DNA of 43,819 bases, from the NCBI GenBank assembly GCA_017416685.1, contig JAFQBN010000022.1, forward strand, positions 1-43,819, given 5' to 3'. Position 1 is the stretch's first letter, and every line of letters begins with the position of its first letter. The stretch comes from Oscillospiraceae bacterium (lineage in GTDB: Bacteria; Bacillota; Clostridia; Oscillospirales; Oscillospiraceae). Below are positions 1-43,819 of the stretch, in pieces. Under the pieces are notes generated by a model. That model had not been told where the DNA came from. It did no database searches and saw only the letters and a list, made by a program, of their open reading frames with translations. Position numbers and translations under genes: made by a program.

Positions 1-39
1 CAGACCGCTCAGATGCTGATGAATTATCTTTCTAAATAA
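1..39 (+). CDS. 3' end of an unidentified gene (partial)
   Basis: The first 39 bases read as the last 12 codons of a plus-strand gene, ending QTAQMLMNYLSK and a TAA stop at 37-39. Nothing upstream is available, so the protein cannot be identified. The same C-terminal sequence reappears about 120 bases downstream (QTAQMLTNYLKK), which supports this being real coding sequence. A strong terminator hairpin lies at 171-217. Confidence 0.5.
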   Translation, partial: QTAQMLMNYLSK

Positions 40-141
40 GATTTCGTCTCTATGCCGCTTTCAGCAACGCGGATCAACTGGCTCTAATGGGCATAGCCCA
101 TAAAGAGCCAATAGACCGCGCACAGACCGCTCAGATGCTGA
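1..141 (+). repeat. direct repeat of a coding 3' end (1-19 and 123-141)
   Basis: The 19-base sequence beginning cagaccgctcagatg is identical at 1-19 and 123-141. The following 20 bases are diverged at DNA level but encode nearly the same residues. The copies are 122 bases apart. This is a tandem partial duplication or the trace of an insertion that supplied a new gene end. Confidence 0.7.
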
Positions 142-161
142 CCAACTACCTCAAAAAGTAA
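39..161 (+). pseudogene. second copy of a gene 3' end, no start
   Basis: The frame open from 36 to the TAA at 159-161 has no good start codon or ribosome site. It reads about 40 residues including NADQLALMGIAHKEP and ends in QTAQMLTNYLKK, matching the tail of the gene that ends at 39. It is in a different frame from that gene. It looks like the leftover 3' end of a related or duplicated gene. The encoded family is not recognised. Confidence 0.45.
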
Positions 162-170
162 GCAAATACA

Positions 171-217
171 AAAAAGCACCGGTCCCGACGGAAATTCCGT
201 CGGGACCGGTGCTTTTT
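171..217. terminator. bidirectional intrinsic terminator
   Basis: A near-perfect stem of about 20 bp (aaaaagcaccggtcccgacg paired with its complement around a 4-base loop) has an A tract on the left and a T tract on the right. It can therefore end both the plus-strand gene on the left and the minus-strand glycosidase gene whose stop is at 235. Confidence 0.9.
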
Positions 218-234
218 CCATTATGTAACAGGCC

Positions 235-2745
235 TTACGCCTTCACTTCCAGCGTATCGCCCGCGGTCAGCACCAAGCCGTTCAGGCTGACCGTGCCGCC
301 CTGGGCGGAGAAGGGAACGTTTTGTTCATTGTGAGCAACGCTTGCTGCGGCGGGCAGGTCGGTCACAAAGCTGTCCAGCTTCAACCGGCCGTACAGCAGG
401 TCCAGCTTTACGCAGTCCTCGGCAAGCTCCACGCTGCCCCACGCCCCCGCAACGGACCAGAAATATCTGCCCTTTCTCAGGGGGATAAAGCCGATCATGT
501 TCCGGGACAGGTCGTATCGGAAGCCGCTGTAAGTCAGCAGGAAGGCATAGCTGGCCATGGCCCGGGCGTAGCTTGCGCCGGCCTCCAGCTCGGCAAAGGG
601 GTTACGCTTGGCGCCGTCGTACCGCTCGCGGACCGCCTGCACGATCTCCAGCGCCTTGTCCTCCATGCCGCACTGGAGCAGGCTGCAGGCAAAGGCGTAC
701 TCAAAGCCGGTCATGCACTCCTCGGTGTACAGAATGGGGATGAGGGGCTTTTCCTCCCCCTCCGGCCAGGCGCACATGACCACGCCCCGCTCCTCGTTGC
801 AGGCGAAAATGCGCCAGGGGTTGGAGTGGTCGCGCATGGTGCGGAAGTTGGTGTTGTAAATGGCCTCCAGTGCCGACTTGCGGTGGCTCTGGTCAAACAC
901 GTGGGGCAGACCCATCAGGTCGGTGTGCCAGTCGGCCAGTACCTGGTCGATCTCGCAGCCGTTATGGATCTGGTACTTCACCTGACCGGTCTCATCGCTC
1001 CAATAGGTCTCGGCGGCATCGGGATAGACATCCAGCTGAGACTTATCCGCAAGGTCGACCTTGTGGACGTAGTAGCTGCCGTTGAAGGTCTCCGCCTCCA
1101 GCGTTTCGTGGCCGCGGTGGAAGATCTCCCGGTACTGCTGCGCCTTGTCCGCCTCTCCCACCGCCTCGGCCATCTCGGCTGCGGCCAGCAGGGCGGCATG
1201 GTAGAAACCGGTAAGCCAGGCGTAGGGGCCGAACAGCTCCCGGTCCAGAGTGTGATGCTGCCGCCCGGTGATCAGGCCGCTGCGCTGGGGGTCCCAGCGG
1301 TGGGCGTTCTCCCCGCTCCAGGCATATTCCAGCGCTTTTTTGATTTTTGGCCAGTAGGCCCGCAGCCAGTCGGTGTCACCGCAGATCTTCCAGTCCCGGT
1401 AGGCCTGCATCACCGCGCCCATCTGCCCGTCCACACAGGCCACTTCAAGGCCCTTTCCATCGAAGTTGGGGTTCAGGCGGAACAGCATCATGCCGCTGTC
1501 GCGCAGGCTGTAATCAAACTCGTTGGACCGCACGCCCCGTTCCAGGTCGGGGAACAGGAACGGCATGGTGTAGGCGTAGGCCCACACGTGCTGGCAGGTT
1601 CCGTGGCAGGACCCGGCCTTTTGCCACACGCCCTCCCAGGCCCAGAAGCTGCCGTCAGCCAGCCGCAGGCAGGTGGTGGTCTTCAGAGTGGCAAGGTTGC
1701 CCTGAATGGCATCGACAACGCACGCGGGCAGGGTGGAGGCGTACAGCGCATCGGCAAACCGCTTCGTTTCGTCATAGAGCCGTCCCCAGCTGCGCAGGGC
1801 GTAGGCCGCCACAGCCTTGGAGTCCTTGTACCGGGTGCTGTAGTAGTTTTTCAGCACATAGGGTTCCACGCCGCTAAACCAATCCACGTAGATATTAGGC
1901 ACGTACCAGCTCAGCACGAAGCGGAACTCGGTCTCCTCCCCCGGCTCCAGCACGCAGCTGGGACACAGGGATGCCGTGTCGTCATACACCTTTTCGCTTG
2001 GCTCGTAGGCGCGGTTGCGGAATGGGCCGAAGGCGGAAAAGTCGTTGATGAACATGGTAGGCATGTCCCGGTGCAGACCCCGGAACCAGTTCTGCTGATA
2101 GGAAATCGCCCCGGCGTGGTCGGTGGCGACGGTCAGGTTGCCGTACTGAGGCTCGTCGGGATTTTCCTCGGCGCTGTGCAGGGTGATGGCGGTGATGCCC
2201 TCCTCCCGGTGCAGCAGGTGAAGTCCCTTCTTCTCAAAGGGGTTGGTCACATTGAAGGACACCGAGTAGTTCAGCCGCCGGTCGGACTTGTTGCGCACAC
2301 GCACGGTGAAAAAGGCACCGGGCAGACTGCTGTCCTCGCTGTTGGAGGGGATGAAGGGGTTGTAGGCCTCCAGCGTTACCGCGCCGGGAAAGCTGTGGTC
2401 GGCAAAGTCCAGCGCGGCAAAGGGAAACTCGCCCCGGAAGGTCACATCCTCAAAGTGCTGCATGCCGGACATGGGGTCGGGCACGCCCCGGCCATAGTCC
2501 TGATACAGCGTACCCACAAAGTCCCGGGTGTTGTCGCCGTTCAGTACGCGCCAGTCCACCACCCTCGTCTCGTCCTCCGCCTTGACGGAAAAGCAGGAGT
2601 ACTTAAATACGGAGTCCCGGTTGGGGCGGTTGAATATCTCGCAGTCCACCAGCTTGCCGTTGCCGGCCAGGCCGATGCTGCCCGCGCCGATCCCGCCCAG
2701 AGGAAACACGATCTGCTTCAGATTTTCCTTTTTGTAGGTTGGCAT
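235..2745 (-). CDS. GH116 family glycosidase (glucosylceramidase/beta-glucosidase type)
   Basis: The 836-residue protein has the two-part layout of glycoside hydrolase family 116: an N-terminal beta-sandwich domain (about 1-300, opening with GGIGAGSIG and EIFNRP) and a C-terminal alpha/alpha barrel (about 330-830). By comparison with GBA2 and the Thermoanaerobacterium enzyme, Glu371 in FWAWEGV is the likely nucleophile and Asp501 in HHTLDRE the likely acid/base. Family members hydrolyse beta-glucosides, beta-xylosides or glucosylceramide with retention. No signal peptide is seen, so it should act in the cytoplasm on imported or released glycosides. The ATG at 2745 follows an AAGGAG ribosome site at suitable spacing. 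It stands alone, with no transporter next to it. The substrate cannot be told from sequence. Confidence 0.88.
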   Translation of the reverse strand: MPTYKKENLKQIVFPLGGIGAGSIGLAGNGKLVDCEIFNRPNRDSVFKYSCFSVKAEDETRVVDWRVLNGDNTRDFVGTLYQDYGRGVPDPMSGMQHFEDVTFRGEFPFAALDFADHSFPGAVTLEAYNPFIPSNSEDSSLPGAFFTVRVRNKSDRRLNYSVSFNVTNPFEKKGLHLLHREEGITAITLHSAEENPDEPQYGNLTVATDHAGAISYQQNWFRGLHRDMPTMFINDFSAFGPFRNRAYEPSEKVYDDTASLCPSCVLEPGEETEFRFVLSWYVPNIYVDWFSGVEPYVLKNYYSTRYKDSKAVAAYALRSWGRLYDETKRFADALYASTLPACVVDAIQGNLATLKTTTCLRLADGSFWAWEGVWQKAGSCHGTCQHVWAYAYTMPFLFPDLERGVRSNEFDYSLRDSGMMLFRLNPNFDGKGLEVACVDGQMGAVMQAYRDWKICGDTDWLRAYWPKIKKALEYAWSGENAHRWDPQRSGLITGRQHHTLDRELFGPYAWLTGFYHAALLAAAEMAEAVGEADKAQQYREIFHRGHETLEAETFNGSYYVHKVDLADKSQLDVYPDAAETYWSDETGQVKYQIHNGCEIDQVLADWHTDLMGLPHVFDQSHRKSALEAIYNTNFRTMRDHSNPWRIFACNEERGVVMCAWPEGEEKPLIPILYTEECMTGFEYAFACSLLQCGMEDKALEIVQAVRERYDGAKRNPFAELEAGASYARAMASYAFLLTYSGFRYDLSRNMIGFIPLRKGRYFWSVAGAWGSVELAEDCVKLDLLYGRLKLDSFVTDLPAAASVAHNEQNVPFSAQGGTVSLNGLVLTAGDTLEVKA

Positions 2746-2778
2746 ATTGTCCGCTCCTTACATAAAGTCGTTCAGATT

Positions 2779-2806
2779 ATTTTATCATGTTTCCTGTCGC
2801 CGCAAA
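2779..2806 (-). promoter_or_regulatory. probable promoter of the GH116 gene
   Basis: On the minus strand TTTGCG (2801-2806) and TAAAAT (2779-2784) are separated by 16 bases, about 35 bases upstream of the start codon. The -35 match is weak. Confidence 0.4.
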
Positions 2807-2862
2807 ATGCTCCAATAAGACATCTTTCCCCGGGATGTGTCCAGTTCAGTTTCGATACGAAA

Positions 2863-2900
2863 GCAAAAAGGGACACCGCATTTCTGCGGTGTCCCTTTGC
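2863..2900 (-). terminator. intrinsic terminator hairpin
   Basis: A 16-bp stem (gcaaagggacaccgca type, with two bulged A residues) and a 4-base loop. Read on the minus strand it ends in TTTTTGC. It lies between the lipoprotein gene and the GH116 gene and insulates the latter. Confidence 0.7.
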
Positions 2901-2916
2901 TCGATTTGGCCCTTTT

Positions 2917-3008
2917 TAGATAGGCGGTTGAATGGGTCTGAGTTGGCGAGGGTGTGCGGGCTGAGCCGAACGACGGCTTATAAATATATTGGGTTGTTGG
3001 AGAAGTAA
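2917..3008 (+). pseudogene. remnant of a serine recombinase/resolvase C-terminus
   Basis: The last roughly 26 residues of this frame read NGSELARVCGLSRTTAYKYI and then end GLLEK before a stop. This is the helix-turn-helix that closes Hin/resolvase-type serine recombinases (pattern: ARxxGxSRxTxYKYI). No catalytic domain is present upstream, and upstream of about 2917 the frame holds a terminator hairpin instead. It is best read as the scar of a lost mobile element. The start of the remnant is approximate. Confidence 0.6.
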
Positions 3009-3009
3009 A

Positions 3010-3036
3010 ACAGGGAGCGGATTGTTATTCCGCTCC
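3010..3036 (-). terminator. terminator of the small lipoprotein gene
   Basis: A 12-bp inverted repeat (cagggagcggat arms) sits just past the stop codon of the minus-strand lipoprotein gene and is followed on that strand by TTTTAC. Confidence 0.8.
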
Positions 3037-3048
3037 CTGTTCGTTGCG

Positions 3049-3648
3049 TTATTTTTTTCTGTATGCAAGGAAGAAAATCTCTCCCTCATCGCTTACAGCA
3101 AGAGGGTAATCTTCGCCCTCGTATGTCAGGGTCAGTTTGGAATCTGTATAAGAGTAGGTTCCCTCGAAAGATTCACTAACCCCCAACGCGGGCCAGCCAA
3201 GTACCAATTCAAAGGTGCCATCACTGTCCAGATCAAGACTGATTTGATTGTATTTGCTTCCGGGAATCGTTTCGTTGAGAATCGCGTCAGAAAATGTTTG
3301 ATCCGCTCTTCCGTTTGCATCTGGAGTGAATTTTAGTTTGAACTCTTCGTCCTTTTCAAATGCCCACCAATCAGTGGCATAAATCATGTCCCCATCCACA
3401 ATATAGCTTGTGCTTCGGTTGTTGGTAGAGTTCGTATGTAATTTCTTTCCCTGAATCGTAAATGTTCCCTTTTCCTTGTTACCAATGCTGTATGTAGTGT
3501 TCGCATTAATTGTCATTTCCATATCAAGGAACCACAGCAAGCTTTCGTACCGTCCGGCAACAGACTCATTTGTGACTTTCCCACCACCGCACGCACACAA
3601 GGACAGGCACATTACCAGTGCCAAAATCAGGGATATTGCTTTTTTCAT
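3049..3648 (-). CDS. small predicted lipoprotein, function unknown
   Basis: The frame is open further upstream, but the ATG at 3648 is preferred. It has an AGAGG ribosome site and begins a lipoprotein signal peptide (MKKAISLILALVM) with lipobox LCAC, the lipidated Cys being about residue 20. The mature part (about 180 residues) is rich in beta-strand-like stretches and acidic residues, with a DLDSDGTFEL segment and a GTYSYTDSKLTLTYEGE segment. These resemble small extracellular beta-structured proteins of Clostridia, but I recognise no named family. It has its own promoter about 195 bases upstream, overlapping an inverted repeat, and an XRE regulator is transcribed away from it. The regulator probably controls it (inference). 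Base composition is clearly more AT-rich than the surrounding genes, suggesting acquisition. Confidence 0.75.
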   Translation of the reverse strand: MKKAISLILALVMCLSLCACGGGKVTNESVAGRYESLLWFLDMEMTINANTTYSIGNKEKGTFTIQGKKLHTNSTNNRSTSYIVDGDMIYATDWWAFEKDEEFKLKFTPDANGRADQTFSDAILNETIPGSKYNQISLDLDSDGTFELVLGWPALGVSESFEGTYSYTDSKLTLTYEGEDYPLAVSDEGEIFFLAYRKK

Positions 3649-3843
3649 TTTTCTTACCTCTCTTTTCAATGTGCAATTTTTTCCATTTCCAACGCAACTT
3701 TGCAGAGTTGTCTGAGTGCTCCGATGAAACTCCCCAAACCGTGTGCCTTTTGATATTCTGTAATTTGGCAAATCAGCGGTTTATCTGAATCATTAAATTT
3801 GACCTGCTTCCCAAGCAACGCCCCCCTTTCTCTGTTTTGCCAC

Positions 3844-3873
3844 ATTATAGCACCTGTAGATTAAGTGTGTCAA
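3844..3873 (-). promoter_or_regulatory. strong sigma-A promoter for the lipoprotein gene
   Basis: On the minus strand a perfect TTGACA (3868-3873) and a perfect TATAAT (3844-3849) are separated by 18 bases. The transcript would have a leader of nearly 190 bases before the lipoprotein start at 3648. I see no recognisable riboswitch in the leader. Confidence 0.75.
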
Positions 3874-3885
3874 TCTATAGGTGCT
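3849..3885. promoter_or_regulatory. inverted-repeat operator over the promoter
   Basis: Arms agcacctgtagatt (3849-3862) and aatctataggtgct (3872-3885) are complementary with one mismatch. They cover the -35 element and the spacer up to the -10 of the minus-strand promoter. Further AGATTAA half-sites occur at 3892-3899 (inverted) and 3921-3929 (direct), near the regulator's start. A binding site for the adjacent XRE protein is the simplest reading. Confidence 0.6.
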
Positions 3886-3945
3886 TATTATTTAATCTGC
3901 GAGTTCATATAATTATTCCATAGATTAAGATAATGGGGTGAAGGT

Positions 3946-4269
3946 ATGACCAACGCAGATTTGCTGAAAATCGGCCAGCGAATACAAGTCCGCAGAAAAC
4001 AACGGGGCTACACGCAGGAACAACTTGCGGATTTGATGAATGTTTCTATCCAGATGGTCTCCAATTTGGAGCGAGGGAATAAAGCGATACGGATTGATAA
4101 CCTGATTAAACTGAGCGAGATTTTAGAAGTCAGCACCGATTATATCCTGACCGGAAAAGAAACTGCCGATGATATTGGAACCTTAAACACCCGAATTGCA
4201 CAACTTTCTGAACGAGACCGAAAGATGATAAATCTGTTGGCGGATTTTTGCCTGTCTGAAAACATATAA
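3946..4269 (+). CDS. XRE-family transcriptional regulator
   Basis: The 107-residue protein carries an N-terminal Cro/C1-type helix-turn-helix (about residues 8-64: IGQRIQVRRKQRGYTQEQLA, then MVSNLERGNKAIRIDNLIKL) followed by a short alpha-helical tail, typical of small SinR/Xre-like repressors. The ATG follows GGGGTGAAGG. It is divergent from the lipoprotein gene, sharing a 300-base control region with an inverted repeat over the neighbour's promoter, so local repression or autoregulation is likely. The region is AT-rich compared with flanking core genes. Family assignment is firm; target and signal are inferred only from position. Confidence 0.9.
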   Translation: MTNADLLKIGQRIQVRRKQRGYTQEQLADLMNVSIQMVSNLERGNKAIRIDNLIKLSEILEVSTDYILTGKETADDIGTLNTRIAQLSERDRKMINLLADFCLSENI

Positions 4270-4315
4270 ACCCCTGATACATTGCTGAGAGAAACGGCAC
4301 AAAGGAGGCAGGACT

Positions 4316-4384
4316 ATGCCAAACTACGGAAAATACTACATCGGCGTACGCCTCCTGCCGTTGAGCAAAAACGGCCCCCTTTGA
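4316..4384 (+). CDS. 22-residue open frame, probably a truncated gene start
   Basis: An excellent ribosome site (AAAGGAGG at 4301-4308) precedes an ATG opening a 22-residue frame beginning MPNYGKYYIGVRLLP. It stops at the left edge of a palindromic repeat element. The good initiation signal and abrupt end suggest a gene whose body was lost when the repeat inserted or by deletion. It could also be a chance small peptide. No family is recognised. Confidence 0.3.
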   Translation: MPNYGKYYIGVRLLPLSKNGPL

Positions 4385-4516
4385 CGAGGGGGCTGTCAGC
4401 GAAGCTGACTGGGGGAGAGAAAATCGCTAACGGCAACAAACGCATCAGTCGGCGATTTGTCGTCTCTCCCTCCGTCATTTGCTCCGCAAATGCCACCTCC
4501 CTCGTCAGAGGGAGGC
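4374..4516. repeat. MITE-like palindromic repeat element
   Basis: About 143 bases made of nested inverted repeats. The left half contains gacgagggggctgtcagcga and a small tcagcgaagctga hairpin. The right half contains tttgctccgcaaa and the palindrome ctccctcgtcagagggagg. The two halves are complementary at their ends (gggggagaga / tctctccctcc), and an inner pair (aaatcgc / gcgattt) also exists. No coding capacity. It resembles the repeats at 23202 and 26788 in design rather than in exact sequence. Confidence 0.75.
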
Positions 4517-4545
4517 GTTTCGCTGCGACGAAATTCTCTGGACGC

Positions 4546-4583
4546 AAAAACACGCCCCTTTTCTCAACGAAAAGGGGCGTGTT
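4546..4583 (-). terminator. terminator of gap
   Basis: A 14-bp inverted repeat (aaacacgccccttt arm) with an 8-base AT-rich loop. On the minus strand it is followed by TTTTTGCG. It lies about 140 bases past the gap stop codon and is the first strong terminator in that direction. The stretch 4584-4723 between it and gap contains only weak short hairpins. Confidence 0.8.
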
Positions 4584-4723
4584 TCTTGTCTTTTGGGGAA
4601 TCCACCGAGCCTTACAGCCCAGCGAATCGTTGTTCCAACAACCTCATAGTTGTTCCATCAGACCTTTTTTCTTCCGATAGGTTTCATCGGAAAAAGTTCT
4701 GTAATTTGACTTTTCAGCCTAAA

Positions 4724-5809
<1,086 letters not shown>

Positions 5810-5877
5810 GACCTTTTTTTGTTTTTTCTTCTCATTCCCTCATTTTATATAAAATTCGTCAAAAAACGCACTTTTTC

Positions 5878-5906
5878 TTGTGTGTGGTTCCAGTTTTTGC
5901 TATACT
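5878..5906 (+). promoter_or_regulatory. promoter of the kinase-like gene
   Basis: TTGTGT (5878-5883), 17-base spacer, TATACT (5901-5906). It lies back to back with the gap promoter and about 70 bases before the TTG start at 5975. Confidence 0.6.
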
Positions 5907-5974
5907 CAAACAAGCGAAGCCATGCCCGTATCTGCATAAGCTACGTTATCACGCATTGTAAAGGTGGGACCCCT

Positions 5975-7021
5975 TTGTCACCCTATGATTTTTCCCTGCT
6001 GCAGGCCATTCCGGAGCCGGCTCTGTTTACCCGCAGCAACCGCGTTGTTGCCTTCAATCCCGCCGCCGGACAACTGTTTGACGGCATTGCTCAGCAGTCG
6101 CCTGTTCCCGAGTGCCTGCTGTGTGAGCCGCCCGCCGCGGCGATGGTGCTGGCCGGCGGTCAGCGCTGGCACATGTCCGCCTCCTCTTTGGAGGACGGCA
6201 CGCTCTATCTGCTCCACATCGCCCGTCAGGAGGCCATCTCCATTCCCCAGCTGGACGGCGTTATGCGCTGTCTGCGCCAGCAGGTGGCGCAGCTGCTGCT
6301 GTCCACCCAGATGCTCGGCCGGGAACCGGACAGCCGGGACACCGCCGACCGCCTTGCAGGCATGAACCGCACCCTGTGCCGCATGCTGCGCATGACCGAG
6401 CAGCTGGATCTGCTGCGCAGTCTGGAGGCGGACACCTTCTCCTATCTGCCCGTGACGCTGGATCTCGCCGGTCTGTGCCGGGAGGTGTGTCTGGCCGCCG
6501 ACGGTCTGTTGGCCGAGGCGGAATTGCACCTGGATTTTGAAAGCCCCCTGTCCTCCCTGCTGGTCAGCGGCGACAGCGCCCTGCTGGAAAAACTGCTGCT
6601 GGAACTGATCTCCAACGCGGCCCGGGCCGCCGCCGAGGGCGGCACTCTGACCCTGTCGCTGGCCCGCCGGAACGGACGCGCTCTGCTGACGCTCTCCGGT
6701 CCCGGCGGCGGGAAGGACGGCCGTTCTCTGGTCCAGCTGCTGGCCGGAGATCCCCCCACTGACCGCATCCCCCAGCCCGGCGAGGGTGCCGGCCTTGGCC
6801 TTGCGCTGGCACAGCAGGTGGTGACCCTTCACGGCGGTACCCTGATGATGGAACAGCGGGACGGCGTTCACGTCACCGTGGCCCTGCCCCTGTGTCCCTC
6901 CAACGCGCCCCTGTCCGTGCGGACGCCCCGGGCCGATTACTACGGCGGGTTTGCCCCCGCCCTGGTGGAATTGTCCGACCTGCTGCCCGACTCTGCCTTC
7001 GCCCACCTGGACGTGGAATGA
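5975..7021 (+). CDS. degenerate sensor histidine kinase-like protein
   Basis: The TTG at 5975 is chosen because AAAGGTGGG sits at the right distance; the open frame upstream encodes implausible sequence crossing the promoter. The 348-residue product has a short PAS-like N-terminal part (about 8-82), a two-helix dimerisation region (about 93-150) and a HATPase_c domain (about 195-305) with N-box LISNAARAA (Asn214) and a good G2 box GEGAGLGLALAQQV. Two essential features are missing. There is no histidine between residues 82 and 184, where the phosphoacceptor should be (LRQQVAQLLL at 100-109), and the G1 motif DxGxG is replaced by LSGPGGG. No membrane segment and no response regulator are nearby. 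It may be a cytosolic non-phosphorylating regulator or an ATP-independent scaffold. Confidence 0.75.
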   Translation: MSPYDFSLLQAIPEPALFTRSNRVVAFNPAAGQLFDGIAQQSPVPECLLCEPPAAAMVLAGGQRWHMSASSLEDGTLYLLHIARQEAISIPQLDGVMRCLRQQVAQLLLSTQMLGREPDSRDTADRLAGMNRTLCRMLRMTEQLDLLRSLEADTFSYLPVTLDLAGLCREVCLAADGLLAEAELHLDFESPLSSLLVSGDSALLEKLLLELISNAARAAAEGGTLTLSLARRNGRALLTLSGPGGGKDGRSLVQLLAGDPPTDRIPQPGEGAGLGLALAQQVVTLHGGTLMMEQRDGVHVTVALPLCPSNAPLSVRTPRADYYGGFAPALVELSDLLPDSAFAHLDVE

Positions 7022-7059
7022 TCAACCCGTTTTTTTGCGCTTTTTCTGCCGGTTATGCC

Positions 7060-7088
7060 TTGACTGGACAGCGCACAAACGATACAAT
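7060..7088 (+). promoter_or_regulatory. promoter of the DUF1846 gene
   Basis: TTGACT (7060-7065), 17-base spacer, TACAAT (7083-7088), about 28 bases ahead of the ATG at 7117. A strong sigma-A type match. Confidence 0.7.
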
Positions 7089-7116
7089 AGTAGGTGTATT
7101 TTTGCCGAAGGGAACG

Positions 7117-8607
7117 ATGTACGTGTTTAAGCGCGGATTTGACAATGACAGATACCTGCAGCTGCAGTCGGAGCATATCCGCCAGCGCATCGACCAGTTC
7201 GGCGGCAAGCTGTATCTGGAATTCGGCGGCAAGCTGTTTGACGATTTTCACGCCTCCCGTGTCCTGCCCGGCTTCCAGCCCGACAGCAAGGTCAAAATGC
7301 TGGTCCAGCTGGCTGATCAGGCGGAGATCGTCATCGCCATCAACGCCGCCGACATCGAGAAAAACAAGGTCCGCGGCGACCTGGGCATCACCTACGATCT
7401 GGAGATCCTTCGTCTGATCGACGCCTTCCGCGACATCGGTCTGTACGTGGGCAGTGTGGTGCTGACCCGCTGGGCCGATCAGGCCGCCGCCGTGGCCTTC
7501 GAGTCCCGGCTGAACGCTCTGGGCGTAAAAACCTACCGCCACTACCCCATCCCCGGCTACCCCAACGACGTACAGCGCATCGTCTGTGACGAGGGTTTTG
7601 GCCGCAACGAATATATTCAGACCTCCCGGCCTCTGGTCATCGTGACCGCCCCCGGCCCCGGCAGCGGCAAGATGGCCACCTGCCTGTCTCAGCTCTACCA
7701 CGACCATAAGCGGGGTATTCAGGCCGGTTATGCCAAGTTTGAAACGTTCCCCATCTGGAACCTGCCCCTGAAGCACCCTGTCAATCTGGCCTACGAGGCG
7801 GCCACTGCCGACCTCAACGACGTGAATATGATCGATCCCTTCCATCTGGAAGCCTACGGTCAGACCACCGTCAACTACAACCGCGACGTGGAAATTTTCC
7901 CTGTCCTGTCCGCCACCTTCCGCGAGATCATGGGTTCCTGCCCCTACAAGTCCCCCACGGACATGGGCGTGAACATGGCAGGCAACTGCATCGTGGATGA
8001 CGAGGCGTGCCGTGAGGCCTCCCGGCAGGAGATCATCCGCCGGTTCTATCAGGCCACCTGCTGCAGCCGCAAGGGTCAGGACTGCTCTGTGGAGTTGGAA
8101 AAGCTGCACACCCTGATGAGCCAGATGGACCTGAAGCCCACCGACCGGGCCTGTGTTACCCCCGCACTGGAGGCCGCCGACGAAGCCGGCGAGCCGGCCA
8201 TGTGCATCGAGCTTCCCAACGGCGAGATGGTCATCGGCAACACCTCCGAGCTGATGGGCTGCTCCGCTGCCGCTCTGCTCAACTGCCTGAAGCAGCTGGC
8301 CGGCATCGACCACGACGTGCATCTGATCAGCCAGTCGGCCATTGAGCCCATTCAGAAACTGAAGGTGCGCCACCTCGGCTCTGCCAACCCCCGCCTGCAC
8401 AGTGACGAGGTGCTCATCGCCCTTGCCACCTCCGCCAACACCGACCCCCTGGCCCAGCAGGCGCTGGATTGTCTGGGTCAGCTGAAGAACTGTCAGGCCC
8501 ACTGCTCGGTCATTCTGTCCAACGCCGACAGCAGCACGTATAAAAAACTGGGTCTGCTGCTGACCACCGAACCTCAGTATCAAACCAACAAATTGTATCA
8601 TCGCTGA
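7117..8607 (+). CDS. DUF1846 family protein
   Basis: The 496-residue protein matches the length and sequence of the DUF1846 family, widespread in Firmicutes and structurally characterised but without a settled function. Recognisable parts are the opening GFDNDRYLQLQSEHIRQRI, a glycine-rich GPGSGKMATCLSQLYHD segment (about 177-195) that resembles a nucleotide-binding loop, and the conserved PTDMGVNMAGNCIVDDEAC and GNTSELMGCSAAALLN stretches. The ATG at 7117 starts in register with family members; earlier in-frame sequence overlaps the previous gene and the promoter. It is transcribed from its own promoter; ylmH follows 53 bases later and may be co-transcribed. Confidence 0.88.
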   Translation: MYVFKRGFDNDRYLQLQSEHIRQRIDQFGGKLYLEFGGKLFDDFHASRVLPGFQPDSKVKMLVQLADQAEIVIAINAADIEKNKVRGDLGITYDLEILRLIDAFRDIGLYVGSVVLTRWADQAAAVAFESRLNALGVKTYRHYPIPGYPNDVQRIVCDEGFGRNEYIQTSRPLVIVTAPGPGSGKMATCLSQLYHDHKRGIQAGYAKFETFPIWNLPLKHPVNLAYEAATADLNDVNMIDPFHLEAYGQTTVNYNRDVEIFPVLSATFREIMGSCPYKSPTDMGVNMAGNCIVDDEACREASRQEIIRRFYQATCCSRKGQDCSVELEKLHTLMSQMDLKPTDRACVTPALEAADEAGEPAMCIELPNGEMVIGNTSELMGCSAAALLNCLKQLAGIDHDVHLISQSAIEPIQKLKVRHLGSANPRLHSDEVLIALATSANTDPLAQQALDCLGQLKNCQAHCSVILSNADSSTYKKLGLLLTTEPQYQTNKLYHR

Positions 8608-8615
8608 TTTCGCCT

Positions 8616-8639
8616 GCCCGCTCCCTCCGGTGAGCGGGC
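8616..8639 (+). other. hairpin between DUF1846 gene and ylmH
   Basis: An 8-bp perfect stem (gcccgctc / gagcgggc) with an 8-base loop just before the ylmH ribosome site. It lacks a following T tract, so it is not a classical terminator. It may protect the mRNA end or influence ylmH translation. Confidence 0.35.
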
Positions 8640-8660
8640 GGCTTCATTGAGGAGAACACC

Positions 8661-9458
8661 GTGACCAAAACGGAACTTTTGAACAAATGCGCCCGGGATA
8701 CCGATACCCGGGTGCTGCTGGCCCGGGCATTGGACAAGCTTGATTTGGCGCAGAACCGCTCCGTCCCGGCACACACACAATTTCTCTCCCCCGCCGAACA
8801 GGCGGCGGTGACCGACCTGCTGAACGCCGCAGGCCACCCCCGCCACTTCTTTTTCGGCGGGTTTGAGGGTGCCGAGCGGCAGATCTGCGTTTTTCTCCCC
8901 GACTGGCAGGAGCAGGAGGACTGGCTGGCCGACCCCGACGGCCCCGTGTCCGTTCTGCGGGCCACCTTTCCCAAGGATGCCGACCTCAGCCACCGGGACA
9001 TATTGGGGTCCATCATGGGCCTTGGCATCACCCGGGAAAAAATCGGGGATATTTTAGTTGACACCACGGGCTGCCACGTCCTTGTGATGTCCGATGCGCT
9101 GGACATCCTGCTGTCCCAGTGGGACAGCGCCGGCCGCTGGCGGCTGAAGCTGCAGCGGTGCGCCCTCAGCGACATTGCCGTTGCTCCTCCTCAGGTGCGC
9201 ATCATCCGGGACACGGTGTCCACTCTGCGGCTGGATGCGGTGGTGGCCTGCGGCTTTTCCACCTCCCGGGGCAAGGCGGCAGACCTTATCTGCGCCGGGC
9301 GGGTCATGGTCAACCACCGGGAATGTCTCAAGGCGGACAAGTCTGTGGCCCAGGGGGACGTGCTGACCTGCCGGGGCCTTGGCAAGTGCGTGCTGACCGA
9401 AGTGGGCGGTCTGTCCCGCAAGGGGCGCATCACCCTGACCATCGAGCGTTATATTTGA
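8661..9458 (+). CDS. ylmH: YlmH-like RNA-binding protein (S4 domain)
   Basis: The 265-residue protein has the YlmH layout: an N-terminal region, a central domain with REKIGDILV...CHVLV (about 115-140), and a C-terminal S4 RNA-binding domain (about 180-255) with LDAVVACGFSTSRGKAADLI and GRVMVNHRE. YlmH in Bacillus sits by the division genes and has been linked to ribosome rescue; the S4 fold binds rRNA or tRNA. Here it is away from the dcw cluster. The GTG at 8661 follows GAGGAGA. It probably shares a transcript with the preceding DUF1846 gene and the following DUF896 gene. Confidence 0.9.
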   Translation: MTKTELLNKCARDTDTRVLLARALDKLDLAQNRSVPAHTQFLSPAEQAAVTDLLNAAGHPRHFFFGGFEGAERQICVFLPDWQEQEDWLADPDGPVSVLRATFPKDADLSHRDILGSIMGLGITREKIGDILVDTTGCHVLVMSDALDILLSQWDSAGRWRLKLQRCALSDIAVAPPQVRIIRDTVSTLRLDAVVACGFSTSRGKAADLICAGRVMVNHRECLKADKSVAQGDVLTCRGLGKCVLTEVGGLSRKGRITLTIERYI

Positions 9459-9460
9459 TT

Positions 9461-9486
9461 GTAGGGGGCAGCGTCCCGACGCCCCG
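9461..9486 (+). repeat. short dispersed GC-rich repeat
   Basis: The sequence gtagggggcagcgtcccgac followed by gccccg has a near-identical copy in opposite orientation at 42737-42763 (one substitution, plus two bases missing from this copy). Both copies sit in short intergenic gaps just upstream of a ribosome site. Confidence 0.6.
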
Positions 9487-9509
9487 TCCCCATAAAAGGA
9501 GTTTTATTT

Positions 9510-9719
9510 ATGACCCAAGAAAAAATCGACCGCATCAACGCCCTGGCCCGCAAGGCAAAGACCGAGGGCCTGACGGCGGAGGAGACCGCCGAGCGGGATG
9601 CGCTGCGCCGGGAGTATATCGAGTCTGTCACCGGCAATCTCAAGGCCCAGCTGGACAACACCGTCATTCAGCACCCCAATGGCCGCCGTACCCCGCTGAA
9701 GAAAAAAACACTGTCTTGA
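9510..9719 (+). CDS. DUF896 (YnzC-like) small protein
   Basis: The 69-residue protein begins MTQEKIDRINALARKAKTEG and continues with LTAEETAERDALRREYIESV, the hallmark of the DUF896/UPF0291 family, a three-helix protein of low-GC Gram-positives (YnzC in Bacillus lies in the SOS-related yneA operon). Its molecular role is not established. The ATG follows AAAAGGAG at good spacing. The basic tail (RRTPLKKKTLS) is normal for the family. It sits between ylmH and xpt, and xpt has its own promoter. Confidence 0.93.
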   Translation: MTQEKIDRINALARKAKTEGLTAEETAERDALRREYIESVTGNLKAQLDNTVIQHPNGRRTPLKKKTLS

Positions 9720-9746
9720 TTTTTCCTACAAATTTTCCAAAATCCG

Positions 9747-9775
9747 TTGCAGTTCGGCAAAATTTGGAGTAAAAT
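9747..9775 (+). promoter_or_regulatory. xpt promoter
   Basis: TTGCAG (9747-9752), 17-base spacer, TAAAAT (9770-9775). The transcript would start about 28 bases before the ATG at 9810, leaving no room for the purine riboswitch that often controls this gene. Confidence 0.65.
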
Positions 9776-9809
9776 GAAGCTGTATTTTTTGTGGGAATGA
9801 GGCGAGTGT

Positions 9810-10385
9810 ATGCAGCTGCTGAAAGACCGCATCCGCAGGGACGGCAAGATCCGCGGCACCGAAGTGCTGAAAGTCGACAGTTTTCTGAATCACCAGATGG
9901 ACGTGGTGCTGTTCGATGCCATCGGCGCGGAGTTCAAGCGCCGCTTTTCCGACTGTGAGGTTAACAAGATCCTGACCATCGAGGCTTCCGGCATCGGCAT
10001 CGCCTGTCTGGCCGCCCGGCACTTCAACTGCCCCGTGGTCTTTGCCAAGAAGTCCCAGTCCAGCAACATCTCCGACGAGGTGTTCTGCGCCAAGGTGGAA
10101 TCCTTCACTCACGGCAAGGTCTACAACGTCATCGTCTCCAAAGAGTACCTCCGCCCCGGTGACAAGGTCCTGCTCATCGACGATTTCCTCGCCAACGGCG
10201 AAGCGCTGCGCGGCCTTGCCTCCATCGTGTCCCAGTCCGGGGCCGAACTGGTAGGTGCCGGCATCGTCATTGAAAAGGCTTTCCAGCCCGGCGGCGATAA
10301 CCTGCGCGCATCCGGTATGCGGGTGGAGTCCCTTGCCCGGGTGGCTTCCATGAGCGAGACCGACGGCATCACCTTTGTTGACTGA
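9810..10385 (+). CDS. xpt: xanthine phosphoribosyltransferase
   Basis: This enzyme converts xanthine (and, less well, guanine) and PRPP to XMP in purine salvage. The 191-residue protein matches the Xpt family throughout: opening MQLLKDRIRRDGKIRG, substrate region KILTIEASGIGIA, and PRPP-binding motif KVLLIDDFLANGEALRG (about 124-140). It lies immediately ahead of a nucleoside ABC importer, so uptake and salvage genes are adjacent. It has its own promoter and a terminator-like hairpin at its end. Confidence 0.95.
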   Translation: MQLLKDRIRRDGKIRGTEVLKVDSFLNHQMDVVLFDAIGAEFKRRFSDCEVNKILTIEASGIGIACLAARHFNCPVVFAKKSQSSNISDEVFCAKVESFTHGKVYNVIVSKEYLRPGDKVLLIDDFLANGEALRGLASIVSQSGAELVGAGIVIEKAFQPGGDNLRASGMRVESLARVASMSETDGITFVD

Positions 10386-10387
10386 TT

Positions 10388-10410
10388 AAAATCGGCCATG
10401 CGCCGTTTTT
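10388..10410 (+). terminator. terminator after xpt
   Basis: Short stem (aaaa-cggc paired with gccg-tttt, one T-T mismatch, 5-base loop) running into TTTTT just past the xpt stop. Confidence 0.6.
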
Positions 10411-10448
10411 AATAAAACAAACCTACTTATTTAGGGAGGAAAAACACA

Positions 10449-11648
10449 ATGAAGAAGTTTCTCGCGCTGGTCATGGCTCTGGCTATGACCCTGTCCCTGG
10501 CCGCCTGCGGCGGCGACGTTTCCGGCGAGCAGACCGCCGGTGCTGACCTGAAGGTCGGCGCTATCTACATCAACAGCAAGAACGACACCGCCGGCTACAC
10601 CTTTGCCCATCACAGCGGCATCGTGGGCGGCATGAAGGACCTGGGCCTGGATCCCGAGACCCAGCTGTTCATCGTGGACGAGGTCCCCGAGGACAAGCAG
10701 CAGGTTCTGGCCGCTGTTGACACCCTGGTGGGTCAGGATGTTGACATCATCTTCGGCATCTCCTTCGGCTACATCGACGCCATGTCCGAGGCTGCCGAGA
10801 CCTATCCCGAGGTCATCTTCTCTCACGGCACCGGCTACCTGAGCAACGAGACCAACTTCAACAACTACTTCGGCCGCGCCTATCAGGCCCGCTACCTGGC
10901 CGGCATCGCCGCCGGTCTGAAGAGCCTGGAGACCGGCAACAACAACGTTGGCTACGTGGCCGCTTACACCACCGCTTACGCTGAGACCGCTTCCGGCATC
11001 AACGGCTTTGCTCTGGGCGTGCAGGCTGCCAACCCCAACGCCAAGGTCTACGTCAAGAACCTGGGCGCCTGGGCCGACGAGGTCAACGAGAAGGCTTATG
11101 CCGAGGAGCTGATCAACACCTTCGGCTGCGGCGTTATCTCCCAGCACTGTGACTCCGCTCAGCCCCAGATCGCCGCTCAGAACGCCGGCGTGTTCGGCTG
11201 CGGCTACAACTCTGACATGACCGCCGACGCTCCCGCCGCTCACCTGACCGCTGCCATCTGGAACTGGAACGTCTACTACGCCACCGCCATGCAGGCTGCT
11301 ATCGACTGCGAGGGCGATGCTTCCAAGTTCGTCGAGAAGATGGGCGGCCCCGCCTACTACGGCGGCCTGAAGGAGGGCTTCGTTGACGCCTCTCCCCTGA
11401 CTGAAAACTGCGCTGCCAACACCGACAAGGCCATCGCCGCTGCCAAGAAGCTGATGGTCGACGGTGAGTGGGACGTGTTCACCGGCGTGAAGCTGTCCGT
11501 CGCTGCTGACGGCACCATCACCCAGGCTGATGCCGATCTGGTGGACAATGCCGGCAACGTCATCGTTGCTGCCGGCGGCCCCTCCGTGGAGGACGGCGTC
11601 ATCACCGGCACCATGAACTACCTGGTTGCCGGCGTCGAGGAAGTGTAA
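10449..11648 (+). CDS. BMP-family nucleoside-binding lipoprotein of an ABC importer
   Basis: The 399-residue protein has a lipoprotein signal peptide with lipobox LAAC (Cys about residue 20) and the BMP/PnrA fold seen in purine-nucleoside receptors: GAIYINSKNDTAGYT, VDIIFGISFGYIDAM, and GRAYQARYLAGIAAGLK. Its partners (ATPase and two permeases) follow, as in the Bacillus nupNOPQ and streptococcal rns systems. It should capture nucleosides at the outer face of the membrane. The ATG follows GGGAGG. A strong terminator separates it from the ATPase gene, so it is probably made in excess over the membrane parts, as is usual for binding proteins. Ligand identity is inferred from family and from xpt next door. 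Confidence 0.9.
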   Translation: MKKFLALVMALAMTLSLAACGGDVSGEQTAGADLKVGAIYINSKNDTAGYTFAHHSGIVGGMKDLGLDPETQLFIVDEVPEDKQQVLAAVDTLVGQDVDIIFGISFGYIDAMSEAAETYPEVIFSHGTGYLSNETNFNNYFGRAYQARYLAGIAAGLKSLETGNNNVGYVAAYTTAYAETASGINGFALGVQAANPNAKVYVKNLGAWADEVNEKAYAEELINTFGCGVISQHCDSAQPQIAAQNAGVFGCGYNSDMTADAPAAHLTAAIWNWNVYYATAMQAAIDCEGDASKFVEKMGGPAYYGGLKEGFVDASPLTENCAANTDKAIAAAKKLMVDGEWDVFTGVKLSVAADGTITQADADLVDNAGNVIVAAGGPSVEDGVITGTMNYLVAGVEEV

Positions 11649-11683
11649 TTCTCCCTCTTCCCAATAAGACCCGATAAGCACTA

Positions 11684-11720
11684 CCGGGCCGGCCGGAACC
11701 TCCGGCCGGCCCGGTTTTTT
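11684..11720 (+). terminator. intraoperon intrinsic terminator
   Basis: A perfect 14-bp GC stem (ccgggccggccgga arms) with a 3-base loop and TTTTTT. It lies between the binding-protein gene and the ATPase gene and should attenuate the downstream transporter genes. Confidence 0.9.
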
Positions 11721-11721
11721 C

Positions 11722-11790
11722 GATAAGAGATAAAAGATAAGGGATATGCTGTGTGTATCTTTTATCTTTTATCTCATATCTCATATCTGG
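11722..11790 (+). repeat. heptamer tandem repeats forming an inverted array
   Basis: Four 7-base units of type gataNNN (11722-11749: gataaga, gataaaa, gataagg, gatatgc) are followed, after gtgtg-rich bases, by five units of type tatctNN (11756-11790: tatcttt twice, tatctca twice, tatctgg). The two sets are complementary, so the array can fold into a long AT-rich hairpin ending just before the ATPase gene's ribosome site. No coding role. Confidence 0.75.
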
Positions 11791-11806
11791 AAAGGGATGT
11801 GATTTT

Positions 11807-13408
11807 ATGCCGGAACAGTACGCCATTGAGATGCGGGGCATCACCAAAACCTTTGGCAGCGTCGTGGCAAACAACAACATCAACCTAAACCTGCGTCAGG
11901 GCGAAATTCTGGCCCTGCTGGGCGAAAACGGCTCTGGCAAGACCACGCTGATGAACATGCTCTCGGGCATCTACGCCCCGGACGCCGGCGAGATCCTGAT
12001 CGACGGACAGCCGGTCACCATCACCTCGCCGGAGGACTCCAAGCGGCTGGGCGTCGGCATGGTCCATCAGCACTTCAAGCTGGTGGACGTGTTCTCCGCC
12101 GCCGACAACATCTGGATGGGCCGGGAAAAGTCCGGCTTCGCCCTGAAGGGTCAGCGGTACGGCGAGATCGAAGAGATGGCCAAAAAATTCGGCTTTGACA
12201 TCGACCCCCGGAAAAAGGTGTGCAACATGGCTGTCAGCGAGAAGCAGACGCTGGAGATCATCAAGGTACTGTACTACGGCGCCAAGGTCATCATTCTGGA
12301 CGAGCCTACTGCCGTACTCACCGTACAGGAGATCGAAAAGCTCTTTAACGTCCTGCGCCGCATGAAGCAAGAGGGTCACTCCATTATCATCATCACCCAC
12401 AAGCTCAACGAGGTGATGGAGATTTCTGACCGGGTAGCCATCCTGCGCAAGGGCGAGTATATCACCACCGTCAACACCGCCGAAACCAATGAGCAGGAAC
12501 TGACCGAGTGGATGGTGGGCCGCAAGATCGACCTGAACATTGCCCGGCCCGAGGTGGAGACCACCCGTCCCCTGCTGGAGATCCGCGACCTGACCATCAA
12601 AAACGACGAAGGCGCCGTGGCCATCGACAAGGTGAGCTTCTACATCCGCGGCGGAGAGATTTTGGGCGTTGCCGGCATCGCTGGTTGCGGCCAAAAGGAG
12701 CTGTGCGAAGCCATTGCCGGCCTGCGCCCGGTCCAGTCGGGCCTGATGATCCATAAGGGCGACAACATCGTTGGCCTGCCCCCCAAAGCCATCCTGGAAA
12801 AGGGCATCTCCATGTCCTTCATCCCGGAGGACCGCCTTGGCATGGGCCTTGCTCCCTCCCTGTCCATCACGGACAACATGATCCTGAAAAATTACGCCGA
12901 CGCCCCCGGCCCCTTCGTGGACCGCAAGTCCGGCCGGGCCGATGCCCAGCGGGTCATTGAGGAGCTGGAGGTCGTCACTCCCTCCACCGAGACTCCCGTG
13001 CGCCGTCTGTCCGGCGGCAATGTGCAGAAGGTCCTGCTGGGCCGCGAGATCAAGGCCGGCCCCAACGTCATCGTCACCGCCTATCCCGTCCGCGGTCTGG
13101 ACATCAACTCCTCCTACGCCATCTACGACATCCTCAACAAGCAGAAGCGGGACGGCGTTGGCATCCTGTTCGTGGGCGAGGATCTGGACGTGATGCTGGC
13201 CCTGTGCGACAAGATCATGGTGCTGTGCCACGGCAGAGTCATGGGCGTGGTCCACGCCCACAAGACCAGCAAGGAAGAGCTGGGCCTGATGATGACCGGT
13301 GCGCTGGACCTGACCGACAAGTACGAGGACAAGCCCGCCGGCATCGCCCGGGACACCAACATCACCGAAGAACACCTGAACGCCGCGAACAAGGAGGGGG
13401 AGAACTGA
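11807..13408 (+). CDS. nucleoside ABC importer ATP-binding protein (double domain)
   Basis: The ATG at 11807 follows GGAAAGGGATG; in-frame sequence before it is repeat-derived and not protein-like. The 533-residue product has two fused ABC domains as in sugar/nucleoside CUT2 and RnsB/NupO ATPases. Domain 1 (about 5-240) has Walker A LLGENGSGKTT and Walker B VIILDEPTAVLT, with a non-canonical signature region (NMAVSEKQTLEI). Domain 2 (about 255-500) has a degenerate Walker A (GVAGIAGCGQKEL) and a canonical signature LSGGNVQK, with TAYPVRGLD at the Walker B side. Such asymmetry is normal for the family. It energises uptake through the two permeases that follow. Confidence 0.93.
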   Translation: MPEQYAIEMRGITKTFGSVVANNNINLNLRQGEILALLGENGSGKTTLMNMLSGIYAPDAGEILIDGQPVTITSPEDSKRLGVGMVHQHFKLVDVFSAADNIWMGREKSGFALKGQRYGEIEEMAKKFGFDIDPRKKVCNMAVSEKQTLEIIKVLYYGAKVIILDEPTAVLTVQEIEKLFNVLRRMKQEGHSIIIITHKLNEVMEISDRVAILRKGEYITTVNTAETNEQELTEWMVGRKIDLNIARPEVETTRPLLEIRDLTIKNDEGAVAIDKVSFYIRGGEILGVAGIAGCGQKELCEAIAGLRPVQSGLMIHKGDNIVGLPPKAILEKGISMSFIPEDRLGMGLAPSLSITDNMILKNYADAPGPFVDRKSGRADAQRVIEELEVVTPSTETPVRRLSGGNVQKVLLGREIKAGPNVIVTAYPVRGLDINSSYAIYDILNKQKRDGVGILFVGEDLDVMLALCDKIMVLCHGRVMGVVHAHKTSKEELGLMMTGALDLTDKYEDKPAGIARDTNITEEHLNAANKEGEN

Positions 13409-13409
13409 C

Positions 13410-14513
13410 ATGGGCTTTCACATCGTAAAACGCGACACCTGCCCCCTGTGGAAAAAGGCTTGCTTTTATGTGGCGGCGGTCCTTGCCGCCCTTGTGGTAG
13501 GCGGCATCCTGCTGTTTGCCATGGGCGTCAATCCCTTCGCCTACTACAGCCGCATGTTCACCATGGGCATGGTGGGCAACAAGATCGCCTACAAGGCCTT
13601 TGAGAACTACCTGAAGGTCTTTGTCCCCCTGGCTCTGACCTCCGTGGCCCTTTCGCTGGCCTTCAAGATGCGCTTTTGGAACATCGGCGGCGAGGGTCAG
13701 TTCATCCTCGGTTCCGTCGCCGCGGCCGCCGTGGCTCTGAAGCTGGGACCCTCCCTGCCCAGTGCAGTTACCCTGGTCCTCATGTGTCTGGCCGCCATGC
13801 TGGCCGCCGGTCTGTACGGCGTGTTCGTCGCCGCACTGAAGGTCCGCTTCGGCACCAACGAAACCCTGCTGACCCTGATGCTCAACTACGTGGCCCTGTA
13901 TCTGCTCATCTTTTTGGGTGAGACCAAGGCCGACTGGAACTTCTTCCTGCAGGAGAAATCCGCCCGACCCGTGTTCGAGGACTTCTCCGCTTTGGCCAGC
14001 TTCCCCCGCATCATGCTGGGCAAGTTTGGTCTGAACATCTGCGTGATTTTGACCTTCCTCATCGGCGCACTGGTTTTCGTTTACCTCAAGTACACCAAGC
14101 ACGGCTATGAGATCAGCGTGGTGGGCGACAGCGCCGGCACCGCCCACTATGCGGGCATGAAGGTCAACGCCATCGTCCTGCGCACCGTGTTCCTGTCCGC
14201 CTGCCTCATCGGCCTTGCCGCCGCCTTTAAAGTCGGCACTGCCGGCGTGCTGTCCACCGCCATCACCGAGGACGTGGGCTGGACCGGCATCATCGTGGCC
14301 TGGCTCAGCCAGCTGAACACCGCCGTCATCTTCGTGGTCTCTGCTCTGATCTCCGTGCTTCACTTCGGCTCTGTGCAGGCCGCCTCCACCTTCAAGCAGG
14401 TGGATTCCAGCTTCGCCAATATGCTGCAGGGCGCTATTTTGTTCCTTGTCCTCACCGCGGACTTCTTTATCCGCTTCCGCATCGTGCGCAACCAGAAAGG
14501 GGGCAAGCAGTAA
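13410..14513 (+). CDS. nucleoside ABC importer permease 1
   Basis: The 367-residue membrane protein belongs to the branched-chain/CUT2 permease family (NupP/RnsC type). About nine or ten hydrophobic segments are visible, and the conserved cytoplasmic/coupling stretch FKMRFWNIGGEGQFILGS (about 85-105) and the NETLLTLMLNYVA segment fit the family. It starts one base after the ATPase stop codon, with its ribosome site (AGGAGGGGG) inside the end of the ATPase gene. It pairs with the next permease to form a heterodimeric channel. Confidence 0.92.
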   Translation: MGFHIVKRDTCPLWKKACFYVAAVLAALVVGGILLFAMGVNPFAYYSRMFTMGMVGNKIAYKAFENYLKVFVPLALTSVALSLAFKMRFWNIGGEGQFILGSVAAAAVALKLGPSLPSAVTLVLMCLAAMLAAGLYGVFVAALKVRFGTNETLLTLMLNYVALYLLIFLGETKADWNFFLQEKSARPVFEDFSALASFPRIMLGKFGLNICVILTFLIGALVFVYLKYTKHGYEISVVGDSAGTAHYAGMKVNAIVLRTVFLSACLIGLAAAFKVGTAGVLSTAITEDVGWTGIIVAWLSQLNTAVIFVVSALISVLHFGSVQAASTFKQVDSSFANMLQGAILFLVLTADFFIRFRIVRNQKGGKQ

Positions 14514-15511
14514 TGGAACTGAATAAACTGGACGTTATCTCCACCTTTATTTACAACATCATTCTGTACAACATCCCCCTGCTTTACGGCACTGTGGGCG
14601 AGATCGTGGTGGAAAAATCCGGCAGTCTGAACCTGGGCGTGGAAGGCATCATGGCCGTGGGCGCTATTTTCGGCTACATTGTGGGCTGTTACACCAACAG
14701 CCTGCTGGTTGGCATCGTCACCGCCTTTGCCATGGGCGCACTGATGGGCCTGCTGTTCGCCGCCCTGACCGTCAGCCTGCAGGCTAACCAGAATATCACC
14801 GGCCTGACCCTGACCACCTTCGGCCTGGGCGTGTACTTCTTCGTAGGCAACGCCATCAAGGCCGTGCGCTGGCCCGTCATGGGCGACTACGCCAATATCA
14901 AAAACGGCTTTGCCGACCTGCACATCCCCTTCCTGTCCGATATCCCCGTCATCGGCAGAGGTCTGTTCAGCCACAATATTCTGGTCTATCTCGGCATTAT
15001 CATCGCCTTCGCCATGTGGTACTACCTGAACCGCACCACCCCCGGCCTGCGGCTGCGTGCCATTGGTGAGAACCCCGGCTCCGCCGACAGCGTGGGCATC
15101 AACATCAAGCGGTACAAGTACCTGCACATCTGTCTGGGCTGCGGCATCATGGGCATCGGCGGCTACTATATGGGCCTGAATATGTCCGGCTCCTTCAACA
15201 GCGCCTGCTGGATCAACGGCTACGGCTGGATCGCTGTGGCACTGGTCATCTTCGCCAACTGGAACCCTGCCGCCGCCATTCTGGGTACCTTCGTGTTCGG
15301 CTTCTTCAATACCCTGCGCGTGTCCGGCTCCAGTCTGGCCATCGCGTTCCCCGAGGTTCTGGGTTGGCTGGCCAAAGTCCCCACCCAGCTGTATCAGGCA
15401 CTGCCCTTCATCATTACCGCGCTGGTGCTGTTCTTTTCCTCCATCAGCAAACGAAAAGGCTCCGGCCTGCCCGCGGCACTGGGTCTGAACTACTTCCGCG
15501 AGGAGCGGTAA
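14513..15511 (+). CDS. nucleoside ABC importer permease 2
   Basis: The 332-residue membrane protein (NupQ/RnsD type) has the paralogous permease signature VEKSGSLNLGVEGIMAVGA (about 40-58) and a run of eight to ten hydrophobic helices. Its ATG overlaps the previous stop codon (TAATG), so translation is coupled. It completes the four-gene transporter and is followed by a terminator. Confidence 0.92.
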   Translation: MELNKLDVISTFIYNIILYNIPLLYGTVGEIVVEKSGSLNLGVEGIMAVGAIFGYIVGCYTNSLLVGIVTAFAMGALMGLLFAALTVSLQANQNITGLTLTTFGLGVYFFVGNAIKAVRWPVMGDYANIKNGFADLHIPFLSDIPVIGRGLFSHNILVYLGIIIAFAMWYYLNRTTPGLRLRAIGENPGSADSVGINIKRYKYLHICLGCGIMGIGGYYMGLNMSGSFNSACWINGYGWIAVALVIFANWNPAAAILGTFVFGFFNTLRVSGSSLAIAFPEVLGWLAKVPTQLYQALPFIITALVLFFSSISKRKGSGLPAALGLNYFREER

Positions 15512-15525
15512 TTTCACCTAACAGA

Positions 15526-15555
15526 AACGGAGCGTCCCGTTGGGACGCTCCGTTT
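15526..15555. terminator. bidirectional terminator between converging genes
   Basis: A 13-bp stem (aacggagcgtccc arms) ends in TTTTTTA on the plus strand and in TTT on the minus strand. It serves the importer operon and the convergent Ca2+-ATPase gene whose stop is at 15557. Confidence 0.85.
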
Positions 15556-15556
15556 T

Positions 15557-18163
15557 TTATTTCCCGCCCAGCCACTTGGAAAGCTCGCACACCAGCACCG
15601 GCGCAACTGCCAATCCCAGCACCGCCAGCCACTGCACCGGCCCAAGGGCCACCACAGAGAACACCCGCTGCAGGGGCGGCAGCAGCAAAACCGCAAGCTG
15701 CATGGCAAACCCGATGACAAAGGCCCGGTTCATGGCGGGATTGCTCCCCACGCCGATGGAGAACAGAGATTTCCCCTCACTGCGTACGTTGTAGGCGTGG
15801 AACAGCTGGGACAGGGTCAGGGCCGCAAACGCCATCGTGTTGGCCGTAGCCGGACCGCCAGCCGCACCCGGCATCACCGCAAGGCCCAAAAAATACGCCA
15901 TCAGGGTCAATCCCCCTACCATCAGCCCCTGCCAGCCAAGCCGGAACACAAACGCGCCGTTGAACAGGCCGTCTTTCGCGCCCCGGGGCGGGCGGTTCAT
16001 CACGTCCCGCTCTACCGGTTCAACACCCAGCGCCAGCGCAGGCAGCGAATCGGTGACCAGATTCAGCCACAAAAGCTGCACCGGCAGCAGGGGCATCTGC
16101 TGGAAGCCCAACACCGTGGCGGCGAACACGGTTATGATCTCCCCCACGTTGCAGGAGAGCAGATAGTGGATGGCCTTTCGGATGTTGGCATAGATGCCCC
16201 GACCCTCCTCCACCGCCCGGACAATGGCGGCAAAGTTGTCGTCGGTCAGCACCATGTCTGCCGCCCCCTTGGCCACATCGGTCCCCGCCTGACCCATGGC
16301 GCAGCCGATATCCGCCTCTTTCAGGGCCGGGGCATCGTTGACCCCGTCTCCGGTCATGGCAACCACCTGTCCCCGCTTCTTCCACGCCCGGACGATGCGC
16401 ATTTTATGCTCCGGCGTCACCCGGGCGAACACCGATATGTTTCCGATCTCCTGCTCCAGCATCTGCTGGGGCATAAAATCCAGCTCCGCCCCCGTCAGGG
16501 CCAAGTCTCCGGGTCGGGTCATGCCAAGCTGCCGAGCCACCGCCACCGCCGTGGCCTTGTGGTCGCCGGTGATCATCACCGGCCGCACCCCCGCCCGGAC
16601 ACACTGCTCCACCGCCGCCGCCACCTCGGGTCGGGGCGGGTCGGTCATGCCAAGCAGCCCCACGAAGGTCAGCTGCTTCTCCAGCGCACTTTCAGTCACG
16701 GAGGGCAAACTGTCCATGTCCCGCACCGCCACCGCCAGCACACGCAGCGCCTTTTTTGCCATATCCTCGTTGGCCGAGCCGATCTTCTCCCGCAGACGGG
16801 CCGTCATGGGCGCCGCCCCATGGGTCCACACCCGGTCGCACCGGGCAAGCAGCACGTCAGGCGCGCCCTTCACCACAATGCGCCAGCCGCCGTCCTCCCG
16901 CTTATGCACCGTGGTCATGCGCTTGCGCCCGGAGTCAAAGGGAAGCTCCCCCACCCGGGGCAGCTTCTGTTCCAGCTCCCCCTGTAATATCCCCGCCCGG
17001 GCCGCCGCTTCCACCAGCGCCGCCTCGGTTGGGTCCCCCTGAACCCGGAGCGTTTTCACGTCAATCAGCTGTGCATCATTGCACAGGGCGGCAGCGGTCA
17101 GGGCAGCGCTCCTGTCGCCGCCCGCCGTCCAAATCTCGGTCACCGTCATGCGGTTTTGGGTCAGAGTGCCGGTCTTGTCCGAGCAGATCACCCCCGCGCA
17201 GCCCAAAGTCTCCACTGCGGGCAGTTTTTTCACGATGGCCCCTGCCTTTGCCATGCGGCCCACACCCATGGCCAGCACGATGCTGACTATGGCCGGCAGT
17301 CCCTCCGGGATGGCTGCCACCGCAAGGGATACGGCGGTCAGAAACATATCCGGCAGGCTCTTTCCCTGCAGCAATCCCGCCCCAAAGGTAACGGCGCAGA
17401 CGCCGAGGCACAGCAGGGACAGGACTTTGGAGATCTCCTCCATTTTCTTCTGCAGGGGCGTTGCCTCCTGCTCCCCGTTCAGCAGCAGGCCCGCGATGCG
17501 CCCCATCCGGGTGTCCATGCCGGTGGCCACCACCACCGCGCGGCCCCGGCCCGCGGTGACGGTCGTTCCCGCAAGGACCATGTTGCTCCAATCGCCCATG
17601 GGCGTATCCTGCGCCAGCCGTTCGGACGGATTTTTCTCCACGGGAACGGACTCACCCGTCATGGCCGACTCATCTGCCCGCAGTCCGGCACACTCCAAAA
17701 GCCGGGCATCGGCAGGCACCCGGTCACCGGCCTCCAGCAGGATGACGTCCCCGGGCACCAGCTCTGCCGCATTCTCCTGCCGCAGCAGACCGTCCCGAAG
17801 AACGCCGGCCCGGGGCGGGGTCATGTTCTCAAGGGCCTCCAGCGCCCGGCGGGCGTTGTCCTCCTGTCGGATGGAAATCACCCCATTCACCGCCACAATG
17901 ACCAGAATAATAACCGCGTCCACCCAGTCCCCGCCGCCGCTCGCCAGCAGGGACAGGCCCGCCGCCGCCAACAGCACCAGGATCATGGGGTCCCGCAGCT
18001 GCCGCAGCAGCCGCAGAAACAGGCTCTCCCCCTTCGGCTTGTCCAGCTCGTTTTTCCCGTACCGCGCCAACCGCTGTCGGGCCTGCGCCATACTCAACCC
18101 CTCCGGAGCCGCCTCCAGTTCCTTCCACACCTCTTTCGGGGACATTGCGTGCCAATCGCCCAT
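15557..18163 (-). CDS. calcium-transporting P-type (P2A) ATPase
   Basis: This is a SERCA-like pump moving Ca2+ out of the cytosol. The ATG at 18163 is preferred over a GTG three codons earlier because the ribosome site GAAAGGA lies 10-11 bases before it but only about one base before the GTG; the product is 868 residues. Visible features are the actuator motif MTGESVPVEK, phosphorylation motif SDKTGTLTQN (Asp about 329), hinge TGDGVNDAPALKEADIG, and Ca2+ ligands in VAAIPEGLPAIV (helix 4), SCNVGEIITVF (helix 5) and LLWLNLVTDSLPALALG (helix 6), all as in SERCA. Ten membrane segments are expected. It stands alone between terminators. Confidence 0.94.
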   Translation of the reverse strand: MGDWHAMSPKEVWKELEAAPEGLSMAQARQRLARYGKNELDKPKGESLFLRLLRQLRDPMILVLLAAAGLSLLASGGGDWVDAVIILVIVAVNGVISIRQEDNARRALEALENMTPPRAGVLRDGLLRQENAAELVPGDVILLEAGDRVPADARLLECAGLRADESAMTGESVPVEKNPSERLAQDTPMGDWSNMVLAGTTVTAGRGRAVVVATGMDTRMGRIAGLLLNGEQEATPLQKKMEEISKVLSLLCLGVCAVTFGAGLLQGKSLPDMFLTAVSLAVAAIPEGLPAIVSIVLAMGVGRMAKAGAIVKKLPAVETLGCAGVICSDKTGTLTQNRMTVTEIWTAGGDRSAALTAAALCNDAQLIDVKTLRVQGDPTEAALVEAAARAGILQGELEQKLPRVGELPFDSGRKRMTTVHKREDGGWRIVVKGAPDVLLARCDRVWTHGAAPMTARLREKIGSANEDMAKKALRVLAVAVRDMDSLPSVTESALEKQLTFVGLLGMTDPPRPEVAAAVEQCVRAGVRPVMITGDHKATAVAVARQLGMTRPGDLALTGAELDFMPQQMLEQEIGNISVFARVTPEHKMRIVRAWKKRGQVVAMTGDGVNDAPALKEADIGCAMGQAGTDVAKGAADMVLTDDNFAAIVRAVEEGRGIYANIRKAIHYLLSCNVGEIITVFAATVLGFQQMPLLPVQLLWLNLVTDSLPALALGVEPVERDVMNRPPRGAKDGLFNGAFVFRLGWQGLMVGGLTLMAYFLGLAVMPGAAGGPATANTMAFAALTLSQLFHAYNVRSEGKSLFSIGVGSNPAMNRAFVIGFAMQLAVLLLPPLQRVFSVVALGPVQWLAVLGLAVAPVLVCELSKWLGGK

Positions 18164-18186
18164 GGGCCACACATCCTTTCTGCCCC

Positions 18187-18192
18187 ATTATA
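18187..18192 (-). promoter_or_regulatory. -10 element for the Ca2+-ATPase gene
   Basis: A perfect TATAAT on the minus strand, 24-29 bases before the ATG. I find no convincing -35 hexamer at 16-18 bases, so the promoter may depend on an extended -10 or an activator. Confidence 0.4.
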
Positions 18193-18238
18193 TGGGCCTG
18201 TCCCCTCAGGCTTGCCCACAATCTTCGGACAGAAAGCG

Positions 18239-18278
18239 CAAAAAAGCACCTGTTTCTGAATGAAACAGGTGCTTTTTC
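18239..18278. terminator. terminator of the foldase gene
   Basis: A 16-bp stem (aaaagcacctgtttc arm) with a short loop, A tract on the left and T tract on the right, directly past the stop codon of the minus-strand foldase lipoprotein gene. On the minus strand it ends GCTTTTTTG. Confidence 0.9.
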
Positions 18279-18281
18279 CTC

Positions 18282-19484
18282 TTATTCGACCGGGGCGCCG
18301 TCCCCCTCGTTGGGCTGGTCCTGCTCCACCACAGGCTGGCCGAAGCGATTGCGGAAGGCGGTCATGCGCTCGTGCACGTCCTGCACATCTACTTCGTCAC
18401 AGAAATCGGTGGTCTTCAGCTCGGCCTGCTCCACCAACCCCGCCACCAGCTGGGGCATGGCGGTTCTGACATAGGCGTCCCGATACTGCTCGGGGTCCGC
18501 CTCCAGGGGAAGGCGCAGGATGATATGATAGCCGCTCACACCGGTCACCACGTCGCTGATCTGGCCGGGTTCCAGGCTGATTGCCACAGACTCAAAGGCG
18601 GGATCAATGTTGGTGTTGGTCTGGAAGGTATAGCCGTTGGGGTTGGTAACAAGGCCGGGATCTTCGCTGTACTCGTTCATCAGAGTGTCAAACAGAGCGA
18701 TGGGATCCTCCGCCGCCAGCAGTCGGGCCAGCAGGTCATCGGCAACTGCCCGCTTTTCCTTGGCCTGCTCCGCCGACAGGGGCACATTTGTCGTGGTGTC
18801 CTTTGTGGCAAGCAGGATATGTTTCACGCTGTAAAACCCTGCCTCCTCCATCCAGGAGAGGATGTCCTGCGCCGCGGGGGCGTTCTCGCCGCCGAAGCGG
18901 GCCTCACTCAGCGCCTCATAGGCGAAGTCGCACTTCCAGTTCCAGCGGAACATCTCCTCGTCCAGAGCCATGGACAGATTCAGATACTGGTCCAAAGATG
19001 CCCCGATCTGCTTGCCTTCCGCGGCGACACCGTCCAGGATCTCCTGCACCTGAGTCTGCTGCTCCGCGGTCATGGCAATGCCGTCTTTTTCGGCCATCTG
19101 GTCCACCATGCGCTGGGTAACGGCCAAATCCAAAGCCGCCTTGCGGACATAGCCCTCCAAGGTCAGACCGTCGCCCATGTCCGCATCCCAGGGGATGGTC
19201 AAAGAGCCGGTACTCTGATAGGCATTCTGCTGAAGGCTGTCGCAATGTACAACGAGCCAGTAGGCCAGCTCGTCGGCGGTGACGTCCACCCCGTTCAGGG
19301 TGGCAACTGCCGTATCACCGGGGACACCCAGCAAGAACTGGGTCAGGTCTGTGATGGTGGTGGTATCCAATGTCTCGGGGTCATACTCGGGCAGGTTTGC
19401 CTCCACCTTGCCGCAGGCGGTCAGGCCGCCCAGCATCAGCACGCCTGTCAGAGCCAGGGCGATCAATCGCTTGGTCAGTTTCAT
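18282..19484 (-). CDS. parvulin-type peptidyl-prolyl isomerase lipoprotein (PrsA/SurA-like foldase)
   Basis: The ATG at 19484 follows AAGGAAG and opens a lipoprotein signal peptide with lipobox GLTAC (Cys about residue 24). The 400-residue product has a helical chaperone part (about 60-210, with the typical VTADELAYWLVVHCD) and a parvulin domain (about 235-350). Diagnostic parvulin pieces are YSVKHILLATKD, FDTLMNEYSEDPG and ISDVVTGVSGYHIILRL. It should sit on the outer face of the membrane and assist folding of exported proteins. A hydrophilic acidic tail closes it. The gene has its own -10 (TATACT, 19529-19534 on the minus strand), with a weak -35. Confidence 0.9.
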   Translation of the reverse strand: MKLTKRLIALALTGVLMLGGLTACGKVEANLPEYDPETLDTTTITDLTQFLLGVPGDTAVATLNGVDVTADELAYWLVVHCDSLQQNAYQSTGSLTIPWDADMGDGLTLEGYVRKAALDLAVTQRMVDQMAEKDGIAMTAEQQTQVQEILDGVAAEGKQIGASLDQYLNLSMALDEEMFRWNWKCDFAYEALSEARFGGENAPAAQDILSWMEEAGFYSVKHILLATKDTTTNVPLSAEQAKEKRAVADDLLARLLAAEDPIALFDTLMNEYSEDPGLVTNPNGYTFQTNTNIDPAFESVAISLEPGQISDVVTGVSGYHIILRLPLEADPEQYRDAYVRTAMPQLVAGLVEQAELKTTDFCDEVDVQDVHERMTAFRNRFGQPVVEQDQPNEGDGAPVE

Positions 19485-19573
19485 GATTATCTTCCTTTCG
19501 GCCCGCTGTGCGGGCAGCTTTCCGAACCAGTATACCGCACTTTCTTCCAAAAGAACAGCTCTTTGTTCGTTTT

Positions 19574-22500
19574 TTACCTATTGTTTTCATTTTCACCCGC
19601 GTAATCATCCACCAGCCTGCGGGCAGCGTTCAGCACGTCCTCGCCCTTTCGCAGGTGCAGGGACAGATAGGGCTTCTCCCCGGCGGCAAACAGCAGCCGC
19701 CCCTTGTACCGGGCGTCGGCACACAGGGTAGACACCCGCTCCAAATCGAACCTGGGCAGGGTGAACAGCAGACAACCCTTTTTCTGGTTGATCTCGGTGA
19801 TGCCGCACTGGGCGGCGGCGGCGCGCATGAGGGCCACACTGATGAGGTTGTTCACCGAACGGGGCGGCTCGCCAAAGCGGTCGATCAGCTCATCCACCAG
19901 ATCGTCGGCGTCCGCCTCGCTGCGAATGCGGGCAATGCGGCGATACAGGTCCATGCGCTGCTCACCTACGCTGACGTAGCGGTCGGGGATGCTGGCGGCA
20001 ACCGCCAAATCGGCGGCACACTCGGGCCGCACGGCGGCTTCCTGTCCCTGCTCGGTCAGCACCGCCTCCTCCAGCAGCTTCAGGTACATATCGTAACCTA
20101 CGCTCATGAGGAAGCCCGACTGCTCCGGACCCAGCACATTGCCCGCGCCGCGAATTTCCAAGTCGCGCATGGCGATCTTGAATCCGGAGCCGAACTCGGC
20201 AAACTCCCGCACGGCACCCAGCCGCTTGGCGGCGATCTCGGTCAGCACCTTGCCCCGGCGGTAGGTCATGTAGGCAAAGGCGCGGCGGGCAGAACGGCCT
20301 ACGCGGCCACGGAGCTGGTGCAGCTGGGCAAGACCCATCTTATCTGCATCTTCGATGATAAGGGTGTTGGCATTGGGCAGGTCGATGCCTGTTTCAATGA
20401 TGGTGGTGCAGACCAACACGTTGATCTCGCCGTCGGTCATGCGGCTCATGACCTCGTCGATGGCCTCCTGACTCATCTGTCCGTGAGCCACTGCCACCTC
20501 TACCTCCTCACCCAGCATCTGCCGGATGCGGCTTGCGGTGCGGTCGATGGTCTCCACCCGGTTGTGCAGATAGAATACCTGACCGCCCCGCTCCAGCTCA
20601 CGGCGCATGGCATCGTTCAGCACCGACCAGTCATGCTCCAGCACATAGGTCTGCACCGGCTGTCGGTTCTGGGGCGGCTCCTCCAGCACGGACATGTCCC
20701 GAATTCCGCTCAGGGCCATATTCAGAGTGCGGGGGATGGGGGTTGCAGACAGGGTCAGCACGTCCACCTGAGCAAAGCGCTCTTTCAGCTTCTCCTTGTG
20801 GGCCACGCCGAAGCGCTGTTCCTCATCCACCACCAAAAGGCCCAGATTTTTGAACTGCACGTCCCGGTTAAACAGCCGGTGCGTGCCGATCAAAATGTCG
20901 ATTTTACCCTCCGCCAGCCGCTGGAGGGTGTTCTTTATTTGCGTAGGGGTGCGGAAGCGGCTGACCACGTCGATCTCCACCGGGTAGCCGGCAAAGCGGC
21001 GCAGGGCGGTGAGATGATGCTGTCGGGCCAGCACGGTGGTGGGGGCCAGAATGGCCGCCTGCTTGCCGTCCAGCACGCACTTCATGATGGCACGCATGGC
21101 CACCTCGGTCTTGCCATAGCCCACGTCGCCGCACAGCAGACGGTCCATGGGGGTGGGGCGCTCCATATCCAGCTTGATCTCCTGCACGCAGCGCAGCTGA
21201 TCTTCTGTCTCCACATATTCGAACCGATCTTCAAATTCCTTCTGCCACGGGGAGTCCGGGGCAAAGGCATAACCCGGCTGACGCCGCCGCTGGGCGTAGA
21301 GCTGAATGAGGCCCTTGGCGAGGTCGGCCACGGCTTTGCGTGTGCGGGTCTTGGCCTTTTCCCATTCCACGCCGCCCAGCTTGGAAAGGCGCTTGCTCTC
21401 CTGATCCTCGCCGCCGCCGATATATTTGCTGACCAGGTCCAGCTGGATGGCCGGCACGTACAGCACGTCGGTGCCGGCGTAGGCGATTTTGACGTAATCC
21501 TTCTCCACGCCGTCGGTGGGGATCTTCACCATGCCCTGAAAACGGCCCACACCGTGATGCTCGTGGACCACCAAATCGCCCACGGACAGGTCGGTGAAGC
21601 TCTCCAATTTGCGGCGGTTGGTGGCTTTTTTCACGCTGCGGCGGGGATTGCCCCCCTTGCCCTCGGTCAGCACCGCCAGCTTCAGGCCGGGGTATTCCAT
21701 GCCGCCGGACAGGCCGCCCACCGTTACCGTAATGGCGCCGGGCGCAGGCAGCTTCTTCAATTCAAGCTCCATGGAGCAGGAAATGCCCTGCTCCCGCAGG
21801 AGGGTGTGCAGATTTTCCGCCCGGGGTGCGCTGGCAGTCAGCACCACGGTGGCAAAACCCGCCGTGCGGTACTGGGCCAGATCCGCCACCGCCGTTTCCA
21901 GACTGGCCCCGAAGCCGGGCAGCTGCTTGGCCATCAGGGACAGGAGCGTTTTGGGCGGCATGGGATAGGTGGACAGGGTGAAGGAGTCCAGATAGGCCAC
22001 CGGCCAGTCCTCCAGCCGGGTACACAGCTTATCAAAGGGCAGGATGACCTGACCGCACTCGCCTGCCAGCTCTCCCCGCTCCAGCAGGGTCTTTACATCC
22101 TCTTCCAGCTGCCACTGATAGGTCTTGGCCCGCTCGGCCACACGGCTGCTCTCGGAAAACAGGATACAGGCATCCATGGGCAGATAATCCGCCGCCGTAG
22201 CTCCCTCGGGACAGATGAGGGTCAGGTAGCGGTCCAGAGCAGGCAGGCTCATACAGTTGGCGATGACCTCCCGGTCGGCCCGCAGGGTGGTGACCAGAGG
22301 CTGATTGCCCTTTTTCTCCGCTTTTTTGATGAGGTCATCCAGCTTGTTCAGCAGTCCCACGAGGCCGCCGGGGGCAAGCTGGGGCAGCAGCTCCGCCGCG
22401 GGCAGGATCTGTACCTTATCGATGTTCTCCGTTCTGCGCTGGCTCACCGGGTCAAAGCTGCCCATGGCATCCAGCTCGTCACCGAAGAACTCGGCGCGGA

Positions 22501-23071
22501 CGGGCTGCTCCATCTCCGGGGAGAACACGTCCAGAATGCCGCCGCGGACGGCAAACTGACCCACGCCCTCCACCTGTTCACAGCGGGTGTAGCCGGCAGC
22601 GGTCAGCGCCTCGGACAGCTCGTTCAGATCGTAGCTTTTCCCAACTTCAAGGGTGCGGCACACCAAATCCATGGACCGGGGAGCAAGGGTGCGCTGCATC
22701 AGGCCCTCCACCGTGGCCACCAGCAGGGGGACCTCGCCGCAGATCATGCGCCGCAGCAGGCTCAGGCGGCCGTGTTCCCACTGGCGGGACACGGTAGCGG
22801 CGTTGTGGAAGGTAAAGCTGCGCGCGCACAGCACCGGCACTTCGTGTCCGGACAGGGCGGCCACGTCCCGGGCCAGTCGTTCCCCCTCCCCCTCGTCGGC
22901 ACAGACCAGCACCACGGGGCGGTCTGTTTTCCGGTGGATGGCGGCGGCAAAATGGGCGCGATGGACCGCCGCCAGACCGGACACCGCCGCGGGACAGCGG
23001 CCGGCCTCCATGGCGGACAGCAGTTGTTCAAATTCGCTCAGCTGCTCCAATACAGACAACAGCAGTTCCAT
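19574..23071 (-). CDS. mfd: transcription-repair coupling factor Mfd
   Basis: Mfd removes RNA polymerase stalled at lesions and recruits UvrA. The ATG at 23071 follows GGGAGGG; the frame open further upstream runs through a repeat and the promoter. The 1165-residue protein shows the UvrB-like N-terminal region, the RNA-polymerase interaction domain (LSVGDLVVHEHHGVGRFQGM, about 475-500), the RecG-like translocase with Walker A GDVGYGKTE (about 645-655), DEEQ box VVDEEQRFG, motif TLSATPIPRTLNMALSGIRD, and motif VI QLRGRVGRSARRAFAY, then the C-terminal D7 domain. In Bacillus mfd follows pth; here the two are separated, with mfd on the opposite strand. It has its own promoter. Confidence 0.97.
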   Translation of the reverse strand: MELLLSVLEQLSEFEQLLSAMEAGRCPAAVSGLAAVHRAHFAAAIHRKTDRPVVLVCADEGEGERLARDVAALSGHEVPVLCARSFTFHNAATVSRQWEHGRLSLLRRMICGEVPLLVATVEGLMQRTLAPRSMDLVCRTLEVGKSYDLNELSEALTAAGYTRCEQVEGVGQFAVRGGILDVFSPEMEQPVRAEFFGDELDAMGSFDPVSQRRTENIDKVQILPAAELLPQLAPGGLVGLLNKLDDLIKKAEKKGNQPLVTTLRADREVIANCMSLPALDRYLTLICPEGATAADYLPMDACILFSESSRVAERAKTYQWQLEEDVKTLLERGELAGECGQVILPFDKLCTRLEDWPVAYLDSFTLSTYPMPPKTLLSLMAKQLPGFGASLETAVADLAQYRTAGFATVVLTASAPRAENLHTLLREQGISCSMELELKKLPAPGAITVTVGGLSGGMEYPGLKLAVLTEGKGGNPRRSVKKATNRRKLESFTDLSVGDLVVHEHHGVGRFQGMVKIPTDGVEKDYVKIAYAGTDVLYVPAIQLDLVSKYIGGGEDQESKRLSKLGGVEWEKAKTRTRKAVADLAKGLIQLYAQRRRQPGYAFAPDSPWQKEFEDRFEYVETEDQLRCVQEIKLDMERPTPMDRLLCGDVGYGKTEVAMRAIMKCVLDGKQAAILAPTTVLARQHHLTALRRFAGYPVEIDVVSRFRTPTQIKNTLQRLAEGKIDILIGTHRLFNRDVQFKNLGLLVVDEEQRFGVAHKEKLKERFAQVDVLTLSATPIPRTLNMALSGIRDMSVLEEPPQNRQPVQTYVLEHDWSVLNDAMRRELERGGQVFYLHNRVETIDRTASRIRQMLGEEVEVAVAHGQMSQEAIDEVMSRMTDGEINVLVCTTIIETGIDLPNANTLIIEDADKMGLAQLHQLRGRVGRSARRAFAYMTYRRGKVLTEIAAKRLGAVREFAEFGSGFKIAMRDLEIRGAGNVLGPEQSGFLMSVGYDMYLKLLEEAVLTEQGQEAAVRPECAADLAVAASIPDRYVSVGEQRMDLYRRIARIRSEADADDLVDELIDRFGEPPRSVNNLISVALMRAAAAQCGITEINQKKGCLLFTLPRFDLERVSTLCADARYKGRLLFAAGEKPYLSLHLRKGEDVLNAARRLVDDYAGENENNR

Positions 23072-23096
23072 CCTGTTCCCTCCCGGACACGACTTC

Positions 23097-23123
23097 GACC
23101 CCCTCTTTTTCAAAAGAGGGGGT
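23097..23123 (-). other. hairpin in the mfd leader
   Basis: A 10-bp stem (accccctctt type arms) with a short A/T loop, about 25 bases before the mfd start and inside its transcript. It is not followed by a T tract on the minus strand, so it is not a standard terminator. It may affect translation or mRNA stability. Confidence 0.4.
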
Positions 23124-23146
23124 GTGTTGGGTTTCATTTCCCTGTC

Positions 23147-23175
23147 AGTATAGCGCATTCGGTTGTCGTTTTCAA
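23147..23175 (-). promoter_or_regulatory. mfd promoter
   Basis: On the minus strand TTGAAA (23170-23175), 17-base spacer, TATACT (23147-23152). About 70 bases of leader precede the mfd ATG at 23071. Confidence 0.7.
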
Positions 23176-23201
23176 GGGTGACCCGGCAGATTGTTTTAAG
23201 C

Positions 23202-23320
23202 AAGCCTTCCCCCGGGGGAAGGTGCCCCGAAGGGGCGGATGAGGGGAATGCCACCTGGTCTGCAAATCTTCCCCTCACCCGTCACGGCTTCGCCGTGCCA
23301 CCCTCCCCCAGGGGAGGCTT
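23202..23320. repeat. palindromic dispersed repeat (full copy)
   Basis: About 119 bases with inverted ends: left half aagccttcccccgggggaag...gccccgaaggggcggatgag, right half cccctcacccgtcacggctt...ccaggggaggctt. Each half also folds on itself (cccccgggggaag; cacggcttcgccgtg). A copy of the right half lies at 26788-26838. The element separates mfd from the ABC permease gene and has no coding potential. Confidence 0.75.
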
Positions 23321-23334
23321 TGTATTAGGGCAAA

Positions 23335-23363
23335 CCCACCCCCGGAGTTCCGGGGGTGGGTCA
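23335..23363 (-). terminator. terminator of the GntR-ABC operon
   Basis: A 13-bp GC-rich stem (acccacccccgga arms, 4-base loop) eight bases past the permease stop codon. The T tract on the minus strand is short, but position and stem strength fit. Confidence 0.65.
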
Positions 23364-23370
23364 AGGCAAA

Positions 23371-25386
23371 TTATTGGGGTTCCCCCACTACGATGGCGGT
23401 GGGGCCGTTGGCACCGCCGATGATGCCAAAGTCGGCGGAGTTGGGGTTGTAGTTGATGATCACGTCGCCATACTTGGCCTGATTTTCCTCTTTCACAATA
23501 TCGCGGTACAGGCGCAGGGTAGTGTCCTCATCCAAAATGCCCAGCTCGGTCAGCACGGCGATGGTGTGTTCCGCCTGGGGGGTCAGGGTGATGGCCACGC
23601 TCTTGGTGTAGTGGTAGACGACGGACGTCTCCGCATAGGTAGGATTCTGGGCATAGTGTCCGTTGGGTTCCTCGTCCTCCCAGTAGAGATACAGGTCGGT
23701 GGTGCAGGTGTTGAGCTGGCGGTCCTCCTCCAAATCGAAGAGATACCGCTTGCCAAGGTTGCCCTCCTCAAAGTCCAGCAGCACCGCATCGTACACCTTG
23801 CGCACGGCGGCGTAGCGCTGCTCCATGGGGATCATTTCGGCAAAGTTGTAGTACTCGTTCTTCTTATTCTCTGTGTTCCACAGGCTGCTGACCTCCACGT
23901 TGCCCAGTTTTTCCGGGTCGATCAGGTCCAGATCATAGGTCAGTCTGGCGATCTCCGGGTCGCAGTAAAAGTCCCGGGCCACCTGTTCAAACTTGCTGCC
24001 CGGCCACACGTGGTCGCCGTACTGCCGGCGGATGACCGCGCCGTTGTCCAGCTTGTAGGTCACACGCAGGCGGACGTAGTCGCTGTCGCGGCCTTCGCCG
24101 GTATCGGGGTCTTTGTGTTGGTCCACAAAACCCTGATGCAGGGCCACCGTCTTTTCGATGATGGTCCGATCCTCGGTCTCGATGACGAGATCCCGGCCGG
24201 AATCGTAGGGGTAACTGCCAAAGGCATCCACATAGACCTCCTGCACCCGGTTGACCTCAGGCACGTAGGACCCAAAGCCGAACAGGTCGGTCTGCAGCGA
24301 AACAACAAACAGGCCCATCAGCACCAGCAGCCCCACACAGCCGCGCCACGCCTTCCACACCCGGAAAGACTTTTTCAGCAGCATCTCCGCCGCGAAGTAG
24401 CCCACGGCGGTCCACAGCAGCAGGCTGCCGGTCAGTCCGCCGATGGCCTCGTAACCGAAGATGGCGTAGACCCAGAAGCCGATGCACAGTCCGGCGCAGA
24501 TGCCCACGCCGTACTTGAAGACGGGCCGCACTACCGGCACGGCCACCACGTCGCCGGCACTCTCAATGTGGCGGCGGCGGTAGACCAGCAGGGCAAGCCC
24601 GGCAAAAACAAGGCCCACCACAGCGTAGATCACCAGTTCCGCCACGCCCAGCAGCCGCCAGCCGAAGCCGTTGGGGTTGATCCAGTTCACCTCGTTGATC
24701 AGCCGCACCACCGGGGTAAACCAGAACACGGTCTGCTCCAAATTGGCGGGAATGTCGCTGTAGCCGTACAAATACTGCTCAAACAGCATATTTATAAGGG
24801 CGGTCAGCACGACGACCAGGAAGTTCAAAATGCCGTAAAAGGCGGGCAGGGCCAGCAGGTGGCCGGTGAACTGGGCGCAGAACACGGCAAAGGAGTAGAA
24901 GAACAGGCACATGGCGCTCATGGCCGCCCACCAGATGGTGATGGTGTACATGTCCACAAAGCCGGAGCACAGGCCCTCCGCCGCCAGGGTCAGCGCCCAG
25001 ACAAGGCAGTTGGGAATGATCAGCATGGAAAGGCCGGACAGGTAGCTGGTCAGGAACAGACCCTCCCGCCGCAGGGGCAGGGTATGCATCATGCCCGCCA
25101 TGCGGTTGTTGTAAAGGTAGGAGAATGTCCCCATAGCCGCCAGCACACCGAAGACAAAGGCCAAAAACGCGCCGAACGTCAGCAGATTGGGGATGCCGTT
25201 GGCAAAGTTTTTTACCTGCTCCAGCGGGGTGGTGCCCATCCAGCTCATATTGCGGGTCACGACCATAATGCAGTTCATGGGGATGGCGTAGATCCAAATG
25301 ATCGTATACAGCACCCAAACCGGCCAGAACCGGGTGAGATTTTTCTTGAACAGCGTCCAATTAAAGTACGATGTCCCGGACTTCAT
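23371..25386 (-). CDS. ABC transporter permease with large C-terminal extracytoplasmic region
   Basis: The ATG at 25386 (AGGTGAGG ribosome site) overlaps the end of the ATPase gene by 26 bases, so the two are translationally coupled. The 671-residue product begins SYFNWTLFKKNLTRFWPVWV and has six to eight hydrophobic segments over about residues 20-370. A long hydrophilic region of about 300 residues then ends the protein, as in YtrC/YtrD-like or DUF6449-type permeases of Firmicutes. The last residues are FGIIGGANGPTAIVV, an odd motif discussed separately. With the ATPase and GntR regulator it forms a Ytr-like system; in Bacillus ytr is induced by cell-wall antibiotics. The substrate here is unknown. 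Confidence 0.82.
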   Translation of the reverse strand: MKSGTSYFNWTLFKKNLTRFWPVWVLYTIIWIYAIPMNCIMVVTRNMSWMGTTPLEQVKNFANGIPNLLTFGAFLAFVFGVLAAMGTFSYLYNNRMAGMMHTLPLRREGLFLTSYLSGLSMLIIPNCLVWALTLAAEGLCSGFVDMYTITIWWAAMSAMCLFFYSFAVFCAQFTGHLLALPAFYGILNFLVVVLTALINMLFEQYLYGYSDIPANLEQTVFWFTPVVRLINEVNWINPNGFGWRLLGVAELVIYAVVGLVFAGLALLVYRRRHIESAGDVVAVPVVRPVFKYGVGICAGLCIGFWVYAIFGYEAIGGLTGSLLLWTAVGYFAAEMLLKKSFRVWKAWRGCVGLLVLMGLFVVSLQTDLFGFGSYVPEVNRVQEVYVDAFGSYPYDSGRDLVIETEDRTIIEKTVALHQGFVDQHKDPDTGEGRDSDYVRLRVTYKLDNGAVIRRQYGDHVWPGSKFEQVARDFYCDPEIARLTYDLDLIDPEKLGNVEVSSLWNTENKKNEYYNFAEMIPMEQRYAAVRKVYDAVLLDFEEGNLGKRYLFDLEEDRQLNTCTTDLYLYWEDEEPNGHYAQNPTYAETSVVYHYTKSVAITLTPQAEHTIAVLTELGILDEDTTLRLYRDIVKEENQAKYGDVIINYNPNSADFGIIGGANGPTAIVVGEPQ

Positions 25387-26260
25387 AGTCCTCACCTCCC
25401 AATTCGTAGATGAAAATTTCCTCAAGGGACAGGGGCAGGGCCTCCAGCAGCAGGGGGTTGAAGGCAGCCAGACGGCTCTTGACCTCCTCTGCGCGACCCC
25501 GGACGATGATGGTATGGATGCGGCCGGTTTCGGCGGCATGCAGCACTTCCAGATCGGCGGGCAGCTCGGGCATATCACCGTTGAAGACCACCTGCAGCTT
25601 GACCACATTGTCCTGCAGGTCGGTCAGCGACCGCTGCAGCAGCACCTTGCCGTGGGACAGGATGCCAACGTGGTCGCACACATCCTCCAGCTCCCGCAGG
25701 TTGTGGGAGGAGACCAGCACCGTGGTGCCGTGCTGGGCCACATCGCCCATGAGAAGCGACCAGACCTGCCGGCGCATCACCGGGTCAAGTCCGTCCACCG
25801 GCTCGTCCAGCACCAAAAGGTCGGGGCGGCAGCACAGGGCCAGCCAGAAAGCGGACTGCTTCTGCATGCCCTTGGACAGGCGGCGGATGGGGTGCTTTTC
25901 GTTGACGGCGGGGAAGGCATCTCTCAACGCCTCGTACCGCTCCATATCGAAGTTAGGATAAATTCCCCGGTAGAACTTCATCATATCCCGGGTGGAGGCG
26001 GCGGGGAAAAAGGCCAGCTCGTCGGGGATGGAGTAAATGCGCCGCTTGACGTCCGGATTTTCGTACACCGGCTGTCCATCCACCAGCACCCTGCCCGTAT
26101 CCGGGCGGTACACGCCGGTAATGTGGCGCAGGATGGTGGACTTGCCTGCACCGTTTGGGCCAACAAGGCCGTAGATAGAACCTTTTTCCACCTGCATGGT
26201 CAGTCCGTCCAAGGCCCGGAATCCGTCAAAGGTCTTGACCACATCGTTGATCGTTATCAT
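25361..26260 (-). CDS. ABC transporter ATP-binding protein (YtrB-like)
   Basis: The 299-residue single-domain ATPase has Walker A GLVGPNGAGKST (about 34-45), a Q-loop region, signature RLSKGMQKQ, Walker B LLVLDEPVDGLD and switch-region VSSHNL. The C-terminal 80 residues are an extra domain usual for ATPases that pair with exporter-type permeases. The start overlaps the regulator's stop (ATGA) and the end overlaps the permease gene. The ribosome site is AGGAGGG. It should power the permease encoded next. Confidence 0.93.
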   Translation of the reverse strand: MITINDVVKTFDGFRALDGLTMQVEKGSIYGLVGPNGAGKSTILRHITGVYRPDTGRVLVDGQPVYENPDVKRRIYSIPDELAFFPAASTRDMMKFYRGIYPNFDMERYEALRDAFPAVNEKHPIRRLSKGMQKQSAFWLALCCRPDLLVLDEPVDGLDPVMRRQVWSLLMGDVAQHGTTVLVSSHNLRELEDVCDHVGILSHGKVLLQRSLTDLQDNVVKLQVVFNGDMPELPADLEVLHAAETGRIHTIIVRGRAEEVKSRLAAFNPLLLEALPLSLEEIFIYELGGEDYEVRDIVL

Positions 26261-26625
26261 TTCTTGTTCCCTCCTTGTTCGCCGATAAATCGGTTCAGCT
26301 CCTCCGGGTCAACGCCCAGATACAGCAGTTCCCGGGTGGCAGCCTGCCACTGCTCCAGAAGCTGGCGGCGGTGGCTGTCATCCACCCCGGTCTGGGGCGA
26401 AACAAAACTGCCCTTGCCCGCCACAGAGTAGACGTACCCCTCCGCCTCCAGCGCCTCATAAGCTTTTTGGATGGTGTTGGGGTTGATGGCCAGTGTTGCC
26501 GCCAGCGCCCGCACTGAGGGCAGCTTCTCCCCCTCCTGCATGATCCCGGTGACCATCAATTTCCGCAGGCCGTCACGGACCTGTTCATAGATGGGACGGG
26601 CGTCCCGATAGTCCAGATGGAGCAT
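26257..26625 (-). CDS. GntR-family regulator, YtrA subfamily
   Basis: The 122-residue protein has an N-terminal winged helix (about 8-75: RPIYEQVRDGLRKLMVTGIM, SVRALAATLAINPNTIQKAY) and only a short C-terminal helix, which is the YtrA subfamily pattern. It opens an operon with the ABC ATPase and permease, overlapping the ATPase start by four bases. A perfect 9-bp inverted repeat lies directly downstream of its -10 element, so it most likely represses its own operon until a signal is sensed. The signal is unknown. Confidence 0.93.
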   Translation of the reverse strand: MLHLDYRDARPIYEQVRDGLRKLMVTGIMQEGEKLPSVRALAATLAINPNTIQKAYEALEAEGYVYSVAGKGSFVSPQTGVDDSHRRQLLEQWQAATRELLYLGVDPEELNRFIGEQGGNKK

Positions 26626-26645
26626 AGCGCCCCTCCTTTCGTCGC

Positions 26646-26672
26646 AACTGTACTGCGTGTATTAGTACAGTT
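26646..26672. promoter_or_regulatory. operator of the GntR-ABC operon
   Basis: Perfect inverted repeat aactgtact-N9-agtacagtt. It begins one base after the -10 element and spans the transcription start, an ideal place for repression by the YtrA-type regulator. The GTACT core resembles known YtrA-subfamily operators. Confidence 0.8.
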
Positions 26673-26701
26673 AACATACCACAGGTTTTTTCCCTTGTCA
26701 A
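26673..26701 (-). promoter_or_regulatory. promoter of the GntR-ABC operon
   Basis: On the minus strand a perfect TTGACA (26696-26701), 17-base spacer, TATGTT (26673-26678). Confidence 0.75.
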
Positions 26702-26754
26702 CAAGGATTTGGCAAAATTTTTCGCCAATGGGTGAAATACACCATACAATGTGC

Positions 26755-26760
26755 TATAAT
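26755..26760 (+). promoter_or_regulatory. possible -10 element of the proline operon
   Basis: A perfect TATAAT on the plus strand, with an alternative TACAAT ten bases earlier (26745-26750). No good -35 hexamer is seen for either at 16-18 bases, so the exact promoter is uncertain. The repeat at 26788-26838 would be in the leader of the transcript. Confidence 0.4.
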
Positions 26761-26787
26761 GTCTGCAATGCAACCCCTTATGCTGTT

Positions 26788-26838
26788 CCCCTCATCCGTC
26801 ACGGCTGCGCCGTGCCACCTTCCCCCCGAGGGGAAGGC
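26788..26838. repeat. palindromic dispersed repeat (half copy) in the proC leader
   Basis: Starts cccctcatccgtcacggctg and ends ccgaggggaaggc. It matches the right half of the element at 23271-23320 with a few changes, including the small hairpin cacggc-tgc-gccgtg. It ends four bases before the AGGAGG of proC, so it is transcribed and may influence translation. Confidence 0.7.
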
Positions 26839-26856
26839 ACAAAGGAGGAAATTTAT

Positions 26857-27654
26857 ATGTTCACAACAATCGGATTCATCGGCTGCGGCAACATGGGCGG
26901 GGCTATGGCCCGGGCCTTTCGCCTTTCCTGCCCCACGGCGGAGCTGTTTTTTGCCAACCGCTCCCCGGTCAAGGCGGAAAAGCTGGCGCAGAGCCTTGTG
27001 GGCCGGGTGTGCAGCAATGCCGAGGCCGCCGGGTGCAGCCTTGTGGTGCTGGGGGTCAAGCCCCAGATGATGGCCGACGTGCTGGCTGACCTGCGGCCTG
27101 TTTTGGCGGCAAGAGGCGACCGCTTCGTGCTGCTGACCATGGCGGCGGGGCTGACCTGCGGGCGTATCCGTCAGATGGCCGGGGTGGACTGCCCCGTCGC
27201 CCGCATCATGCCCAACACTCCCGCCGCCATCGGCGCCGGGGTCATCCAGCTGTGCCACAAGGGGTTGACCGATGTGGAGCTTGCCGAGTTGACGGAACTG
27301 CTGTCCGGGGCGGGTCTTGTGGACCTGATCGACGAGGAACTCATCGACGCGGCCTGCGCCGTGTCCGGCTGCGGCCCGGCCTTTGCCTATATGTTCATGG
27401 ATGCCCTGGCACAGGGAGGTCAATCCTGCGGTCTGCCCCGGGACAAGGCCCTGCTGTATGCCGCCAAAATGCTGGAGGGCGCGGCCAAGCTGGCCGGACA
27501 GAGCGACAAAAGTCCCGAGGAGCTGAAACAGGCCGTCTGCTCCCCCGGCGGAGCCACCATTCAGGGTGTCTACGCCCTGGAGAACGCCAACTTCGCCGCC
27601 GCGGTGCAGTCTGCGGTGGAGGCATCTTACAAACGCACACTGGAACTGAAGTGA
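26857..27654 (+). CDS. proC: pyrroline-5-carboxylate reductase
   Basis: Last step of proline synthesis: NAD(P)H-dependent reduction of pyrroline-5-carboxylate. The ATG at 26857 follows AAAGGAGG; earlier in-frame sequence is repeat and promoter. The 265-residue protein has the Rossmann start IGFIGCGNMGGAMARAF, the RIMPNTPAAIGAGV segment (about 112-126), and the C-terminal signature SGCGPAFAYMF with CSPGGATIQGV. It leads a compact proC-proB-proA operon. Confidence 0.96.
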   Translation: MFTTIGFIGCGNMGGAMARAFRLSCPTAELFFANRSPVKAEKLAQSLVGRVCSNAEAAGCSLVVLGVKPQMMADVLADLRPVLAARGDRFVLLTMAAGLTCGRIRQMAGVDCPVARIMPNTPAAIGAGVIQLCHKGLTDVELAELTELLSGAGLVDLIDEELIDAACAVSGCGPAFAYMFMDALAQGGQSCGLPRDKALLYAAKMLEGAAKLAGQSDKSPEELKQAVCSPGGATIQGVYALENANFAAAVQSAVEASYKRTLELK

Positions 27655-27664
27655 GGGATTTTAC

Positions 27665-28432
27665 ATGAGAATCGTAGTTAAAGTCGGCACGTCTACTCTG
27701 GCCCACCCCACGGGCCACCTGAATATCCGCCACGTGGAGGAGCTGGTCACCGTTCTCAGCGACCTGCGCAACGCCGGTCACGACGTGATTTTGGTGTCCT
27801 CCGGCGCCATCGGCATGGGCGTGGGCAAGCTGCATCTGCCCGGCAAGCCTGCCGACATCCCCACCAAGCAGGCAGCTGCCGCCGTGGGTCAGTGCGAGCT
27901 GATGTACACCTACGACCGGCTGTTCACCCAGTACAACCACACGGTGGCGCAGATTTTGCTCACCGGCGAGGACGTGGACCACGCCGAGCGGCGGCAGAAT
28001 TTTGAAAACACCATCAACCGCCTGCTGGAGCTGGGCGCTCTGCCCATCATCAACGAGAACGACACCGTCGCCACCGCCGAGATCAAGGTAGGCGACAACG
28101 ACACCCTGGGCGCCATTGTGGCCTGCACGGTGGAGGCCGATCTGCTGGTGCTGCTGAGCGATATTGAGGGGCTGTACACTGCCGACCCCCATAAAAATCC
28201 CGATGCCGCCCTCATCCACGTGGTGGAGACTATCACGCCCGAGGTGGAGGCGCTGGCCGGCGGCGTGGGTTCCGGTCTGGGGACCGGCGGCATGACCACC
28301 AAGATCCGTGCCGCCAAGATGGTCACCGGGGTCGGTTGTGACATGGTCATTGCCAACGGTGCAAACCCCGCCGTACTCTATGACATCGTGGACGGCAAGA
28401 ATGTAGGCACCCGATTTGTGGGAAAGAAGTGA
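27665..28432 (+). CDS. proB: glutamate 5-kinase without PUA domain
   Basis: First step of proline synthesis: ATP-dependent phosphorylation of glutamate. The 255-residue protein has the amino-acid-kinase fold: VVKVGTSTL (about 4-12), [35 protein letters not shown] (in two parts, about 127-150) and [13 protein letters not shown]. It stops where the fold ends, so it lacks the C-terminal PUA domain present in the E. coli and Bacillus enzymes; such short ProB forms occur in other lineages. It starts ten bases after proC. Confidence 0.95.
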
Positions 28433-28442
28433 GGGAAATCTT

Positions 28443-29699
28443 ATGACCACACAGGAACTGCTGGTTCGGGCCAAGGCGGCAAAACCCGCCATGGCTCTGG
28501 CCGATACCGAAACCAAAAACGCCGCCCTGCGGGCCATGGCCGACTGTCTGCTGGCCGGGGCGGACGACATTCTGGCCGCCAACACGCTGGATTTGGAAGC
28601 TGCAAAGGGTACGGTATCTGACGTGATGCTGGACCGGCTGGCCCTGAACCGCGACCGCATCGCCGGTATGGCCGACGGTATGCGTCAGGTGGCCGACCTG
28701 CCCGACCCGGTGGGTCAGGTGCTGCGCCGGGTGCAGCGCCCCAACGGTCTGGTCATCGAGCGCACCGCCGTTCCCATGGGCGTGATCGCCATCATTTACG
28801 AAAGCCGACCCAACGTCACCTCCGACGCGGCGGCTCTGGCGCTGAAGGCCGGCTCTGCCTGCGTGCTGCGGGGCGGCAAAGAGGCGCACCGCTCTGCGGC
28901 CGCTATCGTCACCGCCCTGAAACGCGGTCTGGAGCAGGCGGGTCTGCCCGCCGACGCCCTGATGCTGGTGGAGGACACCACCCGCGCCAGCGCCAACGAG
29001 CTTATGACTGCCAACGGCTTCGTGGATCTGCTCATCCCCCGGGGCGGCGCGGGCCTTATCCGGGCCTGCGTGGAAAACGCCACCGTTAACGTCATTGAGA
29101 CCGGCACCGGCATCTGCCACATCTACGTGGACGCCGCCGCCGATCAGGACAAGGCTCTGGACATCATCGCCAACGCCAAGTGCAGCCGCCCCAGCGTGTG
29201 CAACGCGGCGGAGGTCTGCCTTGTGCATAAGGACATCGCCGCGCAATTCCTCCCCAGGCTGCGCCAGCGCCTTGTTGATGCGCGGGTCGCGGCGGGTCAA
29301 ATTCCCGTCCAGCTGCGTCTTGACCCCACCGCCGCCGGTATCATCGAGGGCGTTGTCGCCGGTGAGCGGGATTTTGACACTGAATTTTTGGACTACGTGA
29401 TGGCAGTCGCCGTGGTGGACGACACGGACTGCGCCATGGCCCACATCGCCGCTCACTCCACCGGCCACTCCGAGTGTATCCTCACCGAAGACGATGCCAC
29501 CGCCCGCCGGTTCCTGACCGGGGTGGATGCCGCGGCTGTGTACCACAACGCCTCCACCCGTTTCACCGACGGCGGCGAGTTCGGTCTGGGCTGTGAAATG
29601 GGCATCTCCACCCAAAAGCTCCATGCCCGGGGTCCTATGGGGCTGGAAGAACTCTGTTGTTACAAATATATCGTCCGCGGCACAGGTCAAATTCGTTAA
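28443..29699 (+). CDS. proA: gamma-glutamyl phosphate reductase
   Basis: Second step of proline synthesis: NADPH-dependent reduction of glutamyl phosphate to the semialdehyde. The ATG at 28443 is ten bases after proB; GAGGGAAA is the ribosome site. The 418-residue protein has the NADP-site stretch [20 protein letters not shown] (about 120-140), the catalytic Cys segment [12 protein letters not shown] (about 245-256), and the C-terminal [16 protein letters not shown]. No terminator hairpin is obvious behind it, but a new promoter follows. Confidence 0.96.
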
Positions 29700-29717
29700 A
29701 AATATTTTCAGAAAAGG

Positions 29718-29747
29718 CTGAACTTTCTCCTCAATCTATGTTATAAT
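29718..29747 (+). promoter_or_regulatory. promoter of the glmU-like/prs genes
   Basis: CTGAAC (29718-29723), 18-base spacer, perfect TATAAT (29742-29747), about 60 bases before the start codon at 29808. Confidence 0.6.
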
Positions 29748-29807
29748 AGACTTGACAATGTGCGTACCCCGCAGGCAGGGGTGTGCTTTGTATAAGGAGG
29801 GCGCTTT

Positions 29808-30482
29808 ATGGACGAATCTCTCATCACCAAACGCAACGAGCTTCTGGCCGCCGGAGTGGTCATGATGGACCCCGCCGCCGTGTGGGTCGAACCCCAGGTC
29901 ACCGTAGGCCGCGGCACGGTCCTTCTGCCCGGTACGATCCTGCGCGGGAATACTGTGGTGGGTGAAAACTGCACCATCGGCCCCAACGTCATGCTGACGG
30001 ATACCCGTGTGGAGGACTGCGTGACCATCAACACCGCCCAGGTGGAGGACAGCCTGATCCGCAAAAACTGCGAGATCGGCCCCTACACCCACATCCGCCC
30101 CCACTGCGACGTGGGCGAGGGCAGCAAGATCGGCGCCTTTGTTCAGTTGAAAAACTGCAATCTGGGCGCAGGCACCAAGATGGCACACCTGACCTACGTG
30201 GGCGATGCCGACGTGGGTGAGCGGGTCAACTTCGGCTGCGGCACCGTCACCTGCAACTACGACGGCAACGCCAAGCACCGCACCACCATCGGCAGCGACG
30301 TGTTCGTTGGCTGCAACACCAATCTGGTGGCTCCCGTCACTCTGGCGGACGGCGTTTATACCGCCGCCGGCTCCACCGTGACCGAGGATGCCCCGGCCGA
30401 CAGTCTGGTCATCGCCCGCTCCCGCCAGACTGTGAAGCCCGGCTGGGCGGCTGAGCATCGGAAAAAGAAAATCAAAAAGTAA
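29808..30482 (+). CDS. stand-alone GlmU acetyltransferase domain (left-handed beta helix)
   Basis: The 224-residue protein is the C-terminal half of GlmU on its own: many hexapeptide-repeat turns (VTVGRGTVL, TVVGENCTIG, GVYTAAGSTV) and all the acetyltransferase residues by comparison with E. coli GlmU (Arg in HIRPH, Lys in FVQLKN, His and Tyr in AHLTYVGDA, and NYDGNAK). The N-terminal uridylyltransferase domain (GxGTRM...PK) is absent, and the ATG at 29808 with AAGGAGG shows this is the native start. It should acetylate glucosamine-1-phosphate for peptidoglycan precursors, leaving uridylylation to another protein. Its place ahead of prs and pth is the usual glmU locus. Confidence 0.88.
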   Translation: MDESLITKRNELLAAGVVMMDPAAVWVEPQVTVGRGTVLLPGTILRGNTVVGENCTIGPNVMLTDTRVEDCVTINTAQVEDSLIRKNCEIGPYTHIRPHCDVGEGSKIGAFVQLKNCNLGAGTKMAHLTYVGDADVGERVNFGCGTVTCNYDGNAKHRTTIGSDVFVGCNTNLVAPVTLADGVYTAAGSTVTEDAPADSLVIARSRQTVKPGWAAEHRKKKIKK

Positions 30483-30539
30483 ACAGCGGGCGGCTTCGCC
30501 GCACCGAAAGAACAGAGAAATTTGGAAGGATGTTGAGCT

Positions 30540-31523
30540 ATGATCGCACACGGCAAGGACATTAAGATCTTCACCGGCAACTCCAATCCCGAGCTGGCAC
30601 AGGAGATCTGCAAGGAACTGGGTATCCCTCTGGGCAATTCCGAGGTTGGCCAGTTCTCCGACGGCGAAAACTTCGCCTCCATTTACGAGACTGTCCGCGG
30701 CAGCGACGTGTTCGTGGTGCAGTCCACCTGCTCCTTTATCAAGGACGGCAAGCTGCACTCCGTTAACGACGCGTTGATGGAGCTGCTCATTATGATCGAC
30801 GCCCTGAAGCGTGCCTCCGCCGGCCGCATCACCGCCGTCATCCCCTATTTTGGCTACGCCCGTCAGGACCGCAAGACCAAACCCCGCGACCCCATCTCCG
30901 CCAAGCTGGTGGCCAACCTCATCACCCGCGCCGGCGCTGACCGTGTGCTGACCATGGACCTGCACGCCAACCAGATCCAGGGCTTCTTCGACATCCCCGT
31001 GGACAACCTGCTGGGTTCTCCCATTTTTGTCGACCACTTCTTCAAGAAGTACGCCGCCGTCCACGCGGACACTATGGTCGTCTCCCCCGACGTGGGCAGC
31101 GTGACCCGCGCCCGCGCCTTTGCTCAGAAGCTGGAGATGCCCATGGCCATCGTGGACAAGCGCCGTCAGAAGGCCAACTCTTCCGAGGTCATGAACATCA
31201 TCGGCGATGTGCGCGACAAGCACGTCATCCTGCTGGACGACATGGTTGACACCGGCGGCTCCCTGTGCCACGCCGCAGACGCCCTGGTCAAGATCGGCGG
31301 CGCCAAGGACGTGACCGCCTGCGCTACCCACGGCGTGCTGTCCGGCAAGGCCATTGAGAACATTACCAACAGCGTACTGGACGAGGTCATCTTCCTGAAC
31401 ACCGTTCCCGGCAAGCCCGGCATCAACTGCCCCAAGATCAAGTACATCTCTGTGGCCCACATGTTTGCCGAGGCCATCAGCCACATCTTTATGGAGACTT
31501 CCGTTTCCACTCTGTTCACCTGA
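30540..31523 (+). CDS. prs: ribose-phosphate pyrophosphokinase
   Basis: Makes PRPP from ribose-5-phosphate and ATP for nucleotide, histidine and tryptophan synthesis. The 327-residue protein has the family motifs: opening FTGNSNPELAQEI, FSDGENFASI, the flexible-loop FGYARQDRK, MDLHANQIQGFFDIPVDNL (about 137-156), and the PRPP-binding loop VILLDDMVDTGGSL (about 226-240). The ATG follows GGAAGGA. It is probably transcribed with the acetyltransferase gene in front. Confidence 0.96.
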   Translation: MIAHGKDIKIFTGNSNPELAQEICKELGIPLGNSEVGQFSDGENFASIYETVRGSDVFVVQSTCSFIKDGKLHSVNDALMELLIMIDALKRASAGRITAVIPYFGYARQDRKTKPRDPISAKLVANLITRAGADRVLTMDLHANQIQGFFDIPVDNLLGSPIFVDHFFKKYAAVHADTMVVSPDVGSVTRARAFAQKLEMPMAIVDKRRQKANSSEVMNIIGDVRDKHVILLDDMVDTGGSLCHAADALVKIGGAKDVTACATHGVLSGKAIENITNSVLDEVIFLNTVPGKPGINCPKIKYISVAHMFAEAISHIFMETSVSTLFT

Positions 31524-31537
31524 TACATACTTCCAAT

Positions 31538-31563
31538 AAGGGGCGGGCCCATGCCCGCCCCTT
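31538..31563 (+). terminator. hairpin between prs and pth
   Basis: An 11-bp stem (aaggggcgggc arms, 4-base loop) followed by CATTTCTGTTT. The T-rich tail is imperfect, so it is a weak or partial terminator. Confidence 0.5.
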
Positions 31564-31586
31564 CATTTCTGTTTGCGAGGTAGACC

Positions 31587-32183
31587 ATGTTTTTGAAGAA
31601 ACGACCCGGCGGCGGTGTGGACTGGCTGCTGGTCTGTCTGGGCAATCCCGGCGACAAGTACGAAAACACCCGGCACAACGCCGGCTACATGGTGGCCGAC
31701 GAGATCGGCAGCCGCAAAAACATCCCCATCCAAAAACTGAAATACAAGGCTCTGACCAACACCACCGAACTTGGCGGTCAAAAAGTGCTGGTCATGAAGC
31801 CGGTGACCTACATGAACCTGTCCGGTGAGGCCGTGCGGCAGGCGGCGGATTTCTATAAAATCCCCGCCGAGCGGATCTTGGTCATCTCCGATGACACCGC
31901 ACTGGCGGTGGGTAAGCTGCGCATCCGAAAAAGCGGCTCTGCCGGTGGTCATAACGGTCTGAAAAACATCATTCAGCAGTTGGGTACCGACCAGTTCCCC
32001 CGGCTGCGGCTGGGCGTCGGCGAGAAGCCGCACCCGGACTACGATCTTGCCGACTGGGTACTGGGTCACTTTACCGGTCAGGACAAAAAGGACATGGACG
32101 CATCTGTCTCCCGGGCCGCCGATGCAGTGGAATGCATTCTGTCCCAGGGCCTTGACCGTGCCATGAACCGCTATAACGGATAA
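31587..32183 (+). CDS. pth: peptidyl-tRNA hydrolase
   Basis: Releases tRNA from prematurely dissociated peptidyl-tRNA. The 198-residue protein has the Pth motifs LLVCLGNPGDKYENTRHNAGY (in two pieces, about 14-34; the histidine of TRHNAGY is the catalytic one), KPVTYMNLSGEAV, SDDTALAVGKLRIRKSGSAG and GHNGLKNI. The family's usual catalytic Asp lies in the SDDTAL segment. The first ten residues (MFLKKRPGGG) are a small extension. The prs-pth order is that of Bacillus. The thiolase gene follows 17 bases later. Confidence 0.95.
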   Translation: MFLKKRPGGGVDWLLVCLGNPGDKYENTRHNAGYMVADEIGSRKNIPIQKLKYKALTNTTELGGQKVLVMKPVTYMNLSGEAVRQAADFYKIPAERILVISDDTALAVGKLRIRKSGSAGGHNGLKNIIQQLGTDQFPRLRLGVGEKPHPDYDLADWVLGHFTGQDKKDMDASVSRAADAVECILSQGLDRAMNRYNG

Positions 32184-32200
32184 TACAAGGAGTGCGTTGC

Positions 32201-33460
32201 ATGAAAGAAATCTATGTTGTCAGCTGCTGCCGCACCGCCGTTGGCTCTTTCGGCGGCAGCCTGAAGGATGTCCCTGCCGCTGAGCTGGGCGCAGCTGTAG
32301 TGAAAGATGCCCTGACCCGCGCCAAGCTCCTGCCGGAGCAGGTGGACGAGCTGATGTTCGGCTGCATCCTCACCGCCGCACAGGGCCAGAATGTGGCCCG
32401 TCAGGTGGGTGTCGGGGCCGGTCTTCCCTTCTCCGTCCCCGCCTACACCGTGGGTATGGTGTGCGGCTCCGGCATGAAGTCCGTCATCGAGGGCGCTCGC
32501 GCCATCCTCTGCGGCGATGCCGACGTAGTGGTTGCCGGCGGCACCGAAAACATGTCCGCCGCCCCCTACGCCCTGCCCGACGAGCGCTGGGGCGGGCGCA
32601 TGGGTGACAAAAAAGTGGTGGACACCATGATCCGCGACGGCCTGTGGGACGTGTACAACGACTATCACATGGGTACCACCGCCGAAAATATCTGCGATGT
32701 GTGGGGCATCACCCGGCAGGAGCAGGATGAATTCGCCGCCGCCTCCCAGCGCAAGTCCGAGGCCGCCCACGCCGCTGGCAAATTCGATGCGGAGATCACC
32801 CCCTTCATGGTCCGCCGGAAGAAGGAACTTGTGGAATTCAAGGTGGACGAGTATCCCAAGGCCGGCGTCACTGCCGAGGGCATCGCCAAGCTGCGGGGCG
32901 CCTTCCCCGTTGGCCCCGAAGGGGTTGAGGACTCCGTCGTTCACACCTTCCAGCCCACCGGCATCCGCGCCGAAGCCGCCCGCACCCACACTCAGCGCGT
33001 TACCGCCGCCAATGCCTCCGGCATCAACGACGGTGCAGCCGCCATCGTGCTGGCCTCCGGTGAAGCGGTGCAGAAGTACGGTCTGAAGCCCATGGCCAAG
33101 CTGGTCAGCTGGGGGCAGGGCGGTGTGGATCCCAAGATCATGGGCGTGGGCCCCGTTCCCGCCTGCCGTCAGGCTATGGAAAAGGCCGGCCTGGCCGTGG
33201 CCGACATTGATCTGGTGGAAGCCAATGAAGCCTTCGCCGCCCAGTCCATTGCGGTTGCCCGTGAGCTGGGCTTTGACATGGATAAGGTCAACGTCAACGG
33301 CGGCGCCATCTCCATCGGCCACCCCGTTGGCGCCTCTGGCGCCCGCATCATCGTTACCCTGCTGCACGAAATGGCCCGCCGGAGCGAGGTCAGGCGCGGT
33401 CTTGCCACTTTGTGTATCGGCGGCGGCATGGGTGTTGCCACTGTGTTTGAAAAGTGCTGA
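32201..33460 (+). CDS. thlA: acetyl-CoA acetyltransferase (thiolase) with an extra segment
   Basis: Condenses two acetyl-CoA to acetoacetyl-CoA (butyrate route) or runs the reverse cleavage. The ATG at 32201 follows AAGGAG. Catalytic residues are present: Cys88 (GMVCGSGMK), His374 ([10 protein letters not shown]) and Cys405 (TLCIGGGMG). At 419 residues it is about 27 longer than usual clostridial thiolases. The surplus falls at about residues 236-266, between AKLRGAF and [12 protein letters not shown], where family members have about five residues (KKDGT-like). The inserted DNA has a few short stretches in common with the dispersed palindromic repeat. A terminator follows. Confidence 0.93.
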
Positions 33461-33474
33461 TACAGCGTCAAAAC

Positions 33475-33508
33475 CGGGTCGTCCCCCACGGACGGCCCGA
33501 TTTTCTTT
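33475..33508 (+). terminator. terminator after the thiolase gene
   Basis: A 10-bp stem (cgggtcgtcc / ggacggcccg, one G-T pair) with a 5-base loop, followed by ATTTTCTTT. Confidence 0.75.
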
Positions 33509-33535
33509 GCATTTTCAGCCTCTTCGTGTTATACT
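33507..33535 (+). promoter_or_regulatory. promoter of the cobalamin-regulated genes
   Basis: TTGCAT (33507-33512), 17-base spacer, TATACT (33530-33535), starting transcription just ahead of the riboswitch. Confidence 0.65.
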
Positions 33536-33556
33536 TATTTCGACAACCAAACACCT

Positions 33557-33745
33557 GCTTCGTGGCCTGTCCGGGGCAATGGCACCGCACAGGCTGAACA
33601 AGACAATCGGGGTGCAACTCCCCAACGGTACCGCCGCTGTAAGCGACTGTAGCCGTCCCATGGCGAAAGCCGGTCACTGGAGAATGCTCCGGGAAGGCGG
33701 GACGGCGGACTGTGTCCAAGTCGCAAGTCAGAAGACCTACGAAGC
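33557..33745 (+). ncRNA. cobalamin (B12) riboswitch
   Basis: The leader has the conserved cobalamin aptamer parts in order: cggggtgcaactcc followed by ccgccgctgtaagcg, then agccggtcactgg, then the B12-box-like aagtcagaagacctacgaag. The closing stem pairs gcttcgt (33557-33563) with acgaagc (33739-33745). A terminator hairpin follows at 33811-33838, so cobalamin binding should stop transcription of the downstream uptake genes. Confidence 0.93.
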
Positions 33746-33810
33746 GTGGCCTGTCCCCGCCCCTGCGAGAAACAGGGCTGCGGGAATATTCTGCGCGCAG
33801 AAAAACGGCT

Positions 33811-33838
33811 GCGGCGTCCGGAAGGACGCCGCTTTTTT
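33811..33838 (+). terminator. riboswitch expression-platform terminator
   Basis: Perfect 9-bp stem gcggcgtcc / ggacgccgc with a GGAA tetraloop and TTTTTT, twenty bases before the next start codon. It is the likely off-switch of the cobalamin riboswitch. Confidence 0.88.
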
Positions 33839-33857
33839 GCGCATGAAGGAGGACCTT

Positions 33858-34253
33858 ATGAAAAAAAACACCAAACTCACCCTCTGCCTTGTCACGCTGC
33901 TGGCTGCAGTCGCCCTGCTGGGCGCCGTGTACCTCGCCGCCCGCCCCTCTCCCGTCACGGGCGAAAAGAGCATTGCAGTCACCGTAGTTCACGCCGACAA
34001 AAGCGAGAAAATTTTCCGCTACGAAACCGATGCTGAATATCTCGGCTCCGTTCTGATGGAAGACGGACTTGTAAAAGGTGAGCAGGGCGCTTACGGCCTG
34101 TACATCAAGGAAGTGGACGGAGAAGTTGCGGATTTTGCTGTGAACGGGGCGTATTGGGCGCTTTTTGAGGGCGAAGAGTACGCAACTACCGGCATTGATG
34201 CCACTGTGCTGGAGGACGGGGACCAATTCTCCCTGGTGTACACCCTTGGATAA
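33858..34253 (+). CDS. DUF4430 secreted/anchored protein, probable cobalamin capture
   Basis: The ATG at 33858 follows AAGGAGG. The 131-residue protein has one N-terminal hydrophobic segment (about 7-28) without a lipobox cysteine, so it is either a membrane-anchored or a cleaved secreted protein. The rest (about 38-131: DAEYLGSVLMEDGLV, VNGAYWALFEGE, LEDGDQFSLVYTLG) is the DUF4430 domain, related to the C-terminal beta domain of transcobalamin/intrinsic factor. Placement behind a cobalamin riboswitch and before an ECF S component makes B12 or corrinoid binding outside the cell the best guess. That role is inference. Confidence 0.85.
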   Translation: MKKNTKLTLCLVTLLAAVALLGAVYLAARPSPVTGEKSIAVTVVHADKSEKIFRYETDAEYLGSVLMEDGLVKGEQGAYGLYIKEVDGEVADFAVNGAYWALFEGEEYATTGIDATVLEDGDQFSLVYTLG

Positions 34254-34749
34254 GCGGCGCTTGGCCGGTCAGGTCGCCCTGTTTGGGGTGCTTGGCGCCC
34301 TGACCTTCGCCGCCAAGGTGGCGATGATGGCACTGCCCAATATTGAGCCGGTGTCCCTGCTTATCATGGTTTACGCGGTCACTTTGGGCAAAAAGTGTCT
34401 GTTTCCCATGTATATCTATGTAATTCTGGAACTTTTGCTCTATGGTATCGGTATTTGGTCCATCGGTTACCTATACGTCTGGGCCATTCTTGCGCTGGCG
34501 GCGTGGCTGCTGCGGGACATGAAGTCGCCCCTCGGCTGGGCCCTGGTCGCAGGGGGCTTCGGCCTGCTGTTCGGCGCGCTGTTCACCCCGGTCTGCCTGC
34601 TGCTGGGCGGTCCGGCCTTTGCACTTAGCTGGTGGCTGTCCGGCATTCCCTTTGACCTGATCCACTGCGGAGCAAACTTTGCCCTTGTCCTGATCCTTTT
34701 CGTCCCCCTGCGCCGGTTAATGACCCGATTACTGGCAGAACGCTTTTAA
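34246..34749 (+). CDS. ECF transporter S component, probable cobalamin uptake
   Basis: The best start is TTG at 34246, overlapping the previous stop by eight bases (LDKRRLAGQVALFGVLG); the first ATG inside would lose membrane helix 1. The 167-residue product has five or six hydrophobic helices and the family segment MMALPNIEPVSLLIMVYAVTLG (in two parts, about 25-46). S components bind the vitamin and work with a shared energising module (EcfA, EcfA', EcfT), which is not in this window. Riboswitch control points to cobalamin, as for CbrT-like proteins. A terminator follows. Confidence 0.87.
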   Translation: MDKRRLAGQVALFGVLGALTFAAKVAMMALPNIEPVSLLIMVYAVTLGKKCLFPMYIYVILELLLYGIGIWSIGYLYVWAILALAAWLLRDMKSPLGWALVAGGFGLLFGALFTPVCLLLGGPAFALSWWLSGIPFDLIHCGANFALVLILFVPLRRLMTRLLAERF

Positions 34750-34760
34750 TCCTCACTGTT

Positions 34761-34792
34761 AGACGCCACGCCCCAAGGTGTGGCGTCTTTTT
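34761..34792 (+). terminator. terminator of the cobalamin uptake operon
   Basis: A 9-bp stem (agacgccac / gtggcgtct), 10-base loop, then TTTTT. Confidence 0.85.
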
Positions 34793-34904
34793 GCCCAAAA
34801 ATCCGGGTTTTTTGAAATTTTGCGAAATTCTCGACCGTTTACGGCGAAAAGTGATTTCCAAAATATGGTATTTTGTGGTTGGAACACGAAAGGAGGCCTC
34901 CGAT

Positions 34905-35693
34905 ATGACGCTTTTGCCCAGACGTGGCGAGGGACAACGGGTCTTGTCTCTGCCCCTGGACCAAATTCGCCCCAACCCGGATCAACCCCGCCGCACATTC
35001 GACCCACAAGCCCTGGAAGAGCTGGCAAACTCCATCCGGGCCCTCGGTATCCTGCAGCCGCTCTCTGTTCGAAAGACCGACTGCGGATGGGAGCTGGTAG
35101 CCGGTGAACGACGGCTGCGCGCCGCGGCTATGGCAGGATTGGAGCGTGTCCCCTGTCTGCCCATCTGCACAGACAGCCAGAACTCCTCTCTGCTGGCACT
35201 GGTGGAAAATCTTCAGCGGCAGGATCTGGACTTTCTGGAGGAATCCCTTGCGCTGGACAAGCTGCTGCGGACCTACTGCCTGTCCCAGGACGAGGTCGCC
35301 CGTCGCATTGGCAAATCACAATCTGCCGTGGCCAACAAACTCCGGCTGCTGCGGTTGCCCCTCAGCATCCTGCAATCCTTGCGGGACAACGGTTTGACGG
35401 AGCGACACGCACGGGCGCTGCTCCGTTTGGAACACGACCATCGATTGGAACACGCCGCCGCCCAAGTCACAGCCGGACATTTTACAGTAGCCCGGACCGA
35501 GCAATATGTGAACGGACTGTTGGCTGCCAATAAACCCCGCCCAAAACGTTCCTTCGTTATTAAAGACGTGCGCCTGTTCCTGAACAGCGTTACCCGGGGT
35601 CTGTCCATGATGAAATCTGCCGGTGTGGATGCCTGCTGTCAACAGCAGGAGACAGATGATGCGATCTGTCTGACCATCCGCATCCCCAAATAA
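34905..35693 (+). CDS. ParB/Noc-family DNA-binding protein
   Basis: The ATG at 34905 follows AAAGGAGG. The 262-residue protein has the ParB N-terminal CTPase-type region (about 14-110: LPLDQIRPNPDQPRRTF, WELVAGERRLRAAAMAG, LALVENLQRQDLDFLEE) and the KorB-like helix-turn-helix (about 120-160: LSQDEVARRIGKSQSAVANKLRLL). It lies directly upstream of parA-parB, the position of noc in Bacillus, so it may be a Noc-type nucleoid occlusion protein; a second ParB is the alternative. I saw no Noc-site palindrome in the window. The 110 bases before it are AT-rich without a clear promoter. Confidence 0.85.
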   Translation: MTLLPRRGEGQRVLSLPLDQIRPNPDQPRRTFDPQALEELANSIRALGILQPLSVRKTDCGWELVAGERRLRAAAMAGLERVPCLPICTDSQNSSLLALVENLQRQDLDFLEESLALDKLLRTYCLSQDEVARRIGKSQSAVANKLRLLRLPLSILQSLRDNGLTERHARALLRLEHDHRLEHAAAQVTAGHFTVARTEQYVNGLLAANKPRPKRSFVIKDVRLFLNSVTRGLSMMKSAGVDACCQQQETDDAICLTIRIPK

Positions 35694-35702
35694 GCCTCCC
35701 TG

Positions 35703-35748
35703 ACCTCCCGTATTTGTTTCACGTGAAACATCTGCGGGAGGTTTTTTA
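35703..35748 (+). terminator. terminator containing a parS site
   Basis: Arms acctcccg (35703-35710) and cgggaggt (35735-35742) followed by TTTTTT. The loop is itself the 16-bp palindrome of a parS site, so the whole forms one long hairpin. It ends the noc-like gene. Confidence 0.8.
35715..35730. promoter_or_regulatory. parS site 1
   Basis: tgtttcacgtgaaaca, a perfect match to the universal ParB-binding consensus and a perfect palindrome. It lies within the terminator hairpin upstream of parA. Confidence 0.95.
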
Positions 35749-35763
35749 ATGTCTCCACCTCTG

Positions 35764-35779
35764 TGTTCCACGTGAAACA
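35764..35779. promoter_or_regulatory. parS site 2
   Basis: tgttccacgtgaaaca, the other common variant of the ParB-binding consensus, 33 bases after site 1 and just ahead of the parA promoter. Confidence 0.95.
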
Positions 35780-35804
35780 ATTTCCGCCTTTTGCGTGAAA
35801 ACAG

Positions 35805-35833
35805 TTGAAAATTTGCCGCCCGGTTGATATAAT
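35805..35833 (+). promoter_or_regulatory. parA-parB promoter
   Basis: TTGAAA (35805-35810), 17-base spacer, perfect TATAAT (35828-35833). The nearest parS site ends 25 bases upstream, so ParB bound there could affect transcription. Confidence 0.75.
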
Positions 35834-35865
35834 GTATGTAATTGATATTATGGGGTGAAAGCGCT

Positions 35866-36618
35866 ATGGCAAAAATCGTTGCAATCGTCAACCAAAAAGG
35901 CGGCGTGGGTAAAACCACCAGCAGTGTTAATCTGTCCGCAGCCTTGGCTGCCAAGGGTTACCGGGTTTTGCTGTGCGACTTTGACCCTCAGGCCAACGCA
36001 ACGTCCGGCCTCGGCGTGGATAAGGGCCGCGCCCCCAACGTGTACGACCTCATCATCCGTTCTGTGGAGCCGAAAAACGCCGTGGTCAATACCCCTTACG
36101 GTGACGTCCTGCCCGCCAACAAGGATTTGGCCGGTGCGGGCGTGGAGCTGATTTCTCTGGACCGCCGGGAATACCGGCTGAAAGACGCTTTGGACAAGCT
36201 CTCCGACCACTACGACTATATCTTCATTGATTGTCCTCCCTCTCTGGAGCTGCTTACCCTGAATGCCTTGTGTGCCGCCCACTCTGTCCTTGTCCCCGTT
36301 CAGTGCGAATACTACGCGCTGGAGGGCCTCAGTGATCTGGTGAGTACCATCCGCCGCATGAAGCAGCGCCTGAACCCCGGTCTGGAGCTGGAAGGCGTCC
36401 TGTTAACCATGTACGACGGCCGCACCAACCTGTCCATTCAGGTTGCCGAGGAAGTCAAGCGACACTTCCCCGGCAAAGTCTACGCCACCGTCATCCCCCG
36501 CAATGTTCGCCTGTCTGAAGCCCCCAGCCACGGCAGGCCCATCATGGCCTACGACCCCACCTCCCGGGGCGCCGAGGCTTATACCGCTCTGGCGGAGGAG
36601 TTTGCCTCCAGATCCTGA
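35866..36618 (+). CDS. parA: chromosome partitioning ATPase ParA (Soj)
   Basis: ATPase that drives origin segregation together with ParB and, in Bacillus, regulates DnaA. The ATG at 35866 (GGGGTGAAAG ribosome site) opens a standard 250-residue protein: deviant Walker A VNQKGGVGKTTSSVNL (about 9-24), LLCDFDPQANATSGLG, Walker B-like YIFIDCPPSLELLTLNAL and the C-terminal IPRNVRLSEAPSHGRPI. It is flanked by three parS sites and followed by parB. Confidence 0.96.
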   Translation: MAKIVAIVNQKGGVGKTTSSVNLSAALAAKGYRVLLCDFDPQANATSGLGVDKGRAPNVYDLIIRSVEPKNAVVNTPYGDVLPANKDLAGAGVELISLDRREYRLKDALDKLSDHYDYIFIDCPPSLELLTLNALCAAHSVLVPVQCEYYALEGLSDLVSTIRRMKQRLNPGLELEGVLLTMYDGRTNLSIQVAEEVKRHFPGKVYATVIPRNVRLSEAPSHGRPIMAYDPTSRGAEAYTALAEEFASRS

Positions 36619-36634
36619 TGTTTCACGTGAAACA
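36619..36634. promoter_or_regulatory. parS site 3
   Basis: tgtttcacgtgaaaca, identical to site 1, in the short gap between parA and parB, starting one base after the parA stop codon. Confidence 0.95.
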
Positions 36635-36665
36635 TTCGACACTACGATAAAAGAAGGTGTTTTGC

Positions 36666-37577
36666 ATGGCAAAAAGACCTGCCAACGCCCTTGGACGCGG
36701 TCTTGACGGCCTGTCCGGTTTGGGACAAGATGCAATCTTCGGCCACCCCGAGGACAAGAGCGCCGCTTCCGGCGGCGCAGTCTCCCTGCCCATCGCACAG
36801 GTGGAGCCGGGTTTGAACCAACCCCGCAAACGCTTTGAGCCGGAGGCACTTGCGGACCTGACCGAGTCCGTTCGTACCCACGGCATCATTCAGCCTTTGA
36901 CGGTTCGCCAGCTGTCCTCCGGCTACTATCAGATCATCGCCGGTGAGCGCCGTTGGCGCGCTGCACGAGCCGCCGGTCTGGACTCTGTCCCCGCCATCAT
37001 CATTGAGGCGGATGACCGCAAGGTCATGGAGCTGGGCCTGATCGAAAACCTCCAGCGCGAGGACCTGAACCCCGTGGAAGAGGCGAAGGGCTATCAGGTG
37101 CTGATTCAGGAACACGGCCTGACGCAGGAGGAGGTTGCCCAGAGCATGGGCAAGTCCCGTCCCGCCATTGCCAACACCCTGCGCCTGCTGGCTCTGCCGG
37201 AAGCGGTGCTGATCCTGTTGGAGGAGGGTTCCATTTCCGCCGGTCACGCCCGGGCCATTCTGTCCGCTCCTTCTGAGGAGCTTCAGGTCAAGGCGGCCCA
37301 AATGACCGCCACCCAGGGACTGTCCGTCCGCCAGACCGAATCGCTGATCAAATCCCTGCAAAAGCTTGCGGCCCAAGAGGAAGCGCCCGTTAAACCCACC
37401 TCCGATATTGCCATGTATTTGGCGGAAGTAGAGAAGAATCTGACTTCTCGCTTCGGCCGCAAGGTCCGGGTGGTGGACAAGGGCAAGAAGGGCCGTATCG
37501 AATTGGAATACTACGACACCGATGACCTGAACGCTCTGCTGGACGTGCTGGAACAGGTGAAGGGAGGGACTCGCTGA
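36666..37577 (+). CDS. parB: chromosome partitioning protein ParB (Spo0J)
   Basis: Binds parS, loads and slides as a CTP-dependent clamp, and nucleates origin organisation. The ATG at 36666 is favoured over a GTG three codons earlier because AAGAAGG is eight bases before it. The 303-residue protein begins AKRPANALGRGLDGL and has the CTP-binding box YYQIIAGERRWRAARAAGL (about 85-103), ENLQREDLNPVEEAKGYQ, the helix-turn-helix LTQEEVAQSMGKSRPAIANT (about 145-164), and a C-terminal dimerisation region ending RIELEYYDTDDLNALLDVL. It overlaps the next gene by one base. Confidence 0.96.
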   Translation: MAKRPANALGRGLDGLSGLGQDAIFGHPEDKSAASGGAVSLPIAQVEPGLNQPRKRFEPEALADLTESVRTHGIIQPLTVRQLSSGYYQIIAGERRWRAARAAGLDSVPAIIIEADDRKVMELGLIENLQREDLNPVEEAKGYQVLIQEHGLTQEEVAQSMGKSRPAIANTLRLLALPEAVLILLEEGSISAGHARAILSAPSEELQVKAAQMTATQGLSVRQTESLIKSLQKLAAQEEAPVKPTSDIAMYLAEVEKNLTSRFGRKVRVVDKGKKGRIELEYYDTDDLNALLDVLEQVKGGTR

Positions 37578-38062
37578 TGAGTGCCGAAACCCAGACCCCG
37601 GAACAGCAGCCGGCCCGCCGCAAGACAAACCGCCCCGCACTCTTCGCATATATGGTGGCTCTGTTTTCCGTGGCGTTTCTGCTGCTGCTGATGTCCTACT
37701 TTATGCAGCAGCGCCGCAACGACCAGCAGCTCATCGAAGAAGGCCTGCAGAAAAACGCCTCCGCCCTGCAGATCACCCAATCCGTGCAGAAGCAGAACGA
37801 AACTCTGCGCCAACAGGTGGCCGACCTGGAGGCCGAACTTGCCGCCCAGGCCGAGCAGCAGGAGAAGGTCACCCTTGCCATGGACTGGCTCTGGCGCATT
37901 CAGCGGGAGTTTTTCCAGCGGCGTTACAACTCCGCCCGACAGATGATCGAGGCATTTGAGGAGAGTGGTTTGAAGCCTTTCCTGTCAGCCGAACCTCTTG
38001 CTGACCCTGAGTACCGATCACCGCTGGAACAGTATGAAGCCATCTACGACTCGCTTTTCTGA
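37577..38062 (+). CDS. single-pass membrane protein with coiled coil, in the par operon
   Basis: The 161-residue protein has a basic N-terminus (QQPARRKTNRP), one membrane helix (about 22-43), and a heptad-rich coiled coil (about 50-100: QKQNETLRQQVADLEAELAAQ). It ends in a small C-terminal domain (about 100-161: LAMDWLWRIQREFFQRRYNSA, LSAEPLADPEYRSPLEQYE). It starts inside the parB stop codon (TGATG), so it is co-translated with parB. I do not recognise a named family. The topology resembles divisome or envelope scaffold proteins, with the C-terminal part probably outside the cell. A role connecting segregation to the envelope is only a guess from context. Confidence 0.8.
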   Translation: MSAETQTPEQQPARRKTNRPALFAYMVALFSVAFLLLLMSYFMQQRRNDQQLIEEGLQKNASALQITQSVQKQNETLRQQVADLEAELAAQAEQQEKVTLAMDWLWRIQREFFQRRYNSARQMIEAFEESGLKPFLSAEPLADPEYRSPLEQYEAIYDSLF

Positions 38063-38082
38063 ATTTCGTCCGTATCGCGTGC

Positions 38083-38088
38083 TATAAT
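38083..38088 (+). promoter_or_regulatory. -10 element of serS
   Basis: Perfect TATAAT about 26 bases before the serS start codon. The -35 position (38060-38065, tgaatt) is a poor match. No T-box leader is present. Confidence 0.45.
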
Positions 38089-38113
38089 TTGTAAATAAAG
38101 GGAGATTTTACCA

Positions 38114-39415
38114 ATGCTCGACATTAAGTTTATTCGTGAGAACCCCGATGTGGTGAAAGAAAATATCAAAAAGAAGTTTCAGGACGCCAAGCTGCCTCTG
38201 GTAGATGAGGTTCTGGTTCTGGACGAGCAGAACCGCACCGCCCAGACCCGTGCCAACGAGCTGCGTTCCGCCCGCAACAGCCTGTCCAAGCAGGTTGGTA
38301 TGCTGATGGGTCAGGCCAAGAGGGACCCCTCCAAGCTGGCCGAGGCCGAGGCGGTCAAGGCTCAGGTCAAGGCCAACGCCGATGAGCTTGCAGCCCTTGA
38401 GGCTCAGGAGGTTGAGCTGGCCGAGAAGATCCGCCGCATCCTGCTGACCATCCCCAATATCATCGATCCCTCCGTCCCCATCGGTGCCAGCGACGAGTTC
38501 AACGTGGAGGTGGAGCGCTTCGGCGAGCCTGTCACTCCCGATTTTGAGGTCCCCTACCACACCGAGATCATGGAGACTTTCAACGGCATCGACATGGACA
38601 GCGCCGGCCGGGTGTCCGGCAACGGCTTCTACTACCTGATGGGCGATATCGCCCGTCTGCACTCCGGCATTCTGGCCTACGCCCGGGACTTTATGATCGA
38701 GAAGGGTTTCATTTACTGCATTCCTCCCTTCATGATCCACGGCAACGTGGTGGAGGGCGTTATGTCCCAGACCGAGATGGACGCCATGATGTACAAAATC
38801 GAGGGCGAGGACCTGTACCTCATCGGTACGTCCGAGCATTCCATGATCGGCAAGTTCATCGATCAGATCATCCCCGAGCAGAGCCTGCCCCAGACCCTGA
38901 CCTCTTACTCCCCCTGCTTCCGCAAGGAGAAGGGCGCCCACGGTATCGAGGAGCGCGGTGTGTACCGCATCCACCAGTTCGAGAAGCAGGAGATGGTAGT
39001 CGTCTGCAAGCCCGAGGACTCCATGGCCTGGTACGAGAAGATGTGGCGCTACAGCGTGGAGCTGTTCCGCTCCATGGACATCCCCGTGCGCCAGCTGGAG
39101 TGCTGCTCCGGCGACCTGGCCGACCTGAAGGTCAAGTCCTGCGACATTGAGGCCTGGTCCCCCCGCCAGCAGAAGTATTTCGAGGTCTGCTCCTGCTCCA
39201 ACCTGGGCGATGCTCAGGCCCGCCGCCTGAAGATGCGCGTCAAGGGCGAGAAGGGCACCTACCTGCCCCACACCCTGAACAACACTGTGGTGGCACCTCC
39301 CCGCATGCTTATCGCCTTCCTGGAGAACAACCTGCAGGCCGACGGCAGCGTGAAGATCCCCGCCGCCCTGCGTCCCTACCTTGGTGGTATGGAGGTCATG
39401 CTTCCTAAGAAGTAA
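38114..39415 (+). CDS. serS: seryl-tRNA synthetase
   Basis: Charges tRNA-Ser (and tRNA-Sec where present). The 433-residue class II enzyme has the N-terminal coiled-coil tRNA-binding arm (about 30-105), then the catalytic core with motif 2 FRKEKGAHGIEERGVYRIHQF (in two parts, about 275-296) and motif 3 LNNTVVAPPRMLIAFLENN. The ATG follows GGGAGA. The last 11 codons plus stop are duplicated exactly downstream at 39552-39585. Confidence 0.96.
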   Translation: MLDIKFIRENPDVVKENIKKKFQDAKLPLVDEVLVLDEQNRTAQTRANELRSARNSLSKQVGMLMGQAKRDPSKLAEAEAVKAQVKANADELAALEAQEVELAEKIRRILLTIPNIIDPSVPIGASDEFNVEVERFGEPVTPDFEVPYHTEIMETFNGIDMDSAGRVSGNGFYYLMGDIARLHSGILAYARDFMIEKGFIYCIPPFMIHGNVVEGVMSQTEMDAMMYKIEGEDLYLIGTSEHSMIGKFIDQIIPEQSLPQTLTSYSPCFRKEKGAHGIEERGVYRIHQFEKQEMVVVCKPEDSMAWYEKMWRYSVELFRSMDIPVRQLECCSGDLADLKVKSCDIEAWSPRQQKYFEVCSCSNLGDAQARRLKMRVKGEKGTYLPHTLNNTVVAPPRMLIAFLENNLQADGSVKIPAALRPYLGGMEVMLPKK

Positions 39416-39585
39416 TCGCTTCTTCCTTCTGCCCAACTCGAAAAACCAAACCGCGACCCAGCGGCGCGGTCGGGGTTTGGAGAGGACGAGCAGCGCAGCG
39501 AATGAGCCGTCAGCCGACTGGCGGCGAACGATGCGGAGCTTGTGAGGACGAGGTGGTATGGAGGTCATGCTTCCTAAGAAGTAAT
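39383..39585 (+). repeat. 34-bp duplication of the serS 3' end flanking a 135-bp insert
   Basis: The sequence ggtggtatggaggtcatgct and the 14 bases after it, through the stop codon and one more base (taat), occur identically at 39383-39416 (the true serS end) and 39552-39585. Between them lie 135 bases with a hairpin (ccaaacc...ggtttgg, about 39447-39481) and a 9-base direct repeat gaggacgag at 39482-39490 and 39544-39552. No coding region lies in the insert, and beyond it 39586-39671 holds only the mscL leader. Confidence 0.8.
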
Positions 39586-39671
39586 TCCATTTTGTAATAT
39601 TCGCTCTGTATAATACCCTGCGTTTTCGCTTTTCCCATAAAAATATAAAAAATTGAGAGGAGCAACCCAAA

Positions 39672-40109
39672 ATGAAAAAGTTTTTCAACGAGTTCAAGAC
39701 CTTTGCCATGCGCGGCAACGTGATCGACCTGGCCGTCGGCGTTGTCATCGGCGGTGCCTTCGGTAAGATCACCACCTCTATCGTCAACGACATCATTATG
39801 CCCCTCATCTCCATGCTCACCGGCGGTATCAGCTTCGAGGAGTGGAAGTGGGTACTGAAAGAGGCCGTAGTCAATGCCGAGGGCGTCATCGACCCCGCCA
39901 CCGAGGTAGCCGTCAAGTACGGCAACACCATCGCCATCATCATCGACTTCATCATCATCGCCTTTGCGGTGTTCTGCATGGTCAAGGCCATCAACTCCCT
40001 GCACCGCAAGAAGGAAGAGCCTGCTCCCGAACCCGCCCCCGAGCCTGAGCCTTCCGCCGAGGAGAAGCTGTTGAGTGAGATCCGCGACCTGCTGAAGGAG
40101 AAGAACTGA
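39672..40109 (+). CDS. mscL: large-conductance mechanosensitive channel MscL
   Basis: Homopentameric channel that opens under membrane tension to release solutes during hypo-osmotic shock. The 145-residue protein has the family start KKFFNEFKTFAMRGNVIDLAVGVVIGGAFGKI (parts at about 2-33, membrane helix 1), second membrane helix TIAIIIDFIIIAFAVFCMVKAIN (about 86-108), and the cytoplasmic helix EEKLLSEIRDLLKEK. A proline-glutamate linker (PAPEPAPEPEP) precedes that helix. The ATG follows GAGAGGAG. The next gene overlaps its stop by one base. Confidence 0.96.
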   Translation: MKKFFNEFKTFAMRGNVIDLAVGVVIGGAFGKITTSIVNDIIMPLISMLTGGISFEEWKWVLKEAVVNAEGVIDPATEVAVKYGNTIAIIIDFIIIAFAVFCMVKAINSLHRKKEEPAPEPAPEPEPSAEEKLLSEIRDLLKEKN

Positions 40110-40450
40110 TGCCCGATATCAATTCCCCGGACAACCTGCCCGAAGAGCAGGGGTATGCCCCCGCCTCTCCGGTCAAGCGGGCCTTGGCGTGGATCGGCAT
40201 CGTGTATATGGTCATTTTGGTGGCTCTGACCACCGCCATGTACTTTTCCGGCGGAATTGCCCTGACCGGCATCGCCCCCCTGCTGGCCGTCCCCGGCCTT
40301 GTTGGTCTGGGCATTGTGGGCCTGATCAGCCATCGCACCACCGGTTCCCCCTCCAAACGCGGAGCGTGGATCCTTGCCGCCATCTGCTGGCTGGTGTCCG
40401 TCTGGTTCCTGATCCCGGGCATTGCGGGCCTGCTGGCCAACTTCGCCTGA
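40109..40450 (+). CDS. small membrane protein, function unknown
   Basis: The 113-residue protein has a soluble acidic N-terminus of about 22 residues and three hydrophobic helices (about 26-47, 50-72 and 87-110), with a charged loop SHRTTGSPSKRG between helices 2 and 3. Its ATG overlaps the mscL stop (TGATG), and rsmG follows 18 bases later. No named family is recognised. Translational coupling with mscL is the only clue to its role. Confidence 0.75.
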   Translation: MPDINSPDNLPEEQGYAPASPVKRALAWIGIVYMVILVALTTAMYFSGGIALTGIAPLLAVPGLVGLGIVGLISHRTTGSPSKRGAWILAAICWLVSVWFLIPGIAGLLANFA

Positions 40451-40468
40451 AGTGTGGGAGGTTGACCC

Positions 40469-41182
40469 GTGAAGGATATGATTTCCGCCGGTCTCGACCT
40501 GCTGGGCCTGACCGAACGAATTCCCGCCAATGCCGCCGACACCCTTGCCAACTACGGCAGGCTCCTGCTGGATAAAAATCAGGTCATGAACCTGACCGCC
40601 ATCCGGGACGAGGCCGGCGTTGCCCAACTGCACATGCTGGATTGCGCCGCTCTGGTCGGCCTTGTGGATTTGGAGGGGAAAGCCCTCATCGACGTAGGCT
40701 CCGGCGCCGGATTCCCCGGCATGGTACTGAAATCCCTTGTCCCGTCTTTGCAGGTCACCCTGCTGGACAGCCTCGGAAAGCGGGTCAACTGGCTCAACGA
40801 ACTGGCCGGACAGCTGGGTTTGGAGGGCGTCACTGCCATCCACGCCCGGGCTGAGGAGAAAGCGCTTGAAAAAGGCTTCCGGGACAGCTTCGACTTTGCT
40901 ACCGCCCGGGCCGTGGCCGATCTGCGCCTTCTGTGCGAGCTGTGCCTGCCCTACGTCAAGGTGGGCGGTGCGTTCCTCGCCATGAAAAGCACCGACAGCG
41001 ACGAAGAGCTGGCCGGTGCCGCCCACTGCATCAAGCTTCTGGGCGGTCGGGTGGAGGCCTGCCACGACTACACCATCCCCGGCACCGATGTGACCCACCG
41101 TCTGGTGGTCATCCGCAAGGTGGCCCCCACCCTGAAGGGTTATCCCCGCAAGTGGGCCAAAATCCAAAAAGACCCGCTGTAA
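40469..41182 (+). CDS. rsmG: 16S rRNA (guanine(527)-N7)-methyltransferase
   Basis: SAM-dependent methylation of G527 of 16S rRNA. The GTG at 40469 is used because GGGAGG lies seven bases before it; an ATG three codons on is less well spaced. The 237-residue protein has KNQVMNLTAIRD (about 35-46), SAM motif LIDVGSGAGFPGMVLK (about 73-88), LLDSLGKRVNWLNEL and the FATARAVADLRLLCEL segment. It is usually near the origin beside noc/parA/parB, as here, though serS and mscL intervene. Loss of RsmG gives low-level streptomycin resistance in other bacteria. Confidence 0.96.
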   Translation: MKDMISAGLDLLGLTERIPANAADTLANYGRLLLDKNQVMNLTAIRDEAGVAQLHMLDCAALVGLVDLEGKALIDVGSGAGFPGMVLKSLVPSLQVTLLDSLGKRVNWLNELAGQLGLEGVTAIHARAEEKALEKGFRDSFDFATARAVADLRLLCELCLPYVKVGGAFLAMKSTDSDEELAGAAHCIKLLGGRVEACHDYTIPGTDVTHRLVVIRKVAPTLKGYPRKWAKIQKDPL

Positions 41183-41208
41183 CTCCGGCAAAATTTTCCC
41201 GCAAACTA

Positions 41209-41236
41209 TTGACCCATCATGGTTTTGTGATAAACT
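41209..41236 (+). promoter_or_regulatory. promoter of the MinD-like gene
   Basis: TTGACC (41209-41214), 16-base spacer, TAAACT (41231-41236), about 25 bases before the start codon. Confidence 0.6.
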
Positions 41237-41261
41237 ACTATTGATGTGATTGGAGGCCCCT

Positions 41262-42002
41262 ATGGCTACTGGTACCGCCATCGTCATCGCCTCCGGTAAG
41301 GGAGGCACCGGAAAAACCTCTCTCACCGGCGGAATTGCCGCATGCCTTGCCCGTCTGGGCCGCAAGGTACTGTGCATCGATATGGATATCGGTCTGCGCA
41401 ATCTGGACATCAGCCTTGGCATGACTGACCGGGTGCTGATGGACTTTTCCGACGTGGCGGAGGGCCGCTGCACGCTGGAGCGTGCCGCCGTCTCTCACCC
41501 GGACCTGCCCGGCCTGCACATGCTCACCGCCCCCATCCGCCTGCCCGACAGCGTGGATGAAGCCAGCATTTCCAAACTGCTGGATGAGGCGCGGCAGCAG
41601 TTTGACTACATTCTGCTGGATGCTCCCGCCGGTCTGGATGCCGGTTTTCGGCTGGCCTCCCGCGCTGCCGACCGGGCCATCGTAGTAGCAACCAACGACG
41701 CCTCCTCCCTGCGGGATGCCCAGCGTGCCGTGGGTGAGCTGGGCCACATCAGGCAGGTGCATCTGGTGGTCAATCGGGTACAGCCCAAGTTGCTGCGCCG
41801 CCTGCGCACTACCATCGACGATGCCATGGATGCCGCCGGTCTGCCCCTGTTGGGCGTGGTGCCGGAGGATCCCAAGGTAGTTCTGGCCGCCAACGCGGGT
41901 AAGCCGCTGATTTTGACCGGCCGCCGCGGCGCGGCAAACGCCTGCCTGAACATCGCCAAACGAATTGAGGGCCATCGTGCCCCCATCATGAGAATCCGCT
42001 GA
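41262..42002 (+). CDS. MinD/ParA-superfamily ATPase
   Basis: The ATG at 41262 follows TGGAGG. The 246-residue protein has a deviant Walker A (IASGKGGTGKTSLTGGIA, about 7-24), switch I region LCIDMDIGLRNLDISLGM as in MinD, Walker B-like YILLDAPAGLDAGFRLA (about 112-128) and VVNRVQP. The LRNLD stretch and overall length favour MinD over ParA. The C-terminus (RIEGHRAPIMRIR) is short and basic and is not a clear amphipathic membrane-targeting helix. No minC, minE or flagellar genes are adjacent. It may be an orphan MinD with a role in cell-pole or division placement. mgsA-like gene follows 28 bases later. Confidence 0.85.
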   Translation: MATGTAIVIASGKGGTGKTSLTGGIAACLARLGRKVLCIDMDIGLRNLDISLGMTDRVLMDFSDVAEGRCTLERAAVSHPDLPGLHMLTAPIRLPDSVDEASISKLLDEARQQFDYILLDAPAGLDAGFRLASRAADRAIVVATNDASSLRDAQRAVGELGHIRQVHLVVNRVQPKLLRRLRTTIDDAMDAAGLPLLGVVPEDPKVVLAANAGKPLILTGRRGAANACLNIAKRIEGHRAPIMRIR

Positions 42003-42030
42003 CAGAAAGAAAGGAAAGGGATGATTTCGT

Positions 42031-42447
42031 ATGAACATTGCATTGATGAGCCACGACAATAAGAAAGAGCTGATGATCCAGTTCTGTATTGCCTACTGCG
42101 GTGTTTTGGCCCGCCACACCCTGTGCGCCACCAACAGCACCGGCCGACAGGTCAGCGAAGCCACCGGCCTGCCCATCAACCTGTTCCTTTCCCACGAACA
42201 CGGCGGCATTCAGCAGGTTGGCGCCCGCATCGCCTATAACGAGATCGACATGGTCCTGTTCTTCGACGATCCCGCCAGCAATGATCTGGAGGAAGAGGTC
42301 CGCCACATCTGCCGCCTGTGCGACCAGCACAACGTCCCCTTTGCCTCCAACGTGGCCACCGCCGAGGTTCTCATCCACGGCCTGTCCCGGGGCGATTTGG
42401 ACTGGCGTGACATCGTCAACCCCAAAACCGCGCCTTTTGCGGTGTAA
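42031..42447 (+). CDS. methylglyoxal synthase homologue with altered active site
   Basis: The 138-residue protein aligns end to end with methylglyoxal synthases (MgsA) of Bacillus and E. coli: IALMSHDNKKELM, CATNSTGRQVSEATGL, HGGIQQVGARIA, MVLFFDDP, NVPFASNVATAE. Phosphate-site residues (Lys12, Thr34, Thr37, Ser54) and Asp9 are kept. However, three E. coli catalytic-site positions differ: the general base Asp71 is Ile60 (GGDQQ is GGIQQ), His98 falls at Leu86, and Asp101 is Glu89. Conversion of DHAP to methylglyoxal is therefore doubtful. It may bind a phosphorylated ligand as a sensor, or do different chemistry. It may share the MinD-like gene's transcript. Confidence 0.85.
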   Translation: MNIALMSHDNKKELMIQFCIAYCGVLARHTLCATNSTGRQVSEATGLPINLFLSHEHGGIQQVGARIAYNEIDMVLFFDDPASNDLEEEVRHICRLCDQHNVPFASNVATAEVLIHGLSRGDLDWRDIVNPKTAPFAV

Positions 42448-42461
42448 TTTCCGCCTGAAAC

Positions 42462-42490
42462 TTGACTTTTTGTCCTGTTTAAGATAGGAT
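42462..42490 (+). promoter_or_regulatory. promoter of the hisS T-box transcript
   Basis: TTGACT (42462-42467), 17-base spacer, TAGGAT (42485-42490), followed directly by the T-box leader. Confidence 0.7.
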
Positions 42491-42496
42491 TAGCTG

Positions 42497-42733
42497 TACC
42501 GCGTTGACGGCGCATGAGTACCCGGAACACCCCGCCACAGAGAGAGCTTTCCTGGCTGCGAGAAGCTTGCGCGAAGATCCGGCGAAGACAGCGTTACCAG
42601 CGGCCCCGGAGACGGGGGCGGTCCCCTTCCCGCAACAGAAGGCAAAAGGGGCGCACTGCGCCTGAATTTGGGTGGCACCACGAAGCGATTTCTACGCTCT
42701 CGTCCCAAACCACGGGACGGGAGCGTATTTTTT
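42497..42733 (+). ncRNA. T-box riboswitch upstream of hisS
   Basis: Stem I shows the GAGTA strand (about 42509-42514), AGAGAGAG and GGCTGCGAGA apical elements, and a specifier strand GAAGACA (42584-42590). The T-box sequence tgggtggcaccacgaagc (about 42669-42686) can pair with the uncharged tRNA end. A terminator with 13-bp arms (42694-42726) and TTTTTT follows. Uncharged tRNA binding should allow read-through into hisS. The specifier triplet in the internal loop appears to be GAC, an aspartate codon. Confidence 0.92.
42694..42733 (+). terminator. T-box leader terminator
   Basis: Perfect arms acgctctcgtccc and gggacgggagcgt, a 7-base loop, then ATTTTTT. Alternative pairing with the T-box region forms the antiterminator. 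Confidence 0.9.
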
Positions 42734-42736
42734 ATT

Positions 42737-42763
42737 CGGGGCGTCGAGGACGCCGCCCCCTAC
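42737..42763 (-). repeat. short dispersed GC-rich repeat
   Basis: On the minus strand this reads gtagggggcggcgtcctcga then cgccccg, matching the copy at 9461-9486. It sits between the T-box terminator and the hisS ribosome site. Confidence 0.6.
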
Positions 42764-42803
42764 GCATCCGTTCATATCTCCTATTTCGAAAGGATTTGGT
42801 ACT

Positions 42804-43819
42804 ATGGCTATCGTACAACCCCGCACGCTGTCCGGCTTCATGGAGCTGCTGCCTGCCCGTCAGGCCCAGTTCGACCGCATGGCGGACACCCTGAAAAAAA
42901 CCTACGCCCTGTACGGCTTCACCGGTCTGGATACCCCGCTGATCGAGGCGTCCGAAGTGCTGCTGGCCAAGGGCGGCGGCGAGACGGAAAAGCAGATCTA
43001 CCGCTTTTCCAAGGGCGACACCGACCTGTCCCTGCGCTTTGACCTGACCGTCCCCCTGGCCAAGTACGTCGCTCAAAACTACGGTCAGCTGACCTTCCCC
43101 TTCCGCCGCTTCCAGATCGGCAAGGTCTACCGGGGCGAGCGCGCCCAGCGGGGCCGCTTCCGCGAGTTCTATCAGGCCGACATCGACATCATCGGCGACG
43201 GCAAGCTGGACATCAGCAACGAAGCGGAGATCCCTTCCATCATCTACAAGGCCTTTACCGCCATGGGCCTGAAGCGGTTCCAGATCCGGGTGAATAACCG
43301 CAAGATCCTCAACGGCTTCTACGCCATGCTGGGTCTGACCGAAAAGTCCGGCGACATCATGCGCACCGTGGACAAGCTGGACAAGATCGGCGCCGACAAG
43401 GTCCGCGCCCTGCTGATTGGCGAAGAGATCGGCCTGACCGACGCCCAGGCGGACGAAATTTTGAAGTTCATTGCCATCACCGGCTCCAATGCCGAGGTTT
43501 TGACCGCTTTGGAGGGCTACCGCGGCCGCCACGAGCTGTTCGATCTCGGTCTGGACGAGCTGAACACCGTCACCAAATATTTGTCCGCCTTCGGCGTGCC
43601 TGAGAGCCACTTCGCCGTGGACCTGACCATCGCCCGGGGCCTTGACTACTATACCGGCACCGTGTACGAGACCACCATGCTGGACCACCCGGAGATCGGC
43701 TCCATCTGCTCCGGCGGCCGCTACGACAACCTGGCCGAGTACTACACCGACAAGCAGCTGCCCGGCGTGGGCATCTCCATCGGCCTGACCCGCCTGTTCT
43801 TCGTGCTGGAGGATCAGGG
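42804..43819 (+). CDS. hisS: histidyl-tRNA synthetase (partial, runs off the window)
   Basis: Charges tRNA-His. The ATG at 42804 follows GAAAGGA. The visible 338 residues are the class II catalytic core: RTLSGFMELLPARQAQFDRM, motif 2 FRRFQIGKVYRGERAQRGRFREFYQADIDIIG (parts at about 101-132), the histidine-binding ARGLDYYTGTVYE (about 276-288), and CSGGRYDNL. The C-terminal anticodon-binding domain lies beyond the window. The frame stays open to 43819. It is preceded by a T-box leader. In Firmicutes aspS commonly follows hisS. Confidence 0.96.
   Translation, partial: MAIVQPRTLSGFMELLPARQAQFDRMADTLKKTYALYGFTGLDTPLIEASEVLLAKGGGETEKQIYRFSKGDTDLSLRFDLTVPLAKYVAQNYGQLTFPFRRFQIGKVYRGERAQRGRFREFYQADIDIIGDGKLDISNEAEIPSIIYKAFTAMGLKRFQIRVNNRKILNGFYAMLGLTEKSGDIMRTVDKLDKIGADKVRALLIGEEIGLTDAQADEILKFIAITGSNAEVLTALEGYRGRHELFDLGLDELNTVTKYLSAFGVPESHFAVDLTIARGLDYYTGTVYETTMLDHPEIGSICSGGRYDNLAEYYTDKQLPGVGISIGLTRLFFVLEDQ

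Follow-up and report, generated by a model that had tools for sequence, protein, structure and literature searches.

The window analyzed here, the whole 43,819-nucleotide stretch of contig JAFQBN010000022.1 from an Oscillospiraceae bacterium, carries at positions 42031-42447 of the forward strand a gene whose 138-amino acid product is a methylglyoxal synthase (MGS) homologue without the catalytic base, as judged from the open reading frame and its translation, from matches to models NF003559 and TIGR00160 and to MgsA proteins of the PDB, and from dN/dS values. This MGS-like protein matched the methylglyoxal synthase models over its whole length, with a score over the cut-off of NF003559 (118.1 bits; cut-off, 84), a score under that of the stricter TIGR00160 (114.3 bits; cut-off, 146.9), and 35.9 bits for Pfam MGS. 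All 11 of its solved-structure relatives are named methylglyoxal synthase, and the top one, 6f2c (113.8 bits, residues 1-130), is presumably MgsA of Bacillus subtilis. Upstream, separated by 28 bases (42003-42030), lies a gene for a MinD-type ATPase (41262-42002, forward strand) with an ATG start and an in-frame TTG at 41250; the frame taken from 41250 scored 226.6 bits with TIGR01968 (cut-off, 212.9). The sequence of this ATPase contains a deviant Walker A motif, GKGGTGKT (41295-41318, forward strand), and ends in IMRIR followed by the stop codon (41985-42002, forward strand), and both the sequence and a comparison of tail lengths showed that the amphipathic membrane-targeting helix is absent. 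Two statements of an earlier note on this DNA, that the protein aligns with MgsA over its whole length and that a MinD-like ATPase gene precedes it by 28 bases, were thus confirmed, the former by the model matches, the PDB matches and a MAFFT alignment, and the latter by the TIGR01968 score and the measured gap. Downstream of the MGS-like gene lies hisS (324.6 bits with TIGR00442), truncated where the window stops. The leader between the two genes bears a GGGTGGCACCACG stretch at 42670-42690, which we take to resemble the core motif of a T-box antiterminator, and a search of positions 40000-43819 against Rfam at the gathering threshold gave no match.

The residues of the window protein were mapped by a MAFFT alignment with E. 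coli MgsA (sequence identical to that of PDB 1b93). The catalytic base Asp71, which corresponds to Asp60 of the Clostridioides difficile MGS (base assignment from excerpts of PMC7843640), is replaced by Ile60 (codon at 42208-42210, forward strand). The expected place of His98 and Asp101 is occupied by Leu86-Glu89 (42286-42297, forward strand), Leu86 being aligned to His98 and Glu89 to Asp101 in a loop that is one residue shorter. The exact equivalences in this shortened loop are uncertain, position 98 being a gap in many family rows of a larger alignment; the loop histidine of MgsA is absent, with Leu86 or a gap in its place. The phosphate-binding residues Lys23, Thr45, Thr48 and Gly49 of MgsA are all present, as Lys12, Thr34, Thr37 and Gly38, and His8 (H19), Asp9 (D20), Ser54 (S65), Asp80 (D91) and Asn107 (N119) are likewise retained; His8-Asp9 and Lys12 are encoded at 42052-42066, and the phosphate-binding loop TNSTG (residues 34-38) at 42130-42144, both on the forward strand. 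Further substitutions affect the E. coli positions Gly46 (Asn), Thr47 (Ser) and Gly66 (His). The earlier hand alignment, with Ile60 within GGIQQ, Leu86, Glu89 and a loop shorter by one residue, was therefore reproduced by MAFFT, and the claims that had been built on it also held: the phosphate-binding lysine and threonines remain, most of the phosphate grip being present in the alignment, and the protein is not a standard synthase at the residue level, since Asp71 and His98 are lost and Asp101 is Glu. An HxHGG motif encoded at 42193-42207 lies beside the pocket and may represent a new catalytic or metal site.

A close reference for these losses is the 137-amino acid MGS of C. difficile, an active enzyme of nearly equal length that shares its numbering with the window protein. 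The excerpts of PMC7843640 assign D60 as its base and H8 as the stabilizer of O3, attribute phosphate binding to K12, S54 and the TGTTG motif (residues 34-38), and describe H87, the equivalent of His98, as accessory and not critical. In this common numbering the window protein has H8, K12, T34, T37, G38 and S54, with Ile in place of D60 and TNSTG in place of TGTTG. Compared with the MgsA proteins as a group (E. coli 1b93, 6f2c and C. difficile MGS), the window protein shares whole-length homology and the residues His19, Lys23, Thr45/Thr48 and Gly49, but differs in having Ile for the catalytic Asp, no His98 loop, a changed Asp101, no C-terminal Arg150 and a conserved C-terminal RGDLDWRDIVNP.

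The base position was also compared among relatives. In 101 family rows, which are non-canonical, not dereplicated and include the window's own copy, position 71 is Ser in 54, Cys in 11, Ile in 9, Gly in 8, Asp in 7, Ala in 5 and another residue in the remaining seven, within a constant GGx[QE]Q frame in which G69, G70 and Q73 are invariant; H19, K23, T45, T48 and G49 are invariant as well, and the canonical copies of the family have Asp at the base in 10 of 10 cases. Among 93 distinct family rows the base site ranks 7 of 111 sites in variability. The base position thus varies freely, whereas the pocket around it is constrained. Because Ile is merely one of many residues found at this freely varying position, in the family rows as in 228 distinct min-type rows, HGGIQQ was discarded as a defining motif, and the special HGGIQQ clade that the earlier note had proposed to look for is not supported. 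The 228 distinct min-type rows, drawn from family, order and class, include 156 without Asp71, and these base-less rows retain K23 (152), T45 (151), T48 (152), G49 (149), H19 (138), D20 (147), D91 (149) and Q73 (all 156), with H98 in only 7. Of the 156, 77 retain S65 and 56 retain G66, and the phosphate site has therefore been altered in part.

These data bear on whether the protein could still be a weak but real methylglyoxal synthase in which Asp9, Asp80 or Glu89 takes the proton. The frequent retention of D20 and D91 in the base-less rows, the name given to the protein by the NCBI model NF003559 and the accessory role attributed to the His98 equivalent in the excerpts of PMC7843640 are in agreement with such an activity, and Glu, which occupies the base position in 31 of the 156 base-less rows, might act weakly in its place in those rows. 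However, the base position varies freely (Ser, Cys, Ile, Gly or Ala), and the loop with His98 is gone as well. Mutants of E. coli MgsA in Asp71 and Asp101 are also said to lose activity by orders of magnitude. We therefore consider a residual synthase improbable, and judging from these residues methylglyoxal synthase activity has very probably been lost. As separate observations, there is in the class a second lineage with Glu in place of the base Asp, without His98 and with MinE adjoining MinD (genomes/loci G755/L262, G713/L275, G735/L270, G612/L266 and G574/L261), of which G755, G713 and G574 contain a second MGS match; and L295 and L313 encode highly divergent MGS-like proteins that have lost both His19 and the base, in loci from which MinD is absent.

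The origin of the gene was traced in a tree of 123 dereplicated rows from which the base and loop columns were left out. The min-type proteins form a single group of 108 rows (SH-aLRT 99), separate from the E. coli-like enzymes, with intact copies among its early branches; four members of the group (L204, L294, L311 and L312) score higher with the canonical profile. The intact copies of the class lie in PBP2-MinD-MinE-gap-MGS loci and also in MreC-PBP2-MinD-MGS loci, and in L297 and L303, the two gaps tested, RodA fills the gap upstream of intact MGS (TIGR02210, 388.1 and 435.3 bits; cut-off, 336.7). The MGS-like gene thus descends from an intact mgsA in an mre-min-rodA cluster of Clostridia, and the catalytic base has been lost repeatedly, in many lineages of the order. 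The best tree has 19 base changes; collapsing forks below 80 leaves at least 14, and collapsing those below 95 leaves at least 2. Resolution of the tree is poor, with support below 80 for 68 of 120 inner branches. The idea that catalysis was lost because MinE had been lost was rejected, since degenerate copies stand beside MinD-MinE pairs (L261, L262, L266, L270, L274 and L308).

The spread of the gene and its constraint were then considered together. A profile made from the alignment of 70 family proteins matched in 282 of 295 order genomes, at least 2 of these matches (G331 and G364) being due to a canonical copy only, and in 124 of 196 class genomes; TIGR00160 matched in 286 of 300 same-family genomes. 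Among the titles of the 80 nearest public loci were Oscillospiraceae, Flavonifractor, Pseudoflavonifractor, Oscillibacter, Sporobacter, Papillibacter and uncultured Clostridia, which points to Oscillospirales as the order. Against five relatives the dN/dS of the MGS-like gene was 0.007-0.085, in comparison with 0.053-0.212 for MinD, 0.070-0.288 for RsmG and 0.008-0.157 for SerS; its dN was 0.35-0.39 of the MinD dN for the three more distant relatives, and 41 columns are invariant in 70 family sequences. Because the relatives are constrained and order-wide, the MGS-like gene of the window is not a chance observation. A slow decay, in which a functionless remnant is kept in place by its operon, would accommodate the repeated loss of catalytic residues and the 13 of 295 order genomes without a match; nevertheless, it is largely refuted by the constraint, with the low dN/dS, the invariant columns and the 282 order genomes with a match all against it, and is very improbable.

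The same constraint would also suit a neofunctionalized enzyme that carries out another reaction on a phosphorylated substrate by means of His8 and the new His55/His57 of HxHGG, the MinD neighbor being then a relic of the ancestral cluster. In agreement with this, position 66 is changed from Gly to His in 74 of the 101 family rows and position 68 from Met to His or Gln in all 101, both near the pocket, and His19 is kept in all 101. Nevertheless, His66 is a feature of the family that, in the rows listed from L117 on, was seen only in same-family genomes (L121 and L126-L128), the base position itself varies freely, and no partner enzyme gene was recognized among the neighbors, where seven gene types were searched for. 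We consider a new enzyme, including the different lyase raised in the earlier note, unlikely but conceivable.

The window's own genome was matched twice by Pfam MGS, in the MGS-like gene and in a 1075-amino acid frame of CarB size located elsewhere, which is probably CarB; no canonical mgsA was seen in this search. The earlier note had asked whether genomes with such proteins also hold a canonical mgsA; none was seen in the genome under study, and a copy over the TIGR00160 cut-off was present in 10 of the 300 family genomes, each of which has a second match as well. The MGS domain of carbamoyl phosphate synthetase CarB is an allosteric ligand sensor, and the earlier note had suggested a domain of this type. 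The window protein shares the MGS fold but is a stand-alone protein of 138 amino acids nearest to MgsA; with the CarB-size frame lying elsewhere in the genome and all 11 solved relatives found being methylglyoxal synthases, a CarB-type MGS domain was rejected.

The MinD gene accompanies the MGS-like gene in most loci. Of the 80 nearest loci, 77 carry it, all except L086, L098 and L104. It was also found on the locus of 206 of the 228 distinct min-type rows, in 178 of them no more than 200 bp upstream and in 28 upstream with intervening genes; it was not seen in the other 22, several of which have a flank of about 1.5 kb. The gene order is SerS-MscL-RsmG-MinD-MGS-HisS in the window's lineage and MreC-PBP2-MinD-MGS-HisS-AspS in other lineages, with a Maf-family gene ahead of MreC in L093; HisS was placed in these loci with the L104 protein. 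A search for MinD-MGS fusions found none in 315 loci, the long frames of L316-L319 being overlapping frames.

At the genome level, MinD matches above 125 bits, a threshold chosen after the scores were seen, occurred in 35 of the 38 order genomes that encode the MGS-like protein. Of 27 order and family genomes that lack it, 3 had such a match, in one case at a contig end. Lowering the threshold to 100 bits gave 37 of 38 and 6 of 27 as the figures, and for genomes at least 90% complete at 125 bits they were 32 of 35 and 2 of 9. The 38 genomes leave out G357 and G534, which had been chosen for having no MinD on the locus, the former without MinD and the latter with MinD elsewhere (149.8 bits). 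The co-absence may partly reflect a single deletion or an assembly gap, since the two genes are adjacent. Against a strict partnership, a degenerate copy without any MinD match above 100 bits was present in G357, G580, G625, G592 and the genomes that hold L098 and L086, and a copy with the base and no such match in G645, G578, G716 and G737; in G744 a degenerate copy lies beside PBP2, and MinD and MinE are on a different contig. Moreover, the MinD neighborhood is older than the loss of catalysis, and therefore linkage alone is no proof of a joint function.

The ancestral neighbors MreC, PBP2 and RodA raised a further alternative, namely that the protein regulates the cell-wall elongation machinery and that MinD is one locus member among several. 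MreC-PBP2-MGS without MinD is found in L086, L098, L104, L276, L277, L283 and L313 (gene families checked in L093 and L104) and PBP2-MGS in L229, L291 and L293, and the intact copies of L297 and L303 have RodA directly upstream, all of which would fit such a role. However, in the window's lineage neither PBP2 nor MreC was seen in the 6-kb flanks and MinD was, in 77 of the 80 nearest loci, and MinD is the most persistent upstream neighbor among the gene types searched for. A regulator of elongation that acts apart from MinD is accordingly quite unlikely.

The neighboring MinD itself departs from the classical protein. It is the only close MinD of its genome, the three other matches being 25-31% identical to it. 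The GKGGxGK[TS] motif is found in 229 of 253 MinD frames above 100 bits, and 20 of the remaining 24 have KGGVGK[TS], without the first Gly; the final 4 are cut or unreadable at Walker A, and the Walker A lysines are otherwise retained. The tail past the VP motif has at least 21 residues and an amphipathic look in 25 of 27 MinE-bearing loci; it has at most 8 residues in 123 of 164 MinE-less loci and, in the family, in 85 of 86, and a helix-like tail is retained in some MinE-less lineages outside the order. Helix loss was not tied to base loss, no association being found on independent pairs, of which just 3 were testable. MinE gave no match in the window's own genome, and in none of the 295 order genomes did it exceed the cut-off, under which 3 weak matches lay; it was over the cut-off in 93 of 196 class genomes, and therefore the search is able to detect clostridial MinE. 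Similarly, MinC_C gave no match in the own genome and was over the cut-off in 0 of 295 order genomes (9 weak matches under it), in a search whose positive control comprised only 14 named genomes, 6 of them matching. MinC and MinE thus appear to be absent order-wide, and many order genomes retain MinD. The MinD of the window is probably soluble, because it has no membrane helix despite its deviant Walker A motif and because MinC and MinE were not found.

As in MinCDE, the neighbor is a MinD equivalog (TIGR01968) with a deviant Walker A motif, and the ancestral locus reads minD-minE-rodA-mgsA; unlike MinCDE, the order has no MinC or MinE match over the cut-off in 295 genomes and the MinD of the window is without its membrane-targeting helix. 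The orphan ParA/MinD ATPases without their usual partners that are mentioned in excerpts of PMC10482377 are also MinD/ParA-type ATPases without MinE, but they come from other bacteria and those excerpts mention no MGS-like partner. A precedent for regulatory contact of MgsA is offered by B. subtilis, in which, according to excerpts of PMC12291648, Crh binds and inhibits MgsA, an MGS-fold protein being there in a regulatory contact tied to carbon flux; in contrast, Crh regulates an active enzyme and the MGS-like protein of the window has lost catalytic residues. In an exact-word search of open-access papers, no title among the matches listed linked MinD to MGS, 'mind' and 'mine' being also ordinary words.

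Taken together, we favor the reading that the MGS-like protein has no catalytic role, binds a phosphometabolite and regulates a soluble MinD-type ATPase, to which we assign a probability of about 0.5. The data show descent from an ordinary synthase of the mre-min-rodA cluster, loss of the base and of the His98 loop in many lineages of the order with the fold and most of the pocket and phosphate grip kept, constraint, linkage of the two genes, no MinC or MinE match over the cut-off and a missing MinD helix. According to this proposal, the protein would bind a phosphorylated metabolite such as DHAP, or phosphate itself, and either with or without this ligand it would contact the neighboring MinD-type ATPase and set its ATP-dependent dimer cycle, which would result in a metabolic input into cell division or wall growth. 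Of the inferred steps, the loss of activity is the best supported, and the contact with MinD and the division output are the least supported. A phosphorylated ligand is probably bound, the chances of a physical or regulatory link to MinD seem evenly balanced, and cell division or wall growth can be named as the output only tentatively. The sensor role that the earlier note had raised for the protein is supported as a possibility. A bolder version, which we find doubtful, would be a two-protein switch derived from an order-wide dismantled Min system, in which a soluble MinD, helix-less in the window's lineage, would be gated by a dead synthase that senses a glycolytic phosphometabolite and would relay carbon status to division or wall growth.

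These results have consequences for the annotation of the family and for the study of its biology. NF003559 would label the window protein a methylglyoxal synthase, and therefore microbiome work that counts mgsA genes, such as the counts made in PMC10101062 according to its excerpts, could count genes that probably produce no methylglyoxal as a source of it. The data also pose the problem of MinD function in an order seemingly without MinC and MinE, an apparent absence that deserves separate study irrespective of the role of the MGS-like protein, and they provide in this protein a specific candidate partner of MinD. Finally, the copies found at this one type of locus form a natural gradation, from intact to completely degenerate, and constitute a good system in which to follow the transition from an enzyme to a non-enzyme.
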